Below, in pieces: positions 1-60,443 of a DNA stretch of 60,443 nt. Under the pieces are notes generated by a model. That model worked only from the letters and a program-made list of their open reading frames with translations, ran no database searches and was not told the DNA's origin. The position numbers and the translations under genes were made by a program. The DNA lies in NCBI GenBank assembly GCA_949751835.1, contig CATKHK010000143.1, positions 1 through 60,443 of the forward strand, written 5' to 3'. Source of the stretch: Blepharisma japonicum. Its lineage: Eukaryota > Ciliophora > Heterotrichea > Heterotrichida > Blepharismidae. The first letter of the stretch is position 1. Each line of letters begins with the position of its first letter.

Positions 1-1
1 T

Positions 2-997
2 GATTTCAACAGTGAGCTCAAAGAAACAGAAAACGCTTTAAACATAGAAACTTTAAGAAATAAAACAGCCAAGATCTTGAGTATTCCAAACAATCCAGAA
101 TTGGAGATGGATTTCAGAGCAACATGTTCAAATTATCAGACCAATTCTAATTTTCATGATCTACTGCTATGGCAAGCTTACCAAGATTATCTTCAAGCTT
201 ATCTGCAAAAGACATCTCTTTATACTATTAACTGAGATATAGAAGAGCGGGAAACTAAGTTAGAAATTTATAACACTGAAAATGAAACCAAAGAATATAA
301 ATTCTTGAAGACTCCAGAAAAACTAAACTATGCTTCTTGCATAACTCTGCTTCCAAATAGCAAGCTATTCTGTTTTGGTAATGGTTCATTCTCTGGAATT
401 GCAGTGCTAATTTATCTTAATGGTGGTGTAGTCGAAGAGCTGCCATCTGGAACTCAATGCGCTAATTCATCATGTATCTATTTCAACAACAGTGTTTATT
501 GCTTTGGAGGAAAATGCTATGGATCTGATTTAGATGTATCTAATAAATTTGATTTGGATCAAAAAAGATGAATTCAATTACCTCAAATGCCAGATGCTGA
601 TTGATTGTGCAATAGTATAATATTTAATGGGAATATTTTGATTTCTGGATATAATAATAGAAAACTTCTATTATACTCAATTGATATTAATTCTTTCTCA
701 ACAATTCCTTATAAGTTTAAAGTGAATGAAAGAAAAATCCTGATAAATGCAGGGAGACTGTATTTGATTGAAGGCAGTGGATCAATTTATGAGTGCGAAA
801 TTGAAAGTTACATAAATTGGAGAAAAATAGGAGCCTCAACAAAGATGGATTGGGAATATCAAGTGTATTGCTCATATAATAAAGGAGGAATATACATTGG
901 TTATATTGGTAATATTGGTAATATAAATTATATTGGTGTTTTGAGTCAGGAAGGGTTTTCCGATACTTATTACTGTAAGTTCGAATTGAATAAATAG
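2..997 (+). CDS. Kelch-family protein, 5' end outside window
   Basis: The frame is open from the left edge to TAG at 995-997, through TGA codons at 233, 569 and 602 read as Trp. The visible part has a helical segment (LRNKTAKILS-like, then QAYQDYLQAY) followed by kelch-like blades with the motif SCIYFNNSVYCFGG, a Trp-containing strand bridge and a C-terminal YLIEGSGSIYECEIES blade. It aligns along its length with the intact copies at 9284-10588, 11332-12642 and 56196-57950. The N-terminal module (B-box or WW) lies outside the window. Kelch propellers usually bind proteins; partner and location are unknown. The family assignment rests on motif matching to paralogues in this window. Confidence 0.85.
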
Positions 998-1028
998 TTA
1001 TTGAATGAATGTTAAAAAATTATTTATC

Positions 1029-1090
1029 AAATAGACGTTTTAAAAATTTTTATACTCTTTAATGCTTCAGCTTGAAAACTAAAAGCTCAT
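1029..1090 (+). other. Conserved 3' flank with stem-loop
   Basis: This segment just after the stop of the first kelch gene is closely matched downstream of the kelch genes ending at 9284 and 11332. The core is AATGCTTCAGCTTGAAAACT followed by AAAAGCTC, and AGCTT...AAGCT can pair around a 7-9 nt loop at 1069-1087. It may be a 3' UTR or 3'-end processing signal, or may simply reflect recent segmental duplication. Confidence 0.5.
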
Positions 1091-1893
1091 ACCAGCATGT
1101 TTTATATGTAAAAATATAATAGGAAAGTATTAAATTGTAAAGTTATAAAAAATAAGTACTTGAATAAATCCTTAGTATATCTATATAGCTTTTTAGTATT
1201 TTTCAGATATTATTAGTCTACTCTTCTAAAATAAATTCTCAATTTGCATAATGCAGATCTTACAACTTTATGTTTGAAATAAAGAATTTATAATAAATAT
1301 TCTTCAATCTTGAATCAAACGATTTTTAAGAATTTAATAATGATATTTTTGCTAATAATGTATTTTTATAATAGAGGCATTAAATTAATTTGACAGAGCC
1401 AGAAGCAGGGTGCATATTTTTATACAAAATATTGTATTGCTGGCTTATTTTTGAGCCTTGAGATTATTTATCAAAGTGGAATGACTTTTGATAAGTCATT
1501 TTATCTTAATAAAATATGGTTATGTCTTTTAATTTAAGCCTAAAGAGCCAAACTCACTCTTGATATGCAGTTTTTATTAAATAACCGTTTGAAATTGAAT
1601 TTTGGCAGAATAATGAAATATTTATTTGTAAATTAAAAAAAAAACTCAGCTTATTATCCCGCAAATTTGCATAAAATAAATTGAATAAATCTAGATTCCA
1701 AAAATCGCAAGCCTCTTGCTCGTATTTTCTAAAAACTAAATTTCAGCTAATAATAATTTGTCAAAGTTCAGTAAATAATTTTACAAATTGAAACAGCAGG
1801 GTCTGCCTCATTGAGCTATGACCAAAATTGTCTGATATTATTAGATGCTGGTTATTAAAATAATTTTAAGCATTAATAAATTACTAAAATTAA
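1091..1893. other. Intergenic, no gene seen
   Basis: Very AT-rich convergent intergenic space. I see no conserved frame in either strand with UGA read as Trp. A small perfect inverted repeat (ATGACTT/AAGTCAT, 5-nt loop) lies at 1481-1499. Confidence 0.5.
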
Positions 1894-3180
1894 CTAATAA
1901 AAATGAATATTAACCACAGTTTTTATATCCTTTTCTTTTGTATCAAAAGCATAGATCCCATATAAACTTGAAAAATATATATTTTCTTTGTAAAAGATTG
2001 GATAACTTGTTATCGGGGAAAATGGCATTAAATTAGAACAGTTTCCTATAATGTTCCACGTTATTAAAGTATCAGTACTTTCATATATGAATTGCGAAAA
2101 TACTATAATAAAAGCCCTTCGATCTTGCACAGCAATAATCTTTTTTACTGAGTACATTAAAGTTAATGATGGGATTTCTGAAAAAGATTCTATAAGCATA
2201 TCGTAGTAAATGATTTTTGTTGAATTATCTGATCCTAATAAAATATAATTTTCAAATAAAGCACAAGTAGTGCAAGTACCTTGGTTTTTTGGAGTAGGAA
2301 TTAGAGCACTTCATTTATCGCTTTGAATACTGTATTTCATTCAACTTTGAGAGCCAACACAAGATGCAAAAATGCATCCACCTACATAAATGGCAGCCAT
2401 AATTGACGTATTTTTATAAGGATATATTGGTTTGATATTTCCATTTAAGTCAATTATGGCCGAAATTTTATTTAATGAATAAAAAATACTTCCATCGGGC
2501 AGCAAACATTTTAGACCATATGAATTCAAATCATAATTACACTCAAACTTATGCTGATGAACTCTTAAAGTTTCTGCGTCAAAAACGCCAAAGATAAGAG
2601 ATCCTGAATTTCCTCATACAAATTTAATTATTCTAGTTCTATCATAATAATTTTTTCGATAATCAAAACATTCGGAAGAGGGCTCAAGATTGAATATTTT
2701 GGTAAAAAAATTAGGATTGACACTTTTTATGCTCAGGCTAGGTGATCTAATTCTTTCGATTTTTACAATATTTTGCTGCTTTAATAATGATTCTACAAAA
2801 GTCAATGACTTTGAGTTATCAATCATTTTTAAGCTGCTGATTTCTAATATAATTTCGTTTAAGTTTTTTTCGCAATTGTTTATCTCTTCTAAAGCATTTT
2901 GGGATACTTTATGGATTTCTTTAATCATTAGTGACTTTTCTTGTATGATATTTGATCTAAGTTTTTTAAGCTCAGGCTTGATTTTTGAAAATAATTTAAT
3001 TGCAGATTTTCTTGCTTCTTCTTGGATTTCAGAAAAAACTTTGCTATAAGTATGAGATCTTGGGAGTTGGGAATGATTTTTAATATGTTTTTCACAAATT
3101 AATACAGGAATTGCCTCGCAATTGCATATAATTGCAGGATTATTAGAGCATTTTTCGAAAGAGCAGTGTGTACTGCACAT
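1894..3180 (-). CDS. B-box zinc finger / coiled-coil / kelch protein
   Basis: 428 aa, ATG at 3180, TAG at 1894-1896, no intron, TGA=Trp at 2614, 2341 and 2311. Residues 6-43 form a B-box-type zinc site (C6-x4-C11-x7-C19-x-C21-x7-C29-x2-H32-x3-H36-x6-H43), the same spacing as the intact copy at 56196. A predicted coiled coil follows (about 50-125), then kelch-like blades (CLLPDGSIFY, YVGGCIFASC, a C-terminal ENIYFSSLYGIYAFD blade). B-box plus coiled coil resembles the TRIM layout without a RING; no RING cysteines are present. Probably a scaffold or oligomeric binding protein. Function is inference from architecture. Confidence 0.85.
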
Positions 3181-3464
3181 AATTAATGTATAAAACTTTG
3201 ATTTTTCATTAAAGCTTTGCTAATATAATTTTTAATCATTAATTAATATCTCTCAGAAAGGGGGATAAAAAATAAAATCTTTATATATCAAAAGTAATGC
3301 AACTTTGGTAGAGATAAAAATAGATAATAGAATGCTCTTAATAAATCCTAATTTCTACATCAATAGAAAATTTAAACATACCAATTTTATATTTTGCTTA
3401 TCTAATAGATTATGAAAAAATATTTGAAATAAAAATAATCCATTACGAATATTCTTTTTAATAT

Positions 3465-3982
3465 ATATTGAGGTAGCTGTCTTCAAGAGAAGCTTTCTTC
3501 ACCCGTAGGCTTTGCAGGTGATTCAATAAGCTAAGTAGTTGGAGGGAATTCGTTGACCTGAAATTGAAAAGGGAGCTGTGCGATATGAAAATTTAAACTG
3601 CATTTGGAGATATAAAGGAAAATTGCTGCTCTGCTTTTACGAAAGCGGCTACATTCAAGAATATCGGCAATTGGAAGAGCAGCTTTTTTTTGCCATTTCC
3701 CAAAAATGACTCATAAGTCTCTTGATAATTTTGTATGGCGGCCAGCAATTGTGCTTTCTGTGAGCTCATTTGATGCTCTAAATATTCTATGGCTTTTTAT
3801 CTAAAATAGGGATGCTACTAATTACTTTGTATATATCACTGAGGGGTGGAATTAGAGCAATTTTAAGAAAAGGCAGTCAGATGGCTGATACTTAAGGAGT
3901 CACTCGTGAAGTCTGCATTTTGTGTTCCGGCAATAATTCTGAGAAGTTGTTTCGCTCTCGAGTTTTTAACAGCATGCAACAT
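3465..3982 (-). pseudogene. Possible decayed coding segments
   Basis: The stretch between two kelch genes is less AT-rich than its surroundings and contains minus-strand open pieces in different frames separated by TAA/TAG: 3863-3982 (39 aa, starts MLHAVKNSRA), about 3593-3790 (includes AAIQNYQETYESFLGNG) and about 3460-3592 (LLSLLNHLQSLRVKKA). No 15-nt intron links them. I recognise no family. It could be a gene relic or an unannotated structured RNA; 3181-3464 and 3983-4120 show nothing. Confidence 0.25.
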
Positions 3983-4120
3983 TTTTATTATAGCTCATAC
4001 ATAAAGCTGGAATAAGCCAAGATAATACAATAATTGAATCAGATATTCCTAATATTATTAAAGAATTAATTTTAGTAAAACTGCATTTTTTATAATTTTG
4101 CTCATAAAATACCCTTACTA

Positions 4121-5329
4121 TTACCCATAGCCTAGCATCCTAATTATTGTTTTATCTTTTAAGTCAAATGAGTATACCCCATAGGAATTTGCAAAATATT
4201 CTTTTTCTTTATATTCAATTGAATAGCTTATCAATGGAGCACTTGGCACTAGATTTATGCATTTTCCAACTTTATTTCAAGCCATTAAGCTTTCGTCGCT
4301 TTCATAAATAAAGCGTGAAAACTCTAGCAAAAATGCTCTGCTATTTTTCACAAAAATTGCTTTAGCTACTTTTTCAAGGCCATTTAATGGAATCTCAGAA
4401 TATGAATCTACTTGAGTATCATAATAAAGAATGTTGCTTGATTGCCAAGAGCTTAGCAAAATATAATTTTTAAATCGAGCACAGATAGAATATCGTCCAA
4501 ATTCAAATGGAACAACAGAAAGTGAGCTTCATCTCTCATCATTAATATTGAATTTCGCAGACAATCCTCCAAATAAATAGACAAATCCATCAATGTAAAT
4601 TGCACATGCTTTTAAAAAGCTTGATTTATATGACGGCAAAAATCTTATATAATTAAATGGATAGAGAATCAAGCACTTATCTTTGCTATGAAAAAACAAA
4701 TTGCCATCAGAGAGTAAACATTTTGCAGCTCTAGGTTCAAGCTCTTGGCAGGCTAAGTAGCTGGAATCAGATGCTTTTAATCGCTTTGCATCATATGTTG
4801 TTACAAATCTGTTTACTCCTTTTACAAAATTAAGTGAGTAAGGTTTAAATCTTCTTGATTCTTCTTGAAAATTTAATTGTTTTAGAGTAAAGAATTTGGG
4901 CAAAGTTCCTAAATCAATTCTATTTATAAAAAGTCTTGGTAAAAAAATTGTTTTAAATTGTGAGAAATCTATGCTAGGAACCCCGAATAATATACTCACT
5001 GATCTATTAAGTTGCGATTTATCCATTTGCTCTCAATTGAGAATTTGTAAAATAATTGCATCTAAATTTTTCCTATAAATTTGTACCTCTTTTAAAGCCT
5101 CCGAAGTAATTTTATGAATTCGTGCAATTAAGGCTAATGATTCATTAATGATTTTACTTTTGTAGCCATCCAACTCAGATTTTAGCTTCAAAAATGTTTC
5201 CAAAGCATTTTTCCTTTGTCTTTCTGAAAATTTTCAATCAAATTTTTTGTATTTTATATTTTTACTGAATAATTGGGGAAGTTTGTCATCTTCATCATTG
5301 GAATTTTCATTGTAGAGGTCACCAAACAT
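4121..5329 (-). CDS. Coiled-coil / kelch protein without B-box
   Basis: 402 aa, ATG at 5329, TAA at 4121-4123. TGA=Trp at 5234, 5033, 4529 and 4277; without them the gene breaks into short pieces. The acidic N-terminus is followed by a helical region (about 20-100) corresponding to the coiled coil of the B-box copies, but the zinc-binding cysteines are absent. Kelch-like blades follow, with CLLSDGNLFFHSKDKCLILYP and AIYIDGFVYLFGG. The 5' start was chosen as the first ATG after in-frame TAA at 5345. It is a kelch-family paralogue that has lost, or never had, the zinc module. Confidence 0.83.
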
Positions 5330-5390
5330 GGAGATTTTTAGAAATTATTATAAATTATTCATTTTTGATATATAAAAGGTTAATCAAAAA

Positions 5391-6436
5391 TTATCGCCTT
5401 GGAGAAGCTGGCTGCCAAGTTCTCCAATTAATAGGAGCTGCCGGTCTAGTTTCAGCAATTTCTTCAATTCTTGCCAATATTTCAGGTGTTAGTCTATCAA
5501 GCACATCTAAAGCTCCAAGATTTTCTTCAATGTGATCAATTTTAGTTGCTCCAAAAATAGCAGAACTTACATCACTATTTTTAACACACCAAGCCAAGGC
5601 TAATTGTGACTGCAAGCATCCTAGCTCCCTAGAAATCTCAGCAAGCCCATTTAGCATCCTACTGGTATTTTCCCTATTTTCTTCCAAAAATGGCTTTTCA
5701 TATCTCAGTCTTGCCTGAGGTGGCAAATTTTTCATACTTAACCTGCTCCCTTCAGGTATATTCATGTCATTATATTTCCCTGATAAAACTCCTCCCATTA
5801 AAGGACTAAACACAGTTGTCCCCATTCCATATTGTTCATATAAAGGAACATAATCAACCTCAACTTTCTTCCTATTAAATAGATTATATTCACATTCCTC
5901 TACAACAGGGTGTATAAATCCATATTTTTCGCAAATTTTATGGCATTCTTGGATTTCTTGTGCAGAAAACTCAGATGTCCCTCAATAATCAGCTTTGCCT
6001 TTTTCAATTAAATGGTTAACTGCTCTGACAGTTTCTTCTAAGGGAGTTTCTTGGTCAAATCGATGCAAATACATAACGTCGACGTAGTCTAGCTGAAGCC
6101 TTTTTAAGGAATTTCTCATAGCTTGAATAAGCCTTTTTCGAGATAGCCCAATATATTTACCACAGCGGATAAATTTTGTTGAGATGATTAATTTTTCGCG
6201 ATCCCAGTCACCTTTTTTGAGGATATTTCCAAGGACTGCTTCAGAAGCTCCTGAAGCATAGGTTTCTGCAGTGTCGAAAAAGTTGATGCCTGATTCAATA
6301 GATTTTTAACAAATTGGAATAGAGATTCTTCAATTTCTGGGGTTCTGGCTGGAAACCAGGCTCCTAAAGAGAGAACTGAGACTTTAAGGCCTGAGTATCC
6401 TAGGTTTCTGTAAATCATCGTATCTTTTTCAACCAT
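5391..6436 (-). CDS. Aldo/keto reductase, K+ channel beta-subunit-like, one frameshift
   Basis: About 347 aa after allowing one +1 base. Residues up to VEKDTMIYRNLGYSGLKVSV...FQFVK are in one frame, and SIESGINFFDTAETY to the end are in another; the shift falls in a run of five T (five A in the sense strand) at 6303-6307. The catalytic tetrad of the family is visible: Asp and Tyr in FFDTAETY, Lys in IISTKF, His in MYLHRFD. TGA encodes the Trp of DYWGTSEFSA, a position conserved in Kv-beta-like AKRs. Family role: NAD(P)H-dependent carbonyl reduction; Kv-beta members also bind channels. No intron of 15-16 nt explains the shift, so it is a sequencing indel, a recent pseudogene or, least likely, programmed frameshifting. 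Confidence 0.82.
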
Positions 6437-6602
6437 TTAATGATGATTTATCACACATTTTGTTGAACCTAAAGCATTAAGTATAGATTTCACATTAAAA
6501 TCAAAATGGAAGGACATTTGGGGGTAATTTACAAACAAAATATAGGCATAAGCAATTATTAGTAAAAATTAATGTAATCTTATATCACTTTTCTTCTATT
6601 TA

Positions 6603-7400
6603 CTATATGTATTCTATAACTTTTTCTTTGAAATCCTTTACACCTTCCAACTTCTTTTTCTTCAAGTCAAATCTAAAAATCCCTCCTCAATTAGCAAAAT
6701 ATGCATATTCTTGGTAATAAACAGGAGACATAATTATATTTCGATTGAATTTCTTTACTATCGACTTTCCCAATATTTTTCAATTCCTCAAATTTCCATT
6801 GTTTTCATATAAATAACCTTTATAATCAATTATAAAAAATCTATCCTCGCTAGCAAAAAATAGAGTTAAGCTGGATTCTAGTTTTATAAGTATAAAAGAG
6901 TATGAGGCTATGTTAATATCATAAATGATAACACCATTGCCTTTGGTACGTCACAAAAATGCATAGTTTCTAAATAATGTGGTAGCCTGATTGGATTTTC
7001 AAACAATTTTCATACCAGGGATCCGACTTCATCTATTTTCATTGATTGTGTACCTATAAGATGTGCCTAAATATCCTCCAATTAAGTAGATAAAGCCGTC
7101 ATGGTAAAATGTATATCCAAATTTCGAGTTTGCACAGGTTCCAACGTATTTAATATTGTTTAAAGGATCAACAATAAAAGAATCATGCTTAGAGTTATAA
7201 TATAGGCTCCCATCAGGAAGTAAGCATTTTGATCCATTAAATAGCACTCTTTTGTCATTTTTAAGCTCAACTTCTTCTATTTTTGAAGTTTTTATATCAA
7301 AAACGCTTAATTGTTTTGAGTTTTCTTGAGTTTTGCAGAATTTTAGTTTATCAGATCCAATACCAGCCATTTGCGTAATAAAATTTTTATTGATTTTCAA
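6603..7400 (-). CDS. Short kelch-family protein
   Basis: 265 aa, ATG at 7400, TAG at 6603-6605, TGA=Trp at 7029 and at several further positions. It consists almost wholly of kelch-like blades: CLLPDGSLYYNSKHDSFIVD, FYHDGFIYLIGG, NYAFLW, FFIIDYKGYLYENNG and a final YFANWGGIFRFDLKKKKL strand. It is close to the copies at 7824-8639 and 13088-13921 but clearly older. It lacks the B-box, the WW domain and the coiled coil. A head-to-head B-box fragment begins only 40 bp upstream on the other strand. Confidence 0.82.
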
Positions 7401-7440
7401 TTGGTTTAGATACAGCTCAAAAAATATATATAGTTATTAA

Positions 7441-7716
7441 ATGGAAAATTTTAAATGCTTTAGCCCCTCTTGCCTGCAGCCAGCTGAATTGATGTGCAAA
7501 AATATTTCTTCCAAGATATTAATGTGCAAAGCTCATATTAGTGAACATATTTTGTCTTTTGCATGCACACATGACTTTCAGCCTTTATTTGCACAATAAA
7601 CCCACAGACAAAAAAATGTTATTGATATGATTATAAAAGAAAAATTTGAAATCATGAAATTAAATCAGGAATCTCTGCGAATTTTTAATAAATTCATCAA
7701 AATACCTTGAGCTTAA
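7441..7716 (+). pseudogene. Orphan B-box fragment
   Basis: ATG at 7441 opens a 52-codon frame to TAA at 7597 with C6-x4-C11-x7-C19-x9-C29-x2-H32-x3-H36-x7-H44, matching the spacing of the intact B-boxes (the second cysteine of the C-x-C pair is lost). The same frame continues past TAA with coiled-coil-like sequence to about 7716, then decays. No propeller follows. It is a 5' remnant of a B-box/kelch gene, although a tiny B-box-only protein cannot be excluded. Confidence 0.7.
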
Positions 7717-7823
7717 TATAAAAGGCTTTGACAATTCTATTAGTTTATTTACTATATTCAATTAAGATCTAATTAGCCATTATGATGTATATAACTTAAA
7801 AAGCCAGATCTATAATGCTAAAA

Positions 7824-8639
7824 TTACTCTTCAGCATATTTATTGAAATATATCACATTTTTCAATTTCTTTTTCTTTAAATTAAAGCTAAAAATCCCTG
7901 ATCAATTTGCATAATAAACTTTGCTTTCATAATAAATTGGTGAGCAGTTCATCCCAAAATTGCACCCTTCGACAAGTAATTGGCCAAGGTTCTTTCAGTC
8001 TCCTAAATCTCCATCATTTTCATATAAATATACTTCATTGTCGATTGCATAAATATTTTCAAAGCTAATAATAAATAATTTGCATGGTGCTACTGATGGG
8101 ATTGATAAATTTGAATACGAGTCTATATAAATATCATAGATATGAACATTATTTGTTACAGCGCTCCATAAAAATGCATAATTCTTAAACAAAGGGCCAA
8201 CTTGTCCTGCTGTTCATGCATCATAATGAGGGGTTAGCTTATTTCATTGGCCTTCATTAATTTTATATCTTCACGATTCACGGTGAAGCCCACCTATTAA
8301 ATAAACAAAGCCATCATAATAAAATGAGCATCCGTACTGCGTCTTTTTATTCGTATTAATATACTTTATATTGTTCAAAGGATCAATAATATATGAGACA
8401 GATCCATAATGATAGTATAAGCTTCCATCTGGAAGCAAACATTTTGATCCATGGAAATGAAGTTCCTTATCTATATCAAGCTCTATTTCATCAATTCTTT
8501 TAGTTTTTGCATCAAAAATACTTAAAGTTTTTGAATTATCATAGCTTATTCTGAACTTTAGCTTATCAGATTGAAATTGTTGGAAGCTTTTGTGATATAA
8601 ATTTTGGTCAATTTTAAGCATGCTAGACTTTTCTTCCAT
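7824..8639 (-). CDS. Short kelch-family protein (recent duplicate)
   Basis: 271 aa, ATG at 8639, TAA at 7824-7826; TGA=Trp at 8271 and at several more positions downstream. Blades include CLLPDGSLYYHYGSVSYIID, FYYDGFVYLIGG, NYAFLWSAV, IYAIDNEVYLYENDGD and YYANWSGIFSFNLKKKKLKN. It is nearly the same protein as 13088-13921 (roughly nine in ten residues identical over the first 120 by eye), so the two are recent duplicates. The C-termini differ: this copy stops eight codons earlier. Confidence 0.85.
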
Positions 8640-8939
8640 AAATTATTATATATAAATGAAATTAGAAAATATGAATAATTGGCAATAATCCTAAAAGGAT
8701 CTTCCTAAAAATAATTCTATAGTTTATCAGCTTGAGTAAATCTTTATTTAATGAAATAAGCTTTATAAATAAAATTACAAATTGAACCTTCAAATTTCAA
8801 TCTCATGGTTCTGGGTTGTATGGAATAAAGTGTAAATTTTGCATCCCAAATAAGATTTGTCTTTGTGAATATTAAGATTTAAAAGGGCAAGTCAGATTAA
8901 TAAATTGCAAGCTGATCACCTCAAGATTAGAAGAATAAA

Positions 8940-9120
8940 TCTGTGATTATCCCCCGCCTAAGTCACCATTATTTTCAGAGAGGGATACTTTTGGGATCAA
9001 TAATAAGATCTTATTTCCAAAAATTATTTATACTTTTAATTTCATCAGATGATAAGGCATCATTATAAGAGATAGGCTATTTCATATGGTCTCATTACTT
9101 TTATATCTTCAGAGTTTATT
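8940..9120 (-). pseudogene. Decayed kelch fragment
   Basis: Pieces match the middle of the gene at 7824-8639: the stretch near 8957 resembles its GDWKNLG region, and 9076-9116 resembles its RYKINEGQWNK region, but no frame survives. The ORF-like plus-strand stretch 9086-9301 is a by-product of this relic and of the 3' flank of the next gene. Confidence 0.5.
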
Positions 9121-9206
9121 AAAGATTTATCAAAGTGTATACTATTATAACCTTGCATTTTTAAATACTTTCATGTTATATTTTTTAAATATAAACCATA
9201 TTTGTA

Positions 9207-9270
9207 GGAGCTTTAATTTTCAAGCTGAAGTATTAAAGAGTAATAAAAATATTTTAAACAATCTATTTGA
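9207..9270 (-). other. Conserved 3' flank with stem-loop
   Basis: Immediately downstream (in sense) of the kelch gene ending at 9284. It shares CTTTAATACTTCAGCTTGAA and a following AAGCTC with the flanks of the genes ending at 997 and 11332; AGCTT/AAGCT can pair at 9209-9226. Confidence 0.5.
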
Positions 9271-9283
9271 CTTTCAGAATATT

Positions 9284-10588
9284 TTAAAGTCTAATAAATA
9301 ACTTTTTATTCAAATCGAACTTGTAGTAGTTAGTAATATCTGCGCGATGATCTTTGATTCGAATGTATATTGTTCCTTTATTGTATAAACAATATACTTG
9401 ATCACACTCAAGTCATATTTCTGAATTTGCTAATTGTCTCCAATCAGTGTAACTTCCAATTTCGCTTTCATAAATTGATCCGCCGCATTCAATTAAATAC
9501 AGTCTCTCTGCATTTATCAGTATCCTATCACGAATACGGTTAAACTTATAAGGAATTGAATAAGAGTCAATATCAATTGAGTATAATCAAAGATTGTCAC
9601 TTCATCCCCCACAAATCAAAATATTCCCATTAAATACTATACTGCTGCACATTCTATCGCCACATGGCATTGGAGTTAATTTAATCCATCTTTTTCGATC
9701 CAAGTCAAATCTTTGAGCTAGGGGAAAATAATCTGCTTCATCAACACCAAAGCAATAGACGCTGTTGTTGGAATAGATACATGATGTAAAACAGATAGAA
9801 ACTCCAGATGGTAGCACTTCGATCCCACCATTCATATCAATTAGCATTGTTTTCCCCTTATTAGAAAAATAACCATAACAGAATAGCTTACCATTCGGAA
9901 CCTGAGTTATGCTTATGGTTCCAGACAAATCTACGTATTTCTTCAAGATTTTAGATTCTTTGGTTTCAGTTTCAGTGTTATAAATTTCTAACTTAGATCT
10001 ATAATGTTTTGAATCATTTATAAGAGTATAAAGAGATGTATTTTGCTGATAAGCTTTAAGATAATCTTGGTAAGCTTGCTTTAGCAGCGGATCATGGAGA
10101 TCAAAATTGGTCTGATAAGTTGAGCATTTAGCTCTAAAATCCATCTCCAATTCTGAATTGCTTGGTCTACTCAAGATCTCAGCTGTTTTATTTCTCAAAT
10201 TGTCTATGCTTAAAGTGTTATTTGTTTCTTTGAGCTTACTGTTGAAATCATCGGTAATGCCTATTTGATAATTAAGCAAACATATAGGTTTTGCTTTTCT
10301 AAGCCATTTTAAACGCTTAGCTTCTCTTACTATTTGTTTATAATGACTGTCATATGGATGCTCTTGCTGACTTAGGCCAGTTTTGAAGTTGAAATAATAA
10401 ATTTCCCCTTCAGTAGTTTCCCATAACTTTCATTGGTGAGGTAGAGGACTTTTCAAATTTTTCCAAGCTAGGTAGAGCAAATCTTCATCATCTGGAAGAG
10501 TTAGACCAAGCCATATGCCGTATTTGATAATTTCATCCTCTGTTGGCTCGTAATTTTCGTTAGTCTCTCCTTTAAATATGTTGCCCAT
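9284..10588 (-). CDS. WW-domain (CEP164-like) / kelch protein
   Basis: 434 aa, ATG at 10588, TAA at 9284-9286, several TGA=Trp codons (for example Trp53 and at 9602). Residues 17-90 resemble the N-terminus of the centrosomal/basal-body protein CEP164: an EIIKYGIWLGL helix, DLLYLAWKNLKSPLP, then a WW domain with Trp53, YYF64-66 and EHP76-78. The second signature Trp is Gln75 here. A helical linker (about 100-200) and kelch-like blades follow (KLFCYGYF, SCIYSNNSVYCFG, SIVFNGNILICGG, LYLIECGGSIYESE, a final YYKFDLNKKLF). CEP164-type WW modules bind ciliary partners, so a cortical or basal-body role is possible, but that is inference. Confidence 0.85.
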
Positions 10589-10934
10589 CACAAATAATTA
10601 TTATTAACTTAGCTGATTTTAATTAAAGAAGATTATTAAAGATGTATGACTCTAAAAACAATTATTTAGCCAATCATGGATCAATTTGAAGTATCAGAAT
10701 TGATTTATTAGAAGCTTTATTCTATTATTTTTGTATATTAATTAAAAAATTCTGAATAATTATGCTAATAATGAAGGAGATTTGGAATTATGATTTTATT
10801 TTATAATATAAAGCCATGCAATTTTTTTAGCTTAAAGCTATAATTAACACAAACTATTTGAGATTAAAGAAAATCTATATATCAAAAATAGTGCATAAAC
10901 TAATTATAATATTTGTAATGGAGACATATTAGAA

Positions 10935-11211
10935 GTAGAGATCGATGAAAATTGCAAGCCAACACCAGAAGAAATTATCAAGTACGGGATATGGCTTGGT
11001 CTAACTCTTCCAAATGATGAGATTTATTATAAATAGTTTGGGAAGTTTTGATGGATTCGATGTAAAAATTATGAAAGCGATATTTATTATTTCAACTTTG
11101 AAGCAGGCCAAAATCAACGGGAGCATCCATGTGGCAGTCATTATAAACAACTAGTAAGAGAAGCTAATACAGATATATTAAAGAATTATCCAATTGCTTA
11201 TATTATCATAA
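10935..11211 (+). pseudogene. Orphan CEP164-like WW fragment
   Basis: The plus strand reads EEIIKYGIWLGLTLPNDE, then a TAG, then DIYYFNFEAGQNQREHPCG and SHYKQLVREAN. This is the N-terminal module of the flanking WW/kelch genes, inverted relative to them and with no ATG in frame. Sequence then merges into the 3' flank of the gene ending at 11332. It is a truncated inverted copy left by a duplication. Confidence 0.75.
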
Positions 11212-11256
11212 CCTTACATTTTATATTTTCCTATATTTTATATATAGAATTGGTAA

Positions 11257-11330
11257 GAGCTTTTAACTTTGAAGCTGAAGCATTAAAAAGTGATAAAAAT
11301 ATTATAAAAGTCTATTTGCTTTAAGAATAT
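11257..11330 (-). other. Conserved 3' flank with stem-loop
   Basis: Third copy of the kelch-gene 3' flank: TTTTTAATGCTTCAGCTTCA followed by AAAAGCTC in the sense strand. AGCTT/AAGCT pairing is kept although the loop has changed. Confidence 0.5.
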
Positions 11331-11331
11331 T

Positions 11332-12642
11332 TTAAAGTTTAATCATTAACTTTTTATTCAAATCGAACTTGTAGTAATTGCAGTGGCAATCAACCTTTTC
11401 TCCATCCGAAATGAACCGAACATATATTGCTCCTTTATTATATGAGCAATATACTTGATCAAACATAAAATTGATTACTGATTTTGCTATTTGTCTCCAA
11501 TCAGTGTAACTTCTAATTTCGCTTTCATATACTGAGCCTTCATAGCCATATTCAATCAAATACAGTCTCTCTGCATTTATCAGGATCTTCTGTCGTTCTG
11601 TAGACTGATAAGGAATCATTGAGTAAGAGTCAATATCAATTGAGTATAATCAAAGATCCTGACTATATGCTCCAGAAGCCAAAATATTTCCATTAAATAA
11701 TAAACTATTGATCCATTTATCACATAATGGCATTGGAGTTAATTTAGTCCATCTTTTTCGATCCAAGTCAAATCTTTGAGCTAGTTGAAAAAAATCTGGA
11801 TCATCTCCTCCAAAGCAATAGACACTGTTGTTGTAATAGATACATGATGCATAAACAAGATTTTCTCCAGATGGCAGCAATTCGACTTCACCATTCATAT
11901 CAATTAGCATTGCTTCCCCACTGCGAGACCAATCACCATAACAGAATAGCTTACCATTTGGAAGTGGAGCTATGCTTGCCATTTCACTCGAGCCTGTGTA
12001 TTTCTTCAAGATTTTATATTCTTTGGTTTCAGTTTCAGTGTTATAAATTTCTAACTTAGTTATATAACGTTTTGAATCACTTCTAAGAGTATAAAGAGAT
12101 GTATTTTGCTGAAAAGCTTTAAGATAATCTTGGTAAGCTTGCTTTAGCAGTGGATTCTTTAAATCCGAATGGGTCTGATATTTTTTGCATGTTTCTCTAA
12201 AATCCATCTCCAATTCTGGATTGTTTGGTCTACTCAAGATCTCAACTGTTTTATTTCTCAAAGTTTCTATGTTTAAAGCGTTTTCTCTTTCTTTGAGCAT
12301 ACTATTGAAATCCTCGGTAATGCCTAATTGATAATTAAGCAAGCATGCAGGTTTTACGTTTTTAAGCCAGTTCAAACGCTTAGCTTCTTTTACTATTTGT
12401 TTATATAGGCTATCATATGGATACTCTCGTTCACTTTGGCCTGTTTCGATGTTGGAGTAATAAATTTCGCCTTCAGGGGTTTTGCATCACTTTCATGGGT
12501 GAGGAAGAGGAGTTTTCAAACTTTTACGAGCTATGTAGAGCAAATCTTCATCATCTGGAAGAGTTAGACCAAGCCATATACCGTATTTGATAATTTCATC
12601 CTCTGTTGGCTCGTAATTGTCGTTGGTTAATTTGTTTCCCAT
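11332..12642 (-). CDS. WW-domain (CEP164-like) / kelch protein, duplicate
   Basis: 436 aa, ATG at 12642, TAA at 11332-11334, TGA=Trp at residues 50 and 52 and at 11650. Same architecture as 9284-10588: DEIIKYGIWLGLTLPDDEDL, WW domain from Trp50 with YYS61-63, and EYP73-75 with Arg72 where the second WW tryptophan belongs. It continues with the helical linker and kelch-like blades (KLFCYGDW, SCIYYNNSVYCFGG, FDLDRKRWTKLTPMP, YLIEYGYEGSVYESE). The duplication with 9284-10588 includes the 3' flank. With two of three WW modules in this window lacking the second Trp, ligand binding may be altered. Confidence 0.85.
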
Positions 12643-13087
12643 TTCAAATATACTCTTTACTCTAAGTTTCAAATCTTAAAACTTCATAAAGGAATTTATT
12701 CGCATAAAAAATATAATTTTGTTTCAGCTTATATCTTAAAGGCAATACTTCTATTTTTAACAACTGCAATTCAATTTTATTTTTTAGCAAAGAATTTTTT
12801 TTTCTATTTTTAATAATTTTTTATATAGATTTAAGCTATGCTGTCTGATTATAAAAATAATTTTAAGCGATTCTCAATGTTTTATGTGCCGGTGGTATTT
12901 TTAATTTCACAACCCGCTACGAAAACAAAATTATAACAATGCTTGGAATATTTTAGATGCTCGGAGGTAAAATTTTATTAATACATTGATTATTTCACCT
13001 TATAATTTAACTATTTGATATTATATTTTGCTAAAAAAGAATTATCTCTAATCTATTAAGTTATTATGATGAACCTAATATAAAAGC
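12643..13087. other. Intergenic, no gene seen
   Basis: AT-rich spacer between two minus-strand kelch genes. The part near 13,040-13,087 resembles the downstream flank of the duplicate gene at 7824. No coding frame is apparent. Confidence 0.5.
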
Positions 13088-13921
13088 CTAGTTTGTAATG
13101 GCAAAATGTTCTCCAGCATGTTTATTGAAATATATCACATTTTTCAGCTTCTTTTTCTTTAAATCAAATCTAAAAATACCTGATCAATTTGCATAATAAA
13201 CTTTTCCTTCATAATAAATTGGCGAACTGTTCATCCCAAAATTGCATCCTTCAACAATTAATTGCCCAAGGCTTTTTCAGTCTCCCAAATCTCCATCGTT
13301 TGAATATAGATATCGTTCATTATCGATTGCATAAATATTTTCAAAACTAATAATAAATAGCTTGCATGGTGCTACTAATGGAATTGATAAATCTGAAAAC
13401 GAGTCTACATAAATATCATAGATATAAACATTATTTGTTTTACAGCTCCATAAAAATACATAATTCTTAAATAAAGGGCCAACTTGACCTGGCGTCCATG
13501 CATCAAAATGAGGGGTTAGCTTATATCATTGACCTTCGTTAATTTTATATCTTCCCGATTCATGGTGAAGCCCACCTATTAAATAAACAAAGCCATCATA
13601 ATAAAATGAGCATCCATACTGCGTCTTTTTATTCGTATTAATATACTTTATATTGTTCAAAGGATCAATAATATATGAGACAGATCCATAATGATAATAT
13701 AAGCTTCCATCAGGGAGCAAACATTTTGATCCATGAATATTCAGTTCCTTATCTATTTGAAGCTCTAATTCATCAATTCTTTTAGTTTTTGCATCAAAAA
13801 TACTTAAAGATTTTGAACTATTACTGCTTATTCTGAACTTTAGCTTATCAGATTCAAATTGTTGGGAGCTTTTGTGATATAAAATTTGATCAATTTTAAG
13901 CATGCTAGATTTTTCTTCCAT
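13088..13921 (-). CDS. Short kelch-family protein (recent duplicate)
   Basis: 277 aa, ATG at 13921, TAG at 13088-13090, TGA=Trp at 13526 and at later positions. It is the close duplicate of 7824-8639, with the same blades (CLLPDGSLYYHYGSVSYIID, FYYDGFVYLIGG, IYAIDNERYLYSNDGD, YYANWSGIFRFDLKKKK). The tail is longer (ends EHFAITN). It has no zinc, WW or coiled-coil module. Its 5' neighbourhood is the tandem-repeat tract. Confidence 0.85.
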
Positions 13922-14305
13922 AAATTACATATGTATGAGAAAATGAATAATAAAAATAATAAGCTTAATAATCTTAAAATGAACTTTCAAAAAATGAATC
14001 TATAGCTTGACAAGTAGAGCAATCATAAAATAAGAACTTATTTTCATAAATTATGTTTATTTTAAAAATTAATTTTTAATTTAAGATACCTTTAGACTTA
14101 AATTGATAAGCATCTTACCTATTTGCTTCTGTTTTCTATATAGCTTAGTTGATAACTAATAATTTAATCTAGCGTGCATAATCATTATAGAAGCTTATTA
14201 CTCATTTAAGAATTCTATTAGGCTAGATTCTTATCTTTGTACACATTATTTTAAAAATGTAGATTTGAATTGCTAATATTAATGTAAATCTAAAATTTAA
14301 GAAGT

Positions 14306-15270
14306 CAAATGTGCGTTTGTCTAGAAAGAGGAAAATACAGTTATAAACAATTGTTATTGCTCCTTAAAATATAAAGTTTTAGTGAGGGCAGCATAAGTAT
14401 AATCGTTTCGATATTTTTCATGTATATCATTTATATGAAATAAGATGGCAAAAGCAAACAAAATTATAAAAAATCAAAATGTGCACCTGTTCAAAAGCGG
14501 TAAATATAGCTATAAAGTAGAGCTATTACTTCTTAATATATGAAATTCCAGTGAGGATCGCATCAAGTGGAATAAGATATTTAATTTTTTCCATGCATAT
14601 TGAAAATCAAGATGACGATATAATGAGCAGAAAAATCAAAATGAGTTCAGAAAACGGAAAATAAAGCAACAAACAATTTTTTTTAAATATGAAGTTCCAA
14701 TGAGAGAACTACATTTTTAATTTTTGTAAGGCTTTGTGAATCAAGATGATGATATAACAACAGAAAAAATAAAAAATCAAATGGCGCTTCTATCCAGAAA
14801 GAGGATAATTATACTATAAATAAATATTATTATTTGTTAAAATATAAATTTTAGTAAGGGCCACATCAAGTTTAATAAGACTTTAAATTTTTCGTATAGC
14901 TATATAGCGCGCAAACAAAATAAAAAAATAAAATTTTATGTCTGTCCAGAAAGCTAACATAAAGCCCCCAAATAAATGCTGTTATTTCTTGAAATATAAA
15001 GTTCGAGTTAGGACTGCATAAAGTGGAATAAGACTTTTAATTTTTTTTCCATGATATAAAAAATCAAGATAGCAATTGAATGAGCAAAACAATGAAAATA
15101 TCAAAATTTACATCTGTCCAAAAGCGGAAAATAAAGATATAACCGGCTCTATTATTCCTCCAAATATGTAATGCTAGATAGGATGACATCAAGGGAATGA
15201 GAGTCCAACTTCTGTTGGGTTTATGGCAATTAAATAAACAAAAAATTAAAATGTCAAAATTGTTTATCCT
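14306..15270. repeat. Degenerate tandem repeat, ~140-170 bp unit, six to seven copies
   Basis: Units begin near 14306, 14476, 14637, 14778, 14931 and 15102, with a seventh starting near 15245. Each has, in order, CAAAATG-like start, CTGTCCAGAAAG(A/C)GG, a TATAAA-rich middle, AAATATAAAGTTC(C/G)AGT, GAGG-C-CATCAAGTGGAATAAG and TTTAATTTTTTCCATG; some carry ATCAAGATGA-GATATAA. Divergence between units is high, so the array is old. I see no surviving protein frame; minus-strand pieces in successive units look alike, so an ancient repeated coding unit is possible. Flanks 13,922-14,305 and 15,271-15,504 hold nothing recognisable. Confidence 0.75.
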
Positions 15271-15504
15271 TGCCAATCATTTTAATATCAGTTTTAATTT
15301 CCAAAACTGGGCGCAAGCCATTTTGCCATGAAATTGCTGCAACCTAGTAGAGTGAGAGAAGAACCATTTTTGTTGTACAATCCTTTATATTAAATTTTAG
15401 CTTAGTTCTTTTTTATGATTGCTTTATTTCTCATTTGTAAGTCATTGGTCGCAATATACTCTAGGAATATTTTATGATGAATAATTAATATATATTAATA
15501 TTGA

Positions 15505-15650
15505 TAGAGCAAGCTTCTACAAGAGAGCAAACATTTTGATTCATGAGAATTGAAATCTGCTCATCCTTTTAAAATTAAATTTCATCTATTTTTTACTTTT
15601 GCATATAAAATGCTTAATGGTTTGCAATATTATTTCTTAGTTGGAAAATT
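15505..15650 (-). pseudogene. Decayed kelch fragment
   Basis: The stretch AGCAAACATTTTGATTCATG and what follows match the GSKCLLPDG and KTKRIDEIEL part of the short kelch genes (13680-13830), with indels and no open frame. It marks the far edge of the left kelch cluster. Confidence 0.6.
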
Positions 15651-15700
15651 ATAATAGTTAGCATTTCTATAAATTATTAATTATTCATTTATAAAATAAA

Positions 15701-16912
15701 ATGCCTTCTCAAAAAGCTATTGTCGACAAGAATTCAGAGATTAATGATTATGTTTTTATAGGGGAAGAAAACCCTTGTGGAAGCCTTCTCGATCCTGATG
15801 GCATTTGCGATAAAATTTTATTGTCAAAAATATTTAGTTCAGGTAAATCATATAAAAGGACAACAAGATCAGAATTACATCCAAAAAAGATTAATAAAGG
15901 CTTTTCAACGAAGAGGACAGAAAATCGCTCTCCAGCATTAAAACAAAAAAAGCAAATTCCTAAACAAAATTCAAAAATAGATGAGTCCAAGCCTAAAAAA
16001 ATTATAAAAGCTATTCAAAAATCTAAGAATGAACAAACATTCCTAATTTCAGATTTAGCTTATAAGGAGAGAATCTATTTGATAAAAGATGAAATAAGTG
16101 AAATAGTAACTTCAATTTGAATAGCAGAAAATAAATCTCAAATTCTTGCTGTAAAAAAATATACTTATAAAAAGGAAGAATTGACTAAAAAATACGAAAA
16201 AGAAGCATATTTTCTTGATACTCTAAGCCAAGTTAGCCATCCATTCTTTTTAAAATTTTATGAATTCGAAAAAACATTATTAGAAGGACAATTTGAGTTT
16301 TGCTTAGTTATGGAATACTGCCCTAGTAGCTTGCATAGACAAATTTTGGAAAAAATCGCTTTAGGTGAAAATTCGAATCTTATTTTAGTTGTAATAGTGA
16401 ACAAATTATTAAGCGGATTCGTGAAGTTAAGCAAATCAAATATTGTGCATAGAGATATAAAGCCTCAAAATATCTTATTTTCTGAAGATAAAGAGTATAA
16501 ATTAATTGATTATGGGATTTCTGAAAATGTTCCATCAATGTCTGAGGAAGGTGAATACTTCATTAAGGGTACGCGCGATTATATGTCTCCAGAACTTATT
16601 TCAGAATTAAATAAAAACAATCAAAAATGTGTGAAATTTAAATATAATCTGGAAAAAGCAGATGTTTATTCATTAGGGCTAGTATTTTTGAAGATTTGCA
16701 CAGGTAAAAGTGTAAAAGGAATCAATCAAATCGCTTATCAAGAGGAAATGTGTGAAATTCTTAATGAAATAAAAATAAAATGACTAAGAAAAACTTTGGA
16801 AAAAATGCTCTTATTAGATCCAGCAAAAAGATTCACATTTGAAGAAGCTTACGAATATCTACAAGAAGATGATGACTTCAAAAAAGATCTAAATCAGGCT
16901 TATAATTCTTAA
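15701..16912 (+). CDS. Protein kinase
   Basis: 403 aa, ATG at 15701, TAA at 16910-16912, TGA=Trp at 16118 and 16781. Residues 1-120 are basic and low-complexity, then a kinase fold: LAVKKY (Lys152/153), MEYCP hinge, NIVHRDIKPQNILF (His250, Asp252), KLIDYG (Asp270 of a DYG in place of DFG), GTRDYMSPE activation segment (296-298) and DVYSLG. A canonical glycine-rich loop is not evident. The DIKPQN catalytic loop points to Ser/Thr specificity. The HRD, DYG and SPE residues are present, so it should be active. Group assignment is not possible by eye. Confidence 0.9.
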
Positions 16913-17006
16913 TCTTTATTAAGTAGCCACTAAATAGAGGAGTAATAGTAACTTTTTAATATCTATATTAAAATCAATTATGAATTCAAGATTTCTTTAA
17001 ATAAAA

Positions 17007-17747
17007 ATGAAAATTATATTTTTATTTATTATTGCTGCCATACACGCAAGTAATTTTCCTATGCTTGATCTGCAAGCATCTCTAAAAGTCCCTATATGAA
17101 CTTCCAATAATTATTGCGGCTGAGCAGGGGTCTACTGTAACAGTAATAATGAAGTCTATGCAATTTGCTTAGCAAGTCTCCCTTTTACAGGTGATCTCAC
17201 TGAAGGAATATTTAGCAGACTTCCAAAACTTTCAATTTTGGCTATTGTAATTGACGACAATTCCCAAGCTCCAGCTTTAACTCTTCCCAGCGATCTTTGT
17301 ACACTGAATTCTTTGAAGCAGCTTGAACTTCACAGATTGAATATAAATACAGCATTTCCTTCACAAATTCTTAATTGCACAAATTTAACGATTCTTCATA
17401 TGGCTTATTGTGGATTGACAGGAAATTTGCCTGATTTCTCTAATTTGAAGAACCTGGAGACATTAGATTTAAATGGAAATAAATTTTCAGGGAGTATTCC
17501 TCAATCTATAGCAAATTTACCAAATTTAGTGACTTTGCAATTATTCAGCAATTCACTTAGTGGGAGTTTACCTAGCTTTGCTTCAAACAATTTGGCTTCA
17601 CTTGATGTAAGGAATAATGCCCTCACAGGATCAGTTCCCTCTGATTTGTTTTCAAAATCAAGCATAGATTATTTTGGATTTGATGGAAATCTAATGACAG
17701 TCCCCGAAATTTGTCAAGATAAACCATTTTGTATCCCGTTTTCTTAA
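17007..17747 (+). CDS. Secreted plant-type leucine-rich-repeat protein
   Basis: 246 aa, ATG at 17007, TAA at 17745-17747, two early TGA=Trp codons. Residues 1-15 are a signal peptide (KIIFLFIIAAIHAS). An N-cap of the plant LRRNT type follows, ending NNYCGWAGVYCN, where the Trp is UGA. About six LRRs carry the plant-specific LxGxIP pattern (GLTGNLPDFSNLKNLETLDL, NKFSGSIPQSIANL, NSLSGSLPSF, NALTGSVPSDLF). The end is cysteine-containing (EICQDKPFCIPFS) and has no membrane anchor. Probably an extracellular or lumenal recognition protein. Confidence 0.9.
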
Positions 17748-18254
17748 TTAATTGAAATAATTTTAGTTAAGCATGTATAAGGTCTTTTGAAATATGGAAT
17801 TTAAAGTCTTTAATAGCCTAAATCATTTATTGTTATCAAATTAATCACTCATTTGCATGGTCTATAATAAACCTCTATAATATTCTTTATTTAAACTCAA
17901 ATAATTAAGCAGTTAAATTCATTCTTTATATAATATTATATTAAGGAAATTCACAATTGCCAAGTAATTTGTATTTATATTGATAATTAGCAACTTTAAA
18001 ATTATTTCTCTAGGATTATACTGCTTTGGATAATAAATAAACTGAGCACAGAAATTATTATTATTATTATTAACTTATTTGAATGGAGATCTCTACAATA
18101 AGTCCTAAATTGGCAATTAAACAGAATTCTCTATCTAATCTTCTTCTATAATACATCTATTATTGTTTCTGACAAACCCCTTTCTCCAAAAAAATTATTT
18201 AAAAACTCATTTTAAAATTCACTAAGCTAGTTATCATTGACAGAATTAAGATAA
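17748..18254. other. Intergenic, no gene seen
   Basis: AT-rich convergent spacer between the LRR gene and a small minus-strand gene. No frame or repeat stands out apart from a short ATT triplet run near 18,056. Confidence 0.5.
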
Positions 18255-18494
18255 TTAAGCAGAATTCTTGACAATGTATTTTAAAACATAGCTTTCAGGA
18301 TTTTTATTAGGAAATCCACAATGCAATGTTGCACTATAATGAAGAGTTTCTCTGTAAATCTTATAATCACTAGATATATATTACCTTTCTAGATGACTCA
18401 ACTCTGCTAATACTTTAGCAGCTTTATCGTCGTTAAATAAGCTACTTGTAAATTTCTGACTATATTTTACACTGAAATTTAAATCGTGTTCCAT
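18255..18494 (-). CDS. 74-aa protein with one 15-nt intron
   Basis: Exons 18385-18494 and 18255-18369, ATG at 18494, TAA at 18255-18257. The unspliced frame hits TAA inside the GTAA of the intron; removing 15 nt joins HLE-S-DYKIYRETLHYSA and keeps the frame to the end. The protein is hydrophilic with an N-terminal helix (DDKAAKVLAELSHLE) and a C-terminal part containing CGFPNKNPESYVLKY. I recognise no family. The support is the exact 15-nt GTAATATATATCTAG intron and an exon sum divisible by three. It is easily missed because each exon is under 120 nt. Confidence 0.65.
18370..18384 (-). other. 15-nt intron
   Basis: Sense GTAATATATATCTAG; it splits an AGT codon. Same GTAA...TAG form as the other three introns in this window. 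Confidence 0.7.
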
Positions 18495-18530
18495 ATTTAT
18501 TATTATCACCAAACTCATTTTATTATATAA

Positions 18531-20366
18531 TTATTTATCTAATTTTAAGCGATTTTCTAAATTAGTGCGTTTTTTTGAAAGGAAAGGAAAACTTTCATCG
18601 CCAAAATATTTCTTTGAAATTGGAGATATATCAGGTGTTATTGATTTATATGTGTCTATTTCACCTTTTTGTGGTAAGGAAATTGCTCGTTTCGGTGTAA
18701 TTGTGGGAGTTTTAGAATACTCAAAAATTGAAAATGATTGGTCAGCAGTTTCTTCGGTTTCTCGAGCAGAATCTCTGCCAAAAGAATTTTCTGAAAATTT
18801 TTCTTTAAAAATTCCTTTTAGCTTTTCTGAATAAATATTGTAGACTTCTCCCATTTTTCGCTTATTTTTGACTGTTTTTTTGATGCGATTAATTTCAGAT
18901 TTAAAATCAAAATTCGATCGAGCATTTGGATCTTTAGGACATTTGTGTGGAGAATGTCCATTTTTCTTGCAATTTGAGCAAAAAAGTGATCTTTCAGGGT
19001 TTTCTTCTTCATTATCACTATCAATTAAATTTTGATTTTCGTGCTTGCCTTTTTGGCATCCTTGGCTTTCTTTAATTGTGTTTCCGCAGCACCAATACAT
19101 TTGTCCATTCCATATGTTGCCATGTGTAGAGCAAGACCAATTATAATTATTCTTCTCGAAATAAGGTTTTCTGCATTTTTTGCATAATTTTTCTTCTGTT
19201 TCTCTCGCGGATTTATGCTTAGCTTTAAGTGCTTTGAGCCTCTCTTTCATTTTTTCGTATTCTAGATTAAAATCATTGAATTCTTTTTCCTTCTTTGAAA
19301 ACTCTTCTCCACTATCTTTAGCTCTTGCAATTTCTCGCTTGAGCTGAGCTTTTTTGTTATTAAAATAATCTGTAATTATAAATCTAAGTTTCTTTACCTC
19401 CTCTTTAATATTTTGCCTGGTGGAAATATTGTCATAGTTCGAAATCATTAATTTGAAATTTTGTCATAAGCATTTGTTTGCTTGACAGCATTTTGTTTGT
19501 TCAATCGCATTTAGATTTTCATTCAAAATTTTCCATGAAGAGAGTGAGCCTGCTAAAATATCTTCGAATTGCGAAGATGATAATAAAGATGTGCAAGACT
19601 CAAAAAAGCCTTTTAGTCTTTCGCCCATAATATCATTTCGCATTCTATATAAATCATTTCAATGAAGCAAAGTCTTTGACTTTTCTTTTAATTCCATATT
19701 AAAATTCTTTTCTTTGTAGTAGGAATTTTCCAATTGGGTTTTTTCTGTTTGGCTTTTTTCATACATAGATTTTGATTCCAACAGATCTTGTCTTGCCTCA
19801 GTTATGCCTAAAACTTCCAATTTATTTCGTTTCTCTGTCTCTTTAAGCATATATCTAATGCTATTCAAATTTCCTTTATCCCTCAATAGCTTTTCTTTTA
19901 AAGAATTAAGCTCATTTTCTACTTTTTGTTTTTCAGTCACCACTGTTTCATAATCATTTTTAATATTTTCTAAACCAACAAGCTCCTTGCTTAAAATTTC
20001 TTTCAGTAAATCACTTAATTTTTCTAATGGTTTTTTATCTTTCAACAGCCTATTTTGAGACATTCCATAAGCATTTACTCTTTTTCTTGCTGAGGTAGCT
20101 CTTTTTTGTGTATCGAACATTGGTAGCAAATATTTTTTTACTACTTCTAAAGCCATTTCCCTCGAAATTTTTGGCCTCGGATTTGATTTCCTATTTTTCA
20201 GTTTTTCAATATTTGGATACATGGATTCAGCGATGTGAGATTTACCGATCGAGCTTAAAGATCTATTGTAAAGCCAATTAGATGGAGAGTAATTCATAGG
20301 GGAACTTGGACTATATGACCGTTTTCGAATAAGCCTGGAAGATCCATATGTAAAAGAATTTTCCAT
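18531..20366 (-). CDS. Coiled-coil protein with CHORD-like zinc site and zinc knuckle
   Basis: 611 aa, ATG at 20366, stop at 18531-18533, TGA=Trp at 19659 and about 19468 joining two open stretches. A basic, Ser-rich N-terminus (1-80) precedes long coiled coils (about 110-235 and 320-390). Residues 395-442 have C395, C398, C412, H415, C426-C427, C437 and H442 with WCCG and GCQKGKH, resembling a CHORD-type zinc fold. A CX2CX4HX4C zinc knuckle follows at 463-476 (CSNCKKNGHSPHKC). The tail is Ser/Thr-Pro rich with several TP/SP sites. Zinc knuckles often bind RNA and CHORD sites bind proteins; the actual role is unknown. Confidence 0.82.
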
Positions 20367-20973
20367 AATAGTTAAAATTAATGAATAAAACAGATTTTAA
20401 CAAACTTTATATGAGTTAAAAATTTACTTTGGGTGGAAAATTTAAGATTCTATGTTGGACAAATTAATGATTTTTAACATTTAAATCCTTTATATACACG
20501 ATCTTTGAATATAACTCAATATGAATATCAAATTTATTTTTACCCCACTAAAAACAATAATAAATCTCAAAGTAAGATAGTCAAAATACTGTATATTGAT
20601 GATTTGTCTTTCCATTTATTAAAATTTGCATAAATTAAAAGTAATAACTTTGTTTCGTTATGAATTTTTAAATTTTTTTGTAGCAGCAATTAATCTTCAG
20701 GAAATAACTTGAATTTATTTTCTTTAATTAATATTTGTTTATAGAGAAAAATTAATTATTGAATAAGAAACTCAGAAATAAAGTATTCTTCAATCAATTA
20801 TTAATTAATTTATTAAATATTTATAGTTCTTGACTACTAAAATTCATTATTCTATATAAATTCGATTAAAAATAAAATAATTGAAAGGATTTTTTGATTT
20901 TTAATTTTAAAATTGGCTTAGAGCTAATTTCTAACAGATTGAGTGCCACTATAATAAGAATTTTATTGAAAAA
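20367..20973. other. Intergenic, divergent promoter region, no gene seen
   Basis: About 600 nt of AT-rich DNA between divergent genes. TTATTCATTAA lies about 14-25 nt upstream of the minus-strand ATG; similar ATTATTCATT strings occur before some other genes here. Nothing else is seen. Confidence 0.4.
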
Positions 20974-22245
20974 ATGGATCAAGTATTTTTTGCGTTAACA
21001 TTATCTCAGATTATTTCGTTATCAGCAACAGCTTTAATCGAGCCATTTCTTATCGATGAAGCAAAAAACCATGACATTTCTACAGATTTTTTGATATTCA
21101 CGATAATTTTATCATTATCTATCCCAATAATTACATCCCCAATAATTGGGAAAAATTTGCAAAGATTTGGCAGACGAAGATTATTTGTAATTAGCTGCAT
21201 TTTAGAAGGAATTCCTTTCTTATTCTTTAGCCTGCTATCCCACATAAACAGTGCCTTTTACCTATTTTTATCCCTGATTGCTTTTATAATTCTAGGATTA
21301 GGTCTTTCAATCTCCCTTACAAGCACAATTTCTTTTGTTGCTATTTATTACTCTGATTGCATGGAATCCAGACTAGGCAGAGTTCAAATCTTATCAACAT
21401 TCGGGACCATGATCGTAGCTTCATTTGGGATTACAATGCATCATGTTTTTGGATTTACAGCATTTTGCATTGTTTTTGGTGCTGGGGTCTTCATATATAC
21501 TCCTATTATCTATCAATTACTTCCAGAAGACAATAAATATGTAGAGCTCGACGAGGTGGTCCAATTTAAAAAAATCATCAGATTGCCTTCAATAGAAATC
21601 ACAGGGATGTTGCAAATTTTTGCATATGCTTCATATAACTTTTTAGGGCCAGTTTTAACAAACTATTTACTTACTTATGATCTTACAGCAAAAACTATGG
21701 CACTTATAGTGCTTTTATTAAACATTTCTTTTGGGCTAGGGCTGGTCGGCATCAGATTTATAAATATCGATAGAAAGTATTTTATGATGATTGGGATATT
21801 TTGTGTCGGTTTTGGAGACTTATTTTTAATTTTTCATAATGAATGAGTTTTGGGCTTATCTTTAATGTTGCTTGGATTTGGTACTTCTTTTAGTACACTT
21901 ACAGTCCTACCAGATATGATAGACACCGCAATGCAAGTATTCAATTATTATAATGATTCACATGTATCAGATTTTATATCTGGAATTATTAGTGCATTAT
22001 GATGCAGTGGTAATTTAATTGGCTACTTGATTGCTAAATTTTTGTATAAATCTATTGGATTTAATTCTTGCGAAGCTATCATGGGGATTGCGACTTTGGT
22101 ATTTTGCTTAGGATTTGCGGGATATTTAAGAGTAAACAAGCCAATCAGGCGCAAAGCATCGAAAACAGTTTTGCTAGGACATGAGCTAGACAACATTTCC
22201 CAAAACACTGAAATGATATCATTCAACTTAAATTCACAACATTAA
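20974..22245 (+). CDS. MFS transporter, SLC18B1-like
   Basis: 423 aa, ATG at 20974, TAA at 22243-22245, TGA=Trp at 21844 and 22000. About 12 membrane segments are visible. MFS motif A appears between TM2 and TM3 as GKNLQRFGRRRLF, and a LGLGLSISLTSTISFVAIYY helix follows. The later half has the DFISGIISALWCSGNLIGY helix, which in SLC18B1-type proteins lies before the last membrane pair. SLC18B1 relatives transport polyamines, but substrate cannot be read from sequence. It has a tandem paralogue at 22449; the two probably arose by duplication. Confidence 0.87.
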
Positions 22246-22448
22246 ATATAATTTATCAAGCCGATTATTAATTGATTGATAATGCTTAAAGAATTTTTAC
22301 ATTACAAAATTAAAAAAATTAAAATTTTATCTATTGCTCTCTTTTATATCCTGAAGGATAAATGTGTCAAAAGAAATTAAATTCGAAAATTGGATTGAAT
22401 ATATAGAAATCCATAAAACTTCTTATTTGCGATTTTATTTGTAAATAA

Positions 22449-23711
22449 ATGGATTGAAGTTTAATTGCTTTACTTTTAGCACAAATCTTATCATGCTCAG
22501 TTTATTCTATCATTGCTCCTTTTTTCCCATCAGAAGCACACAAAAAGGATATAGGAAGTGGCTTAGTGGGAGTTATCTTTAGCGGATATCCAATTGCAGC
22601 AAGTTTATCATCTTTGATTTTTGCAAAATTTATATCAAAAATAGGAAGGAAAAAGCTTTTATTATTAGGTTGCCTATGTGAAGGTTTTGCTATGCTTGGC
22701 TTTGGAACTGCTCCGTTTTTTCCAAAGAATTTATTTATTGCTATTACACTAATATCAAGGTTTTGCCAAGGACTTGGTGCTGGTGCTATCAGTACGGCAA
22801 CTTTCGCTATTATTGCTTGCGTTTATAGTGAAAAAATTGAAGTTGTTTTAGGATTTGTGCAATCTGTTACTGGGGTTGGGTTTTTAATGGGCCCTCTTAT
22901 AGGGGCAGGGCTTTATGCTCTTGGAGGTTTCTCTTTTTTGTTCTTTACTTATGGGACAGTTTTTATAATTTTTGTGCCAATTATGCATTTTATGCTTCCA
23001 AGAGACACGAAATATACAAAAACAAAAGATGATATAGAATTGAATAACTTTTTTAGAATTCCTACAGTGATTTTTGATGGAATTTTGCAGATTTTGTCGA
23101 TAACTTCATTTAGCTTTTTGAATCCTACTTTTTCGGACCACTTATCAACCTATGGGATAAGCACAGCTGAATCTGGAGTTATGTTTACAATACCTTCTGT
23201 TATGTATGCGCTATCAGTTTTTATATTAAATTATATAAAATTAGGCAGAAAATCTATTATGATTATTGGACTAATAATTGTTAGTCTAGCTGATATTCAT
23301 CTTGGACCATGAAAATACGTGTTTTTACCTCACAAATTGTGGGTTGTTATTACATCTTTAGTATTTTTTGGGTTTGGAATGGGGCTTTGCCAACTTCCTG
23401 CGCTTCCTGATATGGTTGAAGACTCTAAAAAAGTTCTAAATAAATACACAGAGTTTCAAGTATCAGATTCTCTTTCAGGGATTTTAGCATCTACTTTTTA
23501 TATAGGGGAGATGATTGGCCCGCCCCTGGCAGGAATATTAACTGACAGAATTGGCTTTGCGAATTCTGAAGCTGCCATAGGCATAGTTATATTGATTTAT
23601 GCTGTAATTTACCTTGTGTTTTGCAATTTGCAGAAAAAGAAAAATAAATTCAAAGCAAATAGCTTGCTAATTAGAAACGATATAGAATTAGAAATAAAAA
23701 TTGATAAATAA
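22449..23711 (+). CDS. MFS transporter, SLC18B1-like, tandem paralogue
   Basis: 420 aa, ATG at 22449, TAA at 23709-23711, TGA=Trp at residue 3 and at 23310. N-terminal TM1 is followed by APFFPSEAHKK, a signature of SLC18B1/vesicular amine-type MFS. Motif A is KFISKIGRKKLLLLG, and QGLGAGAISTATFAI forms TM4. The C-terminal half carries VSDSLSGILASTFYIGEMIGPPLAGILTDRIGF, here conserved better than in the upstream copy. Same strand, 203 bp after the first gene. Likely a vacuolar or vesicular antiporter; substrate unknown. Confidence 0.88.
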
Positions 23712-23875
23712 TTATTGTTTTACTGAGATTTATAATTGTAAAGGTAAATATATATTAATAATTGCTTCTTAAATCTGCTCTTTTATATTTTATCCTTATT
23801 TCTATCATATAAGCCATTTAAAAATAATAAAGATATTTCATATTGCACTTTGGAAAATTAAACCGTTAAAAATAA

Positions 23876-24448
23876 ATGATTTTTTATATTTTATTATTTC
23901 TAGCAAGTGAAGTCTTCGGAGATGGTGTCAAATACATAAGAAAAGGCTTGATGCTTAAATGAAAATTTTTGCCAGAAGAGGAAATTCAATTCCAATTATA
24001 TATCCCTCAAGTAATTGCTGACGATCTAGGATGGGCTGGGATCGGCTTTAAATACCCTGAAGATGATAGGTATATGACAAATGCTGATATGGTGAATATC
24101 ATTTTTGGAGAATCTATATATGACTGTATAGCCTTATCTAACGGAAGTCTCACATTGGATACTGATGTAAATGGAACTAATGATTTGATAGTAGATCCTA
24201 CTATTTATGATGATATTCACGTCATATTTACATGGAGACGCAAACTTATCACAGATGATCCTAATGATATTGTTTTTATCAGAGGAAACGAGTATAATCT
24301 ATTGTGGGCAATTGGCATAATGAAAAATGGAAGCCAACTCAAGCATTTTAAATCGGGTCGTGGGATTGAATCGATTGTACTTTCTGATGATTATTTTGAT
24401 AATTCAGTGATAGATGTAGAAAATGACTCTTTTCTCTCAGATGATTAA
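23876..24448 (+). CDS. Secreted DOMON-domain protein
   Basis: 190 aa, ATG at 23876, TAA at 24446-24448, TGA=Trp at residue 29. A signal peptide (IFYILLFLASEVFG) is followed by one DOMON-like beta sandwich: W..LPEEEIQFQLYIPQ, LGWAGIGFKY, MTNADMVNIIFGES, an aspartate-rich strand region and DDIHVIFTWRRKL. DOMON domains bind heme or sugar and often sit beside cytochrome b561 or monooxygenase domains; none is attached here. The stand-alone secreted form may be an electron-transfer or ligand-binding partner. No membrane anchor is seen. Confidence 0.82.
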
Positions 24449-24478
24449 TTAAATTATTGCTATAAGAAATTTTAAACA

Positions 24479-27400
24479 TTAATTGATTGTAATATTTGTC
24501 TGTGCTGTTGCAGACCTGTCATGCTTTGCCTTAGAGCTCCTAAAATTCCCATTCGAAATTGACTGATTTATTTTATTTGCAGTACTGCATTCTCCTAAAG
24601 CAAGAACTTCTGCTCCATTTTTTCTGCCAATGTATAATCTTGCCAAAATATCTTTATAAATTTTTTTTAAGATTTCTTGTGAAGCATCCAAGTTTATTGA
24701 AGTCTCTAATTGCAAATTAAGTATTTTATTTTTTGTATCAACTGCTTCAACTAAAATTCCTTTGCTATTTTTAAACAAAGACACTGCATATTGCTGGTCT
24801 TGAATAGATGTAATTGTTTTTAGCAGGAGTTTTGGGGGCTTAGAACTAAAAAAGCCACCCAAAAGTTTCTGACTTGTCAAACCCTTAGGTGATAAATTTA
24901 AAGATTTAAGAGAAGTGAAATTGCTGTCTTCTTTTAGTTTTTTTTCTTTTCCAGACTTATGCGCATGGTGTTTGTGATAATTTTTTCTTTTTAATGCATC
25001 ACTTGGCTTCTCCAACTTAGACAGCTCAATCCTTGTTTCATTCAAAGAAATCAGCCTCAGTAAATTTTTCGACTGGTTATTTGAGCCATTTAACAATGTT
25101 GCAGGAGATCTTGATTCACTAAGGCTGTGATTAATATTTGGCAATAACCTTTTTGTGCTAGGCCTAATATTTGGCTGTGGGGTATTTCTTTTATCATAAT
25201 ATAATTTTCGTATAATCCCTTGATCATGAATACCTAAATTTGGAAGAATTTTTTCCTCCAAAAATTTTTTTCTTGTAGTATCTCCTATTAATTTCAAAAT
25301 ATCACTGCCCAGATACATTGCAATAATTTCCCTCCCATGCTCAGCTTCAATTTTTATCCTCCCACTTTGTGCATATGCATAAATTATATACTTTTTTCCA
25401 TTTATTTCTTTCATTTTCATTGCGATAAGTCCATGCTCTGAGTGCTTATTTATTTTTCCGATACTTTTTCTCACCCTTCAGCCTCTAAAAAATTTCTGAA
25501 TTTTTATAACTTTTTCATTCAAATTTAATTTTGGGACATTTAAGTTCAAATTTATGCTAAATTCGCCGACTTGTAAGCAGTTATCTAATAAATGTATGCA
25601 TAAAGGAACAATTCATTCTTTTTGAATACCTGTGCTCTCAGAGACCATTTTTAAATCAACTGAGAGCTGTTTTCTTGAAAAAGTTGTGACCACAGGCGTT
25701 ACATCAAAAATGAGAATTTCTGTTTCCTGGCCTTTTTTGATACTAAAAATGGTATCGAGCCCAATTTTGACAACACATTTTTTGAAGTTCAGAACTCTTC
25801 TTCTGCTTAATATTAGATTTTCATCAGTAATGCTCACAAAAGAAGACAACGAATCCCCTGAATATCTCCTTTTAGACCTTACCAAAGTAAGCTCATTATC
25901 TATAATCTGAACTTCTCTAAACAAAATTTCACAGTCTATTTTTTTATGCATTTTTTTGAGCTTAGATATTGGGAAGGTTTTTGTGTATTTTCATTCACCA
26001 GTTTTTGGCTTACGGACTGAATAAACCTCTATTGTATAGTCATCTGGGGCTTCGAAAATACTTACCATATATTCTTCATCTCCAATTATTTTGCCTCTAT
26101 GGATCACAAGCTTTCTTTGCGACTCTTTTCGCTTTCTAATTAAAAGCCTTTTTGCGATTACAACTCTGACAAACCTCTGAATTATCAAAGATGCAGCTTT
26201 ATAAGAGAGGCCTTCTTCTCGTACATGCTCAAAAAAAGAATAATCTTTTATTTGGACATCAATATTGGCAGTTCCTGAATAATTTCGCAAAAATGCAGGC
26301 TTGCCATTAATTACTTCTAGAGCGTCTACTATTAGTTTTGGATCTTGAAGTTGAGAGTATCCAAAAATATAAAATGATGGGTCTATTAATTTTTCATATA
26401 ATTCCCGAGTATTCATATCTTGGATTTTTACTAAAATCCCTTTTTTACCGGAATATACAGAAATCATATAAGGAATTTTTCCTATAAACCTTATAGACCT
26501 ACATATAAGCTTATAGCGAGATTCTCTATACCTTTTCAGAATCAGCAATTTCCTTAATTCTCTAGCCATTTTCTGCCTATAAAACTTCTGAATGGTTTCA
26601 GCTGCCTTTTTTTCTACTTTTGAGTATTTTCTATCAGATAATATTATTGCATGAATTTTATAATGGTTTGGATTTAGTTTAATTTTTATTGGCGATTTTG
26701 GTCTCAGAGTATTTTCTGAGTCATTATCTCCATTAGGTAACTCTGGAGGCTCATTGATGTTATTTTCAGTAAATGTTTGAATGTGTTTGTATTGGTTAAT
26801 ACAAAGTTCATTTGAATTTGATAAATAAATGTAATCAGAAATCTTATCATAATTTTCTGAGATCACTTCAATCTTAATTTTAAGAATATTTGCAAGCTCT
26901 CCTTTGGATAAGCATAAGTAACTATGAATAGGAATTGCTTCTATAGATTCCACTTCAATTAAAAAGTTTTCCTTCATATTTTCGCCTTCTAGCTCATAGT
27001 AGAAAATTTCAAAATTAAATTTTGTATTTAGTTTTCCAACAGTATTGTACACTAAAAGTTTTGAAATTTGCTTCGAAACAGACTTTTTAGATATGATGAT
27101 TTTTTCATCTTGAATATCTAAATGTTTAATTAGTTTGTGAATGTGTGTATAAACTTCAGAATTTTCCCAAAAATCAAGAATTTCGCAAATTTCTGGAATA
27201 CTCATTGTGATGGATTCAGGGTGCTGAAGCTTTTTCAATGGGTAAGCTTCAAATCTTATATGCTCATTTCCTTTTATGATTTCCTTATACAAACTTATCA
27301 CATATATACACCTGAAAAAGATTTTTTGAGTCCGTATCAGTAAGTTTCCATTCAGTCACTCATGCTTTGGCTTCAATAATTTTAGCAAATTAAATGTTTT

Positions 27401-27505
27401 CTTAAATCTTTCAGTTTCCAAAGTTTGATTTGCAACTCTTTGAGATGTTTCTTCGATTTTTTGAAGAGAGTGTCAGGCTTTTATTTCAGTTTTATCCATT
27501 TTCAT
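24479..27505 (-). CDS. 1008-aa IQ-motif protein with repeated beta domain
   Basis: One continuous frame from ATG 27505 to TAA 24479-24481 through several TGA=Trp codons. IQ calmodulin-binding motifs lie near residues 298 (AAETIQKFYRQKMARELRKL), 437 (AASLIIQRFVRVVIAKRLL) and 672 (IKIQKFFRGWRVRKS). After each IQ comes a similar beta-rich unit: IPYMISVYSGKKGILVKI, EEYMVSIFEAPDDYTIEV and KKYIIYAYAQSGRIKIEA, and later QQYAVSLFKNSKGILVEA. The protein is thus a tandem array of an IQ helix plus a small beta domain. I do not recognise the beta unit. Probably calmodulin- or centrin-regulated, perhaps cortical; this is inference. Confidence 0.85.
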
Positions 27506-27932
27506 TTGAAAGTCATTAATTTAAATCTTTATCTGACTGCCCTTATTATCATTTAGGAGTAAAACACTTCGAAAATTATTTTGGTCGATTTTTGTGGCTT
27601 ATATATATTTAAATATGAAATTAAGATAGGAAAATATTTTTTCCAATAAAATTCTTATAATGCTAAAATTTTGTTAAAGATTCCTATTGTAAAATCGAAT
27701 TTCTTATTTTAAAATTTAGAGCAATATTCGATTAATTTATACTGCTTATAGCTTACTTTAATATGAAAAATATTGACTTTTAAAATAAATTATTCACATT
27801 TAATCGATGTTCAATTTTTTATATTGGAAATGATGATAATATGAAATTGACACATTAAATAAATTTCAAGATGAATGAATTACTAAGAAAGGTATCAAAG
27901 AATGGAATAGAAACAATATTTACAATAAAAAT
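27506..27932. other. Divergent intergenic region, no gene seen
   Basis: AT-rich space between the IQ protein and a small plus-strand gene. Presumably both promoters lie here. No conserved motif is distinguishable. Confidence 0.4.
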
Positions 27933-28247
27933 ATGGGAGGAGACCAGCCAAAAAATAAATTAATTAGAAGCCACCATAAAGTAACGAGAACTAGAAAGAA
28001 AAGTGAAAAAGATGAGAATAAAGAGAAGGTAAAAATAATAAAAATCCCTTCGGAAGCAAAAAAGCCGACAGAAAAGAGTCCAAAAATTGTGAAAATCTCT
28101 AAAGACAAAATTAAACACAAGCACAAAATTTCTGAACCTTCATTTGATGATCCTTTAAGGGCATTTTATGAAAGTTTATTACAGCAAAACCCAAATAGCC
28201 AAATGGCAAGAAAATATTGCATTGAGCATGGGATTTTAAAAGAGTAA
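27933..28247 (+). CDS. Small basic protein, 104 aa, unknown
   Basis: ATG at 27933, TAA at 28245-28247. Residues 1-70 are Lys-rich and probably disordered. The C-terminus DPLRAFYESLLQQNPNSQMA plus RKYCIEHGIL looks folded and helical and is the only part likely to be conserved. The gene is convergent with 28279-29103, 31 nt between stops. I know no function; the basic tail suggests a nuclear or nucleic-acid-associated protein. Confidence 0.65.
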   Translation: MGGDQPKNKLIRSHHKVTRTRKKSEKDENKEKVKIIKIPSEAKKPTEKSPKIVKISKDKIKHKHKISEPSFDDPLRAFYESLLQQNPNSQMARKYCIEHGILKE

Positions 28248-28278
28248 GAGTTAATTAAACTTGCATTAAAAAATACAA

Positions 28279-29103
28279 CTACTTGTAGTGGTTATGAGAC
28301 TTTTCTTGGCCGAATATTTTTAAGGTACTCGGAGATATCACTTGAAAATGCTTTGCCGAAGCAAGAAACTTGCTTTTATTCGTTTTCGTAATCAGTCTCT
28401 GCATCTTGACCCGATGTTCGATTGCTCTTTCTTGGAATGTATTAAAAATCGCAGCGCTTTCTTTTGGCTCAATATATATTGTCTTATGTCCAATTTTTGA
28501 AGTCATTGCAAAAGTCTTTAATGATTGGCTTCTATTGATGTTCGAGCTCCAGAGATTAGATCTCGAAGCATTTCCTCCTAGATCTATATCTCTGCTATCA
28601 TTTGGCAGCTGAAAGCTTGAAACTGGAGAAATTCCTTGAATGCTTGATTCCTGATTTTTCACCTGCATATTAACATTTCCAAAATCTCTTTTCTTTAATT
28701 CTTCAAATTTTAAAGGTGAGTCGGATTTGGAGATGGTCATTAGCTTCTGCCTTCTTCTCACTTCGTTCTTTATTTTTGTTTTGCCTTCCATATAAGCTTG
28801 ATCGGTTTTATGAAAATCTTTCATTGACAATTTTTCGGCTGGAGGGTTTATTGTGGTCAATAAATTTTGCAATATTCTATCAATTTTAGTTTTTTCTTTG
28901 TTTTTCGCGGGGCTCTGCTGAGAAGTAGGTGTGCCTTCTATTAAGCTAATCAAGCTTGAAAATCTTTTTACACGGTTCAATTTTAAGCTGTTTTCATGTG
29001 GACTTAAGATTTGAGAGCGGGTCGATATTGAGATTTGTGAGTTATACGGAGATTTTTCATGAAGCGGAGATATAGTTTTGGTGTGACCTTTATGCATGGA
29101 CAT
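28279..29103 (-). CDS. Unknown Ser/Lys-rich protein, 274 aa
   Basis: ATG at 29103, TAG at 28279-28281, no TGA inside. The first half is low-complexity with SP/TP sites (TISPLHEKSP, ILSPHENS). A basic helical segment (EGKTKIKNEVRRRQKLM) and a C-terminal helix (ESAAIFNTFQERAIEHRVKM) follow. No domain is recognised. Length and lack of stops in AT-rich DNA support a real gene. It is divergent from the mannosidase gene with a 269-nt spacer. Confidence 0.7.
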   Translation of the reverse strand: MSMHKGHTKTISPLHEKSPYNSQISISTRSQILSPHENSLKLNRVKRFSSLISLIEGTPTSQQSPAKNKEKTKIDRILQNLLTTINPPAEKLSMKDFHKTDQAYMEGKTKIKNEVRRRQKLMTISKSDSPLKFEELKKRDFGNVNMQVKNQESSIQGISPVSSFQLPNDSRDIDLGGNASRSNLWSSNINRSQSLKTFAMTSKIGHKTIYIEPKESAAIFNTFQERAIEHRVKMQRLITKTNKSKFLASAKHFQVISPSTLKIFGQEKSHNHYK

Positions 29104-29372
29104 ATTGATTAGTTTTATGCGAATTTCAGCTCATATAAATAAAATAAAGGCTATAAGATGAGATCAGCTTTCTCGCTTTTAATCTAATTCCACTTCATCA
29201 AAAATAGGCAATATATTATTAATGAAAATAAAAAACTTGCTAATTTTCAGCCTGAGCCCAAGTAAAAATAGAAAATAAAAAAAAATCAAAATAATAAGAC
29301 TCATTCATGATTTTATTTAATTTATTTCTCCATCTGGTTTAAAAAATTGTTTCTCAAATTAATGGTGAAATA

Positions 29373-32300
29373 ATGTTAGCTGTTCTTTTATTGATTCAGC
29401 TCATTTCCGCCTATGATGTTTATATAGTCCCGCACTCTCATTGTGATCTCGGTTGGCTGGACACTATAGATGGGTATTACAACTCACATGTTGGCAAAAT
29501 ACTTGACAATATCGTGACTATTTTACAAAAAGATCCGAAAAGAAAAATAGTGTGGTCCGAAACTTCTTACCTTAAGCAATGAATGCAAAATTCCCCATCA
29601 TCGAAAAAAGACACCTTTAAGAGACTTCTTAAGGATGGACAAATCGAAATCGTCGGAGGTGGGTATGTGCAAAATGATGAAGCCAACCCGGATTTCGATG
29701 AGGTTATTAGACAAATTAATATGGGTCATGAATATCTAAAGGAAGAGTTCAATATATCTAGAGTGCAAGTAGCTTGGCAAATTGACCCATTCGGATACTC
29801 TGCCTTAACTCCTAGCATATTCTCGAAATTTGGCTATGAATATTTAGTAACAAATAGAATTGATGTAAATTTCAAAGAGCAGCTGATTAAAGAAAAAAAT
29901 ATTGAGTTCATATGGGAAGGAGTTAATTTTGGCGATAATGAGTCTATTTTGCTTCACAATCTGTATGATCATTATATTTTCCCAGACTTTTTCCACCATG
30001 ATAACCCAAGACACTGCTTCTCTTCAGAAACATTAACCGATAAAACCCTTTCTGACTGGTAATTTTTATTTAGCACTGACCGTCTTCATGATTTAATTGA
30101 AAGAAGAAAAAAAGCTCATAGACATGATAATTTGATGATTTTGTATGGAGATGATTTTTATTATGTAAAAGAATGAGATGCTGAGCTAAAATATAGGAGA
30201 ATTGAGGCAATCAGAGAATATATAGGTACAAAATACCCGAATATCAATATAAAAATAGCAACTGCGAGTGAATATTTTGAAGCTTTAAAAGCTCAAAAAA
30301 TTGAATTTTCTGTATATAAAGCTGATCTTTTTCCATATGTAAATCAAAGATCATCAGGGGAGCCTGGAATATGGACAGGATATTATACAACGAGACCTCA
30401 TTTAAAACAAAAAATTTTTGAGACGAATCAGCTTGCTAGGGCTGTTGAAATAGCACAGGCGTTAAGCTTAGGAACTAATTTTTATGCATGGGAATCAAGC
30501 CTTGCTTTACATCATGATTCGATTACAGGAACATGCAGGCCTCATGTCTCTGATGATTATAAAACCCGCCTTGCCAATGAAAGAAAAAATGAAATAAGGG
30601 CAATAAAAGACGCGATTAAGGGAAAATTCACTGAAGTCAATGATAGCTTTGCATTGACTTTGCCTTATAGAGTAGTTATTGTTTATAACCCGTTAAATTG
30701 GGATAAGACTAGTTTGCTAAGCTTTGAAGTGGATAATGGCAAATTTATACAAATAAAGGATTGAAAGGGGAAAATTGTTGTTTCCCAGTCTGTTAAAAAT
30801 TTAATGAACAATAAAAAGACAGTGTATATTAAACTGAAATTGCCTGCACTTTCATTTGTTACATTATTTATCAATGACTACACAGATAAGTGCCCCTTTT
30901 GTGACAGCGAATCTGAAGAATCATCGAGCAATTTTATATCTGACAAATTTTTTACAATAAATTTTGACGATTTTGGCCTTGTTGAAAGCATTTTAAAATC
31001 AAATCTCACTTATAAGTTAAGCCAAACCTTTTGAACTTACTCAGGAAGAAGAGCTGGAGCGTATTTATTCCAACCTCCAGATTCAGGAGGTAATATAAAA
31101 GATCTGAAGTTAGAAAAAATTCTCGTTTCTAAAGGAGAAGTGTTGGAAACCGTTGAAGTCGTATGAAAAAGATCCCAAAAAGCGCTGAATATTGATCACT
31201 ATTATCAAAAAATAATTTTATATGGAGAACAAAGATTTATTTGAAAATATGGTTTATATGCTACTAGCAATGAAGAAATATTAGTCAGGTTCTCAAGCGA
31301 TGATATAAATGGAGACAAATGGTTTCTTACCTCAAACTCAGGAGACTTAAGAGAGAGAAAATACTATCAGCAAAGCTCCAGCCAAAAAGGGTACAATATG
31401 TATCCAATCCCAGGGGGGTTTGCTGTAAAAATGAAGGAGAGCTATTTAAAAGTTTTTCCAAAGTTTTCAGTTGGTGTTGCTATGGTAGACAATGCTTCAT
31501 TTGAACTTCTTCTTCATCGAAAGTTGCAGCAAGATGATGGCTTTGGACTAGGCATGGGGGTTTCTGACGATACTTTTGTTAATTATCATTTTGAGATAGA
31601 GTTAGGTGATCTCACACATAAAAGTTACATGAAATCCTATTTAGAAGCTAAAACAGACATTTATCCTTTTACGCTTACAAATAAAAATGAGATTGCAATT
31701 ACTGATGATTCTTGGTCGGAAGGCGCAGTTTTTGACTTCAATTGGAATAAACAAAGAATTTATTCCTTAGGGTTCAATAGCTCTGAGTACTACCTTTCAA
31801 GTGTAGGGATGAAAAATGGCAAGCTATTTATGAGAGTCTTAAACTTAAAAGACTCCTCTCAAAATTTGCATGTAAGTGGATGGAAATTTTCAAATAAAAG
31901 CTTGTTTAATGGGAACTTGAATTACACCACTTATCCTTATCCATACAGAGCAGATAAGGAAATTTCTTTTATAAATAGAGCAGACACAGGAATGAAAAAG
32001 CTTCTTCCTAAAGTAGATGAAGAATCTGATGGAGAAATGATGATGAACCCTTATGAGTTTGCCGCTTATTATGCTGAAAGTGTCGCAGCTGATGAAGAAG
32101 AAAGCAAAAACAATACTAAAAGCGAATCAGAAAATAAAGAAGAAAGCGATGATGGCTTAAAAAGCGAACCAGAAGATAGAAATCAAACTAATAAAAACAT
32201 CACACATATAGAAAATATCGAAGCAGATAGTAATTTCACAGAAAGTGATCCAAATATCTTTGAAAATAAAACAAGTATGAATGACACTGATTTAAGTGTT

Positions 32301-32702
32301 GATAACGAAAATGAGACAGAAAATAAAAATGAAACTGATAGAAATCAAGAAGAAGATTTTAAAATCAGTGCAGAAGAAGTCGAAACTAGCAAAGACTTAG
32401 AAAATCGTGAAGAAAGTGTAAATAGTACTGATGAATCTAAAAATAAGAGCGATGAAAAAAACAATGATGATAGCAAAAAGGATGAAGGAGGTGATGGTAA
32501 AGAAATTAAAAATATTGAGGAAACAAACATGAAAGGAAATGAAACTCACTACATTATAGTAAATATCTCAGATGCTGATGAAGAAAAACTTGATGATTCA
32601 CAAATAATCGAGTTTTGTATACTTTTTGGTGTATCTATTGTGTTTGTGGCTAGCTTAATTATCTATATTAGAAGAAAGAGACATCGCATAAGAGTAATTT
32701 AA
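29373..32702 (+). CDS. GH38 alpha-mannosidase with acidic tail and C-terminal membrane anchor
   Basis: Exons 29373-30058 and 30074-32702, 1104 aa. The signal peptide is immediately followed by VPHSHCDLGW (zinc ligands His21 or His23 and Asp25 by family), QIDPFGYSALTP with the nucleophile Asp138, GDDFYY and LHHDSITGT. Six UGA Trp codons are present (29580, 30174, 30762, 31032, 31164, 31242). After the beta domains comes an Asn/Glu/Asp/Ser-rich stretch (about 900-1065) full of NxS/T sequons, then one TM helix (about 1075-1095) and a basic tail. This is type I topology, unlike animal Golgi mannosidase II. Family role: trimming alpha-mannose from N-glycans or glycoprotein turnover. Paralogue at 33667. 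Confidence 0.93.
30059..30073 (+). other. 15-nt intron
   Basis: GTAATTTTTATTTAG, splitting a TGC codon. It lies at the same codon and phase as the intron of the neighbouring mannosidase, so it predates the duplication. Confidence 0.92.
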
Positions 32703-32814
32703 CAATTAAGTAATAAATATGCATGATACCTAATTTATATTATCCAACGAACCTTTTTAAGGAAAATTTCATTCATATATTTTATAAAACCACAAGGTCT
32801 ATGGATTTAAGCAA

Positions 32815-33140
32815 ATAAAATCCAATCAAAGGCTGTCCTTATTGTGAATCCCGCTAAATCATAGGCATATTGAAGATTTATAAATCTTGATTATTGTATC
32901 TTGGACTGTCAGCCATTTATCTTTTGGAATTACTTTAATGATTTCATTGCATGCTAAATAAAATCTATCAGAGAAATACTGCAGTTATTTAGCAGAGAGA
33001 TAGCTATTTGCCTTGAAGTTTCGTTTGCTCCATAATACTTATAAATGCTCCAAGGATTTTTGAGCTTAGGCACAAAAATTCAAATTCTTAAGCAGCTTCT
33101 TCCCTTGAAAAATGTCAATATCATAGATGCTCCTAAAAGT
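32815..33140 (-). pseudogene. Decayed coding fragment of unknown family
   Basis: The minus strand reads two neighbouring frames with a shift near 32,955: KNPWSIYKYYGANETSRQIA then CNEIIKVIPKDKWLTVQDTI. Composition looks like protein rather than spacer, and no intron explains the shift. No family is recognised. The rest of 32,703-33,666 holds nothing clear. Confidence 0.35.
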
Positions 33141-33666
33141 CTATGAATGTTTGAATAGATGCAGCACATAAGCTTATTATGATACTCTACTTTTACAATT
33201 AAAATAGGAAATTTTATTTTATTTATGTAAATTCAACTTAATGATAATAACTAATAGCTAAACTTCAAAAAAAAATCTATTTAAGAAAATACTTTAGCTA
33301 TATCAAAGGCTGTAACTCTTCAGTTCTAAAACTTTGACACAATTATTCAGAGTTGAAGAAAGACTGTTCTTTCATTAACTTCCTGATATTTTTATTATTT
33401 GATTATTATAACTAATAAATTATATACCAATCTGTCTTGCAATTCTGATATAAGCCTAATCTCAGTCGAAAAATCAAAGAAATAATTCAATCTCTTATCT
33501 TGTAATAATCAGTTAATATCTCCTCTAGGATAAAAATTCTGTCTAAATTTCTCCAATCTCTTAAACAATAAAAAAAATATTGTAAAACTTGCATTAAAAT
33601 TAGACTTCTATAAGTTCTGAAGCCAGAAAATAATACTTTTCGGAGAGAAAGTGGAATAAATAATAA

Positions 33667-36627
33667 ATGTGGGCTTTTCTTTTGCTTCTTACTGCTTGCT
33701 CCAGTATTGAAGTATACATTGTCCCACACTCACATTGTGACCCTGGGTGGATTGAAACAGTCAAATGGTATTATGACAGACAAGCTCGAAGCATACTGAA
33801 TAACATTGTAGTCATCTTGCAAAAAGATCCAAGAAGGAAAATAGTGTGGTCCGAGACTTCTTTCTTGAAGATATGGATGGAAGAGATAACAGATGCCAAG
33901 AAGGACCTTTTCAGACAGTTCGTGAAAAACGGACAAATTGAATTTGTGGGAGGCGGGTTTGTCCAAAATGATGAAGCCAACCCAGATTTTGAAATGGTCA
34001 TAAGACAATTAGAAACTGGTCATCAATACCTCAACCAGGAATTCGGCATCAACAGAGTTAAGGTTGGCTGGCAAATTGATCCATTTGGTCACTCTGCCCT
34101 GACACCAAGTTTATGGTCAAAATTTGGGTATGAGTACTTGGTGACTAACAGAATCAACATCCTGATGAGAGATGAACTTGTGAGAGAAGGAAACATTGAA
34201 TTCTTATGGGAAGGCGTCAATTTTGGGTATAATGAGTCTATTTTCACTCACAATTTATATGACCATTATGACCCTCCTCCAATGTTGCACCCTTACAAAA
34301 ATCACTGCTTTACAAAGAACAATCTCAGTGACGAGCTTCTCAGCAGATGGTAAGAGTTATTTAGCATGAAACTTTTGAATGAACTAGCCAAGACAAGGAG
34401 ATCAGCCTATAAGCATGATAAACTTATGCTTCTCTATGGAGATGATTTCTATTATATGAATTCAGACGAAGCTGAAAAGCTTTATCAAAGAATTGAGGCA
34501 TTAAGAGATTACGCAGAAAGGTCAACTGAATACCCAGGACTGAAAATAAAAATCGCCACTGCAAGCGAATACTTTGAAGCAGTCAAATCAGCAAATCCGA
34601 AACTGTCAGTGTATAAAGGAGATTTATTACCTTATGTAAACTTTAGGGCTGGCAGAGAGCCAGCACATTGAACTGGGTATTATACCACAAGGCCTCACTT
34701 AAAACAGACCATTTATTATACACATAAACTAGTCAGGGCGACAGAAATAGTTTTGGCTTTAAGCAAAGGGGCTTCATTTTTCGCTGGTGAATCCAGCTTA
34801 GCGTTGCACCATGACGCTATTACAGGGACTTGCAGACCACAAGTAGTTGAGGACTATACAGAGCGTTGTGTAGAAGAGCAAAAAAAGGCAATAATTGCTA
34901 TTAATGATGCCATCCAGGACCGATTTTCAAGTACAGAGCAAAGCTTTGAATTGGCTATTCCTTACAGAGTCCTTATTGTTTACAATCCACTTAACTGGGC
35001 AAAAACAAATCTTTTTAGCCTGGAAGCTGATGAGAACGTTTTTATCCAAATAAAAAATTGGCAAGGAGAATATGTTCCTTCTCAGTCAGTAAAAAGCATC
35101 ATTGGAAATAAAAAAACAGTCTATGCAAAGATCGAAGTTCCAGCGCTTTCATTTGTCACTCTATTCATTAACGAATATACAGAAAGCTGCGAGCATTGCG
35201 ATCAAGGTTCAGAGCAGCAAGAAAATGGCAAAACTATTAGTGACAAGCATTTTACTATAAACCTAAATGATTTTGGAATGGTCCAAAACATCAAAAAATC
35301 TACCAAAAAATACGATTTAAAGCAGACCTTCTGGACTTATTACGGGTCTCGAGGAGGAGCCTATATTTTCCACCCCACAAACAATGGAAATGAAATTAAT
35401 GACCTCAGTCTAGACAAAATCATAGTTTCTAAAGGACCTTTGCTGGAAACTGTAGAAGTGGTATGGAGAAGAGAAAGAAAGACCTGGGATGCAGACTATT
35501 ACTATCAAAAAATAATTTTATATGGAGAAACCCGATTTATTTGGAAATTTGGTGTTTTCGCTACCAATAACGAAGAAATTCTTGTAAGATTTTCAAGTGA
35601 CAATATAAGTGGCGATAAGTGGCTACTGACCTCAAACTCTGGAGACCTGAGAGAAAGAAAGTATTTCCAAGAAACCGCAACCAAAAAAGGATCAAATATG
35701 TACCCGGTACCAGGTGGCTTCGCTGTCGACATGGGAAAAGAGTACTTGAAAATATTCCCCAAATTTTCTATTGGAGTCGCTATGGTTGACAATTCCTCCT
35801 TTGAGCTCCTTCTCCACAGACATTTAGGTCAAGACGATAACTTTGGGCTTGCTTATGGGGTCGACGATTACATGTTCCTTAATTACCACTTTGAAGTCGA
35901 ACTAGGCGAACTTACACACAGAAGTTACTGGAAATCTTATCTAGAAGCTAAGGCTGATATCTATTCTTTTCCACTAACAAACTTTGATGAATTCTTGATA
36001 TCTGGAGAGGCTTGGTCTAATGGTGTCCAAGTTAATCAAACTTGGGACAAAGAAACCGTCTACTCTTTAGGCTTCAACCATTCAGATATTTATCTATCAA
36101 GCGCAGTAATCAAGAATAGTCAGCTGGTTATGAGAGTCATGAACCTTAAAGATGCAGCCCAAAGTTTGTCCGTGAAGGGCTTCCAGTTTACGAAAAAAAA
36201 GCTGTTTGATGGCTTTTTAGATGCATCGTCTGTAAAGGTCTCGTGGAAGAGAGGGAAAGAGTTTGAGTATAGCCAGAAACCAGACACAAGCATGCCGAAA
36301 TATTTGCCTAGAAGCGATGCAGAGTCAAAGATTGGCAAGGTATCGCTTCATCCTTTCGAATTTTCTACTTTTAACGTAAAAATTGTGCCAGCAGGAGAAG
36401 AGCAAGAAGAGAGTAATGAAGAAGAAGTTATTGAAGAAACAGAGAGCGAAACTGAGAACGCAGAAGGAGATACTCCATTAGTTACAGAGAGGCCAGGAGT
36501 TTCACAAGCAAGCGTTGATGATATTCAAAGACTAGAATATGCTATAGTGTTTTCGCTGACTGGAATTGCTTTAATCAGCATTATTTTGCATTTTAAATCT
36601 AAAGGGAAGAGAAAAGGGATAGATTAA
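33667..36627 (+). CDS. GH38 alpha-mannosidase, tandem paralogue
   Basis: Exons 33667-34349 and 34365-36627, 981 aa. Signal peptide, VPHSHCDPGW (His21, His23, Asp25), KVGWQIDPFGHSALTPS (Asp138 nucleophile) and ALHHDAITGT (His376/377) are intact. Sequence around the active site is closest to Golgi class II mannosidases. A short acidic linker and one TM helix (about 952-972) end in a basic tail. Only one UGA Trp (34669) is used against six in the upstream copy, and the codons are visibly more GC-rich, which suggests stronger expression or different age. The acidic sequon-rich extension of the upstream paralogue is much shorter here. Confidence 0.94.
34350..34364 (+). other. 15-nt intron
   Basis: GTAAGAGTTATTTAG, splitting TGC. 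Position and phase equal those of the upstream paralogue. Confidence 0.92.
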
Positions 36628-37020
36628 TATAAAAGCTATTATTTAAGAAAATTAAAAAATCATTAAGCTGCTTCTATTCAAAACATTTCTGGATATCAGA
36701 GTATTAGAGATAACTCTATTCTTTAGAATATTTAAAGCACTTTCTTTCATGGGTTTTAGAAAGTCAATTAGAGCAAATTATAAGTGCTCTTTTATCAGAA
36801 CTGCAATGTATTAATGCAAACTATCTGATTTTCTTTATTTTAATAATAACTTTAGCATGACTGCATCCCTTTAAACTATATTTATTCTGATTAATATCTA
36901 CTCAAATCTTCTCAAAGTCAAAGATAGATTCAGAGTAAACAATAATTGAATAAATTATATAACACCTAATACCCTTACATTATTTCTACCTGGATTCAAA
37001 AATTTTACCCAAATTCCTCC
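36628..37020. other. Convergent intergenic, no gene seen
   Basis: AT-rich spacer between the mannosidase stop and a minus-strand gene. Nothing recognised. Confidence 0.5.
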
Positions 37021-37395
37021 TTAGTTTTCTTCGCTTATGTTTTCTGTTGCTTCTTCTATCTTGATCAAATTGGGCGAGCCAATCGTAAATCCATCTCCGT
37101 CCTCAGGCTTCAGCCTTTTCTTCCTCTCCAGCAAATAATTGTCTAGTGGTGACGTCATTTCGTCCAGCATATTTCTCGGCGGTATATACACTTCCCCAGG
37201 TTTTTGCTTTTGCTTTGCCAGCCTGATGAATTCACTCTGAATTTCCTCTAGATTGGAAGCTGGGTCATGCTTACTAAGGATCCGCATAATGGCTGGGTCG
37301 TTTTTCTCCACCATTTCCTTCAAGATCTCTTCTTCGTGTATGGATATTGCTCTGGAGTTATAAAGACCAGCTATGACAGAATATGCGTACTCCAT
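37021..37395 (-). CDS. Small acidic protein, 124 aa, unknown
   Basis: ATG at 37395, TAA at 37021-37023. Mostly helical and charged, beginning MEYAYSVIAGLYNSRAISIH and containing SPLDNYLLERKKRLKPEDGD near the end. There is no TM segment or signal. It starts 31 nt after the stop of the large channel gene on the same strand; in ciliates this is close packing rather than an operon. Function unknown. Confidence 0.75.
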   Translation of the reverse strand: MEYAYSVIAGLYNSRAISIHEEEILKEMVEKNDPAIMRILSKHDPASNLEEIQSEFIRLAKQKQKPGEVYIPPRNMLDEMTSPLDNYLLERKKRLKPEDGDGFTIGSPNLIKIEEATENISEEN

Positions 37396-37426
37396 AATTT
37401 AATATAAAAATTATAAATCTTATTAT

Positions 37427-40400
37427 CTATCCTCTCATCAGTTTTTCACATTTCTGTTTAAGCTTTTTTGCTTTATCTTTCAAATATTTGTTCTGCTTTT
37501 TATAATTTTTCAAGTCTTCTTCGAGGTGGACGTTATAATTTTTCAAATTTTTGATTTCGCTCTTTGTCTCTTCTACTCTTTCTCTTGAAGTTTGTGTTGC
37601 GTTGCTCTCAGCTTGGAAAACAGCGCTTTCGTAGACTTTATCGTACAATTTTGAGTCCAAAAGGCTTACTATTGTATTGTCGCTGTCATCTAAAGCGAAG
37701 ACATTATTATCCCTTTCTTCAAGTAGCAAAGAAGCTAAAATCTCTGCTTCAATTCTATTGGACTGGTTTAGGTAAAGTGCGATTTTAGCTTTTTCGTTTT
37801 TAGACATACTTACCCATAGCAACATTCTTTTGTCTTTTGCAAGCCATTCTTGTCTCAGTAAAAATCCAATAGGGTCGCTTGCTGACTTATAAGCCTTTAC
37901 TACAGGCCTGATATCACCAATCCATTTTTTTATAAATGCCCTTTTGTCTTTGTCTTCTAAAGACATCCATAGAATTCTTTGGATTTTTGGAGTTCACTCT
38001 TCTGTATCACCACTAAATCTATTTCTATCGAAAACTGCAGCATTCCATACCAGCACACGCTCTTCATTTTGGAATGATTCTTCTCCTATCCACATGTTTA
38101 ACTTATCTTTTGTAGGAGTTATGTCCCACAGCTGCATTTGTCGCTCAGAAAGTTCAGAAGATTCAGGAGGCTCAAGACCTTCTTGGATGGCTTTTTCGAT
38201 TTTGCGCCTTAAATAATCGTTATACAAAATGGACAGCTGTCTTCAGATTTTGAGCTTTCCCAGTGGATTTTCTTGCAACCATTGATTCTCTTCAACAAAC
38301 ATAACTTCTTGAAGCATAGCTGGCTGGATGATTTTTTCTTCAGCCATGAACACTTCTTTAAGGTTGGGGAGATTGATCTTGCTATTGCTTTTTTCCAATA
38401 AACTTTCTTCTAAGACTTTTATTCACGCATTTACAGTATAGTTTACAGGCTTGGCTACTTCAATCTCATAGTCTAGGTTTTCAGAAGCCTTAGGTAACTC
38501 TTCATCAGAAGGGGTTTCTTGGTCTTCCTTTTCTTTAGCTTTATCATCGCCAGCATCTTCCCATTCCATTAACTCTTTTCTCTGTCATTTGGCTTTCAGG
38601 ATCAAGATTATTTTTTTAAAAAATCCAATTTGTGGCATTTTTCTGCAATCTTTGCCAGTATTATAATGGGCATAAATAATCGCTATGAAAATATTTAACA
38701 GCAGCAAATTAAATATAATGCTAAGCGTGACAAACCATAGCATCCCTATGCTTCCATCAGCTGATATAATCTGATTTACATTAAACTGTCCTAAAAGCAC
38801 ACTGAATGTCGAAAAAAGAGAATAGTTAAATTTTCGAAACTCTGTGATGGATTGGCCGAAAATCAAGTATCCCATTATTGTGTAACCTATGATCACAAGG
38901 AAGAGCATTAATATATAAAAGATTAGATCAAGCTTGGCAGAGCTCAAGATGTCAGTCAAAAGAGATAACTGCTTGCTGAACTCGAAATATTCAAGGAATC
39001 TGAGAAATATGATCAAGCAGTTGAAGCAAGTAATAAGTTCATATTGAATATACAAATCACTAATCTCACTGAATTCCCCAATTGTGTTTACCCAATTCTC
39101 CCCAATTTTATAATTTTTAACAAAATCGTTAGACATTAGTGTTGCAAGGTAGGACAATTGAATAATTGATAATATTACAGATACTAGCTGAAGCAGTTGA
39201 AACATATCCATCTTCAAAAATATCATCAAAGACTGAAAAAGCTGCTTGATTGTAAAAATAATCCACACAAGCATTCCTCTGATCTTTTTGGCAATCTTCG
39301 AAAAAATTATCCCTAGCCCAGCCTCGCTTTCTTTATCGTTTCCTTGCAATTTATCAAGCACATCTCTAACTGCTCTTTTCCCTCTGAGGATCCTTTTTCT
39401 ATCTCCAGCTAATTTTCTCATGATTTTAAGCCACTCATAGCCAAATTGGCAAATAAAATAAATTATGAATAACAGAAAAATGATATCAAGCCCAGCTCTA
39501 ATTTGAAATTGCTGAGTATAAACATCTAACTCTACAGTTTTTGCAGAAAGGCTTGCTGAGACTTTCCCAGAAACATCAAGAATAAAAGATATGTAGGTGT
39601 AGACAAACAGGTTCATGTTTGCATTATAAGTGATTCACTCAAGTGCAAATAAATTTGTTTCATTTACAACTAAGCCATCTGCCTTTGCATTTAAAAATGC
39701 TTGCTTAATATCTTGTTCATCAAAAAGTTCATAGGTGTATCCACCTTCTTCTTTAAAAGTTGCTTTTGTCCCAGGGCTAACATATCTGAACTTGGTCAGA
39801 GTAGATATTCCTTGATAATTTTCATGATTATAATTTGGAGGGTCGCTTGTAGCATTTTTTATCACAGAATTTGAAAAGCCATTATCATTTTTATCAAGTT
39901 TGTATCGATTCATAGTAATCCGAACCTTTGGGCTCGTTAAAAAATAATTTTGCACTCCTACAGTTTGCGATTCTACATAAGGGACCATTATTTGCTGCAA
40001 AAATTCATATACAGACTCAGAATTATTAATTTCATAAAAAGTTATATTGGTGCCTTTATACACAAACTTCGGCACTGCTAAAGAGTCAATAACTAGGGAA
40101 TTCAAAACAAAAGAATCTTCAATTCTTAGCCTATATTTGGCTGCAATCACATAAATAATGATAAAAATGATATATAATATCATTTCTACAAAGAGTCTGA
40201 AATTGTAATTTACTTCATTTTCCCTCACTTTCTTCAAGATTTCTTTTTTTGCCTTTTCCTGCTCCATTGTCCTTATCGTATTTTTTAACTTGAGTAATAA
40301 TTGTTCTCTTGTCAATAAAGAAGAGCCTGCCCCTCTAAGAACAAGTTGGAGCTGCCCAAAGTTATATTTTAGTATGCTAAAGAGATTTTGCTGGCTTTGA

Positions 40401-42250
40401 AGTAAAATCGCATTTTCGAGCTTTCTCATGCGCTCATTAATTTCTTCTTGTTCCTGGGCGTTTGTAGTAGATATCAATGAAAGCTTCTGGTATTCAATGG
40501 CATCTTCTTCTAAGTTGTTTTTTATTCTGAGCAGCAAAAAATTTAGAACAATTTCAATAAAAGCATTGCTATCCTCAGTCAGCATGCGAGCTCTAGCTTC
40601 AATTAGAAGCTGTGACCTCTTCTTTAGTTCTGTATAAACACTCAGCACAATTGCAAGAAATGTATTTAAAATGATGAAATAAAAAAGTGAGATAAAAACA
40701 ATATAAAATACCCCTGCGATATTATTGTTACCTACTGTTATTTCACCAATTATTTCTATTGCAAGCAGCGCAGACCAGAGAGATGACATTGTACTGCCAA
40801 AGGTCGAAAAGGAATTTGTCGTTAAGCCAAACCCTAAAAATGCTGAGAGAGAAAAAGCAATCATAAGGAGGATAGTAATAAACCCAAAATTCATAATATC
40901 GTTTTTTGCCATGTTAATGGTATCAAAAAGCACCCCAAATGATGGAAACTTAGACTTTAAAATGACTAAAACTCTGAAAATTATCAAAAGTGCAGCTATT
41001 GCAGTAACTCTTATCAGGATCTTGAAGTTTTCACAATACACCACAAAGTCGCTGAACGCACTATCAGAATCAATCGGAATATGCAATTTCCCAATATTTC
41101 CGATTACATTTTGAATAAATAGGGAAATTGAGGTGATAACCAGCATTAGTGTGACTATTTCCAAATATTCATGCCACGCTATATCTAGCTTCAGCTTTGT
41201 CCAAAGCGTTGTACAGATCCTTATAATACTTTGGACGAACTTGTAAATCTGCAAGAGAAATCCAGCAATATAAATAAGTCCTAAAATGACCACGATTTTT
41301 GAGTCACTATTCCAACTTTCATAAGCTTCAGGGAAAATCCCAACGGAGTTGCTAGTGCACGAAAAACTCCCTGAGCTGGTTCGTTCAACTGTTTGGTAAT
41401 AATATAGCGTTGTCATCAAATTTGAATTTTGAACTAGCAGTTCTGCGGTGATGCTCACAAAATAGTCTGGGTTCAGCCAAATAGATTTCATCGATCTTCA
41501 TCTCAAAAAAGCATCCTGCAAGGTCAAGTTGCAAAACAACTCGACATAAGCACCTGAATCTCTGAAGCCTCCTCCGCTGGAATAGTTAAAAATCCCCAAA
41601 TCATTTTTCTCTTCGCCGTCAGAGTTTGAGACTCCAGCTCCCAAATTAGGGTCTTTTCTAACCCATCCGACAGCTTCTTCATATTCAGAAAAAGGATTCT
41701 TTTTAAGGGTTGCTCTTTTAAGGGAAAGTCTGAGCCCAACCACATAATTATATTTGTTTATAAATTCATTAGTAAATGCACCAGGGAGCAGAACTCTCCT
41801 GTAATAAGTGTCTAAATCATATAGCGACCCAATGTCATTGAAATATTTATTTGGGTTGCCGGCCCACACAGTATTTTCGAAAAAATCAATTATTGTGAGA
41901 CTTACTGGGGAGGACTTATCGACTCTATTGATAAAGATGCTCAAAACAATGAAAATTAGGGAAACGATAACTGATATGTAAACACCTTTCGCATTTACAG
42001 GGGTCGCTTCTAGAGACCTCTCAAGGTCTTTTTCGACAACGGAAAGCTTCTTTTCGATAGCATCAAGCTCTTGGTCAACAAGTTTGATGTCATCAATGGT
42101 CAGATGACCTTTTGTCCTACTTATGTTTTCTAAATCATTTTGCCTCTTTTTTAAGTCAGATGTCATGATTAGTTTTGGTTTTATGTCTGTTTTGCTAGTT
42201 TCTACACCCTTCTCAATAAAATTTGAGCTCTCCTCAATTTTGTCTTCCAT
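37427..42250 (-). CDS. Tandem (two-module) polycystin/PKD2-type cation channel
   Basis: 1607 aa in one frame from ATG 42250 to TAG 37427-37429, interrupted only by UGA Trp codons (41498, 39635, 38585 and others). Module 1: TM1 91-107, a long extracytosolic domain to about 315, S2 318-338, S3 363-381, S4 411-431, S5 455-476, pore 482-500, S6 510-540 (FYFIILNTFLAIVLSVYTEL). Module 2: TM1 686-705, second extracytosolic domain, S2 921-938, S3 1018-1038, S4 1071-1090, S5 1108-1131, pore with FSTFSVLLGQFN (compare LGDFN of PKD2), S6 1160-1195. A 385-aa cytosolic tail ends in a coiled coil. PKD2 channels are homotetramers; this chain could form a channel as a dimer, as two-pore channels do. Module 1 lacks the LGDF-type filter. 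Ciliary or cortical location is inference. Confidence 0.9.
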
Positions 42251-42467
42251 TTTATAAATAAGCCGTTTTAATTAAGAATACTGAAAAATTTAAATTATCA
42301 ATTATCATTGAATGTTTCCTATGAAATAAGTTCTTGTTTTATACTTTTGCTTAACTAAAATCCAGGAAATAATAAAATCAAGACTCTTAGTAAATCTTGC
42401 CTTGATTCAAGGATTTTTATATATTATAAACTAATGTATTCTGAGATAAAAATTTATTTTTAAGTAG

Positions 42468-42858
42468 ATGAAGCTCTTCAAAGCTCTAGTTTGCATTGTC
42501 CTGCACCTTTTACTCGATTTTTTCTTTTTCTTAGTTATTTTAATTTTCAGTTTTATTTCCAAGATTCAATCAAAGCTTGACTTTTAACATTTCCTGCTGT
42601 GCCAGTCAACACCTCATTGTTACTTCCCTTTACATTTCAGACTTATTCCATGAGCAATTTGGATATTTTACACCATTATTTTTAATATCACTAGCCAAGA
42701 GTAGGAATAAATTAGTGAAAAATCTAAAATGGCTTTATTTGAAATTTATAAGTGTATTATTTCTTTTTCTGTTATATAAAGTTTTCTTTACTCTTTACAT
42801 TTCCTTATTTATGGGCATGAAGAAAAGGCAAGTTCTAGTCATTGAGTTTTCCTATTAG
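42468..42858 (+). pseudogene. Possible small membrane-protein gene, frame broken
   Basis: ATG at 42468 opens a hydrophobic 39-aa frame to TAA at 42585; an overlapping frame (42544-42858) continues with two further hydrophobic segments (KFISVLFLFLLYKVFFTLYI) to TAG. I find no 15- or 16-nt GT-AG intron joining them. It may be a broken gene, or chance in AT-rich DNA. The rest of 42,251-43,489 holds nothing recognisable. Confidence 0.3.
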
Positions 42859-43489
42859 CCCACCAAAAATGATTCCATTTAAATTTTTAGATGAAACCCA
42901 GTTAAATTCTTGCAGATATATTATATAATTTTAGTTATTTTAATAGATTTGCAGGCCATTACTTGAGATATTTTCTTAATATCTCTAAAATACTATATAT
43001 TACCTGGATTTCTCTGCCATAAATTAAAAATTTGCTTTTAATTAATTTTCAAGTTCGTAATTATGTATGATTAAGTCGATTTTGAGCCTGAAATTGTTTT
43101 AAGTTTTCTTTTTAAAATTATATTAATAGTCTTTTATATCCTGCTGCTCCTTGCGATAAAATTTGAGCAAATAAAGTATCTTCCGTGATAAATAGGGAAT
43201 TTGAACTATTAGAATATATTTTAGTCTTTTCTAAGTGGTATGGATACTTGCTGTACTCTATCATCTGCAGTGTCTCACATTTTTACAGAATCTCCTCATA
43301 AATATTTTCTTAGAGAGTAGCAAACTCATCTTGAATCAGTTCATGTATCTTAATTGAACTCATAATTATTTGTTTATTCGTCACTTAGCATTGATTATCG
43401 AGCTCAGTTAGCAAAGATCCAGGCATTCCATGATAATTATACTTCAATCTGTCTTGAATTTAATTGATCATACGATATTTTGGCCTTGA

Positions 43490-43840
43490 TCATTAATTCA
43501 ATCAAGCAAATTGAAATTGTAAAAGGGGAAGAATCGTCTTATGAAAAGAGTAATGGTGAGAAGATATAAAAGAATCTTTACGGTTCTGATCCGTGTGGTG
43601 CTTATAGAGTAATTCTTGCAATCAATTTGATGCCATTGGCCATATCTTAGGATTTAAATGCAGTCTTGATGTAATCAATTTGATTTTACCTTAATTTCGA
43701 TTCTCATACTTTTTATGAGGAACTCTGACTGTGGCTCGAATTTCTTCCAGTTGTTTGTGCAACAGTTCTGTATTTCCTTTGATAATAATAATTTTTTTGC
43801 TTTGATTGCTTTTTCTTTGACATTTTATACGAATTTTAAG
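43490..43840 (-). pseudogene. Decayed coding fragment of unknown family
   Basis: About 110 codons stay open on the minus strand apart from one TAA: NTELLHKQLEEIRATVRVPH, then the TAA, then LHLNPKIWPMASNWLQELLY. The first part looks like a conserved helix. No start or intron is found. Probably the relic of a coiled-coil-containing gene. Confidence 0.35.
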
Positions 43841-43937
43841 TCAAAACTCAATTCTTTATAGAATTATTTAGCAAGCAACAATTAAATAAAAATATTAATA
43901 AAAATAATTTTAATAATTTATTGATTATAGATTGAGC

Positions 43938-45326
43938 ATGTCTATGATAATTAGCAAGATTTGGAATTATGATGTATGGTATAACCCATTCTCACATGTA
44001 AAATCGCACATCAGCTGATGGGATGAAATGCTTGAAACTTTCAGTGGAAGAACTTTATTCTTGCTATTTTCAGTATATTTCTCACAAGGATTCCGCCAAT
44101 TTGGGTATTTTGCTACAAGTCTATATTTGAAATTGTCATTCGGGCTTGAATTTTCTGAAAATCAGCTTATACAAACAATGATCCTCCTAGCTTGGAATAT
44201 AAAGCCAGTGTATGGACTCATAAGTGACAATTTCCCTATATTCGGATATCATAGATGTGGATATTTATTCTTATCTGCTGCTATCGGAACGATCTCTTTT
44301 ATGACATTCTTTTTCATACAAAACTTGACCGCTTCTATAATTGCTTTAATCATTTCAGAACTCAGCCAAGCGATAGCAGACGTAATGGCTGATGCTATTG
44401 TGGTGCAAGAATCAAGAAAAACTCATATAGAGGGATCCGATTACCTTCAGTCGTTCTGCTGGTTTTGGCTTGCATTGGGTGCTATTACTGGTGGGCTTCT
44501 TGGTGGGTTTTCTTTGAACTTCTTGTCTCCTAATAACGCTATTGGTGTGCAAGTGATTTGTCCGATCTTGATTTTAATTGCGACATTTTTATACCCTGAA
44601 CAAAAATCAGGTGATCACAGTTCTTGCAATTCGTTTAGTGAAAAATTGAAAAAACTATTTAAGCTTTGGTCTAAACCAATTGTATTTAAAGTGATGTTTT
44701 TCAATTTCCTAAACAGAGCAACTGTTCCTTCCTTTTCAATGCTAATGTTTTATTTCTATTTTGATAAGGTGGGATTTTCAAAAGAATTTATGTCAGCTCT
44801 TACCACAATTTCATTCATTGGACTTGCCTGTGGAAGCTTTGTGTATGCAAAATTTTTTACGAAAATTGCTTTTAAAAAGCTTATGTTTTGAGGATTAATT
44901 TTTATTACTCTTTTTAGCTGGATAGATTTTTTATTGGTTTTTGGAGTTTATAAAGATATAGGGATTAAGGCAGAATATATAGCTGTTTTCAGTACTTTTA
45001 TTGGAAATATTGCAGATTTTACAATAAAAATGATGCCAACATTGGTAATTGCTAGTTTACTATGCCCAAATGGCTCTGAAGCAACCCTCTTTACATTATT
45101 TAATTCCGCAAATAATATTGGAATATCTGTATCATCTTTATTAGGCCCCATGATAGCAAATATCCTTGGGATTTACAATGCGAATAATCCAAATATCTGG
45201 ATTCTATTTGTAATTGGAAGTCTTTCGAATCTCATATTAGTGTTATTTTTGTTTTTGATTCCAAAAAGTAGAGAAAAGTGTTCAGTTGAAGACGAAGAGC
45301 TTACCCAGCCTCTAATTCAGGACTAA
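43938..45326 (+). CDS. BT1 / folate-biopterin-type transporter
   Basis: 462 aa from ATG 43938 (43944 is also possible), TAA at 45324-45326, with UGA Trp near the start and at 44889. About 12 membrane helices. The BT1-family signature between TM2 and TM3 is clear: WNIKPVYGLISDNFPIFGYH followed by RCGYLFL. SELSQAIADVMADAIVVQESRK is the other family hallmark. Family members carry folates, biopterin or related small molecules, mostly in plants, kinetoplastids and apicomplexans. The start at 43938 extends the protein upstream of the later ATG at 44028 by a soluble segment with two adjacent Trp. Substrate not predictable. Confidence 0.9.
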
Positions 45327-45480
45327 TGATAATATTCATAAATTATTGAGCTTATTAATAAATTTTCCAGGTTTCTTATAAATTGTCAGGATGATGCTTA
45401 TAATGAATAATGAAATAATAATCAATAGAGTCTAAGAATCATAATTTCCATAATTTAAAAGAATTTAATAAAAATTAAGA

Positions 45481-46023
45481 TTACAAAAAAAGGCAGATTT
45501 CTTTGATAAGATTTGAAGATAGTGCTCTATATTTATTAGTCTTTTTGCATACTCATAAAAGTTTTTTCCTATCATGCCAAGGCATTGTGGCTCAAGGTCC
45601 GTGTACTTCTTGATAAGCCAAGAGTTTTTCAAGCTCTTTGTTTTGATTAACAATTGCAATGCCTTTTGCTGTCACTCCTGAATCAGTCTTTTTGCTTACA
45701 TCTGCACCTTTTCTGCATAAATAATCAGCGATTCAATTAGATTCCCTGGAGTTTTGAAAAGCACAGATATGAAGAGCAGTGCAGCCATCAGTATTTGCCT
45801 CATCCAACTCAACTTTGTAGCCGTCTACTAGCAATTTCACTACTTCCAATTGATTACTTTGGCAGGCAAGCATTAAAGCATTCCATAGATTATCATTCAA
45901 TGGTTTTTGTGTAAAATATGGATTCTTGTCTACTATTTCAACAATTTTTGGAATGTCTCCTCTCATGATAAGCTGAGTAAACTCTTTGTTTAGGCTTTTA
46001 GGTTTGCTTTGTGTTTTCCCCAT
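45481..46023 (-). CDS. Ankyrin-repeat protein, possibly N-myristoylated
   Basis: 180 aa, ATG at 46023, TAA at 45481-45483, TGA=Trp at 45733 and twice near the C-terminus. The N-terminus MGKTQSKPKS has Gly2 and Ser6, fitting an N-myristoylation site. Three ankyrin repeats follow: NALMLACQSNQLEVVKLLVD, DGCTALHICAFQNSRESNWI-ADYLCRKGADV, and SGVTAKGIAIVNQNKELEKL. The C-terminus LSSNLIKEICLFL resembles a short helix common in protist ankyrin proteins. Probably a membrane-attached adaptor. Confidence 0.85.
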
Positions 46024-46124
46024 AATTAAATTTTTCTATTTCTTTAAAAGACATCTGAATGAAAATGAGAGTTGATTGGAAAATGCTTAAGTTAATGGAA
46101 TTTTATCTTAAACCTTTATATATA

Positions 46125-47291
46125 TTATTCATTTTCAGAATTCTCAGGTTTTCTTTTATGGCTATGACCTTTTGGCTCCTTTCTTTCTTGGGATATTTTT
46201 CTAGGCTTTGGTTTCTCTTCTTCTAATTCAAGCTCTATATTTTGCTTTCTCTGGTTCTTGACCTTCTCAATAGGCTTCATCTCTTCTTTTGTTTCTTCAA
46301 CATTTTTCTTAGCCTTTGTGGATTTTGGCAACCCCACAAACTTTGCTGGCTTTTTTGGTTTTTCTTCTTTTTCTTCAATATTCAAATCGGGAGCTGAAGC
46401 CAAATTCCCACTTTTTGTTCTCAAATTTCTTATTGTCCTTTTGAGATCTTTAATCTCAAATTCTTTCATTCTGATTTCTTGCTCCTTGTCCTTTAATAAT
46501 TTGTTGGCGTTTTCTTTTGATTCTTCGTAGTATCCTTTTTCTTGTTCCAATTCAGCTAATCTTTTTCTCCACTTAGGCTCTACAGAAAGTTTCATTTTTT
46601 CGAGCTCAGCAATCTCGTCTTTAAGTGCTTGGATTTCTCTGTATTCAAGAGGGAGTTTTTCAGGCTCCTCTTCATAGCCTGAAGGTTTTGAACTTTTTTT
46701 GCCTGGATATGGAGTTTCGGATGCAATTCCTAGTTCTCCTGCCTGCCTTTCTAATTGAGCTATTTTTGCTAAGGCGTTTTCGTTTTGCTTTTTCTGATGG
46801 TTGTACTTAGCGTCAATTTCTTTCAATTTTTCTTTGCAAACTCTTAGTTCTTCATTAAGTATTCTCATTTCTTTAGCCTCTTCTGGGTCTGTAGACTGAA
46901 TGTTTATTCGATTCGCCCCATCCTTTAGCTCGCGCTGAATCTCTCTATTCCTGTTGACCGTTTCCTTGAGCAGAGCTTTTGTGGAAACGATTTCTTCTTC
47001 AAGCTTGTGCTTGTTTTCGAATGAATGGGCTTCAAGCTGCTGTCTTAGAATTTCTATTTCTTTCTCTGTTGCAGAAAGAAGCTTCTGGGCACTTTCTATT
47101 CTTTTTTCAGTTGCTAAATGGAATTTACATGAAGAGCTTGGCTCAGGAGTTGCCTGCTTTGCCAAAAGATCGTCAAGGGTTTGACTAACCTGCCTTAATT
47201 CGTTTCTTAGCTCTTCATTTTGGGCTCGTAGCTGGTTTAATGCACTAAGTAGTTGTTACATTAATGGATTTGAAGATATAGCAGTTTCCAT
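46125..47291 (-). CDS. Coiled-coil protein with one 15-nt intron
   Basis: Exons 47260-47291 and 46125-47244, 383 aa, ATG at 47291. Without splicing the frame hits TAA after 11 codons; removing GTAACAACTACTTAG gives NPLIALNQLRAQNEELRNEL and reads to the end. Most of the protein is a predicted coiled coil (residues 10-100, 105-150, 200-270) followed by a Lys/Glu-rich disordered tail. No family recognised; it could be cytoskeletal or basal-body associated. Ankyrin gene downstream on the same strand, about 100 bp away. Confidence 0.85.
47245..47259 (-). other. 15-nt intron
   Basis: Sense GTAACAACTACTTAG, splitting an ATT codon. It removes the only stop between ATG 47291 and the long frame. Confidence 0.88.
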
Positions 47292-47550
47292 TTTATTTTT
47301 GCATGAGGGAAAATCCAGAGAACTTTATAATAATTATGCAATTTACAGTGCCAGCTTGATCCAAGTAAGATGCTATTGTAATTTTATAACAGCTTTAATT
47401 TAAGACTTGCGATAATTAAAATTCAATCTCATTTCTACTCAAGGAGTTTCGACTAAATTTATCAAATCTATGCATATTTCAAGTTTTTAAAGCTTTAATT
47501 TGATAATAATAAAAAGAATCTATTTAGGTATGCTAAAAATTAGTTAGGGT

Positions 47551-48927
47551 TTAGTTTTCCTCAACTTCCATTTTTTCCTTTCCTCTCGCAAGTCTCTCCA
47601 CTCTTGCCCTTTTCCTCTTTAAGCTGAACTGCATTCTTGTGTATAGATTTCGGATTTTCTTTGTCATCATTATTTTTCCGAGTTCTTTTTTCTGTGACTC
47701 CTCTTCTTGCTGCAGCTCAATGTTTTCGCCTTTAAGCTGCATTATTTCTTTAAGCCTGTCAGGAATGTGGCTTTCTTGTTGGTAATCAACGAACGGGGAC
47801 AAATGGGGAGGAGCTTGGCATCCAGGCTTATAAGGAGCAATCGGGAGTAAAATCTTGAAATTCAAACAGTCGTAAACCCACTGTGGTAGCACATACTCTC
47901 TGTCTTGCCTAGTTTCATTGATAGGCCTATCAACAATTTGGTGTGTAACTTGATCACAATCGTCTGGAGCTATTTCTCCAGCACAAGACCTTATAATTAG
48001 CTCTAAAGAATATCTTGGAGTTTCTCTTCCGAGCAAAAAGACAAAGCCTTTGAACAGTTTTTTAGATGCTTCTCTGTCTTCGTGCATTTTTTGGATTTTC
48101 TTGACATCAGGATCTGACTCAAATTCTGGATCAAAATGGAAATTGTCTTCTGGAACTTGAGATTGAGATATATGCTGAGACGTCGGAATGCTAAGATCTG
48201 GAGGGTAACTGAGTCCGACTTCTTGGAAAAGCTTAAAATTAACAAATCTCAGCAGAGTGTGGTAAAATTCGAGAAAAGTAAGCATTATAGAGTAATCGAC
48301 ATCAGTAGGTAAATGCTGTGCAAACTGATAAGGGACCAGCCAAGTTACTTCTTGGCCTTTAATTTCTGCCTGGTAGTAAATGCCTTTTATTGATAAAAAT
48401 GATTTGCGGACACTTTTGCTCACGATCAGATACAGCTCAAACTCATGCCACAGCCGCTCGCTCATTCTTATCATGTCAACTGATATTTTATAGTCTTTGT
48501 TACTTGGACAGCTGGCAAACAGGCAAACCATAGATAGTGCGTCATCAAGGTCTTTTAGCGCATCTCCAAACCTTGGGTATCTTTCTCGGAGTAGATGATG
48601 GAGGCTATATGATGGTGCATTTTCCTTCAGCTTCTCAGCCTTCATTCCATCTCTTTTGACCGTTGCTTTGCGTATTTTCTTGACCCAAGAGTCTATTTCT
48701 CTGAATTTAGAGAGAAGCTGCTCATGAGCTAGGTATTTGACGTCTTTTGTGTGATAATAAGTCTTAGATGAGTCTTTCTTTTTTCTCGGGTCTCTGGGAT
48801 ATATTCCTTTGAGGATGCAGAGCCTATGGAATTGTTTTGTGTTCAGCTGAAGTTTGCGCATCGCTTTACCTTTTGTAATGTATTGAGCTCCTTCCCCTTC
48901 TTTTCCTTTGGTTTTTTGTTTGCCCAT
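47551..48927 (-). CDS. PES1: Pescadillo homologue (ribosome biogenesis)
   Basis: 458 aa, ATG at 48927, TAA at 47551-47553, no intron. The N-terminal Pescadillo domain runs to about residue 245, with AMRKLQLNTKQFHRLCILKG, GIYPRDPRKK, YYHTKDVKYLAHEQLLSKFR and KGIYYQAEIKGQEVTWLVPY. A BRCT domain spans about 289-368, with YSLELIIRSCAGEIA and YVLPQWVYDCLNFKILLPIA. The basic coiled-coil C-terminus is shorter than in human (588 aa) or yeast Nop7. Pescadillo works with Bop1 and WDR12 in the PeBoW complex for 60S subunit maturation in the nucleolus. Codon choice is less AT-rich than in the flanks and Trp is TGG throughout, fitting a well-expressed housekeeping gene. Confidence 0.96.
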   Translation of the reverse strand: MGKQKTKGKEGEGAQYITKGKAMRKLQLNTKQFHRLCILKGIYPRDPRKKKDSSKTYYHTKDVKYLAHEQLLSKFREIDSWVKKIRKATVKRDGMKAEKLKENAPSYSLHHLLRERYPRFGDALKDLDDALSMVCLFASCPSNKDYKISVDMIRMSERLWHEFELYLIVSKSVRKSFLSIKGIYYQAEIKGQEVTWLVPYQFAQHLPTDVDYSIMLTFLEFYHTLLRFVNFKLFQEVGLSYPPDLSIPTSQHISQSQVPEDNFHFDPEFESDPDVKKIQKMHEDREASKKLFKGFVFLLGRETPRYSLELIIRSCAGEIAPDDCDQVTHQIVDRPINETRQDREYVLPQWVYDCLNFKILLPIAPYKPGCQAPPHLSPFVDYQQESHIPDRLKEIMQLKGENIELQQEEESQKKELGKIMMTKKIRNLYTRMQFSLKRKRARVERLARGKEKMEVEEN

Positions 48928-49615
48928 TGACTAATTATTAACCCATTAATATGCAAATATGGAATCACAATTGAATTGGAATCTCACATATATTTTCTTT
49001 GTTTTGGAATCTAAAGTAAAATATTAATTTTGGGAAATCCTACCTGTAAACTCTTTTTTAAGCAATTCATACTAATCTAACCTTTTAAGAGTAAAAAGAG
49101 GTCTCTTATTTTCAATCTAAAAACTAGGAATGAGAAACCTTGAAACACTTATAAATATACTTACTTCAATGCAAATATGAGAATTTATAAGCATGCTTAC
49201 TCAGTTTTTTAGTTCTTTTATTAGTCATAGAATTCATTTAAAAATTGAGAAAAGTGTGAAATCTCCACTCTAATCATGATTTTTATGTTCTGCAACAAGA
49301 AAATTTTTTCTCTTCATTTAGTATATTCTACGCATTTTGCATTGAATCACAAGCCACCGATCTAGTTAAATACGAAAGATAAAGAAAAGTGAAGAAAAAT
49401 AAACAACTCTAAATGGTATCTTTAATATAGATTGAGAAGATATAGAGTAAAAACGATAGAAATAAGTTTTTATTGCATTGGCAAAAGTCTAATGATTATA
49501 ATAATGGTGGCTATAGTTTATGGTGGCATTAAAAATAATAATTATTAGCAATATAGATAAATAGATAAATTTATTTGAATAAATAAATAATTTTGGTACT
49601 AAATTCAGAGCATAG
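48928..49615. other. Intergenic, no gene seen
   Basis: AT-rich spacer between two minus-strand genes. ATT/TAA triplet runs occur near 49,500-49,590. No coding frame seen. Confidence 0.5.
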
Positions 49616-50251
49616 CTAGCAAGAAGAAGTTCTTGCTCTTCTTGAGCCAAGCTTTCAAGTTGTTGGAACTCTAGAAACAACCTCAAGATCTAGTTCGCTT
49701 TGCTCAGGGCTATTTACTCTTGTGCTACATTTTCTTTCATCTAATTTATCCACAAAGGCTCTATACGCTGAAAAAGCACTATTTAATAATGGTCTATTTT
49801 TAATGTATTTATCACGCTTTTTTCGAAGCTTTGCATCAGAAACTTTCGTCAATGGTTTTAAAACGCAGCTTCTGTTTTTGCATTTTTTTAACCCTTTTCA
49901 TGTAACTAAGTTTTCACTATTTTGGCTCTCTTTTAGAAGCTGCTCTAGATCGTAACTTGAGCTCTTGCAAATTTTATGAATGTATTTTTGAGTTTCCATA
50001 AGAAATGCCAAGGTGTCTCTTTTCTGGTTTTTTTGCTTATTGATAAATTTATCTTCTCCAAGCAAATCTATTCATTTGTCTGGAATTGACGATTTTCACA
50101 TATACTCGATTGATCTTGATTTCGGGGTGCTGTATCAAGTTGATCTTTTGCCTTGAGTTGCTTCTCAGTTTTGCTCTTCTTCTATTTTCCTGTTTCTTTC
50201 TACTTCTTGATTTAGCACTGACAAACTAGGGTTAAATGATCTCCCTTTCAT
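49616..50251 (-). CDS. Basic protein, 211 aa, unknown
   Basis: ATG at 50251, TAG at 49616-49618, with at least six UGA Trp codons, the last at 49655 just before the C-terminus. The N-terminal helix (LNQEVERNRKIEEEQNWEA) is followed by a Ser/Trp-rich stretch (WYSTPKSRSIEYMWKSS) and helical, Lys-rich sequence (DKFINKQKNQKRDTLAFLME, SDAKLRKKRDKYIKNRPLL). No domain is recognised. The dense use of UGA hides this gene under the standard code. Confidence 0.72.
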
Positions 50252-50513
50252 TAGAATTTATAAAGAAATAAATTATGAGATTAACTTTTTGAAAATATTT
50301 CAGTAATTAAATCTCAATCAAATGCAATTTTCTAGAATTCAGCTATATCAGATCATAAATTATTCAAATTATTTTAAAAATATTAGATGATATCGAGGAA
50401 AATTCATAATTAGTGTTATATTTCTATCTAGTCATTTCCTATACATTTTAAAAATTATTCTTACGACTATTCCAGCTTTATACTTTATATATTGAAAATT
50501 ATGAATAGAAGTG

Positions 50514-51286
50514 CTATTTAAAAAATGAGAGTCTGTAGCTATTCATTGATTTATTGTACTCTTGTAAGTATAAGTCATAAATATTTTTGATTCCCTTTCT
50601 TAGTTCTTCATCCATGCTCGTTAGTTCTTTCGCTTCACTTTCAACTCTCTTTTTCTGCTTTCACAACAAAACTTTCAATATCTATCTTTAAGCCTATTTT
50701 CATGTTTTTAATAATGACTCTTACTTAAATCCTCCAGTTTCCTTTTGTCTTAGCAAATTTTTCTTTCAAACTAACCTGAATGCTCTTTTCGAAGTGCTCA
50801 TTTTATCAAATTTCACCTTTTTTCGGTTACTTTCATTTACTATTTTACGCCTCTCATACTCTTCATCACTTTTATCTGCATTCATACATTCCATCAATTC
50901 CTCTTGTAAGTGGTCGCAACTACATTAACTTAAATTATTTCAGTACTTAAGGGCCTTTTCTACCTGTTTTGAAGCCCGATCTTCATTATAAGTGCCTGCA
51001 CCTCTAATGTCCCAATCTACTCTATAATATTCTTCATCGCCAAAGTTCTCATCTGTTTAACCAAATTTTTCTCTGCATGAATGTGAATATATGAAAACTT
51101 TAATCTTCAACTTCATAATCTTCATCTTCATGTCTCTTTTCACATAGCCTTTATCTCATATTCTATCTTATTATTTATTCTGGATGCATAAATCTTCCTC
51201 CTAATAACAGAAAAAGCTAAATTGGTATCTCTTTCAAATAAATTTTTTACCTCTATTGCATCTTTCATGTCAAACCCTAAATTCAT
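50514..51286 (-). pseudogene. Decayed gene of unknown family
   Basis: Minus-strand pieces in shifting frames read MNLGFDMKDAIEVKNLFERD, then DENFGDEEYYRVDWDIRGAG, QEELMECMNADKSDEEYERR, and finally LRKGIKNIYDLYLQEYNKSM to TAG at 50514. TAA stops and frame shifts separate them, and no 15-16 nt introns fit. The acidic, helical character suggests one ancestral coiled-coil protein of about 240 aa. Family unknown. Confidence 0.6.
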
Positions 51287-51504
51287 CTGCACTCAGGCTT
51301 GTGCTATGTTGCTGTTAGTCTAGAGCCAAAGCAATGAGATTTATAGGATTGCTTATATTGAGCTTAAATTAGCAATAGTAATATTCATGATTAGAATGTC
51401 AAATCTTAGACAGTTTAAGAAAAGTGTGTTAAGTTACAATTTTCTAAGCAGATATACAAATTATTCATAAAAATACAATATATTGGCTGAACTATATAAT
51501 ATTA

Positions 51505-52327
51505 TTAATTATCATTTATAGAAGATGGCTCTATTTTCGTAGCCTTACTAAAAGTAACTACGCTTACTTTCAATTTCCTTCCGATTTGAAAAGCAAATTT
51601 AAAGAGTATGCTTGTATCTTTCACTTTTTTCCTGTAGAGCAAACTTGGATATTTTTTCTTCTGTGCATAAAATCCAATGGCTGCAATAATAATTCATCCG
51701 GAAATTACTAAAGCTATTCAAGGAGAATTATTGCTATTTCGTAAAATGTTAATTGTTGCCAAAAAATCAAGCCACATAACTCCAATCATACTCACTCCTT
51801 GTTACCAGCTAAACCTTGGATAATTGTATAGCTTATCTTTGAATATAAAAACAGCATATATAAGTAGCAGATGCAAAAATATAAATCCATGAGTCGCTTC
51901 CTGAGCTCTTTTAACTGTTTTATTTATAACAATTAAGACTATTTGAGTTATTTTTTTACCATAAGAAATAAAGGCAATGTTTTCACATACAAACTGCTGA
52001 AATTCCTACCAAAGAGGCCTACAAAAGGCAGCTAAAGGCTCATAAGTTAAAAAATCAATACCAGATAAAATCACATAAATTATATGGTCTTCTTTCCAGC
52101 AAAACTGATAGCAATCCTTTGCAAGAAAAGAATCAGTAAAATGATTTCCTATCGACTCATCGTATACAAATACATCTAATAGCACAGAAACAAAGGGAAT
52201 AAAGCATAAGTTCCCCAAAATCGGCATATATATATCTGCAAGCTCGCCTAAAAATCTAAAAATAAAGATATAGTTATATTTTTCATCAAGCCTATAAAAT
52301 ACACTGATGCATAAAATTATCCAAAAT
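51505..52327 (-). pseudogene. Multi-pass membrane protein relic with two in-frame stops
   Basis: One frame of about 270 codons runs from about 52327 to TAA at 51505, interrupted by TAG at 52006-52008 and TAA at 51802-51804. Between the stops the protein is intact and shows five or six hydrophobic segments (ILGNLCFIPFVSVLLDVFVY, HGFIFLHLLLIYAVFIF, WIALVISGWIIIAAIGFYAQ). Its look recalls the N-terminal membrane region of ciliate PAS/tmcB-like proteins, but this is uncertain. The TAG could be CAG and the TAA CAA in the ancestor. A nonsense pseudogene is the simplest reading; stop readthrough is the alternative. Confidence 0.6.
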
Positions 52328-52342
52328 TATTTTTTGCTTTAA

Positions 52343-52960
52343 TTATTTCATCCTAGATGGAAGCAATGGAACATTATAATTGCTATCAATTATTAAAGTA
52401 TTCCCAGAAACTGGATAGCAATTGCTCCCAAAACAGAATAGCTTTACATTTGGAAGTTTAGCAACGCATGTGGTATAATTTAAAAATCCTGCAGTCTCTA
52501 AAACTTTCAACTCTTCTCTTTCACTTTCAGTGTCATAAATAATCAAATTAGTTTTCTTGCCTGATCTATCAATAAGATAAAGAGTACCATTTGATGATAT
52601 ACAAATTGCCCGAGGATGGCGCAAGATAGCTCCATCCTCGGGCAATTTTTATAGGCTTTGACATATTCTTGATATGCTTGGGTCAATGGCAAATCAGAAA
52701 CAGAATCCTGACTTTCATATAATTTGCATATTCTTCTAAAATCTTGCTCTGTTTTCAGGTTATTATTGGTTCTGTTTAAAATCTCAGAATGTTTTAGCTC
52801 TTAACTCTTCGATAGTTAGAGCTTAACATACAAGATCTTGATTGGGCTGATTTATTACTCTATTGAGATATATGTCTGAATTTCATTGAAAATTAAGCAA
52901 CTAGTTTGATTTTTAGCACTTATTCCATTTATAAATTTCTTAAAGATTGAAAAAACTATT
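52343..52960 (-). pseudogene. Decayed kelch-family gene
   Basis: Frame 52343-52645 reads NLIIYDTESEREELKVLETA, VAKLPNVKLFCFGSN and TLIIDSNYNVPLLPS, aligning with the ETETKEYKILKK to PLPNGKLFCYG to LIDMNGEVELLPSG section of intact copies, then ends early. Upstream (52646-52800) HSEILNRTNNN and LTQAYQEYVKAYK match the helical linker, with further stops beyond. A 17-bp hairpin interrupts the junction. The last 250 residues of the family are missing. Confidence 0.75.
52603..52648. repeat. 17-bp perfect inverted repeat (hairpin)
   Basis: AAATTGCCCGAGGATGG at 52603-52619 is the exact reverse complement of 52632-52648, with a 12-nt spacer (CGCAAGATAGCT). It is GC-rich against its surroundings and sits inside a kelch pseudogene where intact relatives have no such sequence. 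It could be a palindromic insertion, a footprint or a fold-back repair product. Confidence 0.85.
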
Positions 52961-53610
52961 TTTAACGCCTTATGAAAGTAATAAATTATATTGCTCAAAT
53001 GCTCAAAAGGATTATATCTTCATATGCAACAACTATCAATCACTCTATAATAATTAATAAGAAAGCGATGAGTAACTCCTGAACTTGGCTAACTGCATAG
53101 CATCCGCATACCGCAGAGAGAAGAACCCTGCTAAAAATTTCTAGATCGAAGGCACTATCAGAGGAAATGCTACAGATTGGAAATCTGCAACCAAAAATCA
53201 CCCAAAAATGGATTTGAGGCAAATTCTAAAATTCATTTTGAAAATAGCTTCTCATTCATAAATTTCTGTAGTTATTTAATTAATAAAATTATATTTATAA
53301 TACAAGTGATTATTTTTCGTAAAATTTACATTTCAAAATCAATGCTTATGAGACCAATGAACATTCAAAAAGCCTAAAATATATCGTCAAAAATTATTGT
53401 AATTAGCAAGATGGTTTCAGTTGAGTAATTGAGCGGGAGAGAATTGTCAATTTCAAAAGCAGATCTATTAATAATATTCTATGGACATTTGCAGCCCTAG
53501 CTTTGGCTAAATAAGTGTATGGATATATAAACTATATTGATCAATGATATAATTTTTAAAATTAATAACCAAAGAGTATTAAAAGAGAACTATGCATTAA
53601 GCCACTTATT
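52961..53610. other. No gene seen
   Basis: Spacer between two decayed kelch copies. 53,070-53,200 is less AT-rich but shows no frame or RNA I can name. Confidence 0.4.
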
Positions 53611-54150
53611 TTAAACTAGCTGCAATAATGCCTTTTCTTTCAAATTAAACTTGAAGTATTTAATGTCATCATAGCAACAGCATGCAATGTTTATTGCTCC
53701 TTTGTTGTATATGGCATATACTTGATCAAAATATTTATGTATTATTGAATCTCCAATCCTTCTCCAGACAGAGTCATTTGAAACTTCACTTTCATAAACT
53801 AATCCACCACATACAATTAAATATAATCTCTGAATCTATTAGAATTTTTGTTTTCTCAATGCCAAAAGAATAATGAATTATCGCGAAAGTGTTGCTAAAT
53901 ATTGAATATCAAAAAAGATTTTTATTATTGTATCCAGAAATCAAAATATTTCCATTAAATATTATATTTGTGCAGTTGAAATCAGCTTGCGGCAGTGGCT
54001 TTAACTTAATCCATTTCTTTTCATTCAATTCATATCTTTCTGATATAGTTAAAACATCCATATTGCATCCTCCAAAGCAATAAACACTATTATTGAAATA
54101 GATATAACAATTGAAATCATGGCTTTTTGAGCAATTAAAGCAATAGTGTA
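53611..54150 (-). pseudogene. Kelch-family C-terminal half, one 2-nt deletion
   Basis: The sense frame reads CYIYFNNSVYCFGGCNMDVL, NIIFNGNILISGYNNKNLFW and KTKILIDSE, then shifts and continues QRLYLIVCGGLVYESEV to FKFNLKEKALLQLV and TAA at 53611. Comparison with NAERLYLIE of intact copies shows about two bases missing near 53,835. The 5' half is gone or unrecognisable above 54,150. It is a young pseudogene, or an intact gene with an assembly error and a lost start. Confidence 0.75.
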
Positions 54151-54479
54151 ACCAATTTTTTATTTAGTAATTGATTCTTAAAGCTTTATACCTGAGGTGT
54201 TTTAAATATTGTTCTTTTCTGCAAATAAATAGCGCAAGGATAATCGTGTTTGATTGTCCTTTTTTTAGTGACAACGGTGATTCTTTAGTTTCCACATCCA
54301 AAATCTGGTACTTAATAAAGTAATATGTTGAAATTATCACGATTATAAGGACACTCCTACAAAATAATAAAATGCTGAATCGTTTAAGCTCTTTTCGATC
54401 CCCTCTTCTTTAGTGAACATGCCTTTAAACCCTGACATTTTGGCTAGTTAATAATTTACAAATTTTGAATTTGATGATT

Positions 54480-55201
54480 TGAAAGCAATTTCATCAATTC
54501 TCATATGAATCAAGTAGTCCGTGACTTCTAGTCAAAAAGTGTTCTCATCTTTTATCATTTTTACTAGACAAATCCTTTATTTTTATATCATCTTTCTCAA
54601 TATCATTATCCTTTCTTATGATTCTTTTTAAGATTTTATGAATAGCCTAGGCTAAATTATCTATACTGCCATTTATAGTGTGACCATATCCAATCTCTCC
54701 AAAATCTCTTTTATAATTTCTATTTTATTTTTTACTGTTTTTGATTTTCCACGTTCCGCCAACAATTCATTGTCTAAATCTTCAATAATCTCTCTTAAAA
54801 AAAATTTTCTTCCGAACTGAGATTGCAATGATTCATATTTTTAGTCAAATCCTCTGAATTAGTAATGCGTGCTTTGTATCATTCCGAATGTTTTTAATTT
54901 TATTGGAAGGTTTTGACTTTCAGATGATTCTTCTACTAGTTTATTGTTTAATTATTAAATTCTTTACTTAATCTCTCATTTTTTATTGCTTTTGCTTCAA
55001 GTTCACTAGTTCGATCTTTAATATTTTTATTTTATAGATTGATTTTAAGTTTAGAGACTAACATTTTTCTCTTTGCCTGCTCAACATCAGTTTTTAATTC
55101 CTTTAAATTATCATTCAGATTAGAATTTTCTTGAGCTATTTGGTTGTTTTCTTTTTCAAGTACTTTAATTTTTTGATTTAAAGGATAAAACTCAGTCTCA
55201 G
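54480..55201 (-). pseudogene. Decayed coiled-coil gene
   Basis: From 55201 the minus strand reads LNQKIKVLEKENNQIAQENS, NDNLKELKTDVEQAKRKM, TAA, then DRTSELEAKAIKNERLSKEF, then more stops. The heptad character is plain but no frame is intact. 54,151-54,479 shows nothing firm. A similar relic is at 58080-58800. Confidence 0.55.
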
Positions 55202-56195
55202 CACACAGTTTTGTATTGTGGAATATATTTATCTACTCTATAAGTTGCATTTTATTATTTTTAGAAGAGGATGAAATGAAAATTAAGCGCGCAAACAGTT
55301 GAAAAATCGATTTTAATACCATTCATCACTAATGAGATGAAAAATCTGAAAGAACCTCTATCTGATAATCATAGAAATCCACTTATGACTTATCTATAAC
55401 CCTCAAACTCATTTTATATCATCCAGACTTAATAGATAGAGTTTGCAGGTGAGAGCAATTTCCAATTTAAAACAGCCCCAATTGTAAGCCTATTCACCTA
55501 AATCTTCTTGGAGCACCTTGCCAAAATCGTCGCCATCATGCTGGGAGAATCAAAATTATAGAGATCTGATGCACAGGTAAGAGTAATAATCTTGGAGAAA
55601 TAATTTCAAGGTGGCGGAAAGACTGGCGCCTCTAGGCGTCTAATGGACCCATATAAACTTACTTTGTTCAAAGAAAAGTTGTAAAGGCCTAAACTTCTAT
55701 TATTGGGATTAACTCAGAGTGGTCATTTATTTGCAGAATGAAATTTACAAACATCTAAAGTTGTATAAATAGGTGACTGCGACCAAGCCTATACTTCTAG
55801 CGGACGCTAAATGAGCATAATTTATGATAAAGTGCAAATATGAGGATGGCAATATATAAATTATTTGAGCAGATATATGGCTATGTCTAGTTAAGGAAAG
55901 ACAAATTTGATGCAGATTTTTTACTATGAAAATCTATAAATCAAATCATTAGGTAGCCAATATAAGAATTTTGATAGCCTAAAATTTTCCAAAGGAATAC
56001 TTGCCATTATTAATCGTTGGAGTACTCATTTTATGCTAATGCAAGTTCAAGCCCTAATCAGTTATTCATAAATTCTTTATCATCAGAATGCAAATTATTT
56101 ATCGAATCTTTCTGTGTTTAGGATTGTCTAAAAAACGAGATTAATATACATTTTTTCATATAAATTAGCTATTTTAATAATAATAATAATTGTAG
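55202..56195. other. Upstream region of B-box/kelch gene, no gene seen
   Basis: About 1 kb. 55,500-55,860 is less AT-rich and contains GACTGGCGCCTCTAGGCGTC, which can form a GGCGCC/GGCGTC stem, but I find no tRNA, snRNA or coding frame. Confidence 0.35.
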
Positions 56196-57950
56196 ATGAA
56201 TCAAAAGAAGTGCTTCGAGCCAGGCTGCAAAGATGAAGTTGAGTATGAATGCAAATGCACCTCTCCTGAATCTTTCTTCTGTGAGCTGCATATCGGAAAG
56301 CATATTAAAAAAAAAATTGCTGGCAGGCATCATTCATTTGACTCTATTTTTGAAGAGCCTAATGAAGAGACAAAACAAGCTGTTCTTACATTTCTTATGA
56401 AAGAAGATTCAAACCATAGGAAGCTAAAGAAGTTAATTATAAATTCCTTTAATCAGCGTCTAGCTAATTTAGAAGAAGATTTAAGACAATACACTAGAAA
56501 TGTAGATACTTTTTCAGATTATGTAGGAAATTTGGTTTTAGAAATTTGCAAAGCTAAAAAATCGTTAAAGTCAAACCGAGACTCAATTTCAGAGTTATTG
56601 ACTTTACAGCCTGAAGAAGCTGTAAACAAATTAAAATCGATAATCTCAGCCGAAAATGATTGGTATAATGGCGCAAAGCTGTTTTATATTTACAGTAGAG
56701 ACTTAGAAAATTTAATTGCACCTTTCGTTAATAAGAGATTTAAAGCATTTCTTAATATTATGCGCTCCAATAAAGAAAGCAATATTGAAGCAAATAATAA
56801 AACTATAAATTCGGCTAGGATTAAGTTAGCAAACATTAAGGATTCGATTTCTTTAAAAGCAAATGAGAACAGCGAGAGTTTAAAAGGGCTTCAAAATTTA
56901 ATGAGATTAAAAACAGAGAATGAGAGTGAGGCAAGGCTGCTTAATTCTAAAATAAACTCCATTACTAGTGATCTCAACAGTAAACTCGAAAAAATAGCAA
57001 GCCCATTAAATCTTATGGATATTGATACCTTAAGATATAAAACAGCTGAGTTCTTGAGTAGACCAAACAATCGAGAATTAGAGATAGATTTCAGAGCAAC
57101 TTGCTCAGCATACCAGAACAATTATAGCATGTATGATCCACTGGTAGCGCAAGCTTACCAAGATTATCTTAATGCTTACCAACAAAAAACATCTCTTTAT
57201 AATCTTAAAGAGAATAACGACGAAACTGAATTAACTATTTATAATACTGAAACTGAAACCAAAGAAATCAAAATCTTCCAGACTCCAGAACCACTAGACT
57301 GCAGCACTTGCATAACTCAACTTCTAAATGGCAAGCTATTCTGTTTTGGTAATTTTAAACTTTCTGGGATTACAGTGCTAATTGATGTGAATGGTATAGT
57401 CGAAGTGCTGCCATCTGGAACTCCTTGCTGCTGCTCATCATGTATCTATTTCAACAACTGTGTCTATTGCTTTGGAGGATATGAAGGTAATAATAAAGCT
57501 TTAACTCTATCTAGTAGATTTGATTTGGATCAGAATCGATGAATTCAATTAACTCCTATGCCAAAAGCTGATTTACTTTGCAATAGTATAATATTTAATG
57601 GGAATATTTTGATTTCTGGAATGGATAATAGAAATCTGTTGCGATATTCAATTGATTCCAACTCTTTCACAACAATTCCTTATGAGTTTGCAGAAAAGAA
57701 AACAAAGATCCTGATAAATGCAGAGAGACTGTATTTGATTGAATGCGAAAATGGATCAATCTATGAAAGCGAAATTGGAAGTGACACGAAGTGGAAAAGA
57801 ATAGCAGATTCAAAAATAATGTATGCTTGTCGTCAAGTGAATTGTTCATACAATAAAGGAGGAATATACATTAGGTATATAAATAATAGCTCAAATATAA
57901 ATTATTTCAAGTTTGATTTGAATGAAAAGAGAATGATTGAATTAGAGTAA
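56196..57950 (+). CDS. Full-length B-box / coiled-coil / kelch protein
   Basis: 584 aa, ATG at 56196, TAA at 57948-57950, TGA=Trp at 57540. This is the most complete family member. B-box 6-45: C6-x4-C11-x7-C19-x-C21-x7-C29-x2-H32-x3-H36-x8-H45. A long coiled coil follows (about 60-290), then the linker DTLRYKTAEFLSRPNN and YQDYLNAYQQKTSLYNL shared with the WW copies. Kelch-like blades run 330-584 (KLFCFGNFKL, SCIYFNNCVYCFGGYEG, NSIIFNGNILISGMDN, RLYLIECENGSIYESEIGSD, YFKFDLNEKRMIEL). It links the B-box and WW branches as one family. Function is unknown; a TRIM-like oligomeric scaffold without RING is the best structural guess. Confidence 0.92.
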
Positions 57951-58079
57951 TTATAAAATTGTTAGTTAAAAGTAATTTTTAATGCTTTTGAAATATAAAT
58001 GCTAAGGATAGTTAATCCTTATAATAGATTTGGCAATTGTTACTGCATAATAATCTAGTTTAGCACTCATCCTTTTAAT

Positions 58080-58800
58080 TAAGGACAGGGAATAAATTGG
58101 AATAACTTTCTGATAATGCTGTATATCACCTATTTCTGACCGTAAATCTGCATTTTTTCTGATAACTAGCTCTTCAAGGTTATGAATTTTCTCTTACAAT
58201 AAAGTTTTATTACTAAAGATACTTTAGATAAGTTTATTTTCAAGTGTCCCAATGTTTGGTATTAGAATACTTTTTTTGTTGCAATTTTTAAATTTTTCTT
58301 TTATAATTATTTTCATTAATAACAATCTGCTTTTTTCAGGTAAAGCAGCTATTTCTTGGTTTTAATCTTTTATTTCTTATTGAAAGTATCATTATTGTTG
58401 CTTCTCAGACCTAAACTTTTATTTTCCAAATCAGATTTGCAAAAACAGTGACTTTTCGGCAGATTGGCTACTCAAATTTTGAATCTATTATTTTCTCTTT
58501 CTAAGACTAAATTGGAGATCTCTAAATTTCTATATATTATTTTAATGGTTTCATTTTTTATTCAACACTATCATAATTAATTTGATTTCTAAGCAGGTGT
58601 TCCGCATATTTAGATTTATATAATTTTTTTTTTAATTCTGTGCATATATTATTAAGCTCTATTACACAAATTCAATAATATTTCATAGTGGATTCTTGAG
58701 TGCTTAAAATTACTTCTTCTTCTTCCTCCAATTCTGTTTTAACTCGTTAATTTCTTCTTGATACTTTTTCTCCAGGCTATTCTCAGCTTATAAATCTTTT
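58080..58800 (-). pseudogene. Decayed coiled-coil sequence
   Basis: The minus strand shows helix-like pieces (SLEKKYQEEINELKQNW, ENNRFKIWVANLPKSHCF) broken by many TAA/TAG and shifts. Resembles the relic at 54480-55201 in character. Family cannot be named. Confidence 0.4.
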
Positions 58801-60443
58801 TTGATACTTTTTTAAATATCTACAGCAATAGCCACTGTTTTGATCAAGCACAATTCCTTTCGTTAACCTAATTTTTCTTTTATTCTAAAAAATTTTGAAC
58901 TATAGCTGGCTGATAAGGGAAGTAAAAACGCAATAAAGTTTTGAACCGAGAGAAAACACTCATACTCACAAATTCTTCTATATTAGTCTTTGATTAAACT
59001 ATCATAAACTCGAGATGTCAAGAATACTCAAAAATCTGATCCGCTTACTTTGATTTTGATTTATTATTATCCATAGTTATTTTTACTTGCCATCAATTCT
59101 TTAAAATTCTAATTTTAATAATTTTAAATACGAAGCAAAATAGCCAGAAGAAATATTATCAAGACACTATACCGATGAAAACTTCTTGCGTCACTAAAAT
59201 AACTCAAGCTGTTAAAAAGGCATTCAAATGCTGTGCTTCAGAAGGAATAATAGAATAAATCCTCTCTTCTTGATAAGTAAGATTTTCTTGATTTTCTAAA
59301 TGGATTAAAGAAAACTCCTTGAGAATTTTAGAATATGAAAACTAAATTCCAATTTCTGTAGAGAGGTCAAGTAGAACAGAACTAATTGGTATTCTATAGT
59401 GCAAACTTTAATATCAAAGTAATTACACATATGAAATTCAACAGATTGGTTTGTTTGATATATTTCGTAAATGTTTTCTTCATTGAGGTTGTTCTTACTT
59501 CTTAACATGAAAAATAGATTTTTCTTCCAAAGTATATTTATTAATAATTTTTGGATTTTAATAAAGTTGAAGAAAACTATATGTAATAACACTAATTCTA
59601 ATTTTAAAGCCAATTTTAATATGAGACATGATGAAGATAGCACTTGCTTGAGAATAGGAAATTTTAATAAAAACAATTCAAATAAAATATTCGTTAACAC
59701 TATTTAAAAAATATATAATGATATTTTTAATTCTTTGAGTTTTTACCAAATTTAAATCTAGATAGAATTATAATTGATATCTGATAGAATTAATATGTAT
59801 AAATATTATTCTTAATTTTAAGCTATATATATCAACTATATGTCACAGCTACGTCCTCTATCATACTGTGGCATTCGGGGAATTTTCCTCGAGTCAACTA
59901 AAGTGCGACTCTTTGGTCTTGATCACCTGAGGATGGCATCTCGAAGTTTGGACATCGATCGCAGTGTGTATAAATGATTTTGATTTTTAAAATTATAGTT
60001 TTAAACTTTATACTCCTTTTATTCGCTTTAAGTTTATTAGTCCAATAATTCTTTATATCAAAATAAAAGCAAGTATTGATCATCTAATTAGCCACATTTA
60101 GGTTTATAAAGCCTGAATTTGGAAAGATTTCAAAATATTCAAGAAATAAACCACCTTGCAGACTAATTAATATTCACTCTAAGAGTGAGATAGATGATAA
60201 ACAAATATTATATGGCTTTAATTATTTGGCAAAGGGTATAAAGTAGGTGTCGTGTGAAGACACGATGATCTCTTATCTTGCTCGTTTATCATAAAAGTAT
60301 CATTTACTTTGTATTCTTCATCATTAATAATTAATTGATCGTATATGTCAATCTGATCTCTTTGACTTAGATTTCTTGATTTTTAATCAATATTTTAACC
60401 ATTTATAAATAAATGGAGGATATAATAAATATTAAATCCCAAA
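58801..60443. other. Right end of window, no protein gene seen
   Basis: Apart from the island at 59837-59970 I find no supported gene. A 131-codon minus-strand frame at 59305-59700 lacks an early ATG, is composed mainly of Leu/Phe/Ile/Asn/Lys and looks like AT-rich chance. No telomeric repeat is present at either window end. Confidence 0.45.
59837..59970. ncRNA. GC-rich island with three potential hairpins, candidate structured RNA
   Basis: This short tract is much less AT-rich than its flanks. On the plus strand it can form CACAG...CTGTG, CGGGGAA/TTTTCCTCG and GAGTC...GACTC stems in a row, followed by GATC...GATC. It matches no tRNA, 5S, U1-U6, SRP or RNase P motif that I can recall. Strand and ends are unknown. 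It may be a small ncRNA gene or a relic. Confidence 0.35.

Follow-up and report, generated by a model that had tools for sequence, protein, structure and literature searches.

Does the long frame between positions 37427 and 42250 of the window encode one channel subunit built of two polycystin modules and, if so, what kind of channel would such a chain form? The window is the entire contig C143 (60,443 nucleotides) of a Blepharisma japonicum genome that was searched at 45.2 Mb in 224 contigs, and a first-pass annotation had described the frame as a single run of 1607 codons with UGA as Trp. That description is borne out on the minus strand, where the frame runs uninterrupted from ATG at 42250 to TAG at 37427 (1607 aa) with no internal TAA or TAG and six in-frame TGA codons read as Trp; the two S6 strings and the LLGQFN motif that the annotation quoted are likewise present in the translation. 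The features, all on the minus strand and with residues numbered along the protein, are as follows.

37427..42250, minus: tandem polycystin gene, 1607 aa, TGA read as Trp, no intron detected
40592..42016, minus: module 1 (residues 79-553), with S1, extracytosolic domain and S2-S6
41930..41986, minus: S1 of module 1 (residues 89-107), hydropathy peak 2.78
41303..41929, minus: putative extracytosolic (TOP-like) domain of module 1 (residues 108-316), placed by hhalign to module 2; below Pfam detection here, detected in the divergent paralog L009
40751..40762, minus: filter position of module 1 (residues 497-500), AIEI, not PKD2-like, placed by alignments
40292..40591, minus: linker, 100 aa, predicted cytosolic, conserved
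38636..40291, minus: module 2 (residues 654-1205)
39497..40138, minus: putative extracytosolic domain of module 2 (residues 705-918), placed by the PKD2 alignment and a Polycystin_dom match below cut-off
39215..39271, minus: additional hydrophobic segment ahead of S3 in module 2 (residues 994-1012), seen by hydropathy, in an insert absent from PKD2
38780..38797, minus: filter of module 2 (residues 1152-1157), LLGQFN, placed by alignments
37430..38635, minus: C-terminal region, 402 aa, predicted cytosolic, common to the five close paralogs
37430..37555, minus: C-terminal heptad repeat (residues 1566-1607), a = I, N, L, N, A, C; d = L, L, Y, L, L, L

Reading frame and module content

The longest stop-to-stop frame in 36601-44000 comes to 1614 codons; in 500 simulated order-1 Markov sequences of equal length and like composition, the longest frame averaged 144 codons and never exceeded 289. 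Four of the six TGA codons (alignment columns 287, 1386, 1451 and 1534) face TGG in at least one paralog, while one aligns solely with TGA (column 958) and one with Ile or Phe (column 1315); columns of mixed TGG and TGA are many in the six-paralog alignment, which supports the reading of TGA as Trp in this genome. A single-module polycystin gene of the same genome, L025, has two 15-nt introns, and the 41-Mb genome of Blepharisma stoltei is described as reading UGA as Trp and having introns mostly of 15-16 bp (PMC9942806); no intron candidate of that kind (15/16-nt GT-AG, at least 80% AT) was found inside the 1607-codon frame. A Pfam scan of ten other frames in the window found no channels there, but MFS/BT1 transporters, a Pescadillo homologue, a Kelch protein and two adjoining plus-strand frames (30132-32702 and 34366-36627) that resemble GH38 alpha-mannosidases.

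The gene product, as translated, is one chain that holds two complete PKD2-type modules of six transmembrane helices, a claim of the first-pass annotation that Pfam, profile and alignment matches uphold. Specifically, PKD_channel (PF08016, cut-off 22.4 bits) was found twice, with each module separately above the cut-off: 75.9 bits in module 2 (38657-39271) and 41.2 bits in module 1 (40628-41230). Among solved structures, a profile of the six module 2s finds PKD2 as its best match (E 5.4e-46, extracytosolic domain covered) and a profile of the six module 1s finds PKD2L1 and PKD2 (E 2.6e-24); PKD1L3 comes next after PKD2, and TRPC or TRPML are far weaker. Aligned with each other by hhalign, the two profiles match over 447 columns (E 4.8e-34), the S1-S2 region included, and BLASTP within the window protein alone pairs the pore halves (E 2e-8) and a portion of the extracytosolic halves (E 0.004), so that sequence comparison shows the two modules to be homologous over almost their full length. 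The Pfam signal for the extracytosolic domain itself is uneven: Polycystin_dom (cut-off 23.6 bits) reaches 20.7 bits in the window protein, in module 2 only, and the domain of module 1 is visible there by profile comparison only. Among the paralogs, both modules of L009 and module 2 of L013 score above the cut-off and L012 reaches 22.9 bits; Pfam gives no Polycystin_dom match in L010 or L011, and in none of the five close paralogs does it detect the domain in module 1.

Hydropathy follows the same plan: the window protein has 12 Kyte-Doolittle peaks, and each of the five paralogs has between 10 and 12. In module 1 one peak is followed by a gap of about 210 residues and then by five peaks, and the S1-S2 spacing is about 210 residues in each module. 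In module 2 the fourth helix, S4, stays below the threshold and an extra weak stretch (residues 994-1012) precedes S3, and the count of six helices in that module therefore follows from the alignment to PKD2 rather than from the number of peaks. The extra stretch lies within a basic insert between S2 and S3 (39206-39439, about residues 938-1015), which PKD2 does not have; columns 284-361 of the module 2 profile are correspondingly unaligned to PKD2.

Tandem genes among the channels of the genome

Six genes of this genome encode polycystins with two modules per chain (6/6), each as a single frame: the window gene, the neighbours L010 and L011 on contig C4, L012, L013, and L009 on contig C65. 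A whole-protein genome search aligned five tandem genes collinearly (the window gene, two on C4 and one each on C29 and C10), with L010 and L011 being 68 and 66% identical to the window protein over residues 1-1607, and the C29 and C10 copies each 37% identical (over residues 50-1602 and 52-1588, respectively). The sixth gene, L009, is divergent (1332 aa, about 21% identity), and carries PKD_channel and Polycystin_dom twice each. Among the 10 matches listed from that search (23 candidates scored), none was a close-clade module standing alone, and the other matches listed were partial only. Scans of the collections of viral contigs and genome contigs found no relatives; the one eukaryote genome covered by the searches was this one. 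Purifying selection acts on the modules, the linker and the C-terminus in the L010-L011 pair, where dN/dS is lowest in the linker (0.10), reaches 0.14 in module 1 and 0.17 in both module 2 and the C-terminus, and is highest in the N-terminus (0.34); in the other six pairs computed, synonymous sites are saturated or near saturation, so selection is shown in the L010-L011 pair only and elsewhere the comparison speaks to conservation. Six tandem genes, together with selection in one pair, support the tandem polycystin as a real gene. As a side observation, dS in the L010-L011 linker is 0.13 as against 0.52-0.55 in the modules and C-terminus, for which local gene conversion or a constraint at the DNA or RNA level are candidate readings.

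The wider census, in which all counts are lower bounds, gives at least 35 PKD_channel matches in the genome, of which the six tandem polycystin genes account for 12. Another 13 fall in 11 large genes (L014, L030, L015, L016, L020, L027, L031, L019, L021, L017 4393-9498 and L018 4211-9499): all 11 have four Ion_trans stretches and thus are four-repeat channels of voltage-gated type. The last two of these frames, and some others, end at locus edges, and a shorter piece of the L018 gene (L017 1-4314) shows three Ion_trans stretches. Three neighbours on contig C16 (L016-L018) and three on C71 (L019-L021) form arrays of genes with four Ion_trans repeats each, of the voltage-gated calcium/sodium-channel type. 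Five further matches are single-module polycystins (L022, L023, L024, L025 and L028, with the two domains of L025 on different exons), and a sixth single-module polycystin (L035 3679-5805), picked up by way of Polycystin_dom alone, has a clear match to that domain but none to PKD_channel, and its S6 is odd. The remaining five are other or ambiguous: L026, L029, L032 and L033 have PKD_channel without Polycystin_dom in the frames examined, and for L034 the frame examined excludes the PKD_channel match and shows weak EF-hands only. L026 and L032, each about 1195 aa, look similar by eye: both are TRP-like, have long N-termini and lack Polycystin_dom.

In a tree of 19 rows (root unknown, long branches, few rows, L035 left out), 12 of 12 tandem modules are separated by one branch (96/97) from five single-module polycystins of this genome together with PKD2/PKD2L1; with L009 and the long row L022 removed, support for the split is 91/94, slightly short of the tool's mark. 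Within the five close paralogs, the module 1s form one group at 100/100 and the module 2s another, also at 100/100, which places the fusion before the divergence of these five genes. We tentatively suggest, from these sequences, that one polycystin gene was duplicated internally and that the resulting tandem gene was itself later duplicated. The position of L009 is less settled: neither a grouping of all six module 1s (p-AU 0.216) nor one of the two L009 modules with each other (p-AU 0.436) is rejected, and the six module 2s group at only 56/26. The module 2 profile scores 125 bits on module 2 of L009 and 73 bits on its module 1, which sets the former closer to the other module 2s, while the module 1 profile gives no separation (63.7 bits on its module 2, 59.5 on its module 1). 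With the L009 modules so placed, one ancient fusion or two separate ones are both possible; the L009 fusion may be a separate event, and the order with module 1 first holds for the five close genes.

Filters, linker and predicted assembly

According to the first-pass annotation a PKD2-like filter is kept in module 2 alone, which stands for the window protein and fails as a rule for the family. At the position of the PKD2 LGD, module 1 reads AIEI in the window protein, GLDI in L010, GIDI in L011, GKYD in L012, GEFD in L013 and FDNID in L009, and module 2 reads GQFN, GKFS, GNFS, GQFN, CYYD and GEFN in the same order; L013 reverses the asymmetry, with a PKD2-like acidic filter in module 1 and CYYD in module 2. 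An LGD-type filter is absent from the window protein, with the Asp missing from both modules, and in module 2 none of the five close paralogs keeps that Asp (Q, K, N, Q, Y). We take the loss of the Asp as drift within the family, whose membership of the polycystins rests on the domain matches; the changed acidic residue suggests a selectivity other than that of PKD2.

Solved polycystins are tetramers, and the entries listed here contain either four chains or three chains together with one of PKD1 type. Since each tandem chain has two modules, two chains per pore are predicted, and we consider it likely that the protein is a single-chain tandem polycystin of which two copies form a pseudo-tetrameric channel with a 2:2 subunit ratio. 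The modules would alternate round one central pore to form a cation channel, the single chain would fix the ratio at 2:2, in contrast to the homotetramers of PKD2 and the 3:1 PKD2:PKD1 complex, and the differing filters of modules 1 and 2 would set its ion selectivity. The even number of transmembrane helices would leave both linker and C-terminus in the cytosol. By analogy with Paramecium Pkd2, our guess for its location would be the cilium or the cell surface.

The dimeric arrangement, drawn from the tetrameric architecture of polycystins, is weakly favoured by the heptad repeat of the C-terminal region, in which no Pfam family scores above cut-off and no EF-hand match was found. Asn at the heptad 'a' position is typical of two-stranded coiled coils, and it occurs there in five of the six paralogs (the best stretch of L012 lies elsewhere and has no Asn). 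A C-terminal coiled coil is probable on this pattern, with a signal that is modest against shuffles: out of 500, 19 equalled the heptad repeat of the window protein, 48 that of L010, 52 of L011, 96 of L012, 164 of L013 and 3 of L009. In L010 and L011, though not in the window protein, Pfam gives weak bZIP matches that stay below cut-off and point faintly toward a two-stranded coiled coil.

Three other readings bear on this arrangement. First, module 1 might be a non-conducting regulatory or structural part, with the chain joining other polycystins and the filter coming from module 2 only. The degenerate AIEI of the window protein, the variability of that position across paralogs and, for the five close paralogs, the lack of a Polycystin_dom match in module 1 would fit such a role, and at least six single-module polycystins in the genome are potential partners, so that co-assembly with them is possible. 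Module 1 nevertheless retains its pore helix and S6, is better conserved than module 2 (75% vs 65% identity between the window protein and L010), and in L013 is the module with the acidic filter, and we consider this reading unlikely. Second, the chain might be cleaved after translation into two single-module channels, effectively two genes in one frame; the Toxoplasma protein TgTRPPL-2 (2191 aa, 14 TM predicted) is described as running at about 150 kDa and thought to be cleaved (PMC8216714), and Chlamydomonas Pkd2 is reported as cleaved (PMC6627415). Cleavage is less probable still, for the linker is highly conserved (97% between L010 and L011, 74-75% from the window protein to either) and ranks among the best conserved parts of the protein; its Pfam hit, Enkurin at E 0.084, is weak and below cut-off. 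Third, side-by-side duplicates such as L010 and L011 exist in the genome, but a misreading of two neighbouring genes as one is rejected and close to refuted, since several tandem genes are all single frames (five more, on four other contigs by our count of C4 twice, C10, C29 and C65), the 100-aa linker is stop-free and under selection in the measurable pair, and no hidden 15/16-nt intron candidate lies in the frame.

Relation to known channels

The predicted two-chain tandem channel resembles polycystin-2 and PKD2L1 (TRPP) in that each module has S1, a large putative extracytosolic domain, S2-S6 and a pore helix. It differs in having two modules per chain, in the replacement of the LGD Asp in both, in the S2-S3 insert of about 78 residues with its extra hydrophobic stretch in module 2, and in a different C-terminus that has no EF-hand match in Pfam; with two modules per chain instead of one (four chains per channel), it is a variant rather than an ordinary PKD2. 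Two-pore channels (TPC) have two six-helix repeats per chain and form a pseudo-tetramer as a dimer, which the tandem protein shares in its repeats and, by prediction, in its assembly. The repeats of TPC are members of the voltage-gated superfamily, whereas the tandem modules are polycystins in which a putative extracytosolic domain of about 210 residues separates S1 from S2; a TPC or voltage-gated identity was rejected, as the best solved relatives are polycystins and PKD_channel outscores Ion_trans over the whole protein (96.2 vs 45.7 bits, each in two stretches). The PKD1:PKD2 and PKD1L3:PKD2L1 heteromers would be similar in joining two kinds of subunit with unlike filters in one pore, but they do so from separate chains at 1:3 (3:1 PKD2:PKD1 complexes are cited in PMC6627415), where the tandem protein has one chain, a predicted 2:2 ratio and no PKD1-type extracellular region.

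Among protist proteins, TgTRPPL-2 is similarly a large alveolate polycystin-like protein; compared by description only, the accessible part of its report gives PKD homology and no mention of two modules (PMC8216714), and it might be a two-module protein that went unrecognised. The oomycete PKDRR proteins are also protist polycystins with added parts, differing in that these are RyR-type domains joined to PKD, with two channel modules not described in the part of the source at hand (PMC7399828). Among the matches listed from the open-access literature (titles and abstracts, with subscription papers and most preprints outside its scope), none described a two-module polycystin.

We hold the chances to be about even that two-domain polycystins are a new class of TRP channel, arisen by internal duplication in heterotrich ciliates and perhaps in alveolates at large, which would form obligate 2:2 dimers and whose filters (Q, K, N, Y, E) would have diversified toward differing selectivity. 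To our knowledge, TRP channels are tetramers of single-module chains; chains of two and four modules are known from the voltage-gated superfamily. If the proposal is true, two-domain polycystins would be the TRP counterpart of two-pore channels, intermediate between one- and four-domain channels, and such a family would show the same evolutionary step within TRP channels. Tandem polycystins would then be natural concatemers with a fixed subunit order, useful for learning how different polycystin subunits combine in a single pore.
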